Shown piece by piece: positions 1 to 64,000 of a stretch of DNA of 64,000 nt (positions are counted from its first letter, which is position 1; each line of letters opens with the position of its first letter). The notes under the pieces were generated by a model. It saw nothing but the letters and a program-made list of their open reading frames with translations, did not search any database and was not told the origin of the DNA. Source of the DNA: Candidatus Obscuribacter phosphatis (lineage in GTDB: Bacteria > Cyanobacteriota > Vampirovibrionia > Obscuribacterales > Obscuribacteraceae); assembly GCA_001899315.1 (NCBI GenBank), contig MOYA01000002.1, positions 469,781 to 533,780 of the forward strand. The letters are read 5' to 3'. The position numbers and the translations under genes were made by a program.

Positions 1-47
1 TATATAGGTGCGTGGTCCGGTGATGGCTGTCGCTAATTTAGTTATGT

Positions 48-1451
48 CTAGTCTCTGGCCCCATCACCGGCCCACTGGGTCCCCGGCGGTAGTTTGTCGA
101 GGTTGAAGTGAATTTCGGCGGGCAGATCTGGGTTGCAGTTGCGCGCCGCCACTATGTCAGCATCCATCAAGACAGAGCGTCCAAGCTGATAGTAGAGCGA
201 GGCGCGTCCGACATAATACTTGCCTTGCTGCGGATCTTGCAAAATGGCATGGTTGAAGTCTCCCATAGCCTCATTGACCTTGGTCAACTTTTGGTATGCT
301 TTGGCGCGTCGGTAGTAGTACTCTGCGTTTGTGGGGTCGAGTTTGATAGCCTGACTATAGTCGAGGATGGCTTGTTTCGGGTCGCCGGGAAACTCGCCTG
401 CCCCTGACAAAAGACCAAATTCGCCGCGCATTGGGTCTTGGTCTAGGTTTGGTGTGAATCTTTCGTTTCTTGATCTGGCAATAGTGTCGTCGCTATCAAC
501 GTCGGCATTGTTCTGGGCGTCTTTAAAAATATATGGCAGCCTGTTGCCTGGATCGGCTGATTTGCGCGGGTCTCCAATGAGATTTTTCTTCACTAGAGCC
601 TTGCGATTGGAGTTGCTCTTCTCGTCTGAAGTGGGCGCGCTTTCACCATAGTCGGTGGCACCTTGGGCGCCGAAATCACCGTTGTCAGAGCCGGGCGTTT
701 GCGCTATACCGGCATTTTCGCCCGTTCTACCAGATCTGCCGCCCGTGTTCGCCGCACTATTATCTGTTGTTCTATTTTGAGGGGCGTTCTGTGTTTGTTG
801 TTGGGCCTGTGCCTGAGCCTGAGCTTGTGCTTGAGCCTGAGCCTGAGCTTTTCTTTCTTGCTGCTCTTTGAATAGCTTCTTCGCTTCTCGGAAGTCTTTA
901 ATGGCATGCACATTGATGCCAGCTTCGTCGTCGGGTATATCGGTGCCGGCATCGCTGCCGTAGTCGGGGTGCTGTCCGGCTTGCAAACTTTCCAATTTCT
1001 CAAGGGCGCTTATGCCACCACCGGTAATGCGATTGAAATAGCTTTCGGCTAACTTATCATTTAGCTTTAGAGCCGCCTGAAAGTCAAGGAGAGCCATGCC
1101 GTCTTTGCCTAGGCTGCAGTGACTAACGCCTCGCAAAATCAAAGCTCTAATGTTATTTGGTGAATACTGCAGGGCGCTGGTAAGGTCTTGAATCGCCAAC
1201 TTGAAATTGCCCATCTTAAAGAAGCACTCGCCGCGCAAAACCAAAGCACGGGCGTTGTTTGAGTTAAGCCCTAGAGACTCTCCCAGTGCTGTAATGGCGC
1301 CGTCATAGTCACCGGTCATCATGCGGGCCCGACCAAGATCGAAAGCAGGGTCGCTATAGCCTAAGGCTGGCGCCGAGCCAATCAACTGCAAAGAAGCAAG
1401 GGTAAGGCTCAAGGACAGGGCGATGAGGTGGCTATGAGTTTTTGCGGGCAT
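48..1451 (-). CDS. Secreted TPR-repeat protein with poly-(Gln/Ala) linker
   Basis: Predicted exported TPR scaffold protein of 467 residues. The first ~30 residues form a signal peptide: basic start, then a leucine/serine-rich hydrophobic core ending near GSAPALG. Residues ~34-141 carry about three TPR units and ~353-445 about two more, recognisable by the A-x-x-x-Y/F...P-x-N/D periodicity (for example AIKLDPTNAEYYYRRAKAY). Between them is a disordered N/S/G/D-rich linker with an Ala-Gln dipeptide run at ~203-222, encoded by a hexamer-like repeat. The ATG at 1451 has AAGGA 7 nt upstream. The 5' leader holds tandem 14-15-bp repeats (separate entry). TPRs mediate protein-protein contacts; no partner can be named. 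Signal peptide and TPR calls are strong, function unknown. Confidence 0.85.
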   Translation of the reverse strand: MPAKTHSHLIALSLSLTLASLQLIGSAPALGYSDPAFDLGRARMMTGDYDGAITALGESLGLNSNNARALVLRGECFFKMGNFKLAIQDLTSALQYSPNNIRALILRGVSHCSLGKDGMALLDFQAALKLNDKLAESYFNRITGGGISALEKLESLQAGQHPDYGSDAGTDIPDDEAGINVHAIKDFREAKKLFKEQQERKAQAQAQAQAQAQAQAQQQTQNAPQNRTTDNSAANTGGRSGRTGENAGIAQTPGSDNGDFGAQGATDYGESAPTSDEKSNSNRKALVKKNLIGDPRKSADPGNRLPYIFKDAQNNADVDSDDTIARSRNERFTPNLDQDPMRGEFGLLSGAGEFPGDPKQAILDYSQAIKLDPTNAEYYYRRAKAYQKLTKVNEAMGDFNHAILQDPQQGKYYVGRASLYYQLGRSVLMDADIVAARNCNPDLPAEIHFNLDKLPPGTQWAGDGARD

Positions 1452-1463
1452 TGATTGATCCTT

Positions 1464-1565
1464 ATTTAGGTTTTCTGGATTTAGGTTTTCTGGATTTAGG
1501 TTTTCTGCATTAGGTTTTGTGCATTAGGCTTTCTGCATTTAGGTTTTCTGCATTAGGTTTTGTGC
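1464..1565. repeat. Tandem repeat, seven 14-15-bp units, in the TPR gene leader
   Basis: Seven head-to-tail copies of ATTAGGTTTTCTGC-like units: three of 15 bp ATTTAGGTTTTCTGG/C, then alternating 14- and 15-bp variants with GTGC endings. They sit directly upstream of the minus-strand TPR gene, so they lie in its promoter or 5' leader. Confidence 0.9.
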
Positions 1566-1606
1566 AAGTGTTTTTCGCGCTTTGATGTTTTGCGCCATAA
1601 TCTTCC

Positions 1607-1678
1607 GCAGTTTGATTTTTGCAGTTTGATTTTTGCAGTTTTATTTTTGCAGTTTGATTTTTTGCACTTTGATTTTTT
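1607..1678. repeat. Tandem repeat, five 14-15-bp units GCAGTTTGATTTTT
   Basis: Five consecutive units of GCAGTTTGATTTTT. One has G-to-T, the fourth carries one extra T, and the fifth has the extra T and a G-to-C change. The array ends 3 bp before the stop codon of the DUF4149-like gene and is separated from the other array by about 40 bp. It is unrelated in sequence to that array but has the same period. Confidence 0.9.
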
Positions 1679-1681
1679 GCA

Positions 1682-2176
1682 TTATTCCATATGGCGTCCG
1701 GGTCCTAACACCGGAATAACCAGAGACACCAGGGCAAAGACTATGGCTGCAGAGAAGACGCCGCGGGAGACATGGTGCAGCTTGTCGAATTCTGCCTTAA
1801 CTGAGGCGTTGGTCTTGATCTGGGGCTGCAGCTCCTTCATTTTGGGCACTATTCCGTATGAAAATATGAAAATTGCCACTGCCGAAACTATGCTGGCAAA
1901 ATAGCGAGCCATGGGCCATTTGCTGCGCTTTTCCAGGTTTTTTAGGTCGCCCTTAATTTCTAAAGCTTCTGCTACCACCAGGGCTATGGCGAAGCCCACT
2001 GCCACTTTGGCGAACTCATAAAAGATTGGGGCATTGACTGTGGCTGCTTCGGTGGCTGGGATGCCCTGCGCTTTGGCGGCATTGACCAAGGTGATGGCGG
2101 CGAAAACAATGCCCGAGCCAGCGCCGAAAAGCATGGCCAGTGCGATGATTCTGACAATGCGTGCGAGTTTTATCAT
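1682..2176 (-). CDS. DUF4149-like small integral membrane protein
   Basis: A 164-residue protein with four predicted membrane segments at about residues 8-28, 50-70, 88-108 and 140-160. The C-terminal motif FDKLHHVSRGVFSA followed by a hydrophobic helix resembles the L-H-x-x-S pattern of DUF4149 (TMEM205-like) membrane proteins, whose function is not established. ATG at 2176 is preceded by GGAAG at 5 nt. It lies upstream of and co-directional with the TPR gene, but repeat arrays separate them. The family call rests on topology and this one motif. Confidence 0.6.
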   Translation of the reverse strand: MIKLARIVRIIALAMLFGAGSGIVFAAITLVNAAKAQGIPATEAATVNAPIFYEFAKVAVGFAIALVVAEALEIKGDLKNLEKRSKWPMARYFASIVSAVAIFIFSYGIVPKMKELQPQIKTNASVKAEFDKLHHVSRGVFSAAIVFALVSLVIPVLGPGRHME

Positions 2177-2235
2177 GATTACTTCCGTTTTGCTTGTGGT
2201 GGTGATTCTAAGACCTAGAACCTAACATTTGTCCC

Positions 2236-2745
2236 TCAGCCGGGGCGAAACGCCGGTAAGACGGCTGCTTCTTCTTGGCTGAATAGGTTGAAATCTTCTC
2301 CGGCTAGCCTCTTTGCTGCTTGTGTCAGGGCTTCTCTGTCAAAGCCTACTATAGTGCTTTCAATAGTGTAGTCAGCGTTTATAAGAAATAGCGACGGAAC
2401 ATTGGTTAAGCCGTAGCTTTCGGTGGCCAGAAGGTCTTCGTCGATGAGTATGGGCAGGCTCAGCTGATATTCTGCTTTGAAGTCGAGGGCTTGTTCATGG
2501 CTGTCCTGGCAAAGCAAATAGATTTCGTTCTTGGATGCTTTGTTGTTTTTCAAATAGCCAAACAAACGCTCTATATAAGGAAGCGTCATTTGACAGACTG
2601 GGCAATCGACCTTGAAGAAAACCACCAGCGCCGGTCCGTGTTCAATGGCTTTGGCTAATGAGTAGGACTCGCCTCGGCAATTTTTGAAATCAGAGACTGG
2701 GAGATTGAAGTCTGGGGCTGGGCTGCCCTCTGCCAGTGCTGTCAT
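2236..2745 (-). CDS. Redoxin / thioredoxin-fold peroxiredoxin-like protein
   Basis: AhpC/TSA-type thioredoxin-fold protein of ~169 residues. It begins G-S-P-A-P-D-F-N-L-P, the typical redoxin start, and has V-V-F-F-K-V-D-C-P-V-C-Q, so the active site is a CPVC di-cysteine. That fits a TlpA/ResA-like thiol-disulfide oxidoreductase or an atypical peroxiredoxin. The cis-Pro segment is N-V-P-S-L-F-L-I. The reading frame is open to 2886, but the ATG at 2745 has an excellent AAAGGAGG 7 nt upstream and starts just before the conserved domain. No signal peptide is visible, so a cytoplasmic location is inferred. Electron partner unknown. Confidence 0.8.
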   Translation of the reverse strand: MTALAEGSPAPDFNLPVSDFKNCRGESYSLAKAIEHGPALVVFFKVDCPVCQMTLPYIERLFGYLKNNKASKNEIYLLCQDSHEQALDFKAEYQLSLPILIDEDLLATESYGLTNVPSLFLINADYTIESTIVGFDREALTQAAKRLAGEDFNLFSQEEAAVLPAFRPG

Positions 2746-2987
2746 GCGGCCCCTCCTTTGCGCACCCAGTATAAATATATCCCCTTGGCAGGGGCGGCGC
2801 GTTTTCGGCGCCCGCTTGCTTAAGGCTTTACCGGCAGATTTGTGTGGTTGCCAGCAGCCATCAGTTGATATTAGCCGTCGCCTCAAACCTGTACACTAAG
2901 GCTGCCGCCTATGCTTCGTCGGCGGTATCACTTTCGGTGCTTAGGTAGAGACTGATCTGCCCGGCTGCGCAGGGAAGCAGCTTTTAA

Positions 2988-3054
2988 GAGTAGCGCTGGG
3001 AAGTGACTCTTCGGAGTGGCGCTGGGAAGTGACTCTTCGGAGTGGCGCTGGGAA
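2988..3054. repeat. 26-bp tandem repeat, 2.6 copies, in a 0.4-kb non-coding gap
   Basis: The unit GAGTGGCGCTGGGAAGTGAC plus TCTTCG is repeated 2.6 times with one base change in the first copy. It lies in the 2746-3154 gap between two minus-strand genes. Frames crossing the gap are compositionally unlike genes, and I see no promoter or terminator there. Confidence 0.85.
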
Positions 3055-3154
3055 CCTATTCTGCGCAGCGGCAATGAAGACAAGATCTTTGTAGAAGTGA
3101 TCTGTAGTTGAACGCAGCCGCCGTCTGCGGGAGCTCGAATTGGCAGAACAGATT

Positions 3155-3856
3155 CTATAAGGATGTCCAAATTTTGGCGCAGATCGTGATAAAAGCGGTA
3201 TGGTCAACCAAGCTTTGTCCCGATTCGGTGCGAGTGGCGGCGTCCGCTTTGTTCTCTCTGCAGCTGGGTGCGTCCAGGTCTTCATAACGGCTTGTCATCA
3301 AGACTTTGTTGGCGGCATTGATTTTGACTTCTACTTGCAGACCGGCTTGGTCTTGCAATGAAAACAAAACTTCTCCTCGCCAATAACCCACCTTAACGGC
3401 GGTGTTCTTGAGCAAGAGTCCGAGCATTTGAGTGAAAACCAGCTTTTCTTCGGGCAAGAAGAGTACCAATATCTCAGCCAGATATTCTGCCCTTGGCGCT
3501 TTGTCTGTTATCTCATAGACAGTCGCTTCTAGAGCCAACGCAATGTGTTCAGGCAGCGGGATATCTTTAAGCTGCTCAAGCATTTTCTGCCTTGCTGACT
3601 CGCGCAGTTTAGCCGCTTCTTTCTCTCTATTTTGACGACGCAATATTATGTCGTTAACCCTTGGTTCGTCGGCTTTGAAGATAGCGGAGTCGCTAGTTAG
3701 GCTTTGCAATCCGGAATTTGGAGCCGCGAAATAAGTTTGAGCCGCTGTTGCCGTCTGCTGCATTTGCGCTGTTTGCTGCTGTAGAGCGGAGTTCAATTGG
3801 TTGCCGGTTTGTTCTTTTGAGTTGCTTCCAGTCGAACCAAAAATGTCTTGAGTCAT
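3155..3856 (-). CDS. Hypothetical protein with glutamine-rich N-terminus
   Basis: A 233-residue protein I do not recognise. Residues 1-45 are Q/T/A-rich and probably disordered. Residues ~70-110 are basic and probably helical (ILRRQNREKEAAKLRESARQ). Residues ~100-190 look like a compact alpha/beta domain (E-H-I-A-L-A-L-E...LFLPEEKLVFTQMLGLLL). No signal peptide or membrane segment. ATG at 3856 has a weak GGCGGG upstream. Coding character is supported by length and composition; no function is offered. Confidence 0.65.
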   Translation of the reverse strand: MTQDIFGSTGSNSKEQTGNQLNSALQQQTAQMQQTATAAQTYFAAPNSGLQSLTSDSAIFKADEPRVNDIILRRQNREKEAAKLRESARQKMLEQLKDIPLPEHIALALEATVYEITDKAPRAEYLAEILVLFLPEEKLVFTQMLGLLLKNTAVKVGYWRGEVLFSLQDQAGLQVEVKINAANKVLMTSRYEDLDAPSCRENKADAATRTESGQSLVDHTAFITICAKIWTSL

Positions 3857-4478
3857 GAGTTGCCCGCCAATCTTTATTTATGGTTTTCTTACCAATGCCA
3901 ACGGCATCATAGCCAAAAATTGTTACAGACCTGTGAAAAATATCTCTTGATAACCGCATCCTTACTTAATTATTGTCAATCCTCAGCGCCCCACTTTAAG
4001 CTGCTTTCTGTCTAGCTATCTATTTCTCTGTTTGTTCCTCTGTTTATCTGTGTGTCTGTTTCTCTGTTTCTCTATTTGTCAGTCTGTCTGCCTGTTTGAC
4101 TGTCTGTCTCTATTTATGTCTATTTTACGCTTTTGCACTTTTGCTTATGTTTTTCGATTTCGCTTTTGGGTGAACTTGGTTTGTTTGTTTATTTGTTTGT
4201 TTGTCTATATGTTTGTTTGGCTCTAATCCCTACTTAAGGCTAAGCTTTATTGCTTGGCGATGTTAAGGCGAATTGCTTTGCCGCACCACGGGTGATGCCC
4301 TTGTACTAGTTTTGAGGCGGCTAAGTTTTTGATCGATTGTCTTGATTGCAGGGCAAAGTTTAGCCTCAGTTGATCTTTTGCAGGAAGATTAGGAAAGTTT
4401 GCCTGTTGAGACCGTGGAACTTGACCCGCCCTCGTGCATAATAGGGAGACGAAATTTTGCGCCTTGCGGCACGGGGAG
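3857..4478. other. Intergenic region with T-rich low-complexity tract
   Basis: This 0.6-kb gap lies between divergent genes. Positions ~4015-4215 are a pyrimidine/T-rich tract built from TCTGTTTC, TGTCTGTC and TTTGTTTG iterations. The frames through it translate to Cys/Leu/Phe repeats with no protein character. I see no RNA gene or convincing promoter. Confidence 0.7.
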
Positions 4479-5207
4479 ATGGAGTTGAACCTGACCTTTC
4501 TAGGACATAGCGCCTTTTGTATTGAAGTCGGTGGGCTCGTTGTATATACAGATCCTTATATCCAGGCACCTGTTGACATATCACGTTTGCCTAAAGCTGA
4601 TTTGGTTTTGTTTAGTGTCGGTCATTTTGACCATGGTGCCTTAATGGCAAGAGAACTTTTCGAGCGCTGGGACTGTACTTTTGTCGGTCCTCGCGCCTTG
4701 ATTCAGTGGATGGCTCGCAAGTACAAGCGTAAGATTCCAGCCAACAGGCTGATTGCCATCGAGCACAATGAAACTATCAATTTCAAGGGACTGGAAATAA
4801 CAGCGGTGCCAGCGCATCGACCGCTCAATCGTCTTGGCAAGACTATCCTTACCCTCTTCGCGCGCAGTTCGGCGCCAGGCAAGCCGGTAAATGGCTACTA
4901 CTTCTCGGGGTTCTATCACGGGGGCGCTACTAAATATAGTCCACTTATCGCCCAAGCCTTACATGGCAAGAAGATTCATACGGCGCTGTTGCCGATTGGC
5001 GGCAAGTATGCAACAGCCACACCGGCTGAGGCTCTCAAAATTGCTGAAGAAGTAAACTGCAATCGTCTGGTCCCGATGCACTGGCAGCCCCTCAAGGAGC
5101 AGGTTTTCTTTCGCTACCAAAGTTCAGATTTGGTGAAATTGGCTCGGTCCAGTGATTCGAAGGTCGAGGTGCGAGCCTTGGCGATTGGTGAGCTTTTGCC
5201 TCTTTAA
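4479..5207 (+). CDS. UPF0173/UlaG-like metallo-beta-lactamase-fold protein with altered metal ligands
   Basis: MBL-fold hydrolase-like protein of ~242 residues. It starts with the family-typical L-T-F-L-G-H-S-A-F-x-I-E and ends with the L-P-I-G-G-K-Y...P-x-E-A...V-P-M-H-W block of UPF0173/UlaG-like proteins. The central H-x-H-x-D-H motif reads S-V-G-H-F-D-H, so the first histidine is valine (codon GTC). The usual G-D-T segment is replaced by S-G-F-Y-H-G-G. The histidines of P-A-H-R and P-M-H-W remain. Metal binding and catalysis may therefore be altered or lost. A GTG at 4434 would add 15 residues, but the ATG at 4479 matches the family start. No signal peptide. Confidence 0.8.
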   Translation: MELNLTFLGHSAFCIEVGGLVVYTDPYIQAPVDISRLPKADLVLFSVGHFDHGALMARELFERWDCTFVGPRALIQWMARKYKRKIPANRLIAIEHNETINFKGLEITAVPAHRPLNRLGKTILTLFARSSAPGKPVNGYYFSGFYHGGATKYSPLIAQALHGKKIHTALLPIGGKYATATPAEALKIAEEVNCNRLVPMHWQPLKEQVFFRYQSSDLVKLARSSDSKVEVRALAIGELLPL

Positions 5208-5276
5208 TGCCAAATCTCAAAACCACTTAGAAAATGTTTTTTCAATTGGGGTATGACTCTATATATAGGTGGGGTC

Positions 5277-6860
5277 ATGTTCGGCAATAGGCGCAACGAA
5301 GAAAGAACCTTCAACCGGTTGGCTAAGCAGTCTGGCTTGCCGACCTTGAAGCAATTACAAGAGATGCTCACAGATTCGTTGCGGAATGTTGGGCGCACAA
5401 CTGAGCTGCCCTTTGGCGACCCACCTGAAGAGTATGCCCTAGCTGCTTTCAAAGACCGGGGCAAGGGCGATATGCATTGGGCTCTTTATCGCAGCGACGG
5501 GCACTCCTCAATGATGCTTTGGGATCAAGTCAGTACTGATCCGGCTTACATCAACCAGCTCATCACCGCCCAGTTTCCCGGCTTCGATCTGAAGAGAGTG
5601 GCGCTCAGGAACACTGCCGAAGTCGCCCAGAGTAATAATCACGCAGGCTACAGTAGTTCCGCCGCCTCGGGTTTCTCTTCATCTGCGCCGCAGGGCTTGG
5701 CCGATGGTTTCGGCTCTTCCATTAATGCCACTGGTGCTTATGTAGACAGTGGTGTGAGGTCAAAGGCTAGACCCACTCTGGAAGGTGATCTTGAGAACCT
5801 ACAAGTACCCAATCTTTTGCAATCGATAAATATGAGCAAGTCCACTGGTCGGCTCGAGGTCTTATCTTCGAACGTCCTGGCGCAGGTGATGTTTTTGGAC
5901 GGAAGACCTATACACTGCGTCTTAGGTAGTCTCGAGGGGGCTGCGGCGCTTATTGAGCTGATAGGTTGGGATTATGGTCAGTTTCGATTCTTCCAAGGCG
6001 ATCCTGGGGAAACTCGCACAATCAAACATCGGCTTGACTTTCTGCTCATGGAAGGAGCGGCTCTTGATGACCAGTTTAAGGCGATTAAGGCAAAAGGCAT
6101 CAAAGAAACCACTTTTCTGATAAGAAAGGGCGAACCTCTCTCAGAGGCGAGGTTGGAAGAGATTTTGAATGAAGCTGCTGGAGCTGATATGGCTTTACAG
6201 AAGCAGATTTATCAGATGATTGACAATAGAAGTCGTCTGGGTGACATCTTGCGCCGCTTCAAGGTGACCAAGGCTGATTGGGTACCGGTGATATTCAACT
6301 TCATTACTTGCGATCTCGTTTCGTTCGTTGATGAGTTGCCAGAAGCACCTGGCAAAAGGTTCGAAATTAATCTTGATCTTTCACACGCGCGCTCGGTGGA
6401 TCGAATGTTGACCAGGCAGGACACTGGAATCTTCAATTATCCGAGCCTCTTGTGGATTCTCGAAAGAGAGTTCGAGCGATGGCAGCTTTATGGGCGTCCC
6501 TTTTCTCTAATTTTGCTAGACGTAGCTGTTCGTCCTCAGTCTCCGGAGCAGGTGCCGGAAAGGCTACCAATTACGTGCGTGAAGGAGTTGGCCGATAGAA
6601 TCAACAGGAGCAAGATAAAGCTGGATATCTTGGCTCACTATGAGACATTTGGATTTGCTTTGGTTATGCCGGAGACTGATGCTCAAGTGGCCAGAGTAAA
6701 GGCGAGCAAGCTTGAAGAGTTAATTGTCTCTACGCCCCTGAGTGGAGGCATGAACGGTTATCCTCTACTTGCATCTTTAGGTTTGGCTTCTCTTCCTGAT
6801 GACTGTGTGACTCTGGGGTCTTTGGTTGGTAAGGCTAGGGCGGAGCTTGCTAAGAGATAG
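5277..6860 (+). CDS. DUF4388 (PATAN) protein with degenerate GGDEF-like C-terminus
   Basis: Likely regulatory protein of ~527 residues. The N-terminal ~115 residues are unassigned and are followed by a Ser/Ala/Gly-rich linker. A DUF4388 domain covers residues ~165-265 (L-E-G-D-L-E-N-L-Q-V...TGRLEVLS...FLDGRPIHCVLG...G-x-F-R-F). The C-terminal ~145 residues resemble a diguanylate cyclase: TGIFNYPSLLWILEREFERW matches the usual T-G-L-x-N-R-R-x-L helix start, but the GGDEF signature is replaced by Y-E-T-F-G-F-A-L-V-M-P-E-T, so catalysis is unlikely. DUF4388 proteins occur in gliding and two-component signalling systems. ATG 5277 has AGGTGGGG just upstream; ATG 5253 is the alternative start. Confidence 0.75.
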   Translation: MFGNRRNEERTFNRLAKQSGLPTLKQLQEMLTDSLRNVGRTTELPFGDPPEEYALAAFKDRGKGDMHWALYRSDGHSSMMLWDQVSTDPAYINQLITAQFPGFDLKRVALRNTAEVAQSNNHAGYSSSAASGFSSSAPQGLADGFGSSINATGAYVDSGVRSKARPTLEGDLENLQVPNLLQSINMSKSTGRLEVLSSNVLAQVMFLDGRPIHCVLGSLEGAAALIELIGWDYGQFRFFQGDPGETRTIKHRLDFLLMEGAALDDQFKAIKAKGIKETTFLIRKGEPLSEARLEEILNEAAGADMALQKQIYQMIDNRSRLGDILRRFKVTKADWVPVIFNFITCDLVSFVDELPEAPGKRFEINLDLSHARSVDRMLTRQDTGIFNYPSLLWILEREFERWQLYGRPFSLILLDVAVRPQSPEQVPERLPITCVKELADRINRSKIKLDILAHYETFGFALVMPETDAQVARVKASKLEELIVSTPLSGGMNGYPLLASLGLASLPDDCVTLGSLVGKARAELAKR

Positions 6861-6900
6861 GGCGAGTCTGTTTTGCGCCTCTGGGTGGGCTATCTGAGGA

Positions 6901-6934
6901 AAAAAAAAGATTTTCGGACGAAAATCTTTTTTTT
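6901..6934 (+). terminator. Rho-independent terminator after the DUF4388 gene
   Basis: A near-perfect A/T-rich stem (AAAAGATTTTC / GAAAATCTTTT, ~15 bp with a 4-base loop) ends in a run of T. It lies 40 bp past the stop at 6860. Its sequence, including the preceding CTGAGGAAA, is almost the same as that of the terminator at 12163-12196. Confidence 0.8.
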
Positions 6935-7004
6935 CTCTCTTTGATTCCCAAAAGCGGTTTTTGGTTTTCTTGTTGAATCCGTGGAGCATTATCAGAACCA
7001 TCCT

Positions 7005-7053
7005 GAAGCCAAGGATTAGGGCTAGCTCTTGGAAGCTCGACCCTCTTGGCTTC
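7005..7053. other. Inverted repeat with internal stem upstream of dnaK
   Basis: GAAGCCAAG (7005-7013) and CTTGGCTTC (7045-7053) are perfect complements. Between them AGGGCTAGCT and AGCTCGACCCT pair imperfectly, giving a long hairpin without a T-tract. It is 270 bp before dnaK, in a 460-bp gap (6861-7320) with no gene. No CIRCE element (GAGTGCTAA-type palindrome) is visible in the gap. It could be a structured leader or a terminator-like element. Confidence 0.5.
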
Positions 7054-7320
7054 CGGTTGGGTTGTAATTAGTCGACCCGATTATTAAATATAAACGTTTG
7101 TATAAGTTTGGACTTTCGCTTTCAGCTGAACTGCATGATGGAAAAAGACGGATTTTTCACGCTCTTAATGGTAATTGACCTTCTAGCCGGGTAAATTTCA
7201 AGAAGTGTGGCATCTAAATATCCGAAATTTGCCGCTATGTGGAGCCCTATCCCAAGTATAATTCCTGGGTGTCTCCAGCCTTAGCTTTCAAAGTAGGTCC
7301 GAAGGGAGTTTCAAAGTAAT

Positions 7321-9288
7321 ATGGGTAAGTCAGTAGGCATCGATTTGGGTACCACCAACTCCGTCGTAGCAGTGATGGAGGGCGGACAGCCGACTGTGGT
7401 CTCAAATGCCGAAGGTGGGCGAACCACTCCTTCAGTAGTGGCATTTACCAAATCCGGTGAGCGCCTTGTAGGTCAGTTGGCTCGTCGTCAGGCAGTTCTC
7501 AATCCAGAGAATACTGTTTATTCGATCAAGCGCTTTGTAGGAAGAAGATTCTCTGAAGTTGATTCAGAGAAGAAGATCGTCTCCTATAAGGTGAAAGAAG
7601 GAAGCGACGGCGGCTGTAAGGTTGCTATCCAGGGCAAGGAATATTCGCCTGAAGAAATATCGGCGATGATTCTTCGCAAGCTGAAGGAAGATGCTGAGAA
7701 GTACCTGGGCGAAAAGGTCACTTCTGCTGTAATCACCGTTCCTGCTTATTTCAATGACTCACAGCGTCAGTCGACCAAAAACGCCGGCACAATCGCTGGT
7801 CTCGAAGTCCTACGTATCATTAACGAGCCGACAGCTGCTGCTCTCGCCTACGGTCTAGACAAGAAAGATAACGAGACCATTCTCGTTTTCGACCTCGGCG
7901 GCGGTACATTCGACGTTTCTATTCTGGAAGTGGGTGATGGCGTATTTGAAGTTAAGTCCACATCCGGTGATACGCACTTGGGTGGTGATGACTTTGATCA
8001 TTGCATCGTTACCTTCGTCGCGGATGAATTCAGCACTTTGGAAGGTATTGACCTGCGTAAAGACCGTCAGGCTCTACAGAGACTTACTGAAGCTGCTGAG
8101 AAGGCTAAAATCGAATTGTCTTCAGTGACTGAGACCAATATTTCATTGCCCTTCATCACTGCTGATGCTTCTGGACCTAAGCACCTCGAGATGAAGATTT
8201 CACGTGCCAAGTTCAATGACCTGACTCGCCATCTAGTTGAGCGTTGCCGCCAACCGATGGAACAGGCTCTCAAGGATGCCAAGCTTAACTACGATAACCT
8301 CGATGAGGTGGTTCTAGTAGGTGGTTCAACTCGTATTCCAGCCGTTCAAGAGCTGGTTAAGCAAGTAACCGGTGGTAAAGAGCCCAACCAGACAGTTAAC
8401 CCCGACGAGGTTGTTGCTGTGGGCGCCGCTATTCAAGCTGGCGTTCTTGGCGGTGAAGTCAAGGGTGTCGTTCTGCTCGACGTGACACCTCTTTCTCTCG
8501 GTATTGAAACCATGGGTGGTGTCATGACCAAGTTGGTCGACAGAAACACCACAATTCCGACTCGCAAAACTGAAGTCTTTTCGACCGCGGCTGACAACCA
8601 GACCGCTGTTGATATCTACGTCTTCCAGGGCGAGCGCCCTATGGCTCGCGATAACAAGCTACTAGGAAACTTCCGTTTAGACGGTATTCCTCCGGCTACT
8701 CGCGGTGTGCCCAAGGTTGAGGTCACTTTCGACATCGATGCCAACGGCATCATGAACGTTACCGCTCGCGACCAGAGCACCGGCAAAGAACAGCGCATTA
8801 CGATTACAGCCTCCACCAACATGTCGAAAGACGACATCGAGAAGGCCATTCGCGAAGCCGAAACCTACGCCGGCGACGACAGAAAGCGCAAAGAAGAAGC
8901 AGATGTACGCAACGAAGCCGATTCTATCGGTTACGCTGTCGAACGTCAGATCAAGGAACTCGGCGACAAGGTCACCGCTGGCGAGAAATCGCGCTGCGAA
9001 ATGCTTGTAGCCGACCTGCGCGCCAAGCTCAAAGAAGACGCCGATCTCGAAACTATCAAGACCATCATGAACGAACTCAGGGGCGCCTTGGTACTCCTGC
9101 AACAGGCTGCACATCAGCGCGGTGGCGGTGGTGATGACGGACAGGGCGGCTACGATGGTAATGGTGGCCACGGCGGTGGCTATGATGGCAACGCCGGCGG
9201 CTACGACGGTGGTTATGACGGCGGCGGCTTCACATCCAGTGGCGGTGACGACGTTGTTGACGCTGAGTTCAGAGCTTCCGAAGATTAA
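7321..9288 (+). CDS. dnaK: Molecular chaperone DnaK (Hsp70)
   Basis: Hsp70 chaperone of 655 residues: an ATPase that binds unfolded segments and works with DnaJ and GrpE in the cytoplasm. The N-terminal ATPase domain (~1-385) has [35 protein letters not shown] and [14 protein letters not shown]. The substrate domain follows ([20 protein letters not shown]) with a helical lid. The C-terminus is longer and more glycine-rich than usual (about 45 residues of G/D/Y repeats) but ends in V-V-D-A-E-F, the common bacterial DnaK end. ATG 7321 follows GAAGGGAG. No dnaJ or grpE is adjacent, so this may be one of several paralogues. It has its own terminator. Confidence 0.98.
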
Positions 9289-9352
9289 GCCAAGGCAGCG
9301 GTCGCAGTTTCGGACCAACAAACCGAGACCGAGTCCAAGCCAATCCAATCCT

Positions 9353-9389
9353 AAAGAAAAGGACTCGACTTGTTCGAGTCCTTTTCTTT
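9353..9389 (+). terminator. Rho-independent terminator of dnaK
   Basis: A perfect 16-bp stem (AAAGAAAAGGACTCGA / TCGAGTCCTTTTCTTT) with a 5-base loop CTTGT lies 64 bp after the dnaK stop and ends in T-rich sequence. Confidence 0.9.
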
Positions 9390-9390
9390 T

Positions 9391-9453
9391 GCCTATTGCG
9401 ATAACTGTTCTGCCTATTACGATAACTGTTCTGCCGATTGCGCTAACTGCGTT
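9391..9453. repeat. Three 21-bp tandem repeats after the dnaK terminator
   Basis: GCCTATTGCGATAACTGTTC plus T at 9391, 9412 and 9433. The second copy has one mismatch and the third about five. The repeats start immediately after the terminator stem, in the 0.3-kb gap before the next gene. Confidence 0.85.
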
Positions 9454-9587
9454 GACCCCCTACGCTCGCTCTTTGCAATATTCGTGCCGAATCCCGCACT
9501 TTCCCTTTGCCTGCAAAGTGATGTTATGCTGTTTACTAAAGCACAGCATTTGTTGAAAGCGTTTGTGGTCGAGGTTCTTATCAAGAT

Positions 9588-11198
9588 ATGCAAATGACTC
9601 TTTATCAAATTTATTCAGATGTCAGAGGTCAAGCCTTTAGAACCTTTAGAACTTTTAGAGACTTTAGAACTTTTAGAGACTTTAGAACTTTTAGAATTTT
9701 TAGAGACTTTAGAAACTTGGGCGGCTTTCGATCTTTTGAAGCCTTGGGAGCTTTGGGTTCTATAGTATTTAGGCGCGGCTTGCTTGTTTCTGCTTTGCTT
9801 TTGGTTACCGGGCAACAAGCGGCTCTCTCAATTAGTCCGGAAGAACCAGAGATTACTTCTGCGCCCACACGCGTTTCGGGGAATTCGGCTAGATATTCGT
9901 CGGCTGGCTCAAGTTCAGCGAAGCAGCCGGGCTTCTCTGCAACGCTCAAATCGGTACCTACTCCCACTTTGGATAGAGAGATTGCCATTCTGGAGAATCG
10001 CTTTTTCTTTCATCAGTATGGGCACGACCCTCTTGAAAAAAGACTTGAACGGCTGGAACTGCTCGTTCTAGGTGAGGCTCGCTCGGGTCTGGCTTCAGCG
10101 CGACTGGACTTACTGAAGGCAACGATTCGAGAAAGAGATGCGCAAGGGGCTAAATTCATGAGAGAGAGTCGCAAAGCGACTCCTGGCTCTTCGCAAAAAG
10201 GTTCGCAGTCCGGCGATAAAGCTTCTTCTCCTCTAGCGCCAAAAGGTTCTGTAGGTTCTGACTCTACCGGCGGCGCTGGCAACTTCAGCGATAACACCTC
10301 TTTCCCGGATAAGGAGCGAGAACGCGGCGCTGGCGGCAATGCCAGTAAGAGTGAGTCTTCTTCCAGTTATCCAATGGTTGGAACTCTAGAGTGGAGAGTA
10401 TTGAAAAAGACCTACCCTGGAGAGAGTCTTGATCAGCGTTTGAACAGATTGGAAGAGCATATTTTCGGTGCACCGGCTCAGGCGATGTCCTATCTCGATA
10501 GGGTGGAGCGCTTGCGTAAGACAACCGGAATTGGAGTTTCTCAGGCACCGTCAGATACTGGTGTCACCGCCCCTGGTGGTAGGCTCAAGTATGGACCATT
10601 GCCGAGAGCCGGTGTAAATGACTTCTCAAGTCCTTTCTCTGCGCCAAATTCCAGCAGGATCGAGGGCTTTGGATCTAAGAAGCCGCCTGAATCGAGAATG
10701 CCATCTCCAGATTCTCTCTTTAGGACTTTCCGGGACGGAAACGGCAACGGATTTAGCTTTTACTACAGTAGTCCGGGGTCTTCATTGGGACCACAGTTCC
10801 CACTTGATACACCTGGTTATTCTGAGCTTACGCCGGACAAGCTACCCGGTTTTTCTTTCGATGATGAATCCGGTGGCAGCGGTTCGGGGAACCTGCAGCC
10901 CGCACCGCGGTCTCTTCCTGATCTTATGGGCGATTTGAATCAACGCATGCTTGAAATGATGCGCAGATTTAATGGTGTAGATGTTCTTCCTTTCTCAATC
11001 AGTCCTGATGATGCCTCGAATCTACCGGGGCGAGGGAGCACGCCTAATCAGAATACCGACTCAGATAACATTCTTCCGAGAGGTAGTTCGCCGAGAGGTA
11101 GTTCGCCAAGAGGTAGTTCGCCGACTCAAATTTTGCCTCAGAGAAATGCAAAGCCTGTTGAAGAATTGCCGCCGTACAGCGATCCGAACAGCATCTAG
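9588..11198 (+). CDS. Exported protein with duplicated L-x-x-R-L-x-x-L-E motif
   Basis: A 536-residue protein without a named family. The first ~45 residues consist of F-R-T-F-R-D-F repeats, encoded by an 18-bp tandem repeat (AACTTTTAGAGACTTTAG). A hydrophobic segment follows (LLVSALLLVTGQQAALS) that looks like a signal peptide core, so the true start may lie inside the repeat. A motif of ~40 residues occurs twice: E-x-x-F-F-F-H-Q-Y-G-H-D-P-L-E-K-R-L-E-R at ~130-170, and E-W-R-V-L-K-K-T-Y-P-G-E-S-L-D-Q-R-L-N at ~265-305, each ending in a leucine/Gly pair. The rest is Ser/Pro/Gly-rich and disordered, with a 15-bp repeat encoding S-S-P-R-G near the end. No clear ribosome-binding site. Function unknown. 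Confidence 0.65.
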   Translation: MQMTLYQIYSDVRGQAFRTFRTFRDFRTFRDFRTFRIFRDFRNLGGFRSFEALGALGSIVFRRGLLVSALLLVTGQQAALSISPEEPEITSAPTRVSGNSARYSSAGSSSAKQPGFSATLKSVPTPTLDREIAILENRFFFHQYGHDPLEKRLERLELLVLGEARSGLASARLDLLKATIRERDAQGAKFMRESRKATPGSSQKGSQSGDKASSPLAPKGSVGSDSTGGAGNFSDNTSFPDKERERGAGGNASKSESSSSYPMVGTLEWRVLKKTYPGESLDQRLNRLEEHIFGAPAQAMSYLDRVERLRKTTGIGVSQAPSDTGVTAPGGRLKYGPLPRAGVNDFSSPFSAPNSSRIEGFGSKKPPESRMPSPDSLFRTFRDGNGNGFSFYYSSPGSSLGPQFPLDTPGYSELTPDKLPGFSFDDESGGSGSGNLQPAPRSLPDLMGDLNQRMLEMMRRFNGVDVLPFSISPDDASNLPGRGSTPNQNTDSDNILPRGSSPRGSSPRGSSPTQILPQRNAKPVEELPPYSDPNSI

Positions 11199-11277
11199 AT
11201 TTAGCGCGAATTTTTCATTGATAGGCCGGTCAAGTTCAAGCCAGCTCTACCGTGGCATGAGTTGAGCTTTCTCTCTA

Positions 11278-12042
11278 TTAGAGGATTATCCGCTTTCCTG
11301 GTTTATTGAAATCTCCTTTCCGTCCCTCTTTTCTTACTTTGATTGAATCGACAATTACAGAAAGTGCTTCATTCGGTCCAAGCGGAATACAGTCACTTAT
11401 CCATTGGGGTAGATACTTTTTGAGAGCCGGGAGAAGCAGTCTTTCTTGCTTTGTTGAGTTGATTAGAATCAAGTCAACGTCATTACTTGAGAAGTACTTT
11501 TGTCCTTTAAGCCAAATTTTTCTGAATTCTCTGGCAACTCTGGTTTCTCCAAGCGCAAATTTGCGAGTGCCTTTTCTCTTCATTACGAGCCTAACTTCCT
11601 CTGTTTTGTATTTCCTCTCAGCTTTATTGACGACGCAATGAGTGAACAGAAGATCTGAATTGCTACCGAGACTTGCGAATTGTCTTTCCTGAATAGCTGA
11701 CGCGGAGGCGTCCTCGCCCGAGACGTCGGGCACTAGTTCTAAACTTTCAGTTTCAATCGAGGTCATTGAACCTGCGAATGCTCTTCTCTTGATGGCGGCA
11801 ATCTGCTCAGGTTTTACTTGCTTGTTTCTTGCGTCGAGTTTCCGGTAGACTCCCCAAGCTAGACGCTCCAAATAGCCATCCTTGGCAGCGCTATAGAGGA
11901 AGTAATCCAATTGAGCGCGTTTCTCTGCAAGCTGCAGAAGTTCTCTTGTTGTGAAGATGTAGTAGAAAGGCGCCATAGAGATGAACCGTTTTACGTAAGC
12001 AAGGCAGTCTGCTTTATCTAACTTCGAATTCAAGTTACTCAT
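11278..12042 (-). CDS. AbiEi/DUF6088-like winged-helix regulator, solitary
   Basis: A 254-residue protein. Its N-terminal ~65 residues match the winged helix of AbiEi-type antitoxins and DUF6088 proteins: FTTRELLQLAEKRAQLDYFL, then D-G-Y-L-E-R-L-A-W-G-V-Y. The rest is a basic alpha/beta region (VRLVMKRKGTRKFALG, FRKIWLKGQKYFSSNDVDLI) comparable to the C-terminal part of that group. In type IV toxin-antitoxin and abortive-infection systems AbiEi represses its operon and neutralises an AbiEii nucleotidyltransferase; no such gene is adjacent here. ATG 12042 has GGAGAG at 5 nt, preferred over 12102. It may be an orphan regulator. Confidence 0.6.
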   Translation of the reverse strand: MSNLNSKLDKADCLAYVKRFISMAPFYYIFTTRELLQLAEKRAQLDYFLYSAAKDGYLERLAWGVYRKLDARNKQVKPEQIAAIKRRAFAGSMTSIETESLELVPDVSGEDASASAIQERQFASLGSNSDLLFTHCVVNKAERKYKTEEVRLVMKRKGTRKFALGETRVAREFRKIWLKGQKYFSSNDVDLILINSTKQERLLLPALKKYLPQWISDCIPLGPNEALSVIVDSIKVRKEGRKGDFNKPGKRIIL

Positions 12043-12162
12043 GTTTTCTCTCCATACGAAAGGACGCAAGTTAGTAACGAAAATTCGACTGAAAAAGTTC
12101 AAGTCAAGAGGAGTCGCTTTCCCTCGCTTTTGCCGAAAAGCCTTTGGCAGACTGAGGAAATT

Positions 12163-12196
12163 AAAAAAAAGATTTTCTGCCGAAAATCTTTTTTTC
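12163..12196 (-). terminator. Rho-independent terminator after the cyclophilin gene
   Basis: Stem AAAAAAAGATTTTC / GAAAATCTTTTTTT with a 4-base loop, 65 bp downstream of the minus-strand cyclophilin stop. It is nearly identical to the hairpin at 6901-6934 and is also preceded on the plus strand by CTGAGGAAA. Confidence 0.75.
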
Positions 12197-12262
12197 TTTC
12201 ACTGTTGATTTAGGGCGAAACGTTTTTTTTGCGATGTCACGTTTTTCCGTGCTTGATTAGGG

Positions 12263-13354
12263 CTACGGATTAACAGACACCGAGACTATCCGGTCTCCGA
12301 TAGCAATGCTTCTCACTACATCCATACCTTGAAGAACTCCGCCAATCACCGTGTACTTCTGGTCAAGCGATGGTTGCGGGTTGAGTGTGATATAGAACTG
12401 GCAGCTTGAGGTATTCACATCATTGGGTTGGCGAGCCATTGCTACAACACCGGGCGCATTGTGCTTAAGAAATGGCGAGACCTCAAGGGGCAAGAATCTA
12501 GGTTGATTGCTCCCCTGTGGTACATAGTTTCCAGTGCCATTACCTACAGGGCATCCCCCTTGAACTACAAATCCTGGCTCAACTCTGTGAAATTTCAGAC
12601 CGTTGTAGAATCCTGAATTGGCCATTTCGGTGAAGGCTTTAACTGTTATTGGAGCGTACTTTTGAAATAGGCGAATGACGATTCTGCCTTTGCTTGTCTC
12701 TAGAACGCAGGTTGGGTCGGCGCTATCTTGAGATGCTGACTGATTCATCGACTGTAAGGATGTGCCCGCAGCAGGCGGAGCCCCTCTAAATGCTGAGGAA
12801 CCTGGAGGCGGACCGCCAAAGATATTCCCTGCTGCTTCCCCAGTTGGAGCAAAAGTTGTGCCGGGCTGTTTTCTTAGTAGGTCCACAGGTCTGAGAGCAA
12901 ACGGATTAGGCTGTCCAGGTTGAGGCGTAAAGTTGATGGGAGCGAAGCCAGCAGCTGCGTTTCCAGCCGCTTGTTGGTTATTCAGTACTTGCCCAGGTAC
13001 TATTTGGTTTGGATTGGAGATACCTAGTGCGTTTCCGGATACTTGACCTACTTGTCCGCGACCATATGAGGCAGTTGTACTTTGCGAAGCTGGTGTCATG
13101 CCACCGGAGAATGCCGAGCCCGTGCTGTTGGAAGCTCCCGGCAAAGACAGAATTACCTCTGGTGGAATAGCATCTGGTTCCTGGGCAAATGCTGCCTGGT
13201 TTGTACCATGTCCAACTTCCAGCATTCCCACTAGCAGTATTCCTGAAAGCAGCTTCTTTGAGTGGTAGTTGCAGGGCGAAAGAAGACCAGATAAGGCACT
13301 CGCGTAGGTGCTTGGCTGTAGAATTCTATGCTTAGGCTCGAAGCGACTCATCAC
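12263..13354 (-). CDS. Exported cyclophilin-type peptidyl-prolyl isomerase
   Basis: Peptidyl-prolyl cis-trans isomerase of 363 residues, predicted periplasmic or extracytoplasmic. A late signal peptide (K-K-L-L-S-G-I-L-L-V-G-M-L...AAFAQ, cleavage near residue 58) follows a basic N-terminus. Residues ~60-210 are Q/G/P/N-rich low complexity. Residues ~212-363 are a cyclophilin domain: V-L-E-T-S-K-G-R-I-V-I-R-L, F-H-R-V-E-P-G-F-V-V-Q-G-G with the catalytic Arg, G-V-V-A-M-A-R, N-T-S-S-C-Q-F-Y-I-T and F/Y-T-V-I-G-G-V. It is probably an envelope folding catalyst. It lies between nagB and the AbiEi-like gene, all on the minus strand, with its own terminator. Start could be 13354 or 13351. Confidence 0.92.
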   Translation of the reverse strand: MMSRFEPKHRILQPSTYASALSGLLSPCNYHSKKLLSGILLVGMLEVGHGTNQAAFAQEPDAIPPEVILSLPGASNSTGSAFSGGMTPASQSTTASYGRGQVGQVSGNALGISNPNQIVPGQVLNNQQAAGNAAAGFAPINFTPQPGQPNPFALRPVDLLRKQPGTTFAPTGEAAGNIFGGPPPGSSAFRGAPPAAGTSLQSMNQSASQDSADPTCVLETSKGRIVIRLFQKYAPITVKAFTEMANSGFYNGLKFHRVEPGFVVQGGCPVGNGTGNYVPQGSNQPRFLPLEVSPFLKHNAPGVVAMARQPNDVNTSSCQFYITLNPQPSLDQKYTVIGGVLQGMDVVRSIAIGDRIVSVSVNP

Positions 13355-13461
13355 TACTCTATCCTCACTGAGCTTTGCAGCAACCTAGATTCGATATCTG
13401 AAGATTCTTTTTCTGAAGTTTCATTTTATCGACTAGTGCGCAATTTCGCTTGCTGGGTAAA

Positions 13462-14175
13462 CTACAGATATCTACTTTCCTGCCAAGAGTTGGTAGTGTC
13501 AAGACTAAAGCCGAAATCTGTCAAAACCTGCAGATTTCGATGTTTCTGCAGAAAAGAGGCCGGCACACTGCGAGTGATCTCGCCTCTAAATGCTCGCTTG
13601 ACGATTTCTTTTTTATTGTTGCCTGCTGCGATTAGTATTATTCGCCGGCTGCGCAGAATTGTTTCTATACCTACAGTAATGGCTCGATCCGGCTGTTCGC
13701 CGCTGAAGTCGCTCCGGTTTGCATCGAGAGTAGATTTTTCAAGCCAGGTGCAGTGAGTGAAACTCAAAGGACAGGTTTCAGGTTCGTTAAAAGCTATATG
13801 ACCGTTCTGTCCGATGCCGAGTAGGGTTAGGTCCAGACCGCCCATCTGCTCAATAAGTTCGTCATAATTGATGAATTGGGCAGGGCTAAATGTGTTTGCT
13901 GCAGCGATATTTGATTTTTGGTAAAGGTGCTCGAGCAAAAATGTCTGAAAAGAGTCGCTCTCTTTGATTTCCAGATATTCGTCGAGGGCGAAGCAGCGAG
14001 TCTTAGACCAATCCAGTGCAGGATCTTCGCTGAAATGTCGGGTGAGTGTCCGATAAGTTCCCAATGGAGTTTTGCCGGTGGGCAGAGCCAGGCAGGCGTT
14101 GGGTTTTTCCTTTACAGTCTCAATTAATTTGAGCGCGACTTGCTCACTTAGCTGATCATAGGTTTGAATATGCAT
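13462..14175 (-). CDS. nagB: Glucosamine-6-phosphate deaminase
   Basis: NagB converts glucosamine-6-phosphate to fructose-6-phosphate plus ammonia in cytoplasmic amino-sugar catabolism. The 237-residue protein has L-P-T-G-K-T-P-L-G-T-Y (phosphate loop), R-C-F-A-L-D-E-Y (catalytic Asp region), L-L-G-I-G-Q-N-G-H-I-A-F-N-E-P (family signature with the catalytic His), and A-I-T-V-G-I-E-T-I-L. Length is slightly shorter than E. coli NagB (266) and close to Firmicute forms. No nagA is adjacent. ATG 14175 has only a weak ribosome-binding site. A related lactonase-type function is unlikely given the full G-x-x-G-H-I-A-F signature. Confidence 0.93.
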   Translation of the reverse strand: MHIQTYDQLSEQVALKLIETVKEKPNACLALPTGKTPLGTYRTLTRHFSEDPALDWSKTRCFALDEYLEIKESDSFQTFLLEHLYQKSNIAAANTFSPAQFINYDELIEQMGGLDLTLLGIGQNGHIAFNEPETCPLSFTHCTWLEKSTLDANRSDFSGEQPDRAITVGIETILRSRRIILIAAGNNKKEIVKRAFRGEITRSVPASFLQKHRNLQVLTDFGFSLDTTNSWQESRYL

Positions 14176-14249
14176 TAGGGGCGCCGTGTCTATTTGTGAT
14201 CCTTACAAAGTCATGGGGATGACAGGGAAAGCAGAAAGGCAGGGAAGGC

Positions 14250-15245
14250 ATGATGGGAATAGCGGAAGCCTGGCTTGCATTACTGGCAATCTGGGTATGG
14301 AAATATTTTATACACTACTTAGGCAAAGCGGGTGGAACTTTGAAAAGAGCGATAGAGGGCCTGAAGATTATTTGCTCAGCTCTTGCTTGTCTGAGTATAT
14401 TGACCGGTGCCTTTTTCGGTGTCTTGTCCGGAGAAAGTGCGCAAGCCCAGCAAATCGCGCAAGTTCGCAAATTGCAGCGTGCAACCTTTCAGTCCTTTTC
14501 TTCCGGTGGCGAACCGCTCGAACCAGTGGGCGGCGTGCACCTGGCGCCCGGGCTTGAACGTCGTCCCGGTACCGGCGGGCAAGTGTACAATCCCGGCGAA
14601 CCATCTTTGAACATGGCTCTTTGCCGTTGGGAGCCCAAGAAGATGCCCTTGAAGATATGGATTTCTCCAGGATTGCAGCTTCCAGAGAAGCCTTTTTCTG
14701 AGTTACAGAAAGTGCGCCCCGACGAAGTTTTTGAGATGTTGCGTCAGCCTGGAGCGCCTTTCGAGAATTGTGGCTTGACCCAGGCTCGAGAGTGGAGCGA
14801 AGACGTGAACTATCAGGTTGCTGCAGGTATTGAGCAGTGGCGGGAGTTTGAGAAAGAGGGTTTGTTTAGTTTCGGCTTTACTGATGATCCGCGCCAAGCG
14901 CATATTATGGTGTTCTTTGTTGATTCTTTTAAAGATTCCACTTCTCCTGGCGGTATCATGGTTGGTGGTAATACTTGTGCACAACTTTACCCCTATGATG
15001 TGGCGCAGCGCGTCAATATAGCCCAAAAGCCAGTTGTAATCGAGATGTCGACACTCGTCAATCGTAGTCCAGAGAAAATGATTGCTGCATCGTGCCATGA
15101 GTTTGGACACGCCCTTGGTATCAAGGCGCATAGCCCATATCGTGATGACATAATGCACGAGAATCGCGTGGTCGATTATCTTTCGCCAGCCGATAAAGCC
15201 ACTATTCGGGCACTCTATAAAGCCAAGCCCGCTTATGTAATGTAG
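14250..15245 (+). CDS. Secreted matrixin-like zinc metalloprotease
   Basis: Predicted secreted metzincin protease of 331 residues. Zinc site H-E-F-G-H-A-L-G-I-K-A-H-S at residues 283-295 fits H-E-x-x-H-x-x-G-x-x-x-H, and the following D-I-M-H-E-N supplies the Met-turn. Upstream A-H-I-M-V-F-F-V-D matches the metzincin edge strand. The signal peptide core is LKIICSALACLSILTGAFFG with cleavage near AQAQQ. An additional hydrophobic stretch precedes it if the ATG at 14250 is used; a TTG near 14339, preceded by GGTGGA, would give a conventional signal peptide. Diverges from nagB. Substrate unknown. Confidence 0.85.
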   Translation: MMGIAEAWLALLAIWVWKYFIHYLGKAGGTLKRAIEGLKIICSALACLSILTGAFFGVLSGESAQAQQIAQVRKLQRATFQSFSSGGEPLEPVGGVHLAPGLERRPGTGGQVYNPGEPSLNMALCRWEPKKMPLKIWISPGLQLPEKPFSELQKVRPDEVFEMLRQPGAPFENCGLTQAREWSEDVNYQVAAGIEQWREFEKEGLFSFGFTDDPRQAHIMVFFVDSFKDSTSPGGIMVGGNTCAQLYPYDVAQRVNIAQKPVVIEMSTLVNRSPEKMIAASCHEFGHALGIKAHSPYRDDIMHENRVVDYLSPADKATIRALYKAKPAYVM

Positions 15246-15320
15246 TCTGTCTCAGCTCAGTCAATAAAAACTTCTTGCACATAGACGTTACGCACAGAGA
15301 GAGAGTTCTTGCATATATGC

Positions 15321-18300
15321 CTATTGCACCGACAAGTGAATGTCGCTCAGTCTCGTGTCACCTAGATTGTTTGCTGGAATAAAGATATCGGCAGAAGGGC
15401 TGAGGCTCGTGCCGGGAATCTTGATTGTGCCAGTTGTGCTGCCGCCTGCTGGAATCTTTTTCGAGCTAAAGTTGACTTTGGCGCTTTGGGTAGAGATGTT
15501 GTTTCCTTCTCTAATTGAGGCTGTTGTGCTGCTCGGTAGTTTTAGATCGGCATTGCCTTCATTCTTGAGGGTGACCTTGAGTTGGACCTCTGATTTACCG
15601 GCTTTTACGCCGGTAAGCAGTAGTTTCGGTGCTGGTTGTCCGCTGTTGAATGCCATCATTGGTAGTGCCGAGCGCTTGTTGCTCTCTGTGGGCGCCATGG
15701 CGAGATTAGTTGGTGCATTCATGGCTGGTCGAAGGGGCAAGCCTCCATCAAAGCCGGCAGTTTGCATCGGTTGAGCACTTGGGAATGATGCCATTGTATT
15801 TTGTGGAGCCATCATATTTGGTGATGAGTTCATCGGTGCCTGCATATTCATAGATGACACGGCGGGCATAGATGACATGGCGGGCATAGATGACATGGCG
15901 GGCATAGATGACATGGCGGGCATAGATGACACGGCGGGCATAGATGACATCGAGGGTATAGATCCGTCGCTCAATGGCGGCACCGAACTGGACAGAGTCG
16001 GCATATTCGGCATGCTCATACTCGGCATATTGGTCATGCCTTGAGTGGCGAAATTTTGCGCTGGTGGTGCGCTCATTGGCATTGACTGATTTGAAAATGA
16101 CTGATTTGAAAATGACTGATTTGAAAATGACTGATTTGAAAATTGCTGAGTTGAAAATCTTGCTTGATTTGAGGATGTACTCTGATTAGAGAACATAGTC
16201 GGATTCGAGTACATTGAATTGCCGAAATCTTTAGCAGGAGCGGCCGTTGTTATAGTCGGCAATAGTCCGGTATTTGCCAGAGCTTTCGCCGCTGAAAGCA
16301 ATGCTTGGTTGGCGGTGCCTGTCCCGGTACTACTGGTGGTACCGATACCAGCGCCGATACCAGCACTATTGCCGATACCAGCACCAAGTCCGGCACCTAG
16401 ACTTTCGCCTGAAGCGAAAGGTGCTGCTCCAGCTATAGCACTGCCGGAAGGCGAGCTCCCCGGAGGCGAATTAAGAGAAGGCGAATTAAAAGTCGGCGCG
16501 CTTATAGATGGACTTGCCGGTGCGCTCTCCCCGCCAGGTGTTAATGCTCCAATATTTCCAGCGCTAGACCCGGCGCCATTTCCCAAGGGATTGGTGAAAT
16601 TGTCCGCCGCCGCTTTCAGGTTCTGGCGAACTTCGTCGGTCGCTTTGGAGATTTGCGCTTGCTGGGCAACTGTGAAGGCTCTCATCGAACTGAGAAAGCC
16701 AGCCAAAGATTCGACATGGTTATCGGTGTTTATTGGCCGATAGCCGTTTTCGTGGGTGGGTAGGGCTTGTGCCGCTGTTTGCGGTTGGGCCAGACCGATT
16801 GCCTGTGCTGTGGGCAAGTTCAGTGCCGGCGGTTGTTCTCCGGCTTGAGAGAGGGCTTCGATCTGGGCCATAGCTTGCGGGCTGATACTCTGCACAGGCG
16901 GCAAGAGTTGTCCTTGAGCCCGCAGTCTATCCGCCAAAGAACTGCGATAGTCCTGATACGACTTCTCTGAAGGCAAGAGTCCTACGGCATCGGTGGCTTT
17001 CAGATAAGCACTGGTTAGATTGCCGCGCGCTTCTAGATTGTGAGCTTCTTGAAAGGCTTTTCCGGCCTCTTGCTTAGCCAGGGCGTATTTGAAAGACTGC
17101 CGTGCCGCTGGCAAATGCGGATGGTTGGGATTGAGCTGTACAACTTTCTTGTATTCTTGATGGGCAGCGTTCAGGTCGCCCGCCACTTGGTAGGCGCGAG
17201 CCATACCCAAATGGCTGTTCGGGTCGGACGGGCGGGAATGAACTTGCTCTTTCCAAAGATTGATCAGGTTGCTTGCCGCTTCGCCGTCATTGGGATTAAT
17301 CACCAAAGCCCTGGTTAAATCGGCACTGGCTCCGGCATAGTCATGCATATGATAGAGCGCCACGCCCAGTTTTCTCAGGGCTGCCGAAGAATCGGGATTG
17401 AGTTCTAGGGCGCTCTGGTAGGCAGTTCTGGCTTGCGGCAGGTTGCCGGCCTTGATGGAAGCATCCCCGGTCTTGATATGAGCGGCTTCACTGGGTGCCA
17501 GTCTGGCCGCCACTTTATACTCTACCGCTGCTTCCATGTGCCGATTTTGGGCACTGAGTTTGTCTCCGAGAGTACTTCTTTGGGCAGCGTTCTTAGGGTC
17601 GACGCCTAATTTGGCGATGCTGTTGTCCAACGCTTGCCCTGCAGCCTTCGATAGTTCGGGCGAAACTGCGTCGGCATGGCTTACGGCTAGGCGGGCGTGT
17701 TTGGCGGCTTGGGCATGGTCGCCCTTTTGGGCATGTGCTTTGGCTCGACCGAGCGAGACTTTGGCTAGTTCGGCTTTGAGCGAGTTCTCTTTGGGATATT
17801 CAGCCACATATTTTTCTAATAGTGCCTGCGCTTCCGCTGTCTTGCCATTCTTGAAGAGTGTTTGGGCTTCGGTTTTGATCTGGGTCAGACGAGCATTAGT
17901 GAGCTTTACGTGGTCTTGCACAGCGCTACGCGGAGGAACAGCCATCTTGTGAGCTTCAGCAGACTCGGCCTGGGGCAGCGGGGCAATGCTCTTCGGTAAA
18001 AGCGAGGTCTTCACTGGAGGCGGCGGCGGCGTGATCCCTTCCCGTGATTTATTGGCAGCGCTAGAGTCGAATTGGCTCATAGCCTGGCTTGGCAGATGAT
18101 TCGGCAGAAGCAGGCTGTCTCTAGTGGTGATGCCTTGATAGTCGATACGTCTCGATACTTCATGACCGGTGGGCGCCACAATCACCCGTTTACGATAGAT
18201 TTGCTCTCTGGGTTTGCCGGTCTCGTCACTGGTATAGTCGTAGGTTTTTACAGCTTTTCTGGCTGCCTGGGCGGGTGGTTCGGCGCAAAAGAGCGTCAGA

Positions 18301-18518
18301 GACAGAGATAGCGCCACCCACATAGACGGTTTCAGCCACATAGACGGTTTCAGCCACATAGACGGTTTCAGCCACATAGATGATGCTGCCCACATAGATA
18401 CTGATTTTATCGAAGGTGAAACTTCCGTCGACTGACGCACCTCGAGGGTGAAGTTGACCGACCCGGTTTCATGCTCTTTCATTAATGGCGGCTCCCGCAA
18501 TATGCCAGTTTCATCCAT
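15321..18518 (-). CDS. Giant exported TPR protein with multiple low-complexity repeats
   Basis: A 1065-residue protein. Residues ~45-75 contain four M-W-L-K-P-S-type repeats (18-bp DNA unit) running into a signal-peptide core (VALSLSLTLFCAEPPAQAA), so the signal starts unusually far from the N-terminus. Residues ~210-560 contain around eight TPR-like units (A-R-T-A-Y-Q-S-A-L-E-L-N-P-D-S-S-A-A-L). Residues ~640-960 are S/G/P/N/M-rich, including F-S-N-Q-S repeats (15-bp unit) and M-P-A-M-S-S repeats (18-bp unit, six copies). The last ~110 residues form a beta-rich CARDB/Ig-like domain (VQLKVTLKNEGNADLKL). ATG 18518 has AGAGG at 5 nt. Probably a surface or envelope scaffold; partners unknown. 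Confidence 0.8.
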   Translation of the reverse strand: MDETGILREPPLMKEHETGSVNFTLEVRQSTEVSPSIKSVSMWAASSMWLKPSMWLKPSMWLKPSMWVALSLSLTLFCAEPPAQAARKAVKTYDYTSDETGKPREQIYRKRVIVAPTGHEVSRRIDYQGITTRDSLLLPNHLPSQAMSQFDSSAANKSREGITPPPPPVKTSLLPKSIAPLPQAESAEAHKMAVPPRSAVQDHVKLTNARLTQIKTEAQTLFKNGKTAEAQALLEKYVAEYPKENSLKAELAKVSLGRAKAHAQKGDHAQAAKHARLAVSHADAVSPELSKAAGQALDNSIAKLGVDPKNAAQRSTLGDKLSAQNRHMEAAVEYKVAARLAPSEAAHIKTGDASIKAGNLPQARTAYQSALELNPDSSAALRKLGVALYHMHDYAGASADLTRALVINPNDGEAASNLINLWKEQVHSRPSDPNSHLGMARAYQVAGDLNAAHQEYKKVVQLNPNHPHLPAARQSFKYALAKQEAGKAFQEAHNLEARGNLTSAYLKATDAVGLLPSEKSYQDYRSSLADRLRAQGQLLPPVQSISPQAMAQIEALSQAGEQPPALNLPTAQAIGLAQPQTAAQALPTHENGYRPINTDNHVESLAGFLSSMRAFTVAQQAQISKATDEVRQNLKAAADNFTNPLGNGAGSSAGNIGALTPGGESAPASPSISAPTFNSPSLNSPPGSSPSGSAIAGAAPFASGESLGAGLGAGIGNSAGIGAGIGTTSSTGTGTANQALLSAAKALANTGLLPTITTAAPAKDFGNSMYSNPTMFSNQSTSSNQARFSTQQFSNQSFSNQSFSNQSFSNQSMPMSAPPAQNFATQGMTNMPSMSMPNMPTLSSSVPPLSDGSIPSMSSMPAVSSMPAMSSMPAMSSMPAMSSMPAVSSMNMQAPMNSSPNMMAPQNTMASFPSAQPMQTAGFDGGLPLRPAMNAPTNLAMAPTESNKRSALPMMAFNSGQPAPKLLLTGVKAGKSEVQLKVTLKNEGNADLKLPSSTTASIREGNNISTQSAKVNFSSKKIPAGGSTTGTIKIPGTSLSPSADIFIPANNLGDTRLSDIHLSVQ

Positions 18519-18949
18519 AAGCGCCTCTTCCTATGGACCATGCAGATTATTCTATGATCTATATCTTGACATGCAATGGTGGTTTCGCCTCTTCTGCCAT
18601 GAATTTCTCGTAGATTCCCCACCCTAGCCGGCTTTTTCCTCTTGTCGAAGAGCGAGGTCTGTGAATTGGTTTTTTTTAAAGATTGCAAAAGTCTATATTC
18701 TATATAGGAAGTTGCCCTACACTTGATAATTGCATAGTGCCGATGCTTGTCTCGGGGCCGGTGCCTAATTTGGGAAGCTTTGAAAATTTCCAAAGGGCTC
18801 GTTTCTCAAGCCTTGTCGGTGGCACTAACTCTGACTTCAAATACTTGAGCTAGGCTAATTGCCCTAAAGTACTTGAAAAAAACGAGTGTTATTTCTAAAT
18901 CGAGCGTAATCTCTAAATCGAGCTTTATCTCTAATTCGAGCGTAAGAAA
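18519..18949. promoter_or_regulatory. Divergent promoter region with three 18-bp repeats before adhE
   Basis: This 0.43-kb gap separates the giant TPR gene (minus) from adhE (plus). Positions 18889-18942 hold three 18-bp units TTATCTCTAAATCGAGCG, with about three mismatches per copy, ending 7 bp before the adhE ATG in place of a clear Shine-Dalgarno sequence. No confident -35/-10 pair was found. Confidence 0.6.
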
Positions 18950-21562
18950 ATGGCAGCGACAACCAAAGAAGAACTGGAACTAATGTTGACCGAGAGGGCT
19001 CAGAGCCTCACCAGGCAGGCTCGCCTTGCCGCGGCGGTCTTTAGTCAATATTCGCAAGAACAGGTCGACGCCATTGTTAAAGCTATGACCACTTGCGCCA
19101 TTGATAACGCTCCCCGTTTGGCCAAGATGGCCCATGAGGAAACCCGCATGGGTGTCACAGAAGACAAGGTTCTCAAGAATCTTGTCGCTTCCGAATTTTT
19201 GTATGCTCAAATTAAAGATAAGCGCACTGTCGGCGTTATCAAAGAATTGCCCGAATTGAATATGGTGGAAGTGGCCGAGCCCATCGGTGTCATTCTTGGT
19301 CTAGCGCCAGTAACCAACCCTACTTCTACGGTTATCTTCAAGAGTATCTGTTGCGCCAAGACTAGAAATTCAATTATTTTTTCACCGCATTTGATGGCAG
19401 CCGAGTCTTCCAATCTGGCGGCAAAATTATTGTATGAAGCGGCTGTGGCTGCCGGTGCCCCTAAAGGATTCATTAGCTGGGTTGATAAGTCTTCGCGTCT
19501 GAGAAGATTGTCCGAGATTTTATTTAGTCACCCGGAAGTGGACTTGATATTCGCCACAGGCGGCACTCAGATGGTGAAAGCCGCCTATAGTTCCGGGAAA
19601 CCGGCTTTAGGCGTGGGCGCCGGTAATACCCCTGTCTATGTGCATAAGTCTTGCAATGTGCCTTCAGCGGCTATGGAGATTATTATTTCCAAGACTTTCG
19701 ATAACGGTACCGAATGTCCCTCCGAGCAAACACTGATCATTGACCGTGAAGTCGCCGACGAGCTAATCGAAGAGTTTAGACGTTGCGGCTGCTATATCTG
19801 CAACGAAGAAGAAGTAGAGAAGGTGGCTGATGCCGTCATCGATGCCCGCACCGGCGGTATGAATTATCGCTTGGTCGGTCAGCCTGCCAATCTGATTTTG
19901 GAACAGTCCGGTATCAAGGTCGACCGTCACATCAAGATGATTCTCTGCCCTCTCAAGGGCGAGCTGAGGCAACATCGACTGGCTGTAGAAAAACTGATGC
20001 CGGTGCTTGGTTATGTCCTGGTCGATTCGGTGGAAGAAGGCATCAACCGCTCTCTCGATATCAATTATGGTGGCGGTACAGGTCACACTGCCGGAATTTT
20101 TTCTGAAGATGATGCCGTGATTGAACGCTTTGCTGATGCTATTAATGCCGGCAGAATCATCGTCAATTCACCCTCTTCGATAGGTGGTCTGGGCGGTGTC
20201 TACAATCACCTCAACACTACTTTGAGCTTTGGCTGCGGCACCGGCGGCGGTAACATCACCACCGACAATGTCGGCATCAAGAACTTAATCAACTACAAGC
20301 GCGTGCCGCGGCGTAAAAACTATTTGATCAGTTTCCAGACCACCAAAAATATTTATAGCAATCCAGGTTCAATCGAGCACCTCAAGAGCCTGAAATGCAA
20401 GAACGCCTTTATTATCACCAGTCGTTCAGCCTCTAGGCGTGGTCACCTTTCCATGGTCACCGAGAATCTTCCTGCCGGCTGCCATTCAGATGCCTTCACC
20501 GATATCGGCACTGAGCCTGATTTTTCTACAATTCAGAAAGCCGTGCAAGCTATGCGTTTCAGCAAACCAGATGCCATCATCGCTCTTGGCGGTGGTTCGG
20601 TTCTGGATGCCGCCAAGATCATTCGACTTTTCTATGATTATCCCGAGCTCGATGTCAAAGAGCTGGCTGTCAATTTCCTCGACTTCCATCACCGTATGGT
20701 CGAGTTTCCGCAAGTAATGAAGACACAGCTGGTGGCTATTCCCACCACATCGGGCACCGGCTCGGAAGTGACGCCGTTTGCCGTTTTGAAAGATGGCTAT
20801 CGCAAAGTATCGATGATTGACGAATGTATGCTGCCTGATGTGGCGATCATCGATGCCCAGTTCACCAAGAGTTTGCCGCGTGATATCACCAGCGATACCG
20901 CATTTGATGCTTTGACCCATGCCCTCGAGTCTCTGGTCTCGACATTCTCTTCCGATTATACCGATGGTCTGGCTCTAGAGGCGCTCCGCCTCATTTTTGA
21001 AGCTTTACCTGCCACGCTCAAGAATCCTTCTAGTATCCTTTTCCGCCATAAGCTGCACAATGCCGCCACTCTGGCGGGCATGGCCATCGGCAATGCTTCT
21101 GTGGGTGTCAACCATGCCCTGGCGCATGCCTTAGGCGCTCGCTTCAACATCCCGCACGGACGAGCAAACGCGGTTTTCCTCATGTCCACCATCGAATACA
21201 ATTCACAGATTCCCTCCAAGTTTGTTTCCATCCCGTGTTATCCACTTTGGGTTGCTGACCGCAAGTATGCCAGAGCCGCTCAGTTTGTCGGTCTCAAAGA
21301 AGAAGCCGTGGCTGATGCCGGACCCTATGCCGGCTATATCTTGGCTCTGCGTCGAGCTGTCTACGATCTCGGTCGACTGGCTGGTCAGCCACTATCGGTG
21401 GGCGAACTGGGCATCCCGCTGGAAGAATACATGGCGGCTTTGCCGGAGCTTGTTGAAACTGCTTTCAATGATATGAGCGTCCGCTCTAATCCACGCTATA
21501 CTCTTGCCCCCGAAGTAGTCGAGCTCTTCAAAGGTGCCTATGCTCCCCGTGAAAGACCATAG
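18950..21562 (+). CDS. adhE: Bifunctional acetaldehyde-CoA/alcohol dehydrogenase AdhE
   Basis: AdhE reduces acetyl-CoA to acetaldehyde and then ethanol with two NADH, regenerating NAD+ during fermentation. At 870 residues it has the usual AdhE length. The N-terminal aldehyde dehydrogenase domain (~1-440) has A-P-V-T-N-P-T-S, G-V-G-A-G-N-T-P and the catalytic Cys256 in D-N-G-T-E-C-P-S-E-Q. The C-terminal iron-dependent alcohol dehydrogenase (~455-870) has A-L-G-G-G-S-V-L-D-A-A-K, P-T-T-S-G-T-G-S-E-V-T-P-F and H-A-L-A-H-A-L-G-A-R-F-N-I-P-H-G with metal-binding histidines. It implies a fermentative or facultative lifestyle. It heads a co-directional run, with the STAS gene 38 bp downstream. The leader carries 18-bp repeats. 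Confidence 0.97.
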   Translation: MAATTKEELELMLTERAQSLTRQARLAAAVFSQYSQEQVDAIVKAMTTCAIDNAPRLAKMAHEETRMGVTEDKVLKNLVASEFLYAQIKDKRTVGVIKELPELNMVEVAEPIGVILGLAPVTNPTSTVIFKSICCAKTRNSIIFSPHLMAAESSNLAAKLLYEAAVAAGAPKGFISWVDKSSRLRRLSEILFSHPEVDLIFATGGTQMVKAAYSSGKPALGVGAGNTPVYVHKSCNVPSAAMEIIISKTFDNGTECPSEQTLIIDREVADELIEEFRRCGCYICNEEEVEKVADAVIDARTGGMNYRLVGQPANLILEQSGIKVDRHIKMILCPLKGELRQHRLAVEKLMPVLGYVLVDSVEEGINRSLDINYGGGTGHTAGIFSEDDAVIERFADAINAGRIIVNSPSSIGGLGGVYNHLNTTLSFGCGTGGGNITTDNVGIKNLINYKRVPRRKNYLISFQTTKNIYSNPGSIEHLKSLKCKNAFIITSRSASRRGHLSMVTENLPAGCHSDAFTDIGTEPDFSTIQKAVQAMRFSKPDAIIALGGGSVLDAAKIIRLFYDYPELDVKELAVNFLDFHHRMVEFPQVMKTQLVAIPTTSGTGSEVTPFAVLKDGYRKVSMIDECMLPDVAIIDAQFTKSLPRDITSDTAFDALTHALESLVSTFSSDYTDGLALEALRLIFEALPATLKNPSSILFRHKLHNAATLAGMAIGNASVGVNHALAHALGARFNIPHGRANAVFLMSTIEYNSQIPSKFVSIPCYPLWVADRKYARAAQFVGLKEEAVADAGPYAGYILALRRAVYDLGRLAGQPLSVGELGIPLEEYMAALPELVETAFNDMSVRSNPRYTLAPEVVELFKGAYAPRERP

Positions 21563-21600
21563 AAACCAAGTTTAGGAAGTAAGACCAGGAAATTGAAACG

Positions 21601-21912
21601 ATGATAAATAATGAGATGCGAGTACGAATTTTAGGTCAGCTTGACCGCGGGGTCGATGAGATCGATAAAATGTTGATTTCGGGCGACGGTCCCCTCGAGA
21701 TTGACTTTTCGGCTTGTACTTTTGTGGCGGTGGACGGGCTGGAATGGTTGGAAGAGTTGATGCTCAGAGCCGATTCTGCCAAGCGTTCTGTTCACTTTGT
21801 CAATGTGCCGCCGGTAATTTATAAGGTCTTCAAAATTTCGCATATCGAAAGCTTGATGAGAGCCTGCGGTGGCGTTAGTTCAAACAAATCAAGTAAAGGT
21901 CCGGTTTGCTAG
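21601..21912 (+). CDS. STAS-domain protein (anti-anti-sigma / MlaB-like)
   Basis: A 103-residue single-domain protein. It has the STAS layout: strand V-R-I-L-G-Q-L-D, then P-L-E-I-D-F-S-A-C-T-F-V-A-V-D-G-L-E-W-L-E-E-L (the loop where SpoIIAA-type proteins carry a phosphorylatable Ser), then V-H-F-V-N-V-P-P-V-I-Y-K-V-F-K-I-S. The phospho-site position appears to be V-D-G rather than S-x-G, so kinase control is doubtful. STAS proteins act as anti-anti-sigma factors or as the MlaB subunit of lipid ABC transporters. The next gene, an ABC ATPase, starts 4 bp after its stop, which favours a transporter-linked role. ATG 21601 follows AGGAAA. Confidence 0.72.
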   Translation: MINNEMRVRILGQLDRGVDEIDKMLISGDGPLEIDFSACTFVAVDGLEWLEELMLRADSAKRSVHFVNVPPVIYKVFKISHIESLMRACGGVSSNKSSKGPVC

Positions 21913-21916
21913 ATTA

Positions 21917-22981
21917 ATGTCAAACAACACCTCTAAGCAGGTCGGTCCCGCGTCCTCATCTACCGAGTCTTTATCAGGGAGCAGCATCAGCGCAGCCGTT
22001 CCATCGTTGAGTGCGGAGAATCTCACAAAGACTTTTGGACCTCGGGTTTCGGTCGATAAGCTCAATCTCAAGATTTATCCAGGTGAGCTTTATGCTCTTT
22101 TGGGCGATAACGGTGCCGGTAAAACCACCACAATCGGCATGCTTACTACCTTGATCAAGCCCAGCTCTGGCACTTTCAGCATCTGCGGGCATGATGGTCT
22201 GAAAAACAGCAATAAAATTCGCGGTCTTTTTGGTGTGGTCTCACAAGACGTTTCGGTCTACCACGAACTTACCGTTTACGAGAACTTGCGCTTCTTAGCC
22301 GAGCTTTACGGGCTCAAGGGCGAAGCTGTCGATAAGCGCATCGAGCAGGTTTTGGTTGGCTCCAACCTGGTAGACCGTCTCAATGATAGAGCCGGTAATC
22401 TATCTGGTGGCATGCAGAGACGCCTGGCTATCGCCTGCGCCATGATCAATGAGCCCAAAGTGCTCTTTATGGATGAGCCCACTGTGGGGCTTGATCCGGC
22501 GGCTCGGCGTGAGATTTGGACGAGCTTGAAAGATTTGAAGAAGCTGGGTGTGACGGTTCTGCTCACCACCCATTATCTGGAGGAAGCTGAGATTTTAGCC
22601 GATCGAATCGGCATCATCAGAAGCGGCAAACTAGTGATAGAAGGCACAGTGCAAGACCTTTCTTCCCGCATTCAAGGTATGCGCGGTTTGGCTCTCAAAT
22701 TAGCCGACGGTCTAGATGTAGAAGATGCGGCCCTGCAGAGTAAACTGGAGAAGGTCACTAGTCGCTTTACCTGTACAGTGAGAATTGATAAGCTGCGCAA
22801 TACTCTTTATCTCAGTCAACCAGATGAAGTATCGGCCCGCGAGTTTTTGCGCTTTGTATTTGACTGGCTTGAAAGCGAAGCGATACCCTTTATTAAGTTC
22901 GCCAGCGGCGAACCTAACTTAGAGGATGTCTTTATGGCAGTGACCAAGACGCATCAGCATAAAGGAGCCGATGATGTTTGA
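21917..22981 (+). CDS. ABC transporter ATP-binding protein (ABC-2/DrrA type)
   Basis: ATPase of an ABC-2-type exporter, ~354 residues. Walker A G-D-N-G-A-G-K-T-T-T, Q-loop V-V-S-Q-D, signature L-S-G-G-M-Q-R-R-L, Walker B V-L-F-M-D-E-P and switch T-T-H-Y-L-E-E-A-E are all intact, so it should be active. A C-terminal extension of ~120 residues resembles the DrrA-type tail (EPNLEDVFMAVTK). The N-terminal ~28 residues before the domain are Ser-rich. The ATG at 21917 is used; a GTG at 21869 in the same frame would overlap the STAS gene by 44 bp. Its stop overlaps the permease start by 11 bp, so the two are translationally coupled. Confidence 0.93.
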   Translation: MSNNTSKQVGPASSSTESLSGSSISAAVPSLSAENLTKTFGPRVSVDKLNLKIYPGELYALLGDNGAGKTTTIGMLTTLIKPSSGTFSICGHDGLKNSNKIRGLFGVVSQDVSVYHELTVYENLRFLAELYGLKGEAVDKRIEQVLVGSNLVDRLNDRAGNLSGGMQRRLAIACAMINEPKVLFMDEPTVGLDPAARREIWTSLKDLKKLGVTVLLTTHYLEEAEILADRIGIIRSGKLVIEGTVQDLSSRIQGMRGLALKLADGLDVEDAALQSKLEKVTSRFTCTVRIDKLRNTLYLSQPDEVSAREFLRFVFDWLESEAIPFIKFASGEPNLEDVFMAVTKTHQHKGADDV

Positions 22982-24020
22982 TGCGATTCTAGCGATTGTG
23001 CGCAAAGATATTCTGGCTTGGACCAGGCGTCCCCTCTATTTTATCGCCAGCGTCATTATGGCGGTCTTGATCTTGGTCTGTGTGGGTAATACCATATCTG
23101 GTGCAAATGACATGCCCTTCGGCTTGTATGATCCAGGCGGCATCAGCGAACTTTCCAAACACTTGACTGAAAGCGGTCGCTTTAGAGTGAAAGTCTATGA
23201 TGATCTAGAAAGAGCAAAGACTGATCTAGCTCATGAAAAGATTGTTGCCCTAGCCAATGTTTCGCAAGATCCCCTGGAAGACTCGGTGCAGATTTTGACC
23301 GCCGGCAATAATCCCCTGATTGATGACCAGATCTCGATGGGTCTTCTTTCGGTACTGACTCAGAAAGCTAAAGAGCTCAGCCTGCCATTGCATTCGGCAG
23401 CTCTTTATCAAGTGCAGTTTGGCTTGAAAGATTATATTTGTGCCGGTCTTACTGCTTATCTTTGCTATGTTCTAGCCTCGATGAATTTGGGCTTTAGCTG
23501 GATTTATGAGTGGATGGAAAAGACATATAGACAGATTGTGCTTGCCCCAATGGGGCTGGACGCCGCCATTATCGCCAAGACATTCACTGTCACCATGGAG
23601 GCTTCCACCGTGCTCTGGCTGGCACTGAGCCTCACTTCGCCCATTTCAGGCTTTACTCTCGGTCATAACTTTCCTTTTCTGGTCGGTGCTACCCTGATTT
23701 CGGTCTTTACCTTCACTTCTATCGCCCTTTTGTTTGCCTGTTTTCTGCGTACCATTCGTATCTATACAATGACCGTTTCTATATTGGGGGTGGCCCTAAT
23801 GTTCGTTTCGGGCATTATCACCCCCATTAAAGCCATGCCATCTTGGGAGCAGAAGTTGGCCATGATCATGCCCCTTTATTACGCCTGTGATCTGACCAAA
23901 GGTGCCATGCTTGGCATTCCTTGCCAGGTGGTTAGAGACGTTTTAGTCTTGCTTTCTTTCGCCTTTATATCGCTTCTGATTTCAAGAACAGTACTTGCCC
24001 GCAGTCAGGCTTCAGTGTAG
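22971..24020 (+). CDS. ABC-2 type transporter permease
   Basis: Membrane subunit of the exporter encoded with the upstream ATPase, 349 residues. Topology is ABC-2-like: one N-terminal membrane helix (~20-42), an extracytoplasmic domain (~45-165) and five to six C-terminal helices (~165-345), with the family-typical G-I-I-T-P-I-K-A-M-P-S-W-E-Q re-entrant segment and P-L-Y-Y-A-C-D. It resembles YhhJ/DrrB-type drug or lipid exporters, not MlaE. The ATG at 22971 overlaps the ATPase stop. Substrate unknown; the neighbouring STAS and MlaC-like genes hint at lipids. Confidence 0.9.
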   Translation: MMFDAILAIVRKDILAWTRRPLYFIASVIMAVLILVCVGNTISGANDMPFGLYDPGGISELSKHLTESGRFRVKVYDDLERAKTDLAHEKIVALANVSQDPLEDSVQILTAGNNPLIDDQISMGLLSVLTQKAKELSLPLHSAALYQVQFGLKDYICAGLTAYLCYVLASMNLGFSWIYEWMEKTYRQIVLAPMGLDAAIIAKTFTVTMEASTVLWLALSLTSPISGFTLGHNFPFLVGATLISVFTFTSIALLFACFLRTIRIYTMTVSILGVALMFVSGIITPIKAMPSWEQKLAMIMPLYYACDLTKGAMLGIPCQVVRDVLVLLSFAFISLLISRTVLARSQASV

Positions 24021-24090
24021 TCTGGTTAAGCAGATTCGGATTGAGCTGGTTGAGCTAGGTCGAGAATTTAGCCGATAAAGAGGCTTAACA

Positions 24091-24831
24091 TTGTTGGTAT
24101 CCAAAAAACACTTTGCTGCAGCGGCCGTATCTGAGGGCACTTTGCCCGGTCCGGTACCCTCTTCACTTCGTATGAGAGGCAAGTTGCTTGCTCGTCTCGG
24201 TTCTTTCGCCTTACTAACTGTCGCTTTCGCTCTGTTTTCCTCGTCTTCCAGTTCTTCGGCCGCTGCTCCTGCCGGCTGGACTACAGTTGACCAGCTGTTG
24301 AAAGGTTTCGGCAGCAGCGGTGCCAAAGCCAAACGACCCAATTCTTCCTCAATCACGCCTTTTATCGACTATGATGAAATGTCGCAGCGAGCACTGGGCC
24401 GCAAAGAATGGGACGCTCTCAGCGTTAATCAGCGCCGTGATTTTTCGCAGAGTCTGCAGACCCTGGTGGAAAAGCGTTACTACCCACGTTGGCGCAAGAT
24501 TTTCAGCAAGGGCAAGGTTAGCTTTGTGGAAGAGAGTTCTTCCGGGGGCGACAACCTGGTCAAGACCCGTCTTTTGCTCGGTAAAAAGAGTGAAACCTTA
24601 GCCTGGCGCCTATCTGAGAAGAGTAATAAAGTCGTAAGCCTTTGTGTCGGCGACAAAGACTTGCTTGAGCGGCTCAAGCACCGCATTCAGTCCAAGCAAA
24701 AGAAAAGCAAGGGCAATATCGAAGTCTTGATCGCCTGGATGCGCGGCGCCAGCGGCGAGAAAGAAGTGGCTTCTCTCGATCATGCCTCTCTGGCGGCCGG
24801 TGATAACGGCGCTGGCGTAATATCCGACTAA
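24091..24831 (+). CDS. MlaC/Ttg2D-like exported phospholipid-binding protein
   Basis: A 246-residue exported protein. A hydrophobic signal (LLARLGSFALLTVAFALFSS) is followed by a serine run and cleavage near S-A-A-A. The mature part reads I-D-Y-D-E-M-S-Q-R-A-L-G-R-K-E-W-D-A-L, R-R-D-F-S-Q-S-L-Q-T-L-V-E-K-R-Y-Y, which parallels the F-D...A-R-x-A-L-G-x-x-W-x-x-L-T...Q-R-x-x-F pattern of MlaC (lipid transfer between membranes). The TTG at 24091 has AAAGAGG at 6 nt; an ATG at 24172 gives a more compact signal peptide but lacks a ribosome-binding site. It follows the ABC genes with a 70-bp gap. Family assignment is by pattern only. Confidence 0.65.
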   Translation: MLVSKKHFAAAAVSEGTLPGPVPSSLRMRGKLLARLGSFALLTVAFALFSSSSSSSAAAPAGWTTVDQLLKGFGSSGAKAKRPNSSSITPFIDYDEMSQRALGRKEWDALSVNQRRDFSQSLQTLVEKRYYPRWRKIFSKGKVSFVEESSSGGDNLVKTRLLLGKKSETLAWRLSEKSNKVVSLCVGDKDLLERLKHRIQSKQKKSKGNIEVLIAWMRGASGEKEVASLDHASLAAGDNGAGVISD

Positions 24832-24841
24832 GCAGCTAAAT

Positions 24842-25615
24842 ATGATTTTGAGTGGTCTTCTTGAAGGTCGCTTGCTCAAGCGCTATAAGCGTTTTCTTGC
24901 TGACGTCGAACTGGCGGACGGTAATACTTATACGGTGCATTGCCCCAATCCCGGCAGTATGCTCGGTTTGGCGCAGCCGGGCAGCCTGGTCTATCTTGCC
25001 CCGGCGGCGCCCAAAAGCAAACTTCCCTATGCTTGGCGCTTTGTCGAAGTTGATGGTGGTCTGGTTTGCATAGACACAATGGTTTCAAATAGGCTCTTTA
25101 AAGAGGCTTTTCAAAAGGGTGTGCTCACCGAATTTGCTGCCTATGATCAGTTACAGAGTGAATATAGTTATGGCGATAGTCGCTTTGATTTTCGTCTCAG
25201 TAAGGCTGGTCAGACAGTGGGCGTTATTGTCGAGGTCAAGTCCACTACTTTGTTGGAAGAGATTGAGAATGAGGGCGGGCAAGAGAAAGAGAAAGAAGAA
25301 GAGCGACTACGGTATGCTGCCTTTCCTGATGCACGCACTGAAAGAGGGCGCAAACATCTCAATACATTGCGACAAGTGGCTCTGGGCGAGGGCGACAGCG
25401 CCGTTCAATACTATATAGTCAATCGCACCGATACAAAGAAATTTCGCCCAGCCGATAGTATTGACCCTGATTATGGTAAGGCATTACGTGAGGCCAAAAA
25501 GGCTGGTGTGCAGATCTTATGCCGTGACACCACTATTGATTTGATAGATAGAACTGCCGGTGGTGCTTGCCAAATTGAGATAAAAATAGGGACACCCTTG
25601 CCAGTAATTCTCTAG
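24842..25615 (+). CDS. sfsA: SfsA family protein
   Basis: SfsA-family protein of 257 residues, close to the usual 230-240. It shows the family blocks L-L-E-G-R-L-L-K-R-Y-K-R-F-L-A-D-V, V-H-C-P-N-P-G-S-M-L-G-L, V-S-N-R-L-F-K-E-A-F and V-E-V-K-S-T-T-L, then G-R-K-H-L-N-T-L. The OB-like N-terminus and the restriction-nuclease-like core (D-F-R-L...V-E-V-K) fit nucleic-acid binding; in E. coli it was named for sugar fermentation stimulation. An insertion at ~143-155 is rich in Glu/Lys. It begins 10 bp after the MlaC-like gene and ends the run; convergent with the methyltransferase gene. Confidence 0.93.
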   Translation: MILSGLLEGRLLKRYKRFLADVELADGNTYTVHCPNPGSMLGLAQPGSLVYLAPAAPKSKLPYAWRFVEVDGGLVCIDTMVSNRLFKEAFQKGVLTEFAAYDQLQSEYSYGDSRFDFRLSKAGQTVGVIVEVKSTTLLEEIENEGGQEKEKEEERLRYAAFPDARTERGRKHLNTLRQVALGEGDSAVQYYIVNRTDTKKFRPADSIDPDYGKALREAKKAGVQILCRDTTIDLIDRTAGGACQIEIKIGTPLPVIL

Positions 25616-25637
25616 AATAGCTCTCTAAAAGTTTTCT

Positions 25638-27761
25638 CTATAATTTCAAGATTCGGCTGCTCAGCACCCACTTGTCTTGGCTATATTCGGCTCTATTTTT
25701 TTGCGGCACTTGATATAAGTCAAAGACAAGCTCGTCTATCCTGAGTTGGTGCTTTCTTTCTGTTTCAATAAAGTCCTTTTCAATAAAGTCTTGCTCGCAC
25801 TTAGTCTTAGTCCCACTAATTTGAACCGCACTTTTCTCTCTTAATCTTGCCTGTTCTTTGACAAGCTCTATGCAGTTGTGCGCTAGTTTGCTCAGTTCAT
25901 CGCCAGAGGCTCGGTCGGGCAACTTTATGGGCAGGCGGCGCAAGTCGCCTATTTGAAAGTTGATTGTCGGGTTCAGTTTGGCAAGCAAATAAATGCTCAA
26001 GGACGAATTGAGAAAGGCTAGCAAGGCAAGCAAGTCGATGGCTTTGTCTTTGCAAAAAACTGCCGAGCTTGAAATATCAAAGACTGCCTCTGGGCTCAGT
26101 AAACGGGCGCGAAAGCCCGAAGTGCCTATGTAAGAATAGGTCAGTCCCGGCTGAAAGTAGTGACTTTCGCCGGGCAGGCTTTCGGACTGGCCGCGTTCTT
26201 TTCTATAGCGGCGAATGAGATCGCCATTACCTTGCCACTTTAGTCTCAGCCTGGTGTCGTGGAACCACTTCTGACCGCCGCCTTTGTCATAGGGCACATA
26301 GTCATCAGCCTTTTCTTCCCCCAAGAGCACTAGTTTTGCCAGTTCCTCTTTGTCTTTGATAAAGAGCTTATTGTTGCAAGTAAAGAGACCGTTGGTGAGA
26401 AGTACTCGTCCCTCTTCTTCGAGATCGCCTAGTGACTGGTGCTTTTCAAAATAGGTTGCCGCTCCAGCAGCCATTGAGAAAATATATGGAAAGCCTGAAA
26501 TAGCTGCACTGGTCTTGAGCAGGTTGGCAAGTTCTACGGTCTTTTCTTCATTGTTTTCTCGATAAATAAAACTTTCAGTCGACCCTGCTATAGGTTTTCG
26601 TTTTTGCAGACTGATTATGGCGGTGTTTACTTTTTCGCCCGGGCAAGTGGCAAAGATGCCCGGACCGAGCGCATCTACATATTCAAAATTGGCTTTCTCG
26701 ATCAAGTGCATGCGCAGGGCTTTATAGCGCGCTATCGAGAAGAAGCTTTTTTGGCAGATAGTACTTAGTCTGCCGCCCTCTTTCAAGAGATTGAGAGCCA
26801 TTTCCAGAAAACCGGCGTAGAGATCGTTTTTAGCCCTGGGATAATTTTCTTTCAAGTAAAGCGCTAAAGCACCATCCATGGTGCGAGAACTTTGATAAGG
26901 TGGATTCATGATAATGGCGTCGAAAGAGGCAGGCGGCCAAAGAGATTGGTCGAGACTGCCGATTGGTGAGGGCAAAAGACGCAGGTTGAGCTTGTTGAGC
27001 AAAGAGATTTTGCTTGGATAATGCCGTCCTAGAAAGAGATAGAGAGCGAAGCGGCTGAGGGCAAGCATGGTTTCGTCGATATCGGCACCATAAAGTTGGC
27101 CGCTTAAGATACCGTCAAGAGAGTCTAGGGTTCTGCTTTCTCGTTTAGCCGCCTGCAATTTTAGTAGGTGTTTCAGTGCGGCAAGCAGCAGATGCCCACC
27201 GCCGCAAGCTGGGTCTAAAACTATTTCTTTGCCGCTTGGCAGCGCCCTTTCGGCCAGTTGTTCGGCCACCCAGGTCGGTGTAAAAAACTGGGTGCGAGCA
27301 AGCCAGTCTGCTTTCTCTTCTTTGGCCGGCTGCTGGTTTTGAGCAGGGCGGGGTAGATATTCAAATACTTCTGAAAGCCAGAGTGGGTTGTCTATCTCAA
27401 TAAAGTCTATAAATATAAATAGGTTATTGCCCTGGGAAGGAGCCCCGAACTCTCTCCGGGTTCTATCTAGTGGCTTTAGTTGCGGTATTAGTTTCTCTAG
27501 TCTTTCCAGGTCGCTTTTGCTCAAAGAGAAATATTCCAAACCTTTGACACCGGCAGTCCTGTCAAGAAGAGCTTCGGTGATATCAAGAGTTTTAAGAAAG
27601 CTCTTTGATTCTGGGCTGAGCCCGTCCGGCAGCAAGCGGTTTCTTGCTAAAGCAAGGTGAGCAGCCAGTTTTAGCGAAAGTTGCGGTGCATCTTCCAAAC
27701 CTTGGCTTAAGATTTTGGCGGCCTTTTTAGGGTGCAGAATGGTTTTAGTGGTGGTTTTCAA
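25638..27761 (-). CDS. Eco57I/PglX-like adenine-specific DNA methyltransferase, solitary
   Basis: A 707-residue N6-adenine DNA methyltransferase. The SAM-binding motif is V-L-D-P-A-C-G-G-G-H-L-L at residues ~181-192 and the catalytic N-P-P-Y at 286-289, a gamma-class order. T-P-T-W-V-A-E-Q-L at ~161 matches the helix before motif I in Eco57I/PglX enzymes. Residues ~530-640 (Y-I-G-T-S-G-F-R-A-R, then N-S-S-L-S-I-Y-L-L-A-K-L-N-P) resemble the TaqI-type specificity domain. No PD-(D/E)XK nuclease motif is evident in the N-terminal ~150 residues, and no restriction, BREX or Pgl gene is near. Likely an orphan methylase or relic of a defence system. Starts at TTG 27761. Confidence 0.85.
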   Translation of the reverse strand: MKTTTKTILHPKKAAKILSQGLEDAPQLSLKLAAHLALARNRLLPDGLSPESKSFLKTLDITEALLDRTAGVKGLEYFSLSKSDLERLEKLIPQLKPLDRTRREFGAPSQGNNLFIFIDFIEIDNPLWLSEVFEYLPRPAQNQQPAKEEKADWLARTQFFTPTWVAEQLAERALPSGKEIVLDPACGGGHLLLAALKHLLKLQAAKRESRTLDSLDGILSGQLYGADIDETMLALSRFALYLFLGRHYPSKISLLNKLNLRLLPSPIGSLDQSLWPPASFDAIIMNPPYQSSRTMDGALALYLKENYPRAKNDLYAGFLEMALNLLKEGGRLSTICQKSFFSIARYKALRMHLIEKANFEYVDALGPGIFATCPGEKVNTAIISLQKRKPIAGSTESFIYRENNEEKTVELANLLKTSAAISGFPYIFSMAAGAATYFEKHQSLGDLEEEGRVLLTNGLFTCNNKLFIKDKEELAKLVLLGEEKADDYVPYDKGGGQKWFHDTRLRLKWQGNGDLIRRYRKERGQSESLPGESHYFQPGLTYSYIGTSGFRARLLSPEAVFDISSSAVFCKDKAIDLLALLAFLNSSLSIYLLAKLNPTINFQIGDLRRLPIKLPDRASGDELSKLAHNCIELVKEQARLREKSAVQISGTKTKCEQDFIEKDFIETERKHQLRIDELVFDLYQVPQKNRAEYSQDKWVLSSRILKL

Positions 27762-27878
27762 GGTGCTTTTGGGCTGGTTCTTTATTAGCAGTATGAAGAT
27801 AAGTCTATTATTTGTCCCGAGACCGATGTCATTTGGTGTATAAAAAACCCATCTGCACTTAGTTTGGGGAATCAGGTC

Positions 27879-28997
27879 ATGGTCAAGGCAGGGCTTGAAG
27901 ATATAGTAGCCGCGTCGTCCTCTATCTGTGATGTCAACGGAACCGAAGGACGTTTAATTTATTGTGGATATGACATCAGCGATCTCGCTGACAACTCCAC
28001 ATTCGAAGAAGTAGTTTATTTGCTGTGGTACGGGCGTTTGCCCACGAAGACCGAGCTGGAAACGCTCACCAAAGGTCTTCAAGCAAACCGCCGCATTCCA
28101 GAAGATGTGGTGAAAGCCATGAAGGCGTATCCCAAAGATGCGCTGCCCATGGAAGTTCTCAGAACCGCCGTATCGATGCTTTCGATGTACGACAAAGAAG
28201 CGGAAGACAAAGGTCGCGAGCCTAACGTTCGCAAAGCCATTCGTCTCACCGCCCAAATTCCGACCATCGTTGCATACTGGGATTTGATCAGGAACGGTAA
28301 AGAAGTAGTTGCTCCTAAAGAAGACTGCTCTCTTTCCCATAACTTCCTTTATATGTTGTCCGGCGGCAAGGAGCCCGACGCCGTCGCCGTAAGATCGCTA
28401 GATATAGCGCTCATCTTGCACGCCGACCATGAGCTCAATGCTTCTACCTTTGCTGCTCGTGTGGCTGCCGCCACCGAGACCGACATCTATTCCGCCATCA
28501 CTGCCGCCATCGGCACCCTGAAAGGACCGCTGCACGGCGGCGCCAACCAGGAAGTGATTAAGATGTTGCTCGAAATCGGCAGCTTGGCCAATGTCGAGCC
28601 GCACCTCGAGAAGATGTTTGCCGAACACAAAAAGGTAATGGGCTTCGGACACCGTGTTTACAAGACAACCGATCCTAGAGCCGCCAACCTGCGCCGTATG
28701 TCTGAAGCACTCGGCAAGCAGATGGGTGACACAAAATGGTTCGATATGTCGGCTAAGATCGAAGAGATTGTCAAAGCAGATAAAGGACTGAATGCCAACG
28801 TAGACTTCTACTCGGCTTCGGTCTATTACATGCTCGGCATTCCCACCGATCTTTATACACCTATCTTTGCCATCAGCCGTATGAGCGGCTGGGCTGCCCA
28901 TGTGCTCGAGCAATATGCCAATAACAGGCTGATTCGCCCGCGCGCTGATTACACCGGCGAAAGAAATCTGAAATACGTTGCCATAGACAAGCGCTAG
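27879..28997 (+). CDS. gltA: Citrate synthase
   Basis: Citrate synthase condenses acetyl-CoA and oxaloacetate to citrate at the entry to the TCA cycle. It is 372 residues, the shorter Gram-positive/archaeal-type length. Family blocks: G-R-L-I-Y-C-G-Y-D-I-S-D-L, H-A-D-H-E-L-N-A-S-T-F-A-A-R, G-P-L-H-G-G-A-N-Q-E (catalytic His), G-F-G-H-R-V-Y-K-T-T-D-P-R-A (catalytic His) and V-D-F-Y-S-A (catalytic Asp). A 2-methylcitrate synthase activity cannot be excluded. ATG 27879 has GGGGA 9 nt upstream; a TTG at 27864 is an alternative. A strong terminator follows. Confidence 0.95.
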   Translation: MVKAGLEDIVAASSSICDVNGTEGRLIYCGYDISDLADNSTFEEVVYLLWYGRLPTKTELETLTKGLQANRRIPEDVVKAMKAYPKDALPMEVLRTAVSMLSMYDKEAEDKGREPNVRKAIRLTAQIPTIVAYWDLIRNGKEVVAPKEDCSLSHNFLYMLSGGKEPDAVAVRSLDIALILHADHELNASTFAARVAAATETDIYSAITAAIGTLKGPLHGGANQEVIKMLLEIGSLANVEPHLEKMFAEHKKVMGFGHRVYKTTDPRAANLRRMSEALGKQMGDTKWFDMSAKIEEIVKADKGLNANVDFYSASVYYMLGIPTDLYTPIFAISRMSGWAAHVLEQYANNRLIRPRADYTGERNLKYVAIDKR

Positions 28998-29030
28998 ACA
29001 ATAGCCTCTAGGCAATTAGCAGAGATAAGC

Positions 29031-29065
29031 AAAAATGCCGGACCCTTAAAAAGTCCGGCATTTTT
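29031..29065 (+). terminator. Rho-independent terminator of citrate synthase
   Basis: A perfect 13-bp stem AAAAATGCCGGAC / GTCCGGCATTTTT with a 9-base loop, 34 bp after the citrate synthase stop. Confidence 0.92.
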
Positions 29066-29120
29066 CTATGCTACTGAGAGCATTGCTCTCTTAAACATTC
29101 TCTGTTAGGCTCATTTCTTC

Positions 29121-29915
29121 TCACTGCTCGGCGCGCAGTTGATATGAAAGATAGATTTTCTCCAGAATATTTTCGTAGGGGGCAAAGACTTTACCATTTT
29201 GTCCTGCGGCTGCTGCCTCTTCCGGTATGTCAAGCTTGGCTGCAAAATGGTCAAACATTTGTTTGGCTACCGAGGGTCTGGAACTATCAGTGAGGGCGCC
29301 GCGGCGCTTGAGATAGTCGACCAAAAGGTCGTATTCGGCTGGGCTTATTCTGCCGATGTCGAGAGTCTCGTCGGCTGCGGCAGTGGGTCCGACCTTGATG
29401 GCACTGTCGGTCATTTGGGCTGGGCGCTCTCTTATGACTAGGGTGCCGGCGCACATGTCGCCCAGGCGGCGCTCATTTTTGTCCACAAGCATGACCACTA
29501 GACCCATAAACAAAATTCCATCCACCATTCTAAGCAGGTTGCGAATCAGTGAGGCACCCCAGCCAATTGGTTGTCCGTTGGCTTCAATCACTCTTATCTC
29601 GGCTATCTTTTTGCCAGGTGTCTGACCTTTCCAAGCCCCTTCCCAGATGATGAAATAGAGATTTTGCATGAAAAACATAAAGAGCACAGCCACCAGGGCA
29701 ATGACGGCATAGAGCATATTCTTGGTTTTCTGGTCGACTGGGGCCGCCGATACGCCTGCGCCCACAATTAGTGCCACAATCACTAAAGAAATTGTGATGG
29801 CAAGTTGGATTAAACCGTCTACGATTTGCGCCAGGAGTCTATTGCCGATACCGGCAATCTCAAGGTGTAGATCGACGTTCTCGGGGGTAGAGATAGAATA
29901 ATCGGGTTGTTGCAT
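29121..29915 (-). CDS. RDD family membrane protein
   Basis: RDD-domain protein of 264 residues. The domain spans ~15-165: I-G-N-R-L-L-A-Q-I-V-D-G (where the first R and D of the name occur), two hydrophobic helices, E-G-A-W-K-G-Q-T-P-G-K-K-I-A-E-I-R-V, and D-K-N-E-R-R-L-G-D-M-C-A-G-T-L-V-I. The C-terminal ~100 residues are soluble and helical. RDD proteins are often encoded next to SpoIIM-family proteins; here they are divergent neighbours 54 bp apart, so the pair may share a promoter region and work together in the membrane. Precise role not known. Confidence 0.9.
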   Translation of the reverse strand: MQQPDYSISTPENVDLHLEIAGIGNRLLAQIVDGLIQLAITISLVIVALIVGAGVSAAPVDQKTKNMLYAVIALVAVLFMFFMQNLYFIIWEGAWKGQTPGKKIAEIRVIEANGQPIGWGASLIRNLLRMVDGILFMGLVVMLVDKNERRLGDMCAGTLVIRERPAQMTDSAIKVGPTAAADETLDIGRISPAEYDLLVDYLKRRGALTDSSRPSVAKQMFDHFAAKLDIPEEAAAAGQNGKVFAPYENILEKIYLSYQLRAEQ

Positions 29916-29969
29916 GCTTTTGGCCTACTAACTGGTTAGATACTGGATTGATTACCGGGTTTTGAATAG

Positions 29970-31061
29970 ATGAATGTTGAGCGGTGGCTTAGAACCCGCA
30001 GAGTTTCCTGGCAAAAATTGGAAGAACTCCTCAAGAAAGTGGACTCGTCCGGTTTAGGCAGTCTTGACAGGCAGGGCTTGACCGAGTTGGGTCGTTTATA
30101 TCGTGCCACTTCTGCCGATCTTTCTCGCGCCCGTGCCCTCAAACTAAATTCAGAGTTGCAGATTTATCTGAATAATCTTGTGGTACGGGCGCACAACCAA
30201 GTCTACCAGAATAAACAAAGCAGGCTCTCCGACCTCTTTCTCTTCTTTTTGCACGGCTTTCCCCGGCAGTTTCAGACCAATATTCTTTATGTCCTGACCG
30301 CTTTCCTTCTCTTTCTTTTGCCAGGCCTGGGTTGCTACCGAGAAGCTCTCTATGATCCAAACTTTGGGCAGCTGGAAATTGTGCCCGGGCAGAGCCTGGT
30401 TTCGGAAGAGCTTTATCATATGATTGAGAATCGGCAAATGTGGACCGATTCGGTACAAGATTCCAGCCCGGCCGTAGCCGGCTTGATTGCCACCAATAAT
30501 ATCAAGGTCTCGCTTTTAGCTTTTGCTACTGGAATCACCTTTGGTATCGGAACAGTTTATGTGCTGATCATGAACGGCATGTCAATCGGCACTGTATTTG
30601 GTGTATGCCAAGACTATGGCATGGCTCATCGCCTGGCCGCTTTTGTGGCCGGTCACGGTGTTATAGAGCTAATGGCTATTTTCATCAGCGGCGGCGCCGG
30701 TCTGATGATTGGCGGAGCTATGCTCTTTCCGGGGCAGTTTAGCCGTCGAGACTCTTTGAAAAGAGTCGCCCGCCCTGCTATGGAGCTTTTCGCCGGTACG
30801 GTCTTGATGTTGTTGGTTGCCGGCACCATCGAAGGTTTCGTTTCACCGCGCACCGATATTGGTGCTGACGTAAAATATATGGTCAGTGCCGCAACAGCGG
30901 CTATGTTGACACTTTATCTTTTGGTGCCGAGAACTGAGCCTAACAAGCCTGTTGCTTCTCTGAGCGAGCGGGCTAAAATTAAGGCGGATAGCACAAGCGA
31001 TCTTACGGTCGATATCAAAGGCGAAATGGTCGAAACTAGCGGAGGGAACCCAATTGGATGA
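29970..31061 (+). CDS. SpoIIM/DUF95 family membrane protein
   Basis: Stage II sporulation protein M-like membrane protein of 363 residues. The N-terminal ~100 residues are soluble and match the non-sporulation branch (R-R-V-S-W-Q-K-L-E-E-L-L, L-G-R-L-Y-R-A-T-S-A-D-L-S-R-A-R). Membrane helices lie at ~105-125, 175-200, 215-240, 245-265 and 290-310, with N-N-I-K-V-S-L-L-A-F-A-T-G-I-T-F-G and G-H-G-V-I-E-L being family hallmarks. In many non-sporulating bacteria it pairs with RDD, MoxR and DUF58 genes, of which only RDD is present here. The DUF4240 gene overlaps its 3' end. Confidence 0.9.
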   Translation: MNVERWLRTRRVSWQKLEELLKKVDSSGLGSLDRQGLTELGRLYRATSADLSRARALKLNSELQIYLNNLVVRAHNQVYQNKQSRLSDLFLFFLHGFPRQFQTNILYVLTAFLLFLLPGLGCYREALYDPNFGQLEIVPGQSLVSEELYHMIENRQMWTDSVQDSSPAVAGLIATNNIKVSLLAFATGITFGIGTVYVLIMNGMSIGTVFGVCQDYGMAHRLAAFVAGHGVIELMAIFISGGAGLMIGGAMLFPGQFSRRDSLKRVARPAMELFAGTVLMLLVAGTIEGFVSPRTDIGADVKYMVSAATAAMLTLYLLVPRTEPNKPVASLSERAKIKADSTSDLTVDIKGEMVETSGGNPIG

Positions 31062-31587
31062 AGCGACTTTCTGGTACCTGCTCGCTCAGGCTATCGAATT
31101 AACCGAAGAAAAATTAGAGCAAAAGCAGGTTGCCGAGTTTCAAGATTTGGAGCTGGCCAATCTCAAGAAGCTGCTTTCTAAATTGGGCGAAGATGAATTG
31201 GTCGGCTTTCAAGAAATAGTCGACTATCTCATGGACCAAGCCTATACCTGGCCGCTCTGGGGGGCCGGTTATCTGATCAGAGGCGGTCTCTCTGATGATG
31301 AATTTACTTATTTCCGCGCCGGTCTAATCATGCGGGGTAAAGAAGTTTATGAAGGGGCTCTGTCGGAGCCGGACAGCCTAGCTGATGTTCCCGAAATTTT
31401 GCCCTGCGAAGACTTTCTTTACCTCGCTTGTGAAACTTATGAAGAGCGCAGCGGTGATGGTGCTATTTACGAAAGATATAGAGAAACGATCAATCTGGAA
31501 CCAGCCGGTGAACCCTTCGATGAAGATGATGAAACCCATCTGCGCGAGACCTATCCGCGTCTCTGGGAACTCTACAGCCAGGAATAG
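31054..31587 (+). CDS. DUF4240 domain protein
   Basis: A 177-residue cytoplasmic, acidic protein. It follows the DUF4240 pattern: M-D-E-x-x-F-W-x-L...L-x-x-L, F-Q-E-I-V-D-Y-L-M-D-Q-A-Y, L-W-G-A-G-Y-L-I-R-G-G-L-S-D-D-E-F-T-Y-F-R-A-G-L-I and G-x-x-x-Y-E-x-A-L...P-D-S-L-A. The DUF is of unknown function and often found near polymorphic-toxin or regulatory genes. It starts at TTG 31054, preceded by GGAGGG at 7 nt, overlapping the SpoIIM stop by 8 bp, so it is translationally coupled. Confidence 0.85.
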   Translation: MDEATFWYLLAQAIELTEEKLEQKQVAEFQDLELANLKKLLSKLGEDELVGFQEIVDYLMDQAYTWPLWGAGYLIRGGLSDDEFTYFRAGLIMRGKEVYEGALSEPDSLADVPEILPCEDFLYLACETYEERSGDGAIYERYRETINLEPAGEPFDEDDETHLRETYPRLWELYSQE

Positions 31588-31715
31588 TTGGCCGCTATAG
31601 TATTAAATGTGGTGTGGCACCAAAATTTGGTGCTGGACATGTCGGCGATCTAAGTTAAAATAAATCCGCGGTTGATCATGGTGCTGTCGGCTACCGGCTA
31701 ATAATTACGGTACCG

Positions 31716-31795
31716 CCTGTAATATCAATAGTTTGTAATACAAATTGTTTGTAATACAAATTGTTCGTAATACAAATCGCCTGTAATACAACCCT
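31716..31795. repeat. Five 16-bp direct repeats (iteron-like) upstream of the serine hydrolase gene
   Basis: Units of TTTGTAATACAAATTG at 31716, 31732, 31748, 31764 and 31780 are exactly in phase. The core GTAATA-CAA is kept in all five (first copy GTAATATCAA); the two middle copies are identical or nearly so. TTTGTAATACAAA is almost a palindrome. The array lies in the 334-bp non-coding gap 31588-31921. Confidence 0.92.
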
Positions 31796-31796
31796 G

Positions 31797-31808
31797 TTGT
31801 ATATACAA
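31797..31808. promoter_or_regulatory. 12-bp perfect palindrome TTGTATATACAA after the repeat array
   Basis: A perfect palindrome starting 2 bp after the last 16-bp unit and sharing its TTGTA...TACAA ends. It is a candidate site for the same DNA-binding protein, about 115 bp before the serine hydrolase start. Confidence 0.5.
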
Positions 31809-31924
31809 AATGCAACTCTGTCGCAGTTTACTTCTGCTGCTCTAGGTACTAATTGGCAAAGCCAATGCCCTGAGCTCAGCGCTCTCTCTAACTCTCGCTA
31901 TCTTTAAGTAAGGAAACTAGATTG

Positions 31925-33475
31925 ATGCCTGCCGCCGAAGCGAATTCTGAAAGAACTTTCTGGCAAGACGAAGACCAACTGGAAAAAGACAAGCCGGAGC
32001 TTGACGCCAGTAAATTGGATAAAGTACCACTAGAAAATGCGTATATGGGCAGCCACAGCTCTGATTCTAATAAAAACTCTGCCACCGGCCAGGGCGCTCA
32101 GCCCGTCAGTTCGACCCAAAAGGCAAATGTCTTGCAGCTCGAAAAGGCTGTAAAGCTAGATATTTTTTCCCGCCCTGAGGGTGTGCCCGCTAAGAACTTG
32201 CTGGCCGGGCTATCCCTAGCGCGAAAGCAAAAGAGCACCTCTGGTTTGCCTAGGCAGTCAGACAGTGAAAGAACCGCTCAACAGAAAGCACTACCCTCTA
32301 AGAATAAGCCTCAGGTTAAAAGTAAGGGCAAGCGTCGTCGTCGCCCCCTGCCTCCCGGTCAGCGCCTAGTGAGAGCCGGCGCAGTGGCCTCGATGCTTGT
32401 TGTATTGCAGAGCTTTTTCAATCCACTTACGGGTCCCTGTGAGAACATCACCGCTGGTGCCAGCCCGCTTGTGCCCATTGCCGCACCTTTTTCAATGACC
32501 GCCGAATTAGGCGATCTTAAGCAGCAGATCGAAGCTATGTGTCAGGTCAAGAAACTGACACCCGGCATCTTTGCTATTGATCCCAAGACCGGCAACTATG
32601 TAGACTTTAACGGCACTCGTAACTTTGCTGCCGCCAGTATGATCAAAGTACCAGTGTTGGTGGCACTGTTTAGTGCCATCGACCGTGGTGACATTGATCC
32701 CAAAATTATCTTAGAGATAAAGCCGGAACACGTGGCTGGCGGCTCGGGCTATCTGCAATACCGCGGTGTGGGCACCAAGCTGCCCCTGATGCAGGTGGCT
32801 GAGTTGATGATTATCATTTCTGATAACACTGCCACCAATATGATTATTGACCTCTTGGGCGGCAAGAAAGCAGTCAACAAGAAATTTGCCAATTGGGGTC
32901 TTAAAAACACAGCCATCAATAACTGGTTGGCCGATTTGGAAGGTACCAATCGCACCAGTCCCTACGACCTTGTCTATCTTTTGGCCCGGGTCGAGCGCGG
33001 TGACCTCATGTCTGATGTCTGGCGCAAGAAAATGCGGCAAATTATGGAGCGCACCAAGACACGTACTCTTTTGCCTCAAGGCTTGCCGGCCGGTGCCAAG
33101 ATCGCTCATAAAACAGGCGATATCGGTTCGATGGTGGGCGACACCGGCGTGATCACCACCCCGGACGGCAAAAAATATATAGTAGCCGTGCAAGTACAGC
33201 GCCCTCACAACGATAGGCGCGCTAACGAATTGATTCGTAGGCTATCGGCTGTGATTTATCCAGCTTTCGCCAGTCAGGCTAAACCTTCTGCCAAGCCCCC
33301 CGTGCCAGGTTCGTCTGGACCGGCTGTATCTGGTGTCAGCCTCGAACCCTCTAGCCCTTTGGTTAATCAGAGTTCTCTCGGTGTGGACAAGGTCTCCCCG
33401 GCAGAAGCCCCCGTCCCCGCTACCGGTCATACAGTGGAAACAGTGCCGCCGCCGGCGCCAGGGTCTGGTCTATAA
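31925..33475 (+). CDS. Membrane-anchored class A beta-lactamase-like serine hydrolase
   Basis: Serine hydrolase of ~516 residues with three parts: a charged cytoplasmic N-terminus (~1-145, ending in a KGKRRRR cluster), one membrane anchor (~150-168) and an exported beta-lactamase-2 domain (~195-425), then a Pro/Ser tail. Active-site motifs counted from the TTG at 31922: S239-M-I-K242, S300-D-N and K397-T-G. The omega loop is short (W-L-A-D-L-E-G-T-N) and a classic Glu166 is not obvious, so beta-lactam hydrolysis may be weak; a peptidoglycan or ester substrate is possible. AAGGA precedes both TTG 31922 and ATG 31925. The 16-bp repeat array lies in its leader. Confidence 0.82.
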   Translation: MPAAEANSERTFWQDEDQLEKDKPELDASKLDKVPLENAYMGSHSSDSNKNSATGQGAQPVSSTQKANVLQLEKAVKLDIFSRPEGVPAKNLLAGLSLARKQKSTSGLPRQSDSERTAQQKALPSKNKPQVKSKGKRRRRPLPPGQRLVRAGAVASMLVVLQSFFNPLTGPCENITAGASPLVPIAAPFSMTAELGDLKQQIEAMCQVKKLTPGIFAIDPKTGNYVDFNGTRNFAAASMIKVPVLVALFSAIDRGDIDPKIILEIKPEHVAGGSGYLQYRGVGTKLPLMQVAELMIIISDNTATNMIIDLLGGKKAVNKKFANWGLKNTAINNWLADLEGTNRTSPYDLVYLLARVERGDLMSDVWRKKMRQIMERTKTRTLLPQGLPAGAKIAHKTGDIGSMVGDTGVITTPDGKKYIVAVQVQRPHNDRRANELIRRLSAVIYPAFASQAKPSAKPPVPGSSGPAVSGVSLEPSSPLVNQSSLGVDKVSPAEAPVPATGHTVETVPPPAPGSGL

Positions 33476-33498
33476 GAAGCGTTTCTGTTTAATTCAAT

Positions 33499-33527
33499 TT
33501 GACATGGCGAATTAAAACTGCTACTGT
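33499..33527 (+). promoter_or_regulatory. Candidate sigma-70 promoter for merR-VWA
   Basis: TTGACA (33499-33504), a 17-bp spacer, then TACTGT (33522-33527). The -35 is consensus and the -10 keeps the key TA....T positions. It lies directly upstream of the MerR-like gene. Confidence 0.45.
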
Positions 33528-33604
33528 GAAAACAGTTGGGTAGTTCTTTATTTCTTTCATTCGGCGCCTCTGTTTCCACAGTTCCTGAGGAGCTTAGTTT
33601 TGTT

Positions 33605-34159
33605 GTGTCTGAAGATCTTGATAGTTACACATTAGAGCAGCTTTCTGAGATATCCGGTTTTGATAAACGGGTGATTCGCAGTTTCATCGAGAACGGCCTT
33701 ATGCTCGGTCCGGCATCGAGAGGGCGCTATGCCCGCTATGACGAGAATCACCTCAAGAGATTGAAAGCAATCAAATATATGCGCGAGAAGCAAGACATGT
33801 CTTTCAGTGATGTTAGACAGGCTCTGCTCACTATGAATGATGAGCAGATCTCATCGGTTCTCGAACCGCGCCTGCGCCGCTTTCAGGGCGACCGCCGTAC
33901 TGCCCTTTTGCAGTACCTTGACGGTCTGTCTACGACATCGGTCTCTCCAGTCGAGAAACTTTCGCAGGCTCTTGGTGATCTGGTCGGCCCCGAGAAAGTG
34001 CGCAGTCAGGTGCGTTCTGAAAGTTGGCACCGTATATCAGTCACACCCGACGTAGAACTCAATATAAAGAACTCAGGTGATCTTATTCAACTGGCCCAAT
34101 GGGAAGCAGTAGCCGGTATCCTTCGTGAGATTTTACTTGGGGGCTCGAAAAATGAGTAA
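33605..34159 (+). CDS. MerR family transcriptional regulator
   Basis: A 184-residue regulator. The N-terminal winged helix is MerR-type: Y-T-L-E-Q-L-S-E-I-S-G-F-D-K-R-V-I-R-S-F, then G-R-Y-A-R-Y-D-E-N-H-L-K-R-L-K-A-I-K-Y-M-R and M-S-F-S-D-V-R-Q-A-L. The C-terminal ~100 residues (effector/dimer part) have no recognisable ligand domain or metal-binding cysteines. GTG 33605 follows AGGAG at 12 nt; the frame is open back to a TTG at 33536, which would be nearly leaderless relative to the predicted promoter. Its stop overlaps the ATG of the VWA gene by 8 bp, so both are co-translated. Confidence 0.85.
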   Translation: MSEDLDSYTLEQLSEISGFDKRVIRSFIENGLMLGPASRGRYARYDENHLKRLKAIKYMREKQDMSFSDVRQALLTMNDEQISSVLEPRLRRFQGDRRTALLQYLDGLSTTSVSPVEKLSQALGDLVGPEKVRSQVRSESWHRISVTPDVELNIKNSGDLIQLAQWEAVAGILREILLGGSKNE

Positions 34160-35510
34160 TTGGCTTTCAGTTCAGGCCGACTTTGATAGAGACTTGGTTT
34201 CCGACTATGGTGGGTCGGTGCGCTATTTGATGATCAATATGAAGGCTCGCGATATTTTAGAACAATCGGGCTTTCACGGCGATACCGAATGCGATATCGA
34301 TATGCAGGCTGGGCACCCACTAAATCTCGTCTTAGTTATCGATGCCTCAAGTTCGATGACCGGAAAGTATCTTGAAAAAGCCAAAGCTGCCGCTTCGCAA
34401 ATAGTCAAGGGATTGTGCAAGCGTGACTTTATTTCAATCGTTTCCTTCTCTGACAGAGCAAACGTGCATGTCGATGGTGTCTCTTGCGATGACCGCGGGC
34501 GGCGTAATGCTCTTAGGGCTATTGAAGCTCTCACTCCAGAGCTGAACACCAATCTTTCTGAAGGTTGGATGACCGGCGCCCGCTGTGCGGCTAAAGTTAT
34601 GGCTAAACACCCCGAGAGCACAAGTCATGTCTTGATTTTGACCGATGGTTATGCCAATCGAGGCGTGCTCAACAAGAAGACTTTGGCTGATCATGCAAGA
34701 AATATGCAGGAGCGGGGCTTGACCACCTCGACAATCGGTATAGGGTCTGATTATTCGGTCGAGCAGATTCATGCGATTGCCATCAATGGCGGTGGTATGG
34801 TGCATCATGCTCCCGAAAGCGAAGAACTGGTCGCCATCGTGAGCGGCGAATTGAGTAGTCTGCGCAATCGTGTGGTCGAAAACATAGAAATTGAAATCGA
34901 GTTCCCTGACTTTGTTCAGATCGAGGTACTCTCGATTTTGCGCAGCGATCTGCGCGATGGGCTGCTCTATGTCGGTGCCGGTGGGTTGGAATCTGGTGCA
35001 CAGCGCTCTTTTGTGGTGCGGGTTGTTGTTCCGCAAAAGACTAACGATTTACCGGAAGAATTGCCTTTCAAGATCAAGGTTTATTACCGTTCTACTGTTG
35101 AAGATCAAGAGAAGGAGCTGCAAGCCGAGGCCTTGCTTACCTATGTAGACTATGAAGCGTCTTCGGCACAGGCACCTAATTTTAAGCTTACTATAGCCTT
35201 AGCCAAGAGTTGGGTTGCCTGGGCGGTCTATCAACTGGCCGAGTTTAATCGGCAAAGGCAATATTTGAAAGGCGCCAATTTTGGCGAGAGAGAAGTGCGC
35301 TATATGAAGCGCCTGGGCAAGTCGGTAAATGAAGTGCTCAATCTTGCTTTGGTGCTTGAACAAGCGCGTGTCTCGGTGGGTCAAGACTGGGGTGAGTATT
35401 CGCGAATGGAGATTCAAGCCTCCTCATTTCAGACCAGTTTTTCTGTGCCCGATTACAGAACCAAACGCCCATCAGAGTGGCAGACATTTTTGCCAAATCT
35501 GTCAGACTAG
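34152..35510 (+). CDS. von Willebrand factor A (MIDAS) domain protein
   Basis: VWA-domain protein of 452 residues with no signal peptide, so probably cytoplasmic. The MIDAS motif is intact: D-A-S-S-S-M (D-x-S-x-S), a Thr in the L-N-T-N-L loop and L-T-D-G-Y-A-N. The A domain spans ~55-240 and is followed by a beta-rich region and a helical C-terminus. Proteins of this layout usually bind a partner through a divalent metal. Translational coupling to the MerR-like regulator suggests that the two act together or share a stimulus. ATG 34152 has GGGGG at 8 nt; chosen over the in-frame GTG at 34125. Confidence 0.87.
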   Translation: MSNWLSVQADFDRDLVSDYGGSVRYLMINMKARDILEQSGFHGDTECDIDMQAGHPLNLVLVIDASSSMTGKYLEKAKAAASQIVKGLCKRDFISIVSFSDRANVHVDGVSCDDRGRRNALRAIEALTPELNTNLSEGWMTGARCAAKVMAKHPESTSHVLILTDGYANRGVLNKKTLADHARNMQERGLTTSTIGIGSDYSVEQIHAIAINGGGMVHHAPESEELVAIVSGELSSLRNRVVENIEIEIEFPDFVQIEVLSILRSDLRDGLLYVGAGGLESGAQRSFVVRVVVPQKTNDLPEELPFKIKVYYRSTVEDQEKELQAEALLTYVDYEASSAQAPNFKLTIALAKSWVAWAVYQLAEFNRQRQYLKGANFGEREVRYMKRLGKSVNEVLNLALVLEQARVSVGQDWGEYSRMEIQASSFQTSFSVPDYRTKRPSEWQTFLPNLSD

Positions 35511-35606
35511 CCACTATTTCTTATTTCGGCAACGTAGCTTCCCCAGTGCCTTACCCGGCTTAGCAAACTATCATAAGCTGGTCAGTTAAGCCAACTAGAG
35601 AAGCGC

Positions 35607-36230
35607 ATGGGAAGTGATTTAGAGCCATCTGAAGTGGAACCAAAAGCGAGGCAGGCGCCGCAAGAGGCAAGGCAGGCTTTGCTGGCTGAGTTTTTGTCCA
35701 CCAATCTAGATGGACGAAGTGATCCGCTTAAGCCCATAGATAATCAATCTCTTTCTCATCTGAAGGAATTGCTTGTGGTCGGTGGTTTAGCCATGGCTGC
35801 CTTAGCCGGTCGTCGCTATTACATAGCTAGTTCTGAAATTTCCACTTTTGTTAGGCGCAATAGCAGTCATTTTTTGCCGGCGGAAGCTGACATCTTAAAG
35901 GGCATAAACTGGCGAGCCGAAGCAAAATTGCCCAATTTAGTAGATAAGCGCAATCCGCAGAGCAACACCATGGTCATAGGTAAGGTCGGCGACCTTGACC
36001 GTCATGTTTTGCAGCCTGATCAGTTTATGATGCGCAGCCCCGACCATGCTTACAATACTTTTTCCAAAGCTCAAAATCTTGCCTCCATTCAAAGATGGAT
36101 GCAGAGAGGCGGCAATATAGTTGATATAAGCCCAAGCAATGCCCCACCCGGCTTTTTACATGGAGAGAGAGCTTTCATTACTCATCTATCCAAAAAATAC
36201 CCTGGTCAGTACACTCTGATGCAGCCCTAA
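35607..36230 (+). CDS. Hypothetical protein with central hydrophobic segment
   Basis: A 207-residue protein I do not recognise. The N-terminal ~50 residues are Glu/Ala/Gln-rich. Residues ~53-68 form a moderately hydrophobic segment (LLVVGGLAMAALAG). The C-terminal ~120 residues look globular, with I-Q-R-W-M-Q-R-G-G-N-I-V-D-I-S-P-S-N-A-P and G-E-R-A-F-I-T-H-L-S-K-K-Y-P. ATG 35607 has GAGAAG 3 nt upstream. It is convergent with the lytic-transglycosylase gene, the two stops being 2 bp apart. Coding status is supported by length and composition; a lineage-specific protein is likely. Confidence 0.65.
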   Translation: MGSDLEPSEVEPKARQAPQEARQALLAEFLSTNLDGRSDPLKPIDNQSLSHLKELLVVGGLAMAALAGRRYYIASSEISTFVRRNSSHFLPAEADILKGINWRAEAKLPNLVDKRNPQSNTMVIGKVGDLDRHVLQPDQFMMRSPDHAYNTFSKAQNLASIQRWMQRGGNIVDISPSNAPPGFLHGERAFITHLSKKYPGQYTLMQP

Positions 36231-36231
36231 A

Positions 36232-38199
36232 TTAATAGGGGCGATAGTCGCCGCCTCGGGCAATCGACTTGACTCCAGGCACGTTTGCAAGCGAGCCGTA
36301 TCTAGAGTAAGAGTAGTTTATGCCTGCCACCAAGTTAGCCAGGGGATCTCTAATTGAGTTGCTGTGCCCAGCTGCTTCCACCTGACCGGTGCGATCTTTG
36401 TGTGCGTTAAAAGTAGGTGGAATGGTCTGCATCAAACCTTGTGAGGGGATGCCTTTTCTGGCGTTGCTGTCCCAATCGTTCTGAACATTGGGATTCCAGC
36501 TGCTTTCATGCTGCACAATCAGATTGACTGCGGCTATATTGGCATCGGTAACTGGTTTGTTGGCAATTTCCAGTGCTTTAGTGATAAGTTCTCTGCGGTC
36601 GCCTTCGGGTAGGCGTCCCACCACATTGCCTTCCACTGCTTGTCGGTTGGTGGCTATGTCATAGAGTGTCTTACCAGCCTGTGATAACTCTCTGGCCTGG
36701 GGCGAATTGATGAAGTTCTGATCAATCGTACCGGCGTCGCGACCTGAGACTGCCGCGGCTGCCGCCATGCCCGGATTGTCTCCGACTGCGCCCGACATTT
36801 TTTCCAGTATTTGACCAGCGATTGTTTCTTGCGCTTCCTTCGGCAGAAACTGTTTCATTTCATCAGGCGTTGGCTGTTCGCCGTTCTTCATTTTCTGCAA
36901 GAAGTTCATAAACTGCTCGCGAAACTTAGGGTCGGCAAAGTTTTTGGGCAATTTGCCCTCGGCAATCAGTTTATCAATCTGCTCAGGAGTCAAGCCGTTC
37001 AGCCAGTTTTCCAACTGAGTGGCGTTGAAGCCGTAGCGACCGACTCTCATTTCGCCATCGGGATGCCGTCTTACAGTCTCATAGGGATGGTCTTTGTCTG
37101 GTTTGAAAAGTCCAGCCCAAGATTCTTTCATGGCAGCCACTTTATCTGTCTCGCCCTGTTGGCGCGGCACTGTTCTGGTTTCAAATGAACCCATACCGTC
37201 GGTGGCCGCCCTGGGCATGTCTACACCGCCAGAGCGGTGCAGTCGCTTGGTCTGCTCCACGCTTTCTTTTGTCTCAGGCGAAAGACCTTCCTTGTCGGGC
37301 GGGCTCTTCAGACCCGCTGCTTTCTCGGTTTTAGACGAGACCAGGTCGCCTTGGTCGTCGAGCACGACTTGATCGGCTTGCTGTGGATAGGCCTTTTGCA
37401 AATCTTGGTTTATCTTAGCCACCAATTGATCGGTGACTGCCAACTGTTGGTCGCTGGGGTTCACCGCGCCTGGGTCGCGCTCTACTTCCACCCGCACTTC
37501 TTTAGAGCCCAATTTGACCGGGTCGCCGTGCATCTCCACGGTGCCATCTTTTTTCACCACATAGTGTGGTTCTTTCAGGTCTTTGTCTTCGCCGAATTCT
37601 TGCAATGAGACAGTAATCTTTGGTGGTTTTTGCCCGTCGGCTGCAGCTTTTGCATTGGCTTCAGTGGCTTCTGTTTTGAAACTGTCTGAAAACTGTGCCG
37701 TTTTATCTGCTATTACCAGTGGTTTGGCTTCGGCTGCCGGTTTGTTGTCTTTACCAGCGGCTTCTGGTTGCGCGGCCGCTTTTACTTCGGCTTTGTCCGG
37801 CTGAGCGCCAGGTTTTGCCTCGGCTTTATCCGGTTGCGCGGCCGCTTTTACTTCGACTTTATCAGGCTGGGCGCCAGGTTTCGCCTCTACTACTTTTACT
37901 TTGTCATCGCCTGTCTTTTCAGCGCTTACGCCACCGCTTTTCTTGGCGGCTTTGCCGTCTTCGGCGCCGACAATAGTCAGCTCGTGTTCGTGTCCGCTGT
38001 CGTGCTTGCCGCCGGCTTGTTTGTGTTTGGCATGGGCTTCGGCGGCTTTGTTGCCGCCTGCGCTCGATAATTCTTTTGCCGCCTCTGAAGCGAGTTTGTG
38101 CTTTGGCTCGCCTTCAGAATGTTTCTCGGTTTGGTCGCCTTGATGCTTTACTTCGGCATGAGGTTTCTTATGATGCGCTTCGGCTTCGTTCTTAGACAT
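36232..38199 (-). CDS. Lys/Glu/Ala-rich protein with C-terminal lytic transglycosylase domain
   Basis: A protein of ~655 residues. The first ~190 residues are extremely charged and repetitive (K/E/H/A), including A-Q-P-D-K-A-E-V-K-A-A repeats. The middle has scattered helical segments. The last ~110 residues form an SLT-type lysozyme-like domain: I-V-Q-H-E-S-S-W-N-P with the catalytic Glu, G-I-P-S-Q-G-L-M-Q-T-I-P-P-T-F and L-A-N-L-V-A-G-I-N-Y-S-Y. SLT domains cleave peptidoglycan, yet no signal peptide is present, so export by a dedicated secretion system or release on lysis is inferred. ATG 38199 has AGAGGA 4 nt upstream. Confidence 0.8.
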   Translation of the reverse strand: MSKNEAEAHHKKPHAEVKHQGDQTEKHSEGEPKHKLASEAAKELSSAGGNKAAEAHAKHKQAGGKHDSGHEHELTIVGAEDGKAAKKSGGVSAEKTGDDKVKVVEAKPGAQPDKVEVKAAAQPDKAEAKPGAQPDKAEVKAAAQPEAAGKDNKPAAEAKPLVIADKTAQFSDSFKTEATEANAKAAADGQKPPKITVSLQEFGEDKDLKEPHYVVKKDGTVEMHGDPVKLGSKEVRVEVERDPGAVNPSDQQLAVTDQLVAKINQDLQKAYPQQADQVVLDDQGDLVSSKTEKAAGLKSPPDKEGLSPETKESVEQTKRLHRSGGVDMPRAATDGMGSFETRTVPRQQGETDKVAAMKESWAGLFKPDKDHPYETVRRHPDGEMRVGRYGFNATQLENWLNGLTPEQIDKLIAEGKLPKNFADPKFREQFMNFLQKMKNGEQPTPDEMKQFLPKEAQETIAGQILEKMSGAVGDNPGMAAAAAVSGRDAGTIDQNFINSPQARELSQAGKTLYDIATNRQAVEGNVVGRLPEGDRRELITKALEIANKPVTDANIAAVNLIVQHESSWNPNVQNDWDSNARKGIPSQGLMQTIPPTFNAHKDRTGQVEAAGHSNSIRDPLANLVAGINYSYSRYGSLANVPGVKSIARGGDYRPY

Positions 38200-38602
38200 G
38201 GATTCCTCTTGTCTCGACGACAATTGGTAAGGGCTATGGGTTTTGACCGGTCCTGATAGATAGCAAAAAACTTCTATATTGAATTCGCGGCAGGTCCGGG
38301 TCTATTCCACAGAGGGGCAGGTGGATATAAGGGTAGAGGTACAAAGGTAGTCCCTTTAACCTTATAGGTCAATTCGTATTTTTACGAAGCCCCTGGCGGC
38401 AGAAGCCCGTGTGCTTGCCATGTGGTAGCGCTGGTAGTATCATCGCAGGTAATCTTTTGTTTCTATTAGAGTCTGCCTGTGGCTCTTTGCAGCACTAAAT
38501 GCTAAGATTCAGCCGATCCCAAAACCAAATATGGTATCACTTTGCGTTTTATGTATCTCCTCAAAATATTGACTGTATATTTTCAAGAGAGAGGGCACAG
38601 CC
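38200..38602. promoter_or_regulatory. Divergent intergenic region
   Basis: A 0.4-kb gap between the SLT-domain gene (minus) and the acidic-protein gene (plus). It contains a small hairpin (TTCGTA-TTTT-TACGAA, near 38370) and AAGAGAGAGGG just before the proposed ATT start. No confident promoter boxes. Confidence 0.4.
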
Positions 38603-40261
38603 ATTTCTAGCCATCAAGTAACCGATAAAGCAGATTCCCCCTCGGTTTTTCTTCAGCTTTTTGCCTCGCGCTTCGGCTCAAAAGTCACCACCCTTGGTAG
38701 CGATAGTTGGCGCAGTTTAAGCCGCTATCATTGCCTTTCTGATGGCGAACTGCTTTGTTCGATAGAGAAAGATTCGAAGAACTATCGCGCTCTTTGTGTC
38801 GATGACACTGAAAAGTTTCTTTTGCTCACCTTTAATCCTATTTCAAGAGAAAGCGACCAGGCTACTTATGACTCGCTCTCTCAATCGATTTCTGCTTTAG
38901 TGCAAACCGATAAGAACGACTTTGCCCTGCGTCTTTTTCAAGTGACTGAAGAGTCTGAGTATCAGAGCTTTATTGTTTTTGACAAATTGGTCAAACTTGC
39001 CCCCATAATTGACGCGCTGGGCAGCTATCTGCGCTATCAGGGCCTGCATAATATCAATATACTCAGCCCCGGCGACCACTATATTTTGCCCTTGCAGTCA
39101 GGCTTCCGTTGGATGAACGAGAAAGTCAAGCCGGTGGTGGCTCGTCGTGAAATGTCTTTAGATGTTGCCCTTGATTTCTTCTGCAGTGAAGTAATGAAAG
39201 GGCGTGTCGATGAAGAGCTCTTCCTCGCGGCTTTACTTGCCGCCAATGAGGCGCTGGCATCAAGTGGCGCTAAACAGAGTGCTAGATTGTTCGCCATCTC
39301 TGGCGGTGCTGAAATAGAAGAAAAGCAAGAAATAGGCGAGAGCGAATCTGAAGGTGAAGCGCTAGATTTGATTTCACCTCAGCAAGTCGAGCCCGCCACT
39401 ATTGAAGCTGCTGGGGAAGTTTTGGGAGAAGATTCTGGTGAGGAGTCAGGAGAAGAGGCAGTTGAAGATTCTCCTGCTATGCAGAGTCCCGCCGGTGCCA
39501 GGACGGTTGGCTATCTCTCTAGACTTTTCTCGCTTGATCCCCTCGATGAGATAAATACCTTACCGGCAATTCTAGACGATGATCTAGATTCGGGAATTAT
39601 CTATGAAGACCGCAATTCAGACTCTGAGCCGGAACTAATAGCCGACAATGTAGTGGAGGTCAATTTCTTTCGGGGCGATTCGTCTGCTTCAGCAAGGCAG
39701 GCTGAAATTATGGAGCTTTTGCAAGCCCCGGCTGTGAGGGAGTTTCTCGACGAGCAGGCTGTTCAGCAAGAAGAGCCTGTTGCACATGAGCTACAGGCAG
39801 TAGAAGACGAAGAAATTTTATTGCAAGAAGAGCCTCTTCAAGAAAAATCTATCGAAGAAGAATCTCTTCAAGAAAAATCTGTCGAAGAAGAGTCTTCTCA
39901 GGTAGTTTCTGCAGAAACTCTTTCGGAGCAAGAAGTTGCTTCTAACCAAGAACCCAGTGCGGAGCTGGAATCTGCTTCTGCTTTGCCTCTTATTCTCGAC
40001 CAAGAAGAGGCGGTAGTTTGCCCGGGAAAGTTTGAAGAGGCTCAGACTGAAGCTGAAGATATCTTTACTGAATTGGCTTCTGCTGAGCCTTTAGATGCTG
40101 TTGAAGAGACCCTAGATGATCAGTTTAGAGTCGTTGGTCTAGACAGTGGCGATGATGAGCCCGGTGCTGCACTCTATGAACAGTTGCATTTTCCTTTTGC
40201 CCAGGGCTTGGTAGAGCCTCAGGTATATAAAGAGAAAGTCGATCGCAAGTCAGCCGGTTAG
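38603..40261 (+). CDS. Acidic repeat-containing hypothetical protein, probable ATT start
   Basis: A 552-residue protein of unknown function. The N-terminal ~220 residues look globular (VFLQLFASRFGSKVTTLGSD, then CSIEKDSKNYRALCVDD). The rest is very acidic, with Q-E-E-P-L-Q-E-K-S-(I/V)-E-E-E-S repeats at DNA 39828-39893. The first ATG/GTG/TTG in frame is TTG 38822, which lacks a ribosome-binding site and cuts into the globular region. The frame stays open and protein-like back to a TGA at 38569. GAGAGAGGG ends 7 nt before an ATT at 38603, the only plausible start with a good Shine-Dalgarno. No signal peptide. Confidence 0.62.
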   Translation: MSSHQVTDKADSPSVFLQLFASRFGSKVTTLGSDSWRSLSRYHCLSDGELLCSIEKDSKNYRALCVDDTEKFLLLTFNPISRESDQATYDSLSQSISALVQTDKNDFALRLFQVTEESEYQSFIVFDKLVKLAPIIDALGSYLRYQGLHNINILSPGDHYILPLQSGFRWMNEKVKPVVARREMSLDVALDFFCSEVMKGRVDEELFLAALLAANEALASSGAKQSARLFAISGGAEIEEKQEIGESESEGEALDLISPQQVEPATIEAAGEVLGEDSGEESGEEAVEDSPAMQSPAGARTVGYLSRLFSLDPLDEINTLPAILDDDLDSGIIYEDRNSDSEPELIADNVVEVNFFRGDSSASARQAEIMELLQAPAVREFLDEQAVQQEEPVAHELQAVEDEEILLQEEPLQEKSIEEESLQEKSVEEESSQVVSAETLSEQEVASNQEPSAELESASALPLILDQEEAVVCPGKFEEAQTEAEDIFTELASAEPLDAVEETLDDQFRVVGLDSGDDEPGAALYEQLHFPFAQGLVEPQVYKEKVDRKSAG

Positions 40262-40384
40262 CCCTCGCTACAGTCTTAGAAATCTGAACCGGCGTGCAAG
40301 ATTTGCCGCTTAATACTGCTGACTTTGGTTTGCCAATTTCACCTGCTAGATTCATCGCAGTTTCCTTCTGTGAAGGTTTTTCTT

Positions 40385-41104
40385 ATGAAAGAATTTGAGC
40401 CGGTATCTGAATCGACTTATGTCGATAATGCCAGTCGCAGTCTCTATCTAGAGAGCCAGGATTTTGGTCGGGTCTCTAGAGGCTCTTCGGACAATCAAAA
40501 TGGAAATCAGGATACTCGTGTGGGCATAGTCGATAGTGATGGTTCTTTTGGCTTGGGTCGGGGGCTCGGCCGCTTAGGCTTCCCCGAAGTAGAATTGACA
40601 GGGTTCGAACAGGAAGCGCAGTATAAACCCACTGATGGTTGGGATGCCTTTTGCCATGGTGTCAAACACCTTATCTCTAAAGACGAGACTGTCGGCGATA
40701 AGGTGAGGCGCAAAGTTGAAGAGGGCATGAGTCCTGCCGAGCGTGAGAAGTATAGGTCGGAGAATGAAGCTTTGGAGCGCTATCAGCGCGAAGTGAGAGA
40801 CTGGTCGCTTCTTAGTACTATAGATATGACCCGCAAACCAAAGCATCCTGATACGCCTATGCATGATGAGATAAAGAGGCGTACCGAGCAGGCTCAACGA
40901 GCAATTGAGGAAAGCGTGAAAGGCGGCATGTCTTTTCAGGAGCGAGGCGAGTTGAATAAGGAAATTCAGGCTTATCGCAGGGCTGAGAGACAATTCGACC
41001 CTCTTGGTACCGGCGGTGGACAAAAGCCTGAACCTGGTCCGGCTATGAAAGCCTATTTCAAGAGAATTGCCGAGGCTGCCGACCGCTATGCTGAAGGTAG
41101 TTAG
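40385..41104 (+). CDS. Hypothetical protein, charged and helical
   Basis: A 239-residue protein I do not recognise. The N-terminal ~80 residues are polar and glycine-rich. Residues ~95-235 are mostly charged helix with two similar segments, each with E-x-x-x-G-M-S followed by E-R (V-E-E-G-M-S-P-A-E-R-E-K-Y and V-K-G-G-M-S-F-Q-E-R-G-E-L), which suggests an internal duplication. No signal peptide or membrane segment. ATG 40385 follows GAAGG at 8 nt, preferred over the frame opening at 40325. It lies 123 bp after the acidic-repeat gene, possibly in the same transcript. Confidence 0.65.
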   Translation: MKEFEPVSESTYVDNASRSLYLESQDFGRVSRGSSDNQNGNQDTRVGIVDSDGSFGLGRGLGRLGFPEVELTGFEQEAQYKPTDGWDAFCHGVKHLISKDETVGDKVRRKVEEGMSPAEREKYRSENEALERYQREVRDWSLLSTIDMTRKPKHPDTPMHDEIKRRTEQAQRAIEESVKGGMSFQERGELNKEIQAYRRAERQFDPLGTGGGQKPEPGPAMKAYFKRIAEAADRYAEGS

Positions 41105-41238
41105 CTAAAGAAGTTGAGAAGTTTTTTAGCTCGGTCTCAAGGTGTATAAAGCATCTCTTCTGCAAATAATTAGAGAGCCTGTTTATCTAACTTAGTATGT
41201 TTGCAGATATTTTGGATTTTGTTTGGCGGCTTTAGAAA

Positions 41239-41280
41239 GAAAACGAGACTGGTGCCGTATATGGTGCCAGCCTCATTTTC
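41239..41280 (-). terminator. Rho-independent terminator of the tetR-aldo/keto reductase operon
   Basis: Read on the minus strand, GAAAATGAGGCTGG...CC pairs with GG...CCAGTCTCGTTTTC (about 14 bp with two G-U pairs, two internal mismatches, ~6-base loop) and continues into TTTCT. It lies 30 bp past the reductase stop. The G-U pairs form only in the minus-strand RNA, which fixes the direction. Confidence 0.8.
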
Positions 41281-41310
41281 TCGCTCATTCTCTTTCTTGG
41301 CTTATTTGCC

Positions 41311-42384
41311 TTATTTGCCTACACTAACTGCGTCTTTCAGGTGGCTCCAAAGATCTAGGTTGGGATCTAAGCGATCGGCTGTCTGGAAGGGGACCATCCA
41401 GCCGGGATATTCAGGCGGCAGTTGGCTTACTTGGTCGAGGGCGTTCAGATGTGCTGCGCTTAGCGTCACATCAACTGCTTTGATGTTGTCTTCCAACTGG
41501 CTCAAGTTCTTAGCCCCGATTATTACCGAAGTGACGGCAGGCTTTGCCAAAAGCCAAGCCAGCGCCACTTGTGCTACAGAGGCATGCAACTCTTCGGCTA
41601 TTGGTCTAAGCACATCCAATATTCTCCACACTCTCTCTTTATCGACCAGGGGAAAATCGAATTCGGAGCGGCGGCTGTTTTCCGGCTTCTGATTTTCGCG
41701 GCTAAATTTGCCTGAAAGTAAGCCTCCGGCAAGCGGGCTCCAAACAAGTAGTCCTGTCTTGGAGTGCTCCATCAGTGGTATCAGTTCTCTTTCTAGGTCG
41801 CGACCGGCAATTGAATAGTAGGCTTGCAAAGTATCGAAGCGTGCCAGATTTTTGAATTCGGAGATGTCTAGAGCACGTTGCAAGCGCCATGCTGCCCAGT
41901 TTGAGCAACCGACATATCTTACTTTGCCTTGGTTTACCAAGGTATCGAGAGCGCGAAGCGTCTCTTCGATCGGCGTGACTGTATCGGTGCCGTGAATCTG
42001 ATATAGATCTATATAGTCGGTTTGTAGACGGCGAAGGCTTGCATCAACGGCTTCAATAATATGCTTACGTGAAGCCCCGATGTCGTTGTGTCCCTTGCCT
42101 ACCCGTCCAAAGCATTTCGTCGCTATGACTACGTCTTTTCTTTGTATGCCGAGGTTGCGAAACGCTTGTCCGAGCATCTCTTCGCTGCCGCCTTCCGAAT
42201 AGACATCGGCAGTGTCGAAGAAGTTGACACCTTTGTCTACGCACGCTTTAATCAGTTGGTCGGCTTCATCTTGTTGAGTCGCCCCAATCATTTTGAAGAG
42301 TTTGCTGCCGCCATGAAATGTCATGGCGCCAAAGCATAGCGTCGACACCAGTAACCCGGTGTCACCGAGGGTTTTGTATTTCAT
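41311..42384 (-). CDS. Aldo/keto reductase
   Basis: NADPH-dependent TIM-barrel oxidoreductase of 357 residues, in the AKR branch near YghZ/YajO. Motifs: L-G-D-T-G-L-L-V-S-T-L-C-F-G-A-M, F-F-D-T-A-D-V-Y-S-E-G-G-S-E (catalytic Asp and Tyr), V-V-I-A-T-K-C (catalytic Lys), Y-I-D-L-Y-Q-I-H-G (catalytic His) and V-I-I-G-A-K-N-L-S-Q-L-E (cofactor binding). It probably detoxifies aldehydes or ketones. ATG 42384 has AGGAG at 8 nt. It follows the TetR-like gene by 26 bp, so it is the likely regulated target of that repressor; a terminator follows. Confidence 0.95.
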   Translation of the reverse strand: MKYKTLGDTGLLVSTLCFGAMTFHGGSKLFKMIGATQQDEADQLIKACVDKGVNFFDTADVYSEGGSEEMLGQAFRNLGIQRKDVVIATKCFGRVGKGHNDIGASRKHIIEAVDASLRRLQTDYIDLYQIHGTDTVTPIEETLRALDTLVNQGKVRYVGCSNWAAWRLQRALDISEFKNLARFDTLQAYYSIAGRDLERELIPLMEHSKTGLLVWSPLAGGLLSGKFSRENQKPENSRRSEFDFPLVDKERVWRILDVLRPIAEELHASVAQVALAWLLAKPAVTSVIIGAKNLSQLEDNIKAVDVTLSAAHLNALDQVSQLPPEYPGWMVPFQTADRLDPNLDLWSHLKDAVSVGK

Positions 42385-42410
42385 TGTTTTTACTCCTGCT
42401 TTCAGGCAGC

Positions 42411-43001
42411 CTAATTTGTGTGCTGCCTATCGGTTTTGTTTACTCCGGTCCAGAAAAGTTCAAAGCCGCGCTCTTTATATAGTTCGGCCTTGTCTGGATC
42501 TTGTTTGATGAATTGCATCACTGTCTCTGTCTGGGCCGAAAAGAGGGCGAGCATAAACTCATAAGGGATGTCTTTCAAAGCACCGCCGGCGATGGCGGTC
42601 TCGGTAAGCGTTTGCAATTGGCAAAGGCGCTTAGCCGTTTCTTCAGGTATTTCGGGCTTTAGGCCCTCCCATACTTTTAGCTTGTGCAGAACCGCTAAAC
42701 TATCGGGGTTTTGTATACCCCAATCAATATAGTTGTTCCAAACATGCTTCATTGCTTCTTCCGCTGATGAGTTATCTCGATAGTCGCGCAGCATGGCTTC
42801 CGCGAGATCTTTTTTGATCTCTACGTAAAGTGCGTTCAACAGTTCATCTTTGCCTTTGAAGTATATGAAGAGCGTGCCTGCCGCCATTCCTGCCTCAGTT
42901 GTGATTGATGAGGTGGAAGCGGTTAGGCCGTTTCTGGCAAATACTTTTGTGGCTACTGATAGAAGGGTGTTTCGCTTTTCCTCGCTTTTCGGACGAGCCA
43001 T
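42411..43001 (-). CDS. TetR/AcrR family transcriptional repressor
   Basis: A 196-residue one-component repressor. The N-terminal helix-turn-helix is typical: K-R-N-T-L-L-S-V-A-T-K-V-F-A-R-N-G-L-T-A-S-T-S-S-I, then G-M-A-A-G-T-L-F-I-Y-F-K-G-K-D-E-L-L. The C-terminal helical ligand domain is unassigned. ATG 43001 has GGAGG 4 nt upstream; the frame opens at 43034, but that start would overlap the operator. A perfect 11-bp inverted repeat lies 10 bp upstream, so autoregulation is very likely, and the downstream reductase is in the same operon. Confidence 0.93.
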   Translation of the reverse strand: MARPKSEEKRNTLLSVATKVFARNGLTASTSSITTEAGMAAGTLFIYFKGKDELLNALYVEIKKDLAEAMLRDYRDNSSAEEAMKHVWNNYIDWGIQNPDSLAVLHKLKVWEGLKPEIPEETAKRLCQLQTLTETAIAGGALKDIPYEFMLALFSAQTETVMQFIKQDPDKAELYKERGFELFWTGVNKTDRQHTN

Positions 43002-43010
43002 CTTTCCTCC

Positions 43011-43038
43011 ATTAATGAGTGAGTATACACTCATTAAT
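43011..43038. promoter_or_regulatory. TetR operator: perfect 11-6-11 inverted repeat
   Basis: ATTAATGAGTG (43011-43021), spacer AGTATA, CACTCATTAAT (43028-43038): all 11 pairs match. Arm length, spacing and position just ahead of the tetR start are those of a TetR-family operator. Confidence 0.85.
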
Positions 43039-43204
43039 TCGCAGCGGTCAATAGTCGGATTCTCTAATTTTAGAATCTATTGCTTGGGAAATAGTCTGCC
43101 AAATATAGAGCAAAGTCACATTGGTCAGTCGGTGTGTATAAGCTGGATTCAAATCCATCCCAGCTAAGCCCTTGGAGGGTGTGCAGGTTTTAGTCTGCGG
43201 TAGC

Positions 43205-43576
43205 TCAGTACCGGTAGTGAGCCAGAGAAACAGTGGTGTCTTCTATGGGGACGCCCGTTGCTTCGAAGTTAGCGATTGCTGTGATGATTTCCGGTACACT
43301 CATATCCTTGTTGGGATTGTTATACAGGAATACCAGCAACACTCCGGGATGGTGCTCTTTGGCTGCGATTCGCTCTTCAGCAAGCTCAATGAAATCCTCG
43401 CAATTGCTTGTAATGACGACTCGGTTCTCTGTAATTGCGTGGGCAAAAACCGCTTCATCTGGTCTGCTTATGAGATTAACCTGGCTCACTGTCTGCACGT
43501 CATGTCCGGCAGCCATTAAAGCATCTACAAGCAATTTGTTCAGTAGGCACTCATCTACAAGCATTCTTAGGCTCAA
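43205..43576 (-). CDS. DUF5615 PIN-like toxin
   Basis: Putative RNase toxin of ~123 residues in the PIN-like DUF5615 family, which pairs with DUF433 antitoxins, especially in Cyanobacteria. It begins L-V-D-E-C-L-L-N-K-L-L and has A-L-M-A-A-G-H-D-V-Q-T-V, then P-D-E-A-V-F-A-H-A-I and V-V-I-T-S-N-C-E-D-F. The last block differs from the usual T-x-D-x-D-F: asparagine stands where the first Asp is expected. TTG 43576 has AAGGA at 7 nt; ATG 43564 is also possible. It overlaps the antitoxin gene by ~26 bp, as expected for a coupled toxin-antitoxin operon. Confidence 0.8.
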   Translation of the reverse strand: MSLRMLVDECLLNKLLVDALMAAGHDVQTVSQVNLISRPDEAVFAHAITENRVVITSNCEDFIELAEERIAAKEHHPGVLLVFLYNNPNKDMSVPEIITAIANFEATGVPIEDTTVSLAHYRY

Positions 43577-44069
43577 TGTCAATTCCTTTCTGCTCAAGAC
43601 GAAGCATATCTTCAGTCGCTTCCATTTCCAGAAGCGCTCTGTTGTTTTCGCAATAGGCGAGGATTTCATCGATTGCCTCTACTGGCAGAGCCCAGTTTTC
43701 TGCCGCCTCTTCGCGCGAAAGCTTGTTGACGAGCATGCCGCTCCAAACGGCGGCAGCAGGCAGCTTCCGTCCTTTGATAAAGAGTTGTCGCTTCCATGGA
43801 TGCGCTTGCTCGACGAGATACGTCCATTTCTGAAGATTTGCTGTTTCGATTCCGACCATGAGCAGTCTTCTTAGGTCACGGCATCCTGGCCTCCCCAGGT
43901 AGAACTGATTTCCTTGTTTCGACTCAGCCGCTAAGAGTAGAGCCAGTCGAACGGCGGTAAGTATGGCGTCTTTTCGGGTGGGCGCCTTGATCAGCTCCTG
44001 AAGGCAGTTGATATCGGCCTCTTGTTCGGGGCTTACGTCAAAATTCTCTCTTTTCGAGTCTCTAGCCAT
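43551..44069 (-). CDS. DUF433-type antitoxin with N-terminal RHH-like extension
   Basis: Putative antitoxin of 172 residues. The C-terminal ~75 residues match DUF433 (H-P-W-K-R-Q-L-F-I-K-G-R-K-L-P-A-A-A-V-W, E-E-A-A-E-N-W-A-L-P-V-E-A-I-D-E-I-L-A-Y). The first ~60 residues have the R-x-N-F-D-V-S-P-E-Q...R-K-D-A-I-L-T-A-V-R-L layout of a ribbon-helix-helix DNA-binding segment. Usual DUF433 proteins are only ~70-80 residues, so this is a longer two-domain version. ATG 44069 has AGGAG at 9 nt. TGAGTAT/TACTCA half-sites lie just upstream. Confidence 0.75.
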   Translation of the reverse strand: MARDSKRENFDVSPEQEADINCLQELIKAPTRKDAILTAVRLALLLAAESKQGNQFYLGRPGCRDLRRLLMVGIETANLQKWTYLVEQAHPWKRQLFIKGRKLPAAAVWSGMLVNKLSREEAAENWALPVEAIDEILAYCENNRALLEMEATEDMLRLEQKGIDIEPKNACR

Positions 44070-44082
44070 GGAATAACACTCC

Positions 44083-44110
44083 TGAGTATCATTTGAGTAT
44101 ATGCTACTCA
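44083..44110. promoter_or_regulatory. Probable toxin-antitoxin operator (TGAGTA half-sites)
   Basis: TGAGTAT occurs at 44083 and 44094 (11-bp spacing, one helical turn). TGAGTA (44094-44099), TATGC, TACTCA (44105-44110) forms an inverted repeat. The sites start 14 bp upstream of the antitoxin ATG, where a ribbon-helix-helix repressor would bind. Confidence 0.6.
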
Positions 44111-44225
44111 CTTTGGCTTTTCAAGTAGATTTTCGGTCACCGGCTTTCTCCACATCCGCTAGTTGACCTAAGACTTTGCGGGTTAGTGCGACATGAGGTC
44201 GTTCAAGATGATTGGAGTCAGTCTA

Positions 44226-44473
44226 TGAGTTGCATCCCACTCGCTCCCCGCGCACAAAAGTCTTTTGCCTTTGATTTGCAGAGTAAGTAGGGGTGGGTTG
44301 ATTCACTGGCGAAATCAAGGTCGAGGAGAGACAAAATGAAGGAGACTTTCTAGAGGAAGGCGTTTCCAAATTTTGCCAATTCTCAAATCTATTCCTTCGG
44401 CAGCATCTTCATGTCTTCCAGCCAAAGCTCTGCCAGTTTGGGCCAATTTGAAACAGTCAGAAGTGTCGGTTTG
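44226..44473. repeat. Left copy of a 248-bp direct repeat flanking the Rhs/IS island
   Basis: Matches 50905-51152 over 248 bp without gaps and with about 18 mismatches by hand count (~93% identity). The right copy contains the 3' end of the esterase gene plus ~160 bp downstream of it. The left copy ends about 30 bp before the Rhs reading frame. Confidence 0.93.
44389..44473 (-). pseudogene. 3' fragment of the esterase gene (duplicate)
   Basis: The last ~28 codons of an alpha/beta-hydrolase gene, ending S-N-W-P-K-L-A-E-L-W-L-E-D-M-K-M-L-P-K-E. The intact gene at 51068-52045 has E-I in place of D-M. The fragment has no start or catalytic residues and breaks off exactly where the direct repeat ends. 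Confidence 0.88.
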
Positions 44474-44506
44474 TGGCTTAACTTACCTTGATGGTTAAGC
44501 GATTGA

Positions 44507-47488
44507 TTGCGACCGCGAGATTTAACAAAGTCTGTGCAGCAGGTCACGAACGATGTTATTGCAAACTCTGCCATAACCTACCAGTATGATGCCCTAGGGC
44601 GCACAACAAACCGCTCAATAAACGGGGCCGCAAACTCTGTCACTTGGTCGTATGATGCGATAAGCAGGGTGACTTCCGAGGTCAACGCTCTGGGTACTTT
44701 CAATTATGCCTATGAAAACGACACTCCCGGCTCTTCAAAAGGCTCGGATAGGCTAGCTTCGATCAGTTATCCCAATGGTCAGACCACGAAATATACCTGG
44801 TATCCAAATCTACAAGACCAGCGCTTGCAGCAAATTGCCAACCTGGGACCGTCCGGCAACACAATTTCACAGTTTAGTTACCGATATGACCCAGCCGGGC
44901 AGATAAAGCAATGGCAGCAGCTGCAGGGCAATACAAGCTTGAACTATGCCCTCGACTATGACCAAGCCGGTCAGCTGGTCTCGGCAGCAGCCAGCGGAGG
45001 ACCTTTGAGCCCGAATTATCTGAAGCAATATTATTATGCCTATGATAGCGCCTCAAACAGAACCGGCGTGCAGACAAGCACGGTGACCAGAGGCAGGATT
45101 ACAGGAGCAATTACTGCAGGAAACGTGCTAACAGTCACTGTAACCGACCAAGCACTCACCTCTGGCTCAAAGGCCATAAATTACACTGTCGTGGGCGGCG
45201 ACACGCTTTCGACTATCGCTACCAAAATGGCTGCCGCTATTGCAGCAGATGCCGACATGATAAACATTGGCGTGACCGCATCGGCAAACGCAGCAGTCTT
45301 GAGCATTAAGTCGGCTTCGCCAAATGTCACTTCATACTCTGCCTCTACCAGTGGTGGTGCCACAGCAAGCATTACTTTGAATGCCACCGACAACTTTGTT
45401 GAGAACGCAGTTATCGCAGGCACCAAAAAGACTGGAGATATTCTGACGATAACCTTTAAGGACCCAGCGCTATCTGGCGGCAGTAAAAATGTCAACTACA
45501 CAGTGCTGGCTGCCGATACCCTGACGACAATAGCCACGGCGTTGAGGAACGCCATTAATGCCGACACAGCCTTGCAGGCAATCGGGGTGACGGCGACTTC
45601 AACAGGCACGACCATCACAATCAGGTCTACTTCGCAGAATGCCACAACCTATGCCCAGTCTGTGAGCACTGGATCAACTGAGACCATCAGCCTATCTGTA
45701 AATCAGAATGGACCGGTTAGAATAGGCATTGGTGGCAGCAAGACAACCGGCGATGCGGTCTCTCTAGTCACCTATGATGCAGCGCTGAGCGGCGGCACCA
45801 GAACGACCACATATACTGTGCTTGCTGGCGACACCCTCTCGACGATAGCCAGCGGCTTGGCCGCGGCAATCAATGCCGATACAAACTTGCAAGGCATCGG
45901 AGTATCAGCAGCCGCCAGCGGCACTGTAGTGACAGTGCAGTCAAACTCGACAAACCCGACAACCTATAGAGGCACAACCAGCACAACAGCCACCGAGACA
46001 ATCTTGATTGGCTTGCCGACTAATGGCGCCCAGGTTCTTGTTATCGGAGGCACCAAGACGACCGGCGATACCCTCACAGTCACGGTCTTTGACCCGCAAC
46101 TGAGTGGCGGCTCTAAGGCGGTGAACTATGTTGTGCAGGCGGGCGACACGCTGGCAAGCATCGCGACCAATATGGCGTCGGCAATAACGGCAGACACCGA
46201 CTTGCAAGCGATAGCTGTAGCTGCTACAGCCAGCGGCACGGTCGTTTTCATAAACTCCGGCTCGAAGCTACTGACGACATATGCGTCTTCCACCAGCGGT
46301 GGTGCGACAGAGACTCTGAGCTTAGCTTCGTCCACCAGCGCCAATCAGTATGGTTATAACAATCTCAATGAACTGACCAGCATAGCAGCGGGCGGCGCGA
46401 CAAGATTTGAAGGAACTGCAAACAAGGCTCTGAAGTCAGCCACTGTGAACAGCAATGCTGCGACTTTGCCTGACTCACAGAAGTTTGCAGGGAATGCGAC
46501 ACTGAACAGTGGAGCCAATACCATTCCGGCTAGTGTCACCGATGGTACCAACACGACCAAGACCAGTTCTTACAGAGTGAGTACCAAAGGCTCTGCATCG
46601 AGTAGCCCAACATTTGATGCCAACGGCAATATGACCAGCGATGGCACTAACACTTATGAGTGGGATGCTGAGAATAGGCTGGTGAAGATAAGTTATCCAG
46701 GTGTTAATAATTTTAGCCAATTTTCTTATGATGGACTGAGGCGAAATACCAAAAATATCGAAACAGTTGCTGGTTCTGTCACGAGTGTTAATCAGTTTGT
46801 CTGGGAAGATTTTGAACGTGTCGAGGCTCGTGATGTTTCAGCAAGCCTTACTGCTAGATTTTATGACTTTGGAGAAGTTAGTTCCGGCAGCTCAGAATAT
46901 TACACTACGGATCATCTAGGATCTGTTCGAGAGATGACTAGTACATCAGGCACCATTGACGCACAGTATCAATACCAAGCATGGGGAGAAACACAAAAAA
47001 TCCAAGGAACTGCTAATTCCCGCTATAGTTTTACTGGTCATTATCTTCACAGCAGAAGTGGCTTTATCTTGGCTCCCTTTAGAGCCTATGCTTCGTCAAT
47101 GGCAAGATGGCTCAACAGAGATCCTTTTGAGGAATCGGAAGGACTAAATCTGTACGCGTACTTGGAAAATGATCCGATTGATTTTACTGACGACTTTGGC
47201 CTTGGAAAAGGAAAAGGTGGCGGCAAGGGCGGTGGAAAAGGCGGCTCTGGCTCTAGTCCGTACTGTTATCAGGATGCGTGCTGCTGGCAGCAATATAAAA
47301 GGTGCTATGCTAGGGTAGTAATGGCCTGGGTGTCACTCATGACGATGGGCAAATCTGACGCCCAACACTTCAATCATGCGAGCGGCTGCTGTCGAGAAAG
47401 ACGCTCTGAGTGTAACGGAACTGTAGCTCTGAGAAGGAAATATCCGAAATCACGATTTAATTGTGCAGAAGAATGTCTTTCGGAATAG
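44507..47488 (+). CDS. 5'-truncated Rhs/YD-repeat polymorphic toxin with four inserted repeats
   Basis: A 993-residue Rhs fragment. Y-D-repeats occupy ~20-190 and 612-840 (Y-Q-Y-D-A-L-G-R, F-D-A-N-G-N-M-T-S-D-G). The Rhs core near the C-terminus is intact: Y-Y-T-T-D-H-L-G-S-V-R, then W-L-N-R-D-P and L-N-L-Y-A-Y-L-E-N-D-P-I-D-F-T-D-D-F-G-L. Residues ~195-608 are four tandem repeats of ~103 residues (G-T-K-T-T-G-D-T-L-T-V-T-V...Y-T-V-x-A-G-D-T-L-S-T-I-A). The last 94 residues are a Gly/Lys linker and a nine-cysteine tip with no known domain. It starts at TTG 44507, just after a stop and the end of the direct repeat, with no signal or N-terminal domain; probably a displaced 3' end. Confidence 0.9.
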   Translation: MRPRDLTKSVQQVTNDVIANSAITYQYDALGRTTNRSINGAANSVTWSYDAISRVTSEVNALGTFNYAYENDTPGSSKGSDRLASISYPNGQTTKYTWYPNLQDQRLQQIANLGPSGNTISQFSYRYDPAGQIKQWQQLQGNTSLNYALDYDQAGQLVSAAASGGPLSPNYLKQYYYAYDSASNRTGVQTSTVTRGRITGAITAGNVLTVTVTDQALTSGSKAINYTVVGGDTLSTIATKMAAAIAADADMINIGVTASANAAVLSIKSASPNVTSYSASTSGGATASITLNATDNFVENAVIAGTKKTGDILTITFKDPALSGGSKNVNYTVLAADTLTTIATALRNAINADTALQAIGVTATSTGTTITIRSTSQNATTYAQSVSTGSTETISLSVNQNGPVRIGIGGSKTTGDAVSLVTYDAALSGGTRTTTYTVLAGDTLSTIASGLAAAINADTNLQGIGVSAAASGTVVTVQSNSTNPTTYRGTTSTTATETILIGLPTNGAQVLVIGGTKTTGDTLTVTVFDPQLSGGSKAVNYVVQAGDTLASIATNMASAITADTDLQAIAVAATASGTVVFINSGSKLLTTYASSTSGGATETLSLASSTSANQYGYNNLNELTSIAAGGATRFEGTANKALKSATVNSNAATLPDSQKFAGNATLNSGANTIPASVTDGTNTTKTSSYRVSTKGSASSSPTFDANGNMTSDGTNTYEWDAENRLVKISYPGVNNFSQFSYDGLRRNTKNIETVAGSVTSVNQFVWEDFERVEARDVSASLTARFYDFGEVSSGSSEYYTTDHLGSVREMTSTSGTIDAQYQYQAWGETQKIQGTANSRYSFTGHYLHSRSGFILAPFRAYASSMARWLNRDPFEESEGLNLYAYLENDPIDFTDDFGLGKGKGGGKGGGKGGSGSSPYCYQDACCWQQYKRCYARVVMAWVSLMTMGKSDAQHFNHASGCCRERRSECNGTVALRRKYPKSRFNCAEECLSE

Positions 47489-47493
47489 GCAAT

Positions 47494-48561
47494 ATGTGTA
47501 TGAGCAATGAAGATTCTCTAAGAAGAGTGATAAATTCAAATCGAAAATTTGACGATGCTGCTGCAGAAGAGGCAGAGCGAGCCCTTCTCATAAACTCTTT
47601 TGATTCGGAATTACGCGCTCGACTCTTGTTCTATTATTCAGTAGGGTGTAAAGAGAGCTACCAACAATTTTCTGAAACCAGATTTAAGCACATTTCTTGG
47701 TTCGTTGAAAATGTTCCGGACTCAAAGTTTTGTGGTGACGAGCTATTTTATTTGCCACAAGAAAGTGCGTTTTTCAAGCCTCTAAAGGACATTTGGCTAG
47801 AACAAATTAGCAAGAGCGAAAGTCTTGCGAGGCGCGTAAATGCATTCATGTTTCTGTTGAATGCAAATGATTCCAATATTCATCGGTATTATGAAGAGTT
47901 CTTTCAAAGCAGTAGGCACGATATTTGGGTACTCGCACTAGACGATCTATTGAATGAGAGCTACTCCTGTTTCGATGCCAGAATCGCAATCGAAGCCAAA
48001 AGGCTCAAAAGGCTCAAAAGGCTTGACTGTTGCTCCGAGCCAAACTCTGCGAAAGGAGAAACTCAAAAGTGGCTAAAGGAAGCCGTCGAATTTGAGGCTC
48101 TAGCATCTACTCAGGACTTTGCCGAAATACTTGAAGAATTTTCTGTGAATCCAACTATTTCCTCCATGGTCAAGCTCTCTGGGTATACTGCCAATAGATT
48201 TAACGCAAATTCGATTATCGGATTTGATCCTCAAATGGTGTCCGTTCGACTGGGTCTCGTCGCCTGGATTATCCAAGTATTGCCTAAGTCTATTTTTGCA
48301 AATAATCCATACTTCACGGGACCTTTTTCAGGCCCAATTGATTTCCAAATTTATCCGCGAAATGGAGTAAGTCCGCTCATAAATCCGATCGACTTCCTTT
48401 CGGATTTATGGATTGCGCAACTTCAGAAAAGCCCTGGTGAAAAAGTTCTCGCACGTAATGCGGCATTTTTTTCTAATGGAATTCAGCTATCCACACCATT
48501 GCAAGCCAAAAAAATTTCTGACGAACTAAAAAAAAGACCGCCGTTGGAAAAGATGAGCTGA
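47494..48561 (+). CDS. Candidate Rhs immunity protein
   Basis: A 355-residue, mainly helical, soluble protein with no recognised domain. It starts 6 bp after the Rhs stop (ATG 47494; 47500 also possible), the position normally held by the cognate immunity gene of an Rhs toxin. Base composition is visibly more A/T-rich than the neighbouring housekeeping genes, as often seen for toxin-immunity cassettes. A short K-R-L repeat lies at ~165-175 (9-bp tandem repeat). Immunity function is inferred from position only. Confidence 0.7.
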   Translation: MCMSNEDSLRRVINSNRKFDDAAAEEAERALLINSFDSELRARLLFYYSVGCKESYQQFSETRFKHISWFVENVPDSKFCGDELFYLPQESAFFKPLKDIWLEQISKSESLARRVNAFMFLLNANDSNIHRYYEEFFQSSRHDIWVLALDDLLNESYSCFDARIAIEAKRLKRLKRLDCCSEPNSAKGETQKWLKEAVEFEALASTQDFAEILEEFSVNPTISSMVKLSGYTANRFNANSIIGFDPQMVSVRLGLVAWIIQVLPKSIFANNPYFTGPFSGPIDFQIYPRNGVSPLINPIDFLSDLWIAQLQKSPGEKVLARNAAFFSNGIQLSTPLQAKKISDELKKRPPLEKMS

Positions 48562-48759
48562 GAGTTCGCCTGCTTTAGAATGCTCTTGTAATTGTAATAG
48601 GCACCCGTCTCCAGGAAATCATTGCATCAACGGCATCCTTGAGATGGTTGACCTGTCCCAGGTTTAGTAGACAACTAGAGAATTACGAAGCTGCCAACTC
48701 GAAGCATCTCTTTCCCTCCTGGTCGCACAGCAAAGCCAGTCGTTGCCCATGACTCCGAG
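48562..48759. other. Non-coding stretch, possible insertion-sequence debris
   Basis: No gene. TGACCTGTCCCAGGTTTAGT at ~48650 resembles the kind of end seen in IS3-family elements but has no partner, so I do not call an element here. Confidence 0.35.
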
Positions 48760-49043
48760 TGACCCCACCCCCAAAACTTGAACCAAGCCAATCAGACGAC
48801 TGAACAAATTTGAGTCATAGTTTCAATTAGTCAGGAGAAGGTCTAATGAAAAAGAGTAGATTCACTGATGAGCAGATTGTAACCATACTTAGGGAGTCGG
48901 AAACAGGCTCGGCCAACGCCGAGTTTTGCCGCAAACACGGAATCTCCAACAACACGCTTTATAACTGGATAGCTAAATTCGGCGGCATGCAATCTGCTGA
49001 CGTGTGTCCGTTCGGATGGTTGAATATCCCCAAAACCTTCTAA
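48760..49043 (+). mobile_element. IS3-family remnant (left end and start of orfA)
   Basis: TGACCCCACCCCCAAAACTT at 48760 is an IS3-like terminus. It is followed 60 bp later by an AGGAGAAGG ribosome-binding site and the first ~49 codons of orfA. Everything after that, including orfB, is missing, and the expected right end was not found. Confidence 0.7.
48846..49043 (+). pseudogene. Truncated IS3-family transposase OrfA
   Basis: The first ~49 residues match the helix-turn-helix of OrfA: M-K-K-S-R-F-T-D-E-Q-I-V-T-I-L-R-E, C-R-K-H-G-I-S-N-N-T-L-Y-N-W, then F-G-G-M-Q-S-A-D-V. After that point the sequence is unrelated and stops 16 codons later, instead of the K-x-L-x-E-L-E-x-E-N leucine zipper. 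Non-functional. Confidence 0.85.
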
Positions 49044-49316
49044 CCTCTTTCGCCTTAAACCCGCCATTGCTGGTGATGGCATATTTATCCAAGCCCTTAG
49101 CTGCGAGTGTCTTGTAAGATTAGTTAGATAGTGTGGTCGGCGTCAAGTTAGTTTTCGCCCAGGCCATTCCCTTTAGATGCTAATTTTATCGCAAGCAGAA
49201 GCATCGTCAACCCCAGCTACAATGGGTTGACTACACTTCTGCTTTGCGATCGGACAGCATCTACCAGGAAATGGTTTTTGCTGTCTGGCTGTAGGTCTTT
49301 TGTCGGTTTGTGCTCT
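49044..49316. other. Non-coding junction between the IS3 and IS110 remnants
   Basis: About 270 bp with no gene of its own. The right part is probably the 3' flank of the IS110-type element. No inverted repeat ends were seen, as is usual for IS110. Confidence 0.4.
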
Positions 49317-50326
49317 CTATCCAGTTACGATTGCGGTCAAGGCGCCTGCTGGAGCCGGCAGCGGCCGTCTAGACTTGAAGTCGATCTCGAAGTGTCTGCC
49401 TGTCTTGACCACGGCGAACATGATCCTCAGTAGCTTTCGCATGACTGCACCAACAACGACCTTACCAGGTTTTCCCGCAGCCCTCAGTCGATCGGCAAAG
49501 TCGCGCAAGACCGGATTTGTTCGGAGAGCGCAGACTGCCGGCATGTATAGGGCCTTCCGTGTCCGCGCATTCCCGACTTTAGAAATTCGGGGTCTTCCTC
49601 TGACTGATGAGCCGGACTCGAATAGTCGGGGAGTTATTCCGCAGAATACTTCCAATTTTCGGCTGCTGGCAAAGTTACTGGCGGCTGATAATTCTCCCAA
49701 GAATGTCACTGCAGCGGTTTGCCCTAAGCCAATTATGGAGGTTAAGAGATCAGAGTGTCGACGAAGCTTTGGATAGCGCTGGATCAACTCTAATATCTCC
49801 GTCTCCAAAGTCTCAATTTCATTGTCTAAATACTCGATATGCTGCTCAATCGAACGATGCACGAGTTCGTCCAGAACTCCGGATTTTAGTCTGTTTTTTC
49901 TTGGGTTCGATGCTCCGTGAGCTCTTCTACATATCGCTGCATGTCGCGAATAGCCTTTATCTCCGGAGGAGGAGGAACCCAAGCCATGGGCGTTTGCGCA
50001 CGACTAAAGCGAGCAATTATTTTGGCATCAATCTTGTCTGTTTTCGAACGCCTCATGTCACTTTGAGCAAAGCCCCTTATTCGAGCTGGATTCACAACGC
50101 TAACGACAAATTTTTCTGCATGCAAGAAGTCTGCAAGAGGCTCCCAAAGCCGCCCGGTGCCCTCCATACACACATGAACTGCCTTTGCATCATGCTCAGC
50201 CAGCCAACCCACCAACTCCCGGAACCCGTCGTATGAGTTGCCGAAGGTTCTCTGTGGGGTTTTGCTGTCTAACAGCAGGCATGCATCGAATTTGGTCTTA
50301 GAAATATCAATTCTAAGCTGGTACAT
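49317..50326 (-). pseudogene. Frameshifted IS110-family transposase
   Basis: IS110 transposase split in two frames. The N-terminal DEDD/RuvC-like part (50326 to ~49900) has L-R-I-D-I-S-K-T-K-F-D-A, C-M-E-G-T-G-R-L-W-E-P-L and K-T-D-K-I-D-A-K-I-I-A. The C-terminal transposase_20 part has L-T-S-I-I-G-L-G-Q-T-A-A-V-T-F-L-G-E-L, F-C-G-I-T-P-R and S-K-V-G-N-A-R-T-R-K-A-L-Y. The frames meet at a six-base T run (A6 in the gene) at 49894-49899; one extra A would restore a continuous protein of ~336 residues. Either a one-base deletion or a homopolymer sequencing error. GTP-like terminal repeats are not expected in this family. Confidence 0.9.
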
Positions 50327-50904
50327 TCTTTTGTTCTTTCTAGTGGTGTTATTGCTGAGCGCCAGGTAGAATCTTGCCCAGGGCGAACCTTGTATACGAG
50401 CTAAATCCGGCCGATTTGCTTAAAGATAGTGTTCTGCCTTAGAGGACAAGATCAGGAAAGGGAATCCGAATCTAACCCACTGATTTGAAAATCATATGTT
50501 CAAAACTGGTTTCTCCCTTTCCTGCTATCCTCGCGCCCGAGAATAGCCTCGCCCGACTCTCAAGCAGAGTCAATCACTTCGTTCGAAGTCAAGTCCAACA
50601 TACAATGCTCAAATTCGAAATTCGAAAAGGTCCTACCGCTGGGCGTTTTCGAATTGAATTTATCGTAAAGCTAATTTTGGGGTTATATGACAAGCCTTGA
50701 AATCGAGTTTTTGTCCTTTTCTCTGCCAATTGTTTGGAAGAAGAGAATCTGTTTGAACGCTGGGTCCAACTGCGAGTGTTTCAAGAATATCTTTGAAATA
50801 TTTCGCCGGGTTTATTCCGTCCTTTTGCAGGTGGAGGTGATCGAAAGGAGCACAGCAGCATGCTTTCCGGCATTATCGCTGCCTGGAAATATCAATTCCT
50901 CCCC
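50327..50904. other. Gene-free flank of the IS110 element
   Basis: About 0.58 kb without a credible gene. Short frames here (71 and 88 codons) have no ribosome-binding site and no protein-like composition. The first part is presumably the 5' flank of the IS110-type element. Confidence 0.5.
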
Positions 50905-51152
50905 TGAGTTGCATGTCACTCGATCCCCGCGCACAAAAGTCTTTTGCCTTTGATTTGCAGAGTAAGTGGGGGTGGGTTGATTCACTGGCGAAATCAAAGT
51001 CGTGGAGAGACAAGATGAAAGAGACTTTCTAAAGGACGGCGTTTACAAATTTTGCTAGTTCTCAAATCTATTCCTTCGGCAGCATCTTAATTTCTTCCAG
51101 CCAAAGCTCTGCCAGTTTGGGCCAATTTGAAATAGGCAAAAGTGTCGGTTTG
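50905..51152. repeat. Right copy of the 248-bp direct repeat
   Basis: Partner of 44226-44473, with the same length and orientation. It spans the last ~28 codons of the esterase gene and ~160 bp beyond its stop. The distance between copies is 6679 bp. Confidence 0.93.
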
Positions 51153-52045
51153 ATGCCGAAGGCGTGCTTGCCTTTGGCAAAGATATGCAGTTCAGCAGAG
51201 ACTTTTGCCTCTTTCAAAGCAGCAAAATAGACCAGTGAATTGTCCACGGCATCAACTGGATCGTCTGCTGCCTGCACAATGAAAGTGGGCGGCGTGTTCT
51301 TTGTTACGGGCACATATTTGTTTAGTTCAAACTTCTTGGTGCTGTGTTCGGTTAAGTGCCCTGGATATACCGCTATAGCAAAGTCAGGGCGACAACTGAC
51401 TTTGTCTATGGCATCGATTGGCTTATAGATATTTCTCTCATAGAGCGTGCTTGTGGCGGCGACAAGATGGCCTCCAGCTGAAAAACCGAGAACCCCTATT
51501 TTATGAGGATCTATTTTGAGCTCTTTCGCCCGCGAGCGCACTAGCCTTATCGTTCTTTGAGCGTCATCTAGGGCGGCTGCGTGGGACGGATAGCAGCCAG
51601 AGCGCGGATAGAGTTTGTCGCCCGGCACCCGGTATTTCAAGAGAATGCAGGTGATGCCTTGACTAGTGAGCCAGTCACAGACATCGGTGCCTTCCAATTT
51701 CATAGCCAGGCACCAATAGCCCCCGCCTGGAAAGATAATCACAGCGGTGTCGGTAGGCTTGCCTTTTGGCGGGTAAACGGTCATTGTCGGAACTGAGACT
51801 TTGCCAACAAATTCTCCTTCTTTGTTTAGCTCTTCCGGACCGGCTATTTTAAAGGCATCTGGAATTTGACCGGACCAGATTGGACATTGCTTAAATTCAG
51901 GGGCTGGCTGCCACTGCCCTGTATGCCATTGCGATTCATCTCTCTTTTCTGCTGCAAAACTTATCGGTGCTGCCGCCGTGAACATGTAAATTGAAAGAGC
52001 AAATGTGCTGCAAAGTTTGCGCCTTAGTTGTGCAGAATACTGCAA
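51068..52045 (-). CDS. Exported alpha/beta-hydrolase (acetyl-esterase/BD-FAE-like)
   Basis: Predicted exported esterase of 325 residues. Signal peptide ~1-31 (STFALSIYMFTAAAPISFAA). Alpha/beta-hydrolase features: oxyanion P-G-G-G-Y-W, nucleophile elbow G-F-S-A-G-G, catalytic Asp in A-A-D-D-P-V-D and His in G-K-H-A-F-G. The pattern is that of acetyl-xylan-esterase/BD-FAE-like enzymes, which deacetylate polysaccharides or small esters; exact substrate unknown. TTG 52045 has AGGAG at 7 nt. Its 3' end and downstream sequence are duplicated at 44226, marking the right edge of the island. Confidence 0.9.
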   Translation of the reverse strand: MQYSAQLRRKLCSTFALSIYMFTAAAPISFAAEKRDESQWHTGQWQPAPEFKQCPIWSGQIPDAFKIAGPEELNKEGEFVGKVSVPTMTVYPPKGKPTDTAVIIFPGGGYWCLAMKLEGTDVCDWLTSQGITCILLKYRVPGDKLYPRSGCYPSHAAALDDAQRTIRLVRSRAKELKIDPHKIGVLGFSAGGHLVAATSTLYERNIYKPIDAIDKVSCRPDFAIAVYPGHLTEHSTKKFELNKYVPVTKNTPPTFIVQAADDPVDAVDNSLVYFAALKEAKVSAELHIFAKGKHAFGIKPTLLPISNWPKLAELWLEEIKMLPKE

Positions 52046-52096
52046 AGTGTCTCTCCTATATTTTTCGTCGTTGAAAGCTGTTGAGAAAACTTTCGA

Positions 52097-52951
52097 CTAT
52101 CTTGGCGCCGGTCGCTCCAAGGGTCTCAGTCTATTTTGTCTTTGCCCTCTGATGTTGAGCTGTTCGCTCGCCGGTAGCACCTTTAGTCCGGTGCCTGCAA
52201 AATATTTTTCTTGTATTTCTTGGTCGCTAAGTTCTTCGTTTACATAGCCTACCGAGCTTCCGTTCCAGTCGTAGCACTCAATCTGCTGCTCGCTAAAGAA
52301 GCGCTTTCTAAGCCGCGCCAGGTTTGGTAACCCTGGTCGGCTTGCATTGAGAAAATCTAGGGTGGCTTTTTCTGTCACTGCCGCATGGCTAAGGTCGAGA
52401 TCAGTCAAAAGCGGTAGGTCGGCTTCACTTAATTGCAACAAGAAGTCGTCACCGAGTTCGGTGCCTAAAACTAAATACTCAAGTCTTGGTAGCTTGCTTA
52501 ATAGAACAGTCTTGGCTAGATCGCGGTTGAGAAAGAATAAGCAAAGAATTCGCAGGTTTAGAGATCTATCTAACCAGAGATCTTGCCACAATTTGCTATC
52601 TTTCAGACTCGCCAGCTTTAATTCTAGCTGTGTTAGTTTTTCCCACCAAGGTGCTTGATACAAACCTTGCAAAATCGAATCTTTGGCCTCGGTGTATTCG
52701 GCTACTAAAATTTCTAAATTCGTTAGGCTGTGCAAAAACTTCCAGCCTTCAGGCTGGTCGAAAAAATAGAGACTTGGTATGACCAATTCTTTTAGGTTGG
52801 GTAGAGACAACTGATAGAGTCTGCCGCTCAATAAGAAAGATTGGCTGAGAAGAGTAAGACTCTTGAGCTTTGAACCGGCTGCTTCTATTTTGTCTTGAAC
52901 GAGATCATCGCTGCTTTGATTATCAAACCATAGTTGGTCACCGGGCGGCAT
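52097..52951 (-). CDS. Leucine-rich-repeat-like protein
   Basis: A 284-residue cytoplasmic protein with irregular leucine-rich repeats over ~30-210: L-P-N-L-K-E-L-V-I-P-S-L, L-T-N-L-E-I-L-V-A-E-Y, N-L-R-I-L-C-L-F-F-L, L-P-R-L-E-Y-L-V-L-G-T and L-P-L-L-T-D-L-D-L-S-H. No signal peptide or membrane segment. The C-terminal ~70 residues are polar. LRRs are protein-binding scaffolds; the partner is unknown. ATG 52951 has GGAG 11 nt upstream. Same strand as the esterase, 51 bp away. Confidence 0.65.
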   Translation of the reverse strand: MPPGDQLWFDNQSSDDLVQDKIEAAGSKLKSLTLLSQSFLLSGRLYQLSLPNLKELVIPSLYFFDQPEGWKFLHSLTNLEILVAEYTEAKDSILQGLYQAPWWEKLTQLELKLASLKDSKLWQDLWLDRSLNLRILCLFFLNRDLAKTVLLSKLPRLEYLVLGTELGDDFLLQLSEADLPLLTDLDLSHAAVTEKATLDFLNASRPGLPNLARLRKRFFSEQQIECYDWNGSSVGYVNEELSDQEIQEKYFAGTGLKVLPASEQLNIRGQRQNRLRPLERPAPR

Positions 52952-53043
52952 TGCTGTTATTACTCCGCGACTACAAGATAGCCTAGCCTAGTAATATTAG
53001 CAGTTGGTAAGTGAGTTAGTGAGCCGGTTAAATGACCGATTAT

Positions 53044-53271
53044 TTAGTAAGGATAGTCAAGTCTTTTGTACAAAGCTTCTTTGTCTTGGTCTTCATCATT
53101 AATTTCAGACCGGCTTGTTTCTCTAGCAACTGATTCGGCCAGAGCGACCAGCTTATCTGCCAATAAGTTTAAAGCCTGGCGATCAAGCCAGTATACATTC
53201 AACTCTTCTGGGGTATGGCACTCTATTTCGGTGAGCTTTTTGAGAGTAAGGGGAGGAGCAAGGGTTTCCAT
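53044..53271 (-). CDS. Small hypothetical acidic protein
   Basis: A 75-residue acidic, helical protein with no recognised family (E-E-L-N-V-Y-W-L-D-R-Q-A-L-N-L-L-A-D-K-L-V). ATG 53271 has GAGG at 8 nt. It sits between two minus-strand genes with 67 and 92 bp gaps. Small size leaves some doubt. Confidence 0.5.
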   Translation of the reverse strand: METLAPPLTLKKLTEIECHTPEELNVYWLDRQALNLLADKLVALAESVARETSRSEINDEDQDKEALYKRLDYPY

Positions 53272-53338
53272 GTGTTTATCCTCAAGGTCGTAAGTATTAA
53301 AACGCCCTTGAGGGAAAGATGAGGTTAAGAAGATCCAT

Positions 53339-55021
53339 TTAGAGTGCTGAAACTATTTTCTCGACTTCATCTAAGTGCTTGAGTCGGTCGGCGATTAGCT
53401 GTTCTGGCAGACTGTTGTCTTTGCGCAAACGATTTTCATAGTTGATGCTTGCCAAAAGCCAAGCAACGTTGCCGACCAGGGCCAGGCTGGAACCGACTGT
53501 GCCGACGATGGCGCCTTTGTAGCCGAGGTCGAGTTGCTTGCGTGGTCTAGAAGGAAAATATTTATAGTAGCCTCTAGTACCAAGAATGCCTTGGGTCATA
53601 AGTAACCCGCCGATGATTGGACCAGTCACCGAACTTTGCACTGCTACTTTGTTCAGTCTATGAATTGTGGTCATTTCATTTTCTAGTTGCTTGGTGAAAA
53701 GTGAACCAGACTGCGAGTAGAGAGCAAAGCGCTGGGTTGAAGGTAGGGTGGGAATCAAGGCGCCGGTATTGTCTCCATCTACTGCGTGCAGATTGCGAAT
53801 TTCTTTTTCCAGCTCTTGCAGGCTGGCTTCTTGTGATAGTTTGCGTTTCTTTTGGGCTTTCAATATCAGCTGTCGTTCGGTCCACAGCAGGGCAGAAGCC
53901 AGCAGAGGTGTGCCCATGGCCATAGCACCACTAATGGTGAAGCAAATATTTGAGGGACCGTTCCAGGTCGGCTCGGTCACTGCCTTATAGCCAAGACCGG
54001 CGCCGACTGCCCCGATGACATTGTAAGAGCAGTTCATCAAGAAAAACAAATTGCGAGCTGCTGCTTCGCTTCTAGAATTAGCGCTGAATTGTGCGTACTC
54101 ATCTACGAAAGACTCTCTCAGGGCAAGCAAAATCTTACTTTCAATGAGGGCGCGACCATGTCCGGGATGAGCAGTGTTGGCGCTTATTAGTTTGTCTCTT
54201 TCGGCCATGAGGCGGTCTATTTCTTTCAGTTTTTCTGTGACACGCCGGTTGGCTGAGGCAGTGTCATAACCCATTTGCTTAGCCTTGATATAGCGTGCGG
54301 CATTGACCGCCAATTGCATACCAGAACCGCTGGCGGCAATGATAGAGCCGACTTGGGCGGCTCTCAATCCACCTTTGAGATTATTCTGGTTTATGGTCAG
54401 CGGCCTTTTTCTACCTTTGTCAAACTCTTTCATGGCAATCACTTCAAAGGCTAAAAGCGTTGCGGCGCTTGCTTCTTGGCTGCCAAAATAGAGTAATTGG
54501 CAAGCACGAGATCTCTTGGTATTTTCAAGTCGATAGTTGAGGCTATATCTCTCTAGGGCGATGCTCTCGCTCAAGATTCTCTTGGTGAGCTGGGTGTATT
54601 GTCTGCTGAATTCGTCACCGCTAATGGCACTGGCGGCAGTATCGGCACCATTTGTAATATCGGTACTGTTTGTAGTATCAGCACCATTTGTAGTATCAGC
54701 ATTAGCCACAAAGTCGGGGCGTGATACAGCGCCTGGGCTAGATACAGATTCTGGGCTTGATACAGATTTTGGGCTAGATAGAGAGCTTGGACTGGCTAGA
54801 TTGTCTATCTTGGCGGCAATCGAGTTTGAATCTTGGGCGGCTATAGTGGCAAGAGGTGTCTCTTGAATATCTACTGCGGTATTAGCTTGAGATTGAGCTT
54901 GGTAATCCGGCTTGAGAGACTCAGCGGCACATGGTAGTAAAAAGCAAGAGTTATTTGCCGCCAGTAAAAGAATAGCCAGGGCTGAGCGTTTTCCTGCTTG
55001 ACCTAAGTTCCGACTCGTCAT
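53339..55021 (-). CDS. Exported hypothetical protein with Ser/Thr/Asn repeats and membrane helices
   Basis: A 560-residue protein of unknown function. A signal peptide (A-L-A-I-L-L-L-A-A-N-N-S-C-F-L-L-P-C-A) is followed by a linker with S-S-P-x-S-V and N-G-A-D-T-T repeats (15- to 18-bp DNA units at ~54640-54790). The remainder alternates long charged helices (A-N-R-R-V-T-E-K-L-K-E-I-D-R-L-M-A-E-R) with hydrophobic segments at ~320-350, 360-385, 470-490 and 505-530, suggesting a membrane protein with coiled segments. ATG 55021 has GGGAG 4 nt upstream, preferred over 55039. Confidence 0.7.
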   Translation of the reverse strand: MTSRNLGQAGKRSALAILLLAANNSCFLLPCAAESLKPDYQAQSQANTAVDIQETPLATIAAQDSNSIAAKIDNLASPSSLSSPKSVSSPESVSSPGAVSRPDFVANADTTNGADTTNSTDITNGADTAASAISGDEFSRQYTQLTKRILSESIALERYSLNYRLENTKRSRACQLLYFGSQEASAATLLAFEVIAMKEFDKGRKRPLTINQNNLKGGLRAAQVGSIIAASGSGMQLAVNAARYIKAKQMGYDTASANRRVTEKLKEIDRLMAERDKLISANTAHPGHGRALIESKILLALRESFVDEYAQFSANSRSEAAARNLFFLMNCSYNVIGAVGAGLGYKAVTEPTWNGPSNICFTISGAMAMGTPLLASALLWTERQLILKAQKKRKLSQEASLQELEKEIRNLHAVDGDNTGALIPTLPSTQRFALYSQSGSLFTKQLENEMTTIHRLNKVAVQSSVTGPIIGGLLMTQGILGTRGYYKYFPSRPRKQLDLGYKGAIVGTVGSSLALVGNVAWLLASINYENRLRKDNSLPEQLIADRLKHLDEVEKIVSAL

Positions 55022-55103
55022 AAATCTCCCGAGAATCAATATAAATGGCGACTGCCTCTATAATACTGTTAGCTTCGCCAAGAGTATGAGCCGGGTTTAA
55101 ACT

Positions 55104-56192
55104 GTGCCTGTTGAAAAGTCTATTTCTCGCCTTCTTTGGGTTCTATGTCTTTCGGCAATAGGCGCTGCATCAATTTCTTTAGGCTTTGGGTTAAATGTTG
55201 TATTGGCCAAAGATTTTTCCACCACGGTCGAGAACAAAGCTAAGCCCAAGCTGGTAGCGCCACCAGATATGGTGTGGATACCTGGTGGTGAGTTTGCTAT
55301 GGGGATTTTTGATGATAAGTGTGCCGATAGTGCAAAAGACGCCCTCCCTGTGCATCGAGTTTATGTCGACGGCTTTTATATGGACCGCACTGAAGTGACA
55401 AATGACCAGTTTGCTCGCTTTGTTAAAGAAACTGGTTATAAGACCGTGGCTGAGCTTAGCCCCGACCCTGCTGAGTTTCCTGATGTGCCGGTGCAAGATC
55501 TTGTGCCTGGTTCGACGGTTTTTACGCCAAGCAATGTCAAAGAGGGCTGTTCTTTAGATAATGCACTTGCCTGGTGGAGTTATGAGAAGGGCGCAGATTG
55601 GCGGCATCCTTCAGGACCGGCCTCGAACTTAGAAGGTAAGGGTAATTATCCTGTGGTGCACATTGCTTATGCCGATGCTTTGGCATATTGTCAGTGGGCG
55701 GGCAAGCGGTTGCCCACCGAAGCCGAGTGGGAGTTTGCTGCACGCGGCGGCAAGGGTGGGGAGCCTTATGTCTGGGGTAGGGAGTTGAAGCGGCATGGTA
55801 AGTGGATGGCGAACACCCATCAAGGGCGATTTCCTGCTCAAGACAGCGCCGCCGACGGCTTTGCTGGTTTGGCTCCGGTGGCTCAGTATGCGCCCAATCG
55901 CTATGGACTTTATGATATGGCGGGTAATGTTTGGGAATGGTGTCAGGATTGGTATCGCGCCGACTATTATCAAATGCTCGCCGACAAAGGTGGTGTGGCT
56001 GTCAATCCGCAGGGACCAGAGTCGTCTTTCGACCCTGAAGATAAGCAGGCGAAAAAGAGAGTGCAGCGCGGCGGGTCGTTCTTGTGCAATGAAGTTTATT
56101 GCACTCGTTATATTCTAGGCTCTCGCGGTAAGGGTGAAGTTTCCACTGCTTCCAATCATGTGGGCTTTCGCTGTGTGAGATCTGGACCCTAA
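55104..56192 (+). CDS. Formylglycine-generating enzyme (SUMF1) family protein, exported
   Basis: FGE-sulfatase family protein of 362 residues. A signal peptide (~10-35) is followed by M-V-W-I-P-G-G-E-F-A-M-G, R-T-E-V-T-N-D-Q-F-A-R-F, P-V-V-H-I-A-Y-A-D-A-L-A-Y-C, L-P-T-E-A-E-W-E-F-A-A-R-G and N-V-W-E-W-C-Q-D-W-Y. The C-terminus R-G-G-S-F-L-C-N-E-V-Y-C-T-R-Y, with Cys328 and Cys333, aligns with the two catalytic copper-binding cysteines of true FGE, and it ends G-F-R-C. It could thus oxidise a sulfatase cysteine to formylglycine, which other family members cannot. No sulfatase lies in the window. Starts at GTG 55104. Confidence 0.9.
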   Translation: MPVEKSISRLLWVLCLSAIGAASISLGFGLNVVLAKDFSTTVENKAKPKLVAPPDMVWIPGGEFAMGIFDDKCADSAKDALPVHRVYVDGFYMDRTEVTNDQFARFVKETGYKTVAELSPDPAEFPDVPVQDLVPGSTVFTPSNVKEGCSLDNALAWWSYEKGADWRHPSGPASNLEGKGNYPVVHIAYADALAYCQWAGKRLPTEAEWEFAARGGKGGEPYVWGRELKRHGKWMANTHQGRFPAQDSAADGFAGLAPVAQYAPNRYGLYDMAGNVWEWCQDWYRADYYQMLADKGGVAVNPQGPESSFDPEDKQAKKRVQRGGSFLCNEVYCTRYILGSRGKGEVSTASNHVGFRCVRSGP

Positions 56193-56206
56193 GGGAAAAC
56201 TATATT

Positions 56207-56941
56207 ATGCGGATCTATCAACATAGAGTTCGAGATTGTGGCAGTGTCGCCTGGGCTGGACGGCTGCGGGCTCTGGCTTTGGTGGTTTTATTGCTTGTCG
56301 CCACGCCTGGGGCTTACGCCGAACCAGCAAAGAAAAGTAGCAGCGGGGAGGGGCGCTTACAGGCGGCATGTTCAGCCCTTAAAAGGAAACAGTACAAGAA
56401 AGCTGTGCATACCCTTTTGAAGCTTGATCAGGCTAACGATGGCAAAGGGCAGACTGTTTTGGGGCTCTTGCACGAGAAAGGTCTAGGGGTGAAGCAAGAT
56501 TTTTCCAAGGCCTTGGCTTATTATCGTAAAGCTGCCAAGCAAGGCATACCTGAGGCTGAGTCCAACCTTGGTCATTTGCTTTTGCGACTGAAAAGGGATG
56601 TTGTACAAGACACTAAGGAAGGTATCGACTGGTTGGAGCGCGCCGCCAATCATGGAATTTTGGAGGCGCAGGTGACAATGGGTAAGTTGCTCAATGAAGG
56701 GCGTCGGCTGCCAATTAATAACAGCAAAGCTGCCTACTATTTGCATAGAGCAGCCCAGCGCGGCAGCCGAGAGGCTCAGCGGATGCTCGCTGATATACCG
56801 CAGTTGCGAGAAGCACACCAAGCACTATTGCAAGGCGGCGCCCAGTATCAGACGGGCATGGAAAATCTCACCCGTTCTTGGGTAGGCTATGCCGACATAG
56901 TCAATAATCTCAATACTGCTTCCAGTTATTCAAGAAAGTAG
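56207..56941 (+). CDS. Exported Sel1-repeat protein
   Basis: A 244-residue exported protein. The signal peptide core is A-L-A-L-V-V-L-L-L-V-A-T-P-G with cleavage near A-Y-A. Three to four Sel1-like repeats of ~36 residues follow: L-G-L-L-H-E-K-G-L-G-V-K-Q-D-F-S-K-A, A-K-Q-G-I-P-E-A-E-S-N-L-G-H-L, A-A-N-H-G-I-L-E-A-Q-V-T-M-G and A-A-Q-R-G-S-R-E-A-Q-R-M-L-A. These are adaptor solenoids. It starts 15 bp after the FGE gene and is likely in the same operon. Convergent with glgP. Confidence 0.88.
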   Translation: MRIYQHRVRDCGSVAWAGRLRALALVVLLLVATPGAYAEPAKKSSSGEGRLQAACSALKRKQYKKAVHTLLKLDQANDGKGQTVLGLLHEKGLGVKQDFSKALAYYRKAAKQGIPEAESNLGHLLLRLKRDVVQDTKEGIDWLERAANHGILEAQVTMGKLLNEGRRLPINNSKAAYYLHRAAQRGSREAQRMLADIPQLREAHQALLQGGAQYQTGMENLTRSWVGYADIVNNLNTASSYSRK

Positions 56942-56943
56942 CA

Positions 56944-59469
56944 CTATTTGTTTACTTTGAGCTGAGCGGCATGGTGACAATAGTCTTTGAGATGAATCGG
57001 CACCGAATGTACGTCCCAAATTTCTTGGCAGTACTCTTTGATTGAGCGGTCAGAAGAGAATTTGCCCATACGAGCCACGTTATAAATTGACTTGCGTGTC
57101 CAGCCGTCTTTATCTTTATAGGCTTTGCCCACTTGTTTATGGCAGTCTACGTAAGAGGCAAAGTCGGCGAGCAGCATAAAGTGGTCGTCGTAAAGCAGGT
57201 TGTCTACTAGCGGTTTAAAGAGACCGCGGTCGCCTCTAGAAAAGAGACCAGAGCCGAGAGAGTCAATTACTTGTTTGAGCTGGTCGTTGCTCTTATAGAT
57301 ATCGAGCGGTACATAGCCTTGGGCTTTTCTATCCATAGCTTCTTGGGCGGTCATGCCAAAGAGGAAGAAGTTTTCGTGACCGGCTTCTTCTCTGATTTCG
57401 ATGTTGGCACCATCGAGAGTGCCGATGGTGACAGCACCGTTGAGGGCGAATTTCATGTTGCCGGTGCCGGAAGCTTCTTTACCGGCCAGTGAAATCTGTT
57501 CGCTTAGGTCGGCAGCTGGATAGACTCTTTGACCAAGTGAGACATTGAAGTCGGGTAGGTAGGCAACTTTGATTATTTTGCTTACCAGGGGATCACTGTT
57601 GACCACTTCGCCGATTGAATTGATCAGCTTGATGATCAGTTTAGCCATATGATAGCCGGGCGCCGCTTTGCCCCCAAATATAAAGGTGCGCGGCTGAACA
57701 TCGGCATTAGGGTTTTCTTTGATGAGGTGATATAGTGCCACTATATGCAGTGCGCTGAGGTGCTGGCGTTTGTATTCGTGTATACGCTTTACCTGAATGT
57801 CAAAGAGCGAATCAGGATCGACTTTTAGTTCGAGGCGATTGTGAATCCAGCGCGCCAATTGTTCTTTGTTGTGTTTCTTGACGGCGCGCCATTCTTGTCT
57901 AAACTCGGCGTTGTCTACGTGCTTCTCTAGGTTGCGCAATTCGTCGAGATTTTTGGTCCAGGTATTACCGATATTCTTATCGATTAACTTAGACATGGCT
58001 GGGTTCGCCAGTCTCATCCAGCGGCGCGGGGTGACGCCATTGGTTTTGTTGTTGAATTTTTCGGGGAAGATTTTGTAGAAATCTGCCAGGGTGTGTTTTT
58101 TCAAGAGGTCGGTGTGCAGTGCCGCTACGCCGTTAATCGAATGGCTGCCGACAGAAGCCAGGTTGGCCATGCGGACATAGCGTTCGCCGCTTTCATCGAT
58201 GATTGAGAGTCTGGAGAGCATTTCCTCGTCGTTGGGGAAGCGCTCTTTCACCGAGGCGAGGAAGCGATAATTGATTTCAAAGATTATCTCAAGATGACGA
58301 GGCAAGACATCTCTGAAAAGTGAGATTGGCCATTTTTCCAAAGCTTCCGGCAGAAGAGTGTGGTTGGTATAGGCCATGGTTTTGGTGGTGATATTCCAGG
58401 CTTCTTCCCAAGAAATATCATGCACATCGACGAGCAGTCTCATTAGCTCGGCGACAGCAATAGACGGATGGGTGTCGTTTAGCTGCACTGAGAACTTTTC
58501 GTGGAAGGTATGAACGGTTTGACCTTCTTTTTTATGCACTCTCAGCATGTCTTGCAGCGAGCAAGAAACAAAGAAGTATTGTTGCTCAAGGCGCAGCCGT
58601 TTGCCCTGTTGCGAGTTGTCGTTCGGATAGAGAATTTTGGAGATTGTTTCTGATGCAATCTTTTGGGAAACAGCGCCTACATAGTCGCCATGGTTGAAAG
58701 CTTCTAGATTGAGCATCTCTGGAGATTCGGCTTTCCAGAGTCTGAGGTTGTTGGCGGTATTGTTGTTATAGCCCGGTATGGGTGTATCGTAGGGGACACC
58801 AATGACGGTGCGCTCCGGTACCCAGTCTACTTTATATTTGCCTTTGGCATCGGTATATCTTCTTGTATAGCCGCCTAGATTTACTTCTACTGATGCCATT
58901 GGCCGCACGACTTCCCAGGGATTGCCGTTGCGCAGCCATTTGTCGGTAATTTCAACTTGCCAGCCGTCTCTAATGTCTTGGTCGAAAATACCAAATTCAT
59001 AACGAATACCATAGCCTATAGCCGGTATTTCCATGGTGGCTAGAGAGTCGAGATAGCAAGCCGCCAGCCTGCCTAGACCACCGTTGCCTAAGCCCGGCTC
59101 TTCTTCCTGTTCGAGCAGTTCTTGCATATTCAGACCTGACTCTTGCAAAGCTTTTTCCAGTTGGTCGTGGATGCCCATGTTGATCATGGCATTGGCTAAA
59201 TGTGGTCCCAAGAGGAATTCAGCAGATAGATAGGCGACTACTTTTACGTCCTTTTGCAGATATGTTTGAATGGTGTTTATCCATCTCTCAAACAAACGAT
59301 CTCGCACTGTATAGGCGAGCATCATGTAATAGTCATAGCGATTGGCAATTTCGGGAAACTTACCCTGTATGTAGTAGAGGTTGTCCGCCAGTGCTCGCCT
59401 TAAGGTAGGCACGCTCATCCCAGTGCGGTCGTCTTCGACAGCCGGCAGCGAAGGCGAAGGTTTGTCCAT
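56944..59469 (-). CDS. glgP: Glycogen phosphorylase
   Basis: Glycogen/starch phosphorylase releases glucose-1-phosphate from alpha-1,4-glucans in the cytoplasm. At 841 residues it has the usual family length. Features: L-S-A-E-F-L-L-G near the N-terminus, E-P-G-L-G-N-G-G-L-G-R-L-A-A-C, R-I-H-E-Y-K-R-Q, and the PLP site E-A-S-G-T-G-N-M-K-F-A-L-N-G with the Schiff-base lysine, then T-I-G-T-L-D-G-A-N. It fits storage-glucan use alongside AdhE fermentation. No other glycogen gene is adjacent. ATG 59469 has GAGGA at 7 nt. Confidence 0.98.
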   Translation of the reverse strand: MDKPSPSLPAVEDDRTGMSVPTLRRALADNLYYIQGKFPEIANRYDYYMMLAYTVRDRLFERWINTIQTYLQKDVKVVAYLSAEFLLGPHLANAMINMGIHDQLEKALQESGLNMQELLEQEEEPGLGNGGLGRLAACYLDSLATMEIPAIGYGIRYEFGIFDQDIRDGWQVEITDKWLRNGNPWEVVRPMASVEVNLGGYTRRYTDAKGKYKVDWVPERTVIGVPYDTPIPGYNNNTANNLRLWKAESPEMLNLEAFNHGDYVGAVSQKIASETISKILYPNDNSQQGKRLRLEQQYFFVSCSLQDMLRVHKKEGQTVHTFHEKFSVQLNDTHPSIAVAELMRLLVDVHDISWEEAWNITTKTMAYTNHTLLPEALEKWPISLFRDVLPRHLEIIFEINYRFLASVKERFPNDEEMLSRLSIIDESGERYVRMANLASVGSHSINGVAALHTDLLKKHTLADFYKIFPEKFNNKTNGVTPRRWMRLANPAMSKLIDKNIGNTWTKNLDELRNLEKHVDNAEFRQEWRAVKKHNKEQLARWIHNRLELKVDPDSLFDIQVKRIHEYKRQHLSALHIVALYHLIKENPNADVQPRTFIFGGKAAPGYHMAKLIIKLINSIGEVVNSDPLVSKIIKVAYLPDFNVSLGQRVYPAADLSEQISLAGKEASGTGNMKFALNGAVTIGTLDGANIEIREEAGHENFFLFGMTAQEAMDRKAQGYVPLDIYKSNDQLKQVIDSLGSGLFSRGDRGLFKPLVDNLLYDDHFMLLADFASYVDCHKQVGKAYKDKDGWTRKSIYNVARMGKFSSDRSIKEYCQEIWDVHSVPIHLKDYCHHAAQLKVNK

Positions 59470-59599
59470 CGGTGTTTCCTCTATCTATAAGTACGGGTCT
59501 AGCCCCATGCAGTTAGGGATTATACCGTTTTGTCGCAATTAGAGGTTAATTCGCCGTCTTAAGCCTAGTGGCCAAGCAGAAAGCTTTACAATCTCATTT

Positions 59600-60517
59600 T
59601 CAGACTTCTACAGCCTTTTCGCTGAACTGCTTGCGAAACCAAGCGATGCCACGATCGCTGGGATAGAGTTTTTCGTCGCTGGCTAGTAGTGAAGAACTGG
59701 GGCTATGGGTAATCACTGCGGCCTTGTCTTGATTGAGAATGACGCGGTTTGAGGCTGCCAAAACTTTACCGACAAGCTTTTCAACCAGGGGGAGGGTGAC
59801 GAAAGCTTGATAGGCTCTGACATACATCACTGTTGTATTGTCGTCGACCGGCACAAAGGCAAGCATTTGCTTGAGTGTCGGTGAAATATTTAGGTACCAG
59901 ATGTTGGGAAATTTGAAGTGAAAATAGCCTGACTTGAGAACCACTTTGATTGAGCTTTCATCAAGCAAAAAGTCGTATTTGCCTTGTACGTCGAAGTTTT
60001 TGCCTATAGAGGTGCGGTGCAGGTATGGTAAATGGGCATAGTCGAGCTGGTTTTCAATACAGCGAGAATAATGAATATTCCAGCTTTCCTTGAACTCGCT
60101 GTAGCAAAATTTCTTTTCTTGCAGTTCATTAAACCAGGGGATTGAATCTTCGCTGCCTATATCGTCTTCATTTTTCGGCACGTAAAGCCAAATAAAGCCG
60201 TTCTTTTCAGCGCTTTGCCAGGTCTTCACTCTTAGATTGGGCGCTTCTTTGCCTGTCTCGGGCACATGGCGGCATTGCCCCTGGCTGTCAAACTGAAAAC
60301 CGTGAAAGGGGCATGCTATATGGTTGCCGTTTTGGCAGACTTCGCCACCGGAAAGCTTTACAGATCGGTGGGGGCAAAGGTCTTTCAGCACCGCCGGCCG
60401 ATCGCTTTGATCTCGCCAAAAAACGAGGTCTTCGCCAAAACGCTTTTGTCCGAGAGGTTTATTTGGCTTTAGTTCTGCGGCACTTAAGACGGCGTACCAA
60501 CCGGAAGGAACTTTCAA
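59600..60517 (-). CDS. Rieske non-heme iron oxygenase, pheophorbide-a-oxygenase-like
   Basis: A 305-residue Rieske-type oxygenase. Rieske centre at ~44-66: C-P-H-R-S-V-K-L and C-P-F-H-G-F-Q-F (C-x-H...C-x-x-H). Mononuclear iron site: N-Q-L-D-Y-A-H-L-P-Y-L-H, with the bridging Asp and two histidines. The order resembles the PaO/Tic55-type group known from Cyanobacteria and plants, as well as other small ring-hydroxylating oxygenases. It needs an external reductase, not seen here. It starts at TTG 60517, 11 bp after the upstream gene, so co-transcription is likely. No transmembrane tail. Confidence 0.87.
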   Translation of the reverse strand: MKVPSGWYAVLSAAELKPNKPLGQKRFGEDLVFWRDQSDRPAVLKDLCPHRSVKLSGGEVCQNGNHIACPFHGFQFDSQGQCRHVPETGKEAPNLRVKTWQSAEKNGFIWLYVPKNEDDIGSEDSIPWFNELQEKKFCYSEFKESWNIHYSRCIENQLDYAHLPYLHRTSIGKNFDVQGKYDFLLDESSIKVVLKSGYFHFKFPNIWYLNISPTLKQMLAFVPVDDNTTVMYVRAYQAFVTLPLVEKLVGKVLAASNRVILNQDKAAVITHSPSSSLLASDEKLYPSDRGIAWFRKQFSEKAVEV

Positions 60518-60528
60518 AGTTAATGCAC

Positions 60529-61263
60529 TCAGACCCTGTAGGGTGTCAGAAGCTTTATATCGGCCGACAGGTTAATCGATGATTCTAGCAGTTTCATTCT
60601 TCTTCTGACCAGTGAGAGCGGATCATCCGGCAGGGTGCTATCCCATTTTTCAGCATCAGAAAGAATTTTTCTCAGTGGGCTTGTTTTCATGCGCTCGAAC
60701 ATTTCTTCCATGCTTTTCACTTCTATGGGCGGCGAGAAATCGACTGTTTCAGATTCATCATCGTTTTCTTTTTCTTCTTCTTCTCGATTTGCGAATTCGC
60801 CGTTTTCTTGACAGAGCATATGTATTATTGCCGGACGAACACCAGTGGTGCCTGTTTCGAAACCTTCTATATTGATCTGGATCATGCCTTCCTGAAAGGG
60901 CAGCCAGAAAATGCCCACATAGACCATCGCCAGCGGATTGTAGGGGGCTCGATATTTGAACAGTCCAGAAAGAGCCTCGACGCCGTCTAGTTTGAGAATT
61001 TTGCCGTCAAGCATGACACCTTGAGCTTCGCGGCACTGATTCTCATAAAAAGAAATGGCTTTTTCCGGTGTTCTTAGGTCGAAATTCCAGTCTATATCGG
61101 GATTGTAGCGCAGCATAATGCAGGTATGGGTTTCGTCAATAAAGCCTAGACAATTTTCGTCATTGATTTTGTTTTCACAGTTGCCCATGTCGAAATGGAC
61201 GCCGCTCAGAAGTTTTCTGGGGTTATGCTTATCGTTCTTAAGCAGACTTTTGAATATGCCCAT
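60529..61263 (-). CDS. Hypothetical protein upstream of the Rieske oxygenase
   Basis: A 244-residue cytoplasmic protein I do not recognise. It looks alpha/beta, with an acidic loop around ~165-180 (E-E-E-E-K-E-N-D-D-E-S-E) and a C-terminal helical part. No signal peptide or known motif. ATG 61263 has AGGG at ~9 nt; TTG 61272 is an alternative. It is 11 bp upstream of the Rieske gene, and a hairpin lies in front of it. Confidence 0.65.
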   Translation of the reverse strand: MGIFKSLLKNDKHNPRKLLSGVHFDMGNCENKINDENCLGFIDETHTCIMLRYNPDIDWNFDLRTPEKAISFYENQCREAQGVMLDGKILKLDGVEALSGLFKYRAPYNPLAMVYVGIFWLPFQEGMIQINIEGFETGTTGVRPAIIHMLCQENGEFANREEEEKENDDESETVDFSPPIEVKSMEEMFERMKTSPLRKILSDAEKWDSTLPDDPLSLVRRRMKLLESSINLSADIKLLTPYRV

Positions 61264-61277
61264 TAAATTCAACCCTG

Positions 61278-61329
61278 TTCAAAGCGATATACCCGGGTCG
61301 CTTGAAGGCAACACGGGTATTGCTTTGAA
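61278..61329. other. Hairpin between the hsp20 cluster and the next gene
   Basis: TTCAAAGC...ATACCCG (61278-61295) pairs with CGGGTAT.GCTTTGAA (61314-61329), with a 2-base bulge and an ~18-base loop. It has no T-tract. It lies between the last hsp20 stop and the ATG at 61263. It may be a processing or attenuation structure, or a weak terminator. Confidence 0.55.
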
Positions 61330-61353
61330 TGCTGCGAAAAGTAAACTAAAGAC

Positions 61354-61890
61354 TTACTGGGTCTGAATCTCTAGTTTGCGTCCCTTGGCTTTGGCGACTT
61401 GACTGCGCGGAGCTGTGATGGTCAAAACACCGTTTTTCAAGTTCGCTTTGGCTTTATCGCTTTCGATGCGGCAAGGCAGACTCATTGAGCGCTGAAACTC
61501 TCCGAATGATTTTTCTTTCGCGTCAGAGGCAACGGCTTTGCGCCCCTTAATGGTAAGAAAATCATCGGTGACAGTAAGTTCTAGGTCTTTCTCTTCTACC
61601 CCCGGCACTTCTGCCGTTATCTTCACTTCATTGCCAATCAATTTACTTTCTATTTTTGGCATAGAAAATTTAGACATAGACAATTTAGGCATCGAAAAAT
61701 TATGCCAGCGCACAAAGTCATCAAAGGGGTTGAATAGTTCGGAGTCATACAGATCTATAGATTCTGCAAAGCTGGCTCTCGGCTTTTCAGTGGGCTCGGC
61801 TTGACTATTGAGACCGTGACCGGCGGCAAAGCCTAAAGCCAGTCCTAGAGCGAGTGTAGGAATAGAAAGTTTGAAAGATTTCCAGTTCAT
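61354..61890 (-). CDS. Hsp20 family protein with N-terminal signal/anchor
   Basis: A 178-residue small heat-shock protein. An alpha-crystallin domain covers ~85-178 (V-K-I-T-A-E-V-P-G-V-E-E-K-D-L-E-L-T-V, F-L-T-I-K-G-R-K, then A-N-L-K-N-G-V-L-T-I-T-A-P-R). Unlike ordinary Hsp20 proteins it begins with a hydrophobic export signal or anchor (L-A-L-G-L-A-L-G-F-A-A-G), so it probably acts in the envelope or periplasm. A short M-P-K-L-S-M-S-K-F-S-M-P-K repeat precedes the domain. Third of three tandem hsp20 genes, 43 bp from the second. Confidence 0.88.
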   Translation of the reverse strand: MNWKSFKLSIPTLALGLALGFAAGHGLNSQAEPTEKPRASFAESIDLYDSELFNPFDDFVRWHNFSMPKLSMSKFSMPKIESKLIGNEVKITAEVPGVEEKDLELTVTDDFLTIKGRKAVASDAKEKSFGEFQRSMSLPCRIESDKAKANLKNGVLTITAPRSQVAKAKGRKLEIQTQ

Positions 61891-61933
61891 ATCGCACCTC
61901 CTAACTTATGAGTACCAGTTGTCTAAGCTAAGC

Positions 61934-62311
61934 TCAGTCGCAGCTGGTCACCGAGATTTTGCGAGGCAAAGAGGCTTTGCTCTTGGGCAAGAGCAGCTTC
62001 AATACACCATTTTTGATGGTGGCTTGTATGCCGTCTTTGTCGATTTCGTTTGAAAGTGTAAAGACCCTGCGATAGTCACCGACTCCGTATTCGCTATAGA
62101 CCAGGTTATAGCCATCCAGTTGAGGCTCTTCCACCTTGCCGTAAATAGTCAATATATTTTGTTCGATGGTTATATCAATTGATTCTTGCCTGACTCCTGG
62201 CATGTCGGCTAGCACCACCAGCTGATCTCCCGATTCATAAATGTCGGCTCTCGGTACATAAACCTGGGCTGCTTCTACTTTTTGGCGGGGTTCCAAAAGG
62301 GCGGTTGTCAT
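61934..62311 (-). CDS. Hsp20/alpha-crystallin small heat-shock protein
   Basis: A 125-residue cytoplasmic holdase of the Hsp20 family. The domain is near full length: P-R-A-D-I-Y-E-S-G-D-Q-L-V-V-L-A-D-M-P-G, I-D-I-T-I-E-Q-N-I-L-T-I-Y-G-K, then A-T-I-K-N-G-V-L-K-L-L-L-P-K. It forms oligomers that hold unfolded proteins for DnaK. Middle gene of the triplet, 21 bp after the first, so one operon. ATG 62311 has GGAGG upstream. Confidence 0.93.
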   Translation of the reverse strand: MTTALLEPRQKVEAAQVYVPRADIYESGDQLVVLADMPGVRQESIDITIEQNILTIYGKVEEPQLDGYNLVYSEYGVGDYRRVFTLSNEIDKDGIQATIKNGVLKLLLPKSKASLPRKISVTSCD

Positions 62312-62332
62312 AATTCAATCCTCCAGATTTGA

Positions 62333-62770
62333 TTAAACTTCGCTGACCGAAATGCGCCGCGGTTTGTCTGCTTCTGCCCGCGGCAGAGTTAGTTGCAGAA
62401 TACCGTTGCTATAGCCGGCGCTTACCTTGTCTGGGTCTACAGCAAAGGGCAGCTGCAAAGAACGAGTAAAGCGTCCCCAGCCTCTTTCTTGTCTGAGGCA
62501 GTTTTGTCCATCTGTTTCAGATTGGCATTTCTCACCTTTAATAGTGAGGGTATCATTTACTACTGTAATTTCCAGATCGGCCGCATTAATGCCTGGCATT
62601 TCACAGCGCACCACGGCACCGCTTTCGTTTGTCCAGACATTAGCCGGGGGAAACTCACCTGTGCTTCTCTTTGAGGCGGCGGTGAGCAGGCGGTTTAGCT
62701 GACTTTGAATTTTCTGCAGTTCGTTGAAAGAGCCAAATACATCCGGATCACTCAGTTTTTGCAGAAGCAT
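62333..62770 (-). CDS. Hsp20/alpha-crystallin small heat-shock protein (first of operon)
   Basis: A 145-residue Hsp20 holdase. N-terminal helix (~10-40), then the alpha-crystallin domain: V-W-T-N-E-S-G-A-V-V-R-C-E-M-P-G-I-N, L-T-I-K-G-E-K, F-T-R-S-L-Q-L-P-F-A-V-D and A-G-Y-S-N-G-I-L-Q-L-T-L-P-R-A-E. ATG 62770 has TGGAGG at 8 nt, the strongest ribosome-binding site of the three, as fits the operon's first gene. Confidence 0.93.
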   Translation of the reverse strand: MLLQKLSDPDVFGSFNELQKIQSQLNRLLTAASKRSTGEFPPANVWTNESGAVVRCEMPGINAADLEITVVNDTLTIKGEKCQSETDGQNCLRQERGWGRFTRSLQLPFAVDPDKVSAGYSNGILQLTLPRAEADKPRRISVSEV

Positions 62771-63244
62771 AGTTATTACCTCCAGAAAAATTGTGCATCG
62801 CCGGGAGGGTCGGTCTTATCTTTTTTGATTAATTAAACCCTGCCGCTATGTGACTTCGCTTGATTCAGCGATTGCTTGGTTACATTGATAATTTAGCCAA
62901 TCGAAAATAGTTGATTGAGAATTTACAGCATTTTTTAAACATGATTTTCAAGGCTATATAGATAAGTACGGGGGAAGTTTAAACGGCATCTAAACGGCGG
63001 TTAAGAGTTTTTGTTTGCACTTGTCTCTTGGCAAAAGTTTTGCTATACAGAAAGAGTAAGTTGTTTTGGAGGCTGGTGATTGGCAAGCGAGAGTGACTAT
63101 TGGTGCCGCGTGACCAAGTTGTCGAATGACCAAGTTGCCGCAGGCTAGTCGCTGAAAAACTTTGCTAAATCGCAGAGTCCGAAACTTCTCAAATTAGAAA
63201 TACAAACTTGTGATCATCGAAACTTATTTGCGGAGGTGATTGCC
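62771..63244. promoter_or_regulatory. Divergent upstream region of the hsp20 operon
   Basis: A 0.47-kb gene-free region between hsp20 (minus) and the repeat-protein gene (plus). It is A/T-rich at 62885-62960. I see no CIRCE palindrome and no clear sigma-32-type boxes, so the heat-shock control mechanism is not visible. Confidence 0.4.
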
Positions 63245-63748
63245 GTGTTTAAAGGCGGTATTTCTGAAGAGCAAAATGAAGATTGGTTCTCTGACTATAT
63301 AGATGCCGGCTCTGAGTTTCTCGACCAGCAATCAGTTGAAAGCATAGAGCGGCTTTCTAGGCACGCCGCGGCGAGAGTGCGTCGCCGCCTGGCCGAAAAT
63401 GCACGCTGCCCGCAGGCTATTTTAGAAAGGCTTTCGCGCGACAGCGACGCCGAGGTGCGCAGCGCCGTTGCCGCAAACCCAGCTACTCCTGTTGACCTGG
63501 TCTTTGCGTTGGCGCTTGATGTCGATGCGACTGTGCGCTATGCCATGGCTGAAGACGTCTCTTTGCCTGCTGGTGTTTTGCGCTTGCTTTCGCGTGATGA
63601 TAATCCCTATGTAAGTTGTCGCGCGCGCAAGACCTTGGCTTTGCTTAGGCGCAAATGGCGGCGCTCATCCGAGCATGGTGGGCAGAATATTATCGGTTTT
63701 CCAGGCACTGGCAATGCCAATGACGCCGACCATGAGAGATCTGCCTAA
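63245..63748 (+). CDS. HEAT/LRV-like repeat protein
   Basis: A 167-residue helical-repeat protein. Residues ~30-140 carry about four repeats of ~24 residues of the leucine-rich-variant/HEAT type: A-A-A-R-V-R-R-R-L-A-E-N-A-R-C-P, D-A-E-V-R-S-A-V-A-A-N-P-A-T-P, D-A-T-V-R-Y-A-M-A-E-D-V-S-L-P and N-P-Y-V-S-C-R-A-R-K-T-L. Each has the L-A-x-N-x-x-x-P pattern. The solenoid suggests protein binding. GTG 63245 has GGAGG at 8 nt. No signal peptide. Confidence 0.78.
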   Translation: MFKGGISEEQNEDWFSDYIDAGSEFLDQQSVESIERLSRHAAARVRRRLAENARCPQAILERLSRDSDAEVRSAVAANPATPVDLVFALALDVDATVRYAMAEDVSLPAGVLRLLSRDDNPYVSCRARKTLALLRRKWRRSSEHGGQNIIGFPGTGNANDADHERSA

Positions 63749-63770
63749 TTGCTTTCAGTGCCTTAAAAAA

Positions 63771-64000
63771 CTAAGGTAAGAAAGCATTGAGAATGGCGCC
63801 GATCGTACAGGCCAAGCTGGTTAGTCCGAATATACAGGTAAGTTTTCGGCCCAGGCAGGAGGTGTTGTACTGACTGAAGAGAAACCAATAATAAGTAGTC
63901 AAAAGAAAATAGATAACAATGGCTCGGTAGCGGAGAGTATCGAGCGGCAAGAATGTCACATTCTGAGCCAAGAGGCAGAGAAACGGTGGTCGGAATTCCA
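63771..64000 (-). CDS. Possible small membrane protein, 5' end may lie beyond the window
   Basis: A frame with two hydrophobic segments (I-V-I-Y-F-L-L-T-T-Y-Y-W-F-L-F and C-I-F-G-L-T-S-L-A-C-T-I-G-A-I-L) ending A-F-L-P at 63771. It is open to the window edge; the first internal start is TTG 63971. Might be a real 66-residue protein or the end of a longer one; evidence is weak. Confidence 0.35.
   Translation of the reverse strand, partial: EFRPPFLCLLAQNVTFLPLDTLRYRAIVIYFLLTTYYWFLFSQYNTSCLGRKLTCIFGLTSLACTIGAILNAFLP

What the first reader, a model, noticed from the sequence alone, without database searches (positions are those of the whole stretch)
45089..46330. Four ~103-residue tandem repeats inserted inside an Rhs shell
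Y-D repeats stop at about residue 190 (N-R-T-G-V-Q) and resume at ~612 (Q-Y-G-Y-N-N-L-N-E-L-T), as if continuous. Between them are four repeats with G-T-K-T-T-G-D-T-L-T-V-T-V and Y-T-V-x-A-G-D-T-L-S-T-I-A-x-x-x-A-x-A-I-N-A-D-T. The repeats look beta/alpha and are not YD repeats. A domain array projecting from an Rhs cocoon could serve adhesion or receptor binding; I do not know a described case.
Basis: partly seen in the sequence, partly recalled or inferred. Interest (0 to 1): 0.6.

Follow-up and report, generated by a model that had tools for sequence, protein, structure and literature searches.

The report
Phage-tail-type domain array in Rhs shell
A giant bacterial shell protein of the Rhs toxin-carrier type has four copies of a domain otherwise seen in phage tails spliced into its wall; related proteins carry none to ten copies at several fixed wall loops, which suggests a modular surface that could grip other cells.

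Summary
ORF 44507-47488 (+, 993 aa) has Rhs/YD sequence interrupted by four tandem repeats of exactly 105 aa (residues 191-610). The ORF is not a complete Rhs protein. It is a 5'-truncated copy of three full-length paralogues (2373-2465 aa) in the same Candidatus Obscuribacterales genome. Those carry seven repeats in three clusters (2+1+4). In the family, inserted lengths come in multiples of about 105 aa at several fixed positions, with 0-10 copies per protein. At this site homologues have 0, 1, 4 or 5 copies, and four shells of about 1330 aa have none. The insertions are therefore real, old and under purifying selection (dN/dS about 0.06). One repeat folds with high confidence (pLDDT 94) as a 3-beta/alpha/4-beta domain. 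It matches additional domains of contractile phage tail sheaths (PhiTE TM 0.69; cyanophage A-1(L) 30% identity). The LysM match covers little beyond the YTVxxGDTLxxIA segment. The arrays are too bulky for known Rhs cavities, so they most likely sit outside the shell, as do the inserted domains of mosquito SGS1. An adhesion role is inferred, not shown. The model of the 993-aa protein failed, so array-to-shell geometry is untested.

The parts
44507..47488 (+). 5'-truncated Rhs/YD ORF (993 aa), array-bearing; homologous DNA to the full-length paralogue L009 runs 44535-46702
44535..45070 (+). YD shell segment before the array (ends YYYAYDSASNRTGVQ)
   Evidence: RHS_repeat PF05593 5.6e-10; shell homologues
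45077..45391 (+). repeat 1 (residues 191-295)
45392..45706 (+). repeat 2 (residues 296-400)
45707..46021 (+). repeat 3 (residues 401-505)
46022..46336 (+). repeat 4 (residues 506-610); AF2 model pLDDT 93.9
46346..46465 (+). YD shell resumes (YGYNNLNELTS...NKALKSATVN); its end is insertion site 4, empty here, filled by 104/207/319 aa in relatives
46406..46582 (+). weak Ig-like (Glucodextran_B) match, residues 634-692, below the Pfam cut-off
   Evidence: E 0.0042
46973..47203 (+). RHS-associated core domain (residues 823-899)
   Evidence: TIGR03696 3.5e-19
47204..47488 (+). C-terminal tip, about 95 aa, differs from the tips of the three paralogues
47461..48561 (+). downstream ORF (366 aa) distantly related to the ORFs downstream of two paralogues; candidate tip-associated/immunity gene
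   Evidence: 25-26% identity, E 3e-6 and 7e-4

Best explanation
The four repeats are independent domains of the phage tail-sheath/tail-nozzle additional-domain type. They were inserted as an array into a loop of the YD-repeat shell of a large secreted Rhs protein of Obscuribacterales. Shown: they are separate insertions in an otherwise continuous shell; they occur in whole-unit numbers at several loops; they are conserved and under purifying selection; one repeat is predicted to fold on its own. Inferred: the domains sit outside the shell, because they are too bulky for known cavities and inserted YD-shell domains in SGS1 lie outside. Inferred with less certainty: the arrays work as a multivalent surface that attaches the cocoon to another cell or to extracellular polysaccharide and brings the variable C-terminal tip into contact. 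Inferred: the window copy lacks an export signal and half of the shell, so it is a silent or orphan cassette, and the full-length paralogues are the working versions.
For: Empty-site homologues L094-L097 (1329-1342 aa, 0 repeats). Inserted lengths: s1 about 200, s2 about 100, s3 110/425/532, s4 104/207/319 aa. A 207-aa insert at a precise junction in L041 where the window has none. Position-specific clustering of repeats across the family. dN/dS 0.05-0.07 in the array, like the shell. AF2 model of one repeat, pLDDT 93.9, pTM 0.85. Foldseek PDB hits: PhiTE sheath E 4.7e-4, TM 0.69; A-1(L) sheath 30% identity; viral library hits to sheath, tail tubular protein B and virion proteins. phrog_165 tail sheath matches 7 of 7 repeats. 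PDB 9cb9 sheath profile hit 9.5e-6 over 77 columns. Array mass 41 kDa (about 50,000 cubic A) and 75 kDa for seven repeats, against a 44,000 cubic A cavity in a bacterial teneurin-like shell (PMC13018210). Inserted domains decorate the outside of the YD shell in SGS1 (PMC9935623). Additional sheath domains are proposed to aid adhesion (PMC9230969).
Against: The only model of the array with shell has pLDDT 41, so outward projection is not shown. No ligand-binding site or conserved surface was identified; conserved columns look structural. No expression, export or binding data. The cavity comparison borrows a shell from another protein.
Confidence: 0.55

Rival explanations
1. The repeats are rigid spacers or stabilisers of the shell (or a domain that spread with little adaptive effect); copy number has no receptor meaning.
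For: Conserved columns look structural (G, Y, V, I, A positions). The same module occurs in unrelated secreted proteins of these bacteria (L074-L076, L080). The s3 array is four copies in most homologues, as expected of a structural element. Stabilisation is also proposed for sheath additional domains (PMC9230969).
Against: Shells with no repeats at all exist, so they are not needed for a shell. Purifying selection as strong as on the shell argues against a neutral insert.
Confidence: 0.3
2. The repeats are LysM domains that bind peptidoglycan or chitin-like glycans.
For: Pfam LysM 2.3e-10 over the whole protein; 5 of 7 repeats match LysM weakly; LysM structures appear in profile searches.
Against: Most LysM matches cover about 16-35 residues around YTVxxGDTLxxIA, whereas the sheath match covers about 77. 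No LysM structure is among the 50 listed Foldseek hits. The predicted fold is a 105-aa 3-beta/alpha/4-beta domain.
Confidence: 0.08
3. The repeats line the lumen or form part of the shell wall, for example enlarging the cavity.
For: No confident model of array plus shell is available.
Against: A single repeat is predicted to fold on its own. Seven to ten repeats (75 kDa and more) exceed the known cavity volume. Array-free shells are complete in sequence.
Confidence: 0.07

Closest known systems
Mosquito SGS1 (salivary Rhs/YD cocoon, PMC9935623)
   Same: Domains inserted into the YD-repeat sequence and displayed on the outside of the shell; two of them are Ig-like, putative carbohydrate-binding domains.
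   Different: One copy of each of several different domains, in an insect. Here one domain type in tandem arrays at several loops, with copy number varying between bacterial homologues.
Additional domains of contractile phage tail sheath proteins (PhiTE, cyanophage A-1(L)); T7-type tail tubular protein B
   Same: Fold over the full 105 aa (TM 0.64-0.69 for sheath; 25-30% identity) and sequence profile.
   Different: Here in tandem arrays, in a secreted Rhs protein, with no sheath core.
Bacterial teneurin-like proteins (PMC13018210) and Rhs polymorphic toxins
   Same: YD shell, RHS core, variable C-terminal tip, gene immediately downstream, extra domains in a putatively surface-exposed protein.
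   Different: In the teneurin-like proteins adhesion domains are described N-terminal to the superfold; here they interrupt the shell. The N-terminal region here matches Peptidase_C39.
Orphan rhs cassettes / C-terminal displacement (PMC3967940, PMC2935791)
   Same: Truncated copy with its own tip in a genome with full-length paralogues with different tips.
   Different: No evidence here of recombination in progress or of expression. The papers were found by title and abstract, not read in full.

Membership tests
Rhs/YD-repeat proteins | YD (RHS) repeats | tested here: met
   PF05593 5.6e-10 (window ORF), 1.2e-39 (full-length L009)
Rhs/YD-repeat proteins | RHS-associated core domain followed by a variable tip | tested here: met
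   TIGR03696 3.5e-19; four paralogues with different tips
Rhs/YD-repeat proteins | Complete N-terminal part with a delivery or export signal | tested here: not met
   Absent in the window ORF (truncated; homology to L009 starts at 44535). Present by eye in the paralogues (K-rich start, hydrophobic stretch, ALA); no signal-peptide predictor was run
Rhs/YD-repeat proteins | Autocleavage motif DPxG at the end of the core | tested here: inconclusive
   Window reads DDFG, paralogues DPDG, DPLG and DQLG; cleavage cannot be tested
Phage tail-sheath/nozzle additional domain (domain level) | Fold over the full domain length | tested here: met
   Foldseek: PhiTE sheath TM 0.69, prob 1.00; A-1(L) sheath TM 0.65, 30% identity
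Phage tail-sheath/nozzle additional domain (domain level) | Sequence-profile similarity | tested here: met
   phrog_165 matches 7/7 repeats, best single-repeat E 1.1e-4, 3.9e-8 for the array; PDB 9cb9 9.5e-6
Phage tail sheath protein (whole protein) | Conserved sheath core | tested here: not met
   No sheath core family in Pfam for the window ORF or L009
LysM | Match over the whole ~43-residue domain, each repeat above the curated cut-off | tested here: not met
   Repeat 1 scores 17.2 against a cut-off of 20.9 over 16 residues; the best stretch of the whole protein (repeat 4) does cover profile 1-40, but most profile matches stop after the first strand and helix
LysM | LysM fold | tested here: not met
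   Predicted fold is larger; no LysM among the 50 listed PDB hits. A LysM-like strand-helix-helix-strand core inside the larger fold was not excluded by coordinates

The most novel reading that the evidence does not exclude
A family of bacterial Rhs cocoons whose outside is equipped, at several fixed shell loops, with whole-number arrays of a phage-tail-type domain, so that reach or target range is tuned by the number and place of array units.
Probability: 0.25. Interest if true: 0.7.

Novelty: new variant of a known kind. Interest (0 to 1): 0.52.

Why it matters
Rhs proteins are usually described as a shell with a changeable C-terminal cargo. Here the shell itself is also modular: the same domain is added in whole units at several loops, with natural array-free and array-bearing versions for comparison. 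That gives a direct way to ask how Rhs cocoons find targets, which is open for those without a known delivery machine. It also warns that automatic LysM labels on such proteins are probably misleading.

Tried and rejected
Structure of the whole 993-aa ORF: only three sequences were admissible for the alignment; pLDDT 41, shell not modelled, not used for geometry. LysM membership: rejected. Titin and Ecp6 hits in PDB: Titin matches are weak, repeat-driven similarity; Ecp6 reflects the LysM motif. Shiga StxB model hit in NCBIfam (E 0.03-0.07): far below cut-off, chance. Direct tblastn of the array in phage and plasmid records: no match, so the phage link rests on profiles and fold. Degenerate-pattern scan with the single-repeat alignment failed for lack of conserved stretches. 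FHA-like proteins L065/L066 matched weakly and are probably low-complexity matches; not counted. Paper searches found no described Rhs protein with such arrays in the held library.

Full report
WHAT IS THERE. The ORF at 44507-47488 (+, TTG start, 993 aa) begins and ends as an Rhs protein: RHS_repeat PF05593 5.6e-10 and RHS-associated core TIGR03696 3.5e-19 at residues 823-899. Between residues 191 and 610 (45077-46336) lie four repeats of exactly 105 aa. Pairwise scores are 19-32 SD above shuffled controls. No tandem repeat is seen at DNA level, so the copies are old.

THE WINDOW ORF IS A TRUNCATED COPY. The same genome has three full-length paralogues of 2373, 2427 and 2465 aa. DNA homology of the window copy to L009 starts at 44535 and ends at 46702 (94% identity). 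Upstream, the export signal and the N-terminal half are missing; downstream, core and tip differ. L009 starts with a signal-like sequence (by eye) and has a Peptidase_C39 match at 234-351 (2.5e-9). L009, L010 and L011 each carry seven repeats as 2+1+4. ORFs downstream of the window copy, L009 and L010 are distantly related to each other, as expected of tip-associated genes; an immunity role is inferred. Relatives named by a contig scan are Candidatus Obscuribacterales/Melainabacteria.

THE REPEATS ARE INSERTIONS. Site 3, the finding's site: 425 aa/4 copies in about 19 distinct proteins, 532 aa/5 in L059, 110 aa/1 in L061. It is empty in L060 (read by eye) and in L094-L097, shells of 1329-1342 aa with no repeats anywhere, where the YD motif ...DxASNRTxxx and the next one, xxYNxxNEL, are about 10 residues apart. 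Site 4: 1 aa (window, own paralogues and others), 104, 207 or 319 aa elsewhere. Site 2: 0 or about 100 aa. Site 1: 0-22 or about 200 aa. L060 has further units at two other loops. Copies per complete protein range from 0 to 10. L041 and L042 are the same contigs as L048 and L058 and are counted once.

AGE AND SELECTION. In a tree of 183 repeats the copies cluster by position (43 changes against 132 in shuffles; 18 s3_2 copies form one supported group, 97/95), although 105 columns leave many forks open. The array thus probably arose before these genera split. dN/dS between paralogues is 0.05-0.07 in the array and 0.01-0.09 in the shell parts. Of 99 genomes searched (own included) 33 have the array domain; none of the 46 genomes of the same class but other orders do. 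In 386 genomes of the phylum only two outside matches appeared, in secreted-looking proteins with two such units (L100, L101).

WHAT THE DOMAIN IS. AlphaFold2 on repeat 4 with 16 aligned repeats gives pLDDT 93.9 and pTM 0.85: three strands, a helix pair, four strands. Best PDB matches: phage PhiTE tail sheath (E 4.7e-4, TM 0.69, 28% identity) and cyanophage A-1(L) sheath (TM 0.65, 30%), with weaker matches to T7-type nozzle proteins. The viral library gives sheath, tail tubular protein B and unnamed virion proteins. Sequence profiles agree, and a viral contig (L093) with a portal gene encodes a 261-aa protein with a 38% identical copy. The LysM hit reflects mainly one strand and one helix. The fold link does not show direction of transfer; descent from a phage is possible, not shown.

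HOW IT LIKELY WORKS. The four-repeat array is 41 kDa, about 50,000 cubic angstroms, and seven repeats about 90,000. The cavity of a bacterial teneurin-like shell is about 44,000 (PMC13018210). In SGS1 four domains inserted in the YD sequence sit on the outside of the shell (PMC9935623). Additional domains of sheaths lie away from the tube and have been proposed to help adhesion or stability (PMC9230969). Most likely, then, the arrays stand out from the shell and provide multivalent attachment. The attachment step is inference; spacing or stabilisation is the main rival.

LIMITS. The model of the whole ORF failed (pLDDT 41). Exit side of the loops, ligand, export and expression are untested. 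Several homologues come from fragmented metagenome assemblies, and a few contigs end inside the arrays.

Noticed in passing
44400-44473 and 51079-51152: A 74-bp direct repeat (93% identical) flanks the truncated rhs copy and its neighbours; the second copy overlaps the 3' end of ORF 51068-52045 (-). May mark an insertion or duplication boundary.
   Followed up: partly
48760-49003: A roughly 240-bp dispersed element with at least eight further copies, some partial, in the genome at 80-92% identity, MITE-like.
   Followed up: no
49317-50326: Two overlapping minus-strand ORFs that look like a split IS110-type transposase (by eye, no family search).
   Followed up: no
44487-44534: A 48-bp stretch just before the homologous part of the truncated ORF matches DNA about 1.8 kb upstream of the full-length paralogue L009, in the same orientation as the gene.
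   Followed up: partly
L074 6281-8095, L080 6851-8683: Secreted-looking proteins with HExxH-type motifs (HETGHH, HELGHQ) and two or three copies of the same domain: another setting of the module.
   Followed up: partly
L064, L068-L073: A second type of Rhs protein in these genomes (L068 with a weak transglutaminase-like N-terminal match) carries one copy of the domain ahead of the YD region.
   Followed up: partly
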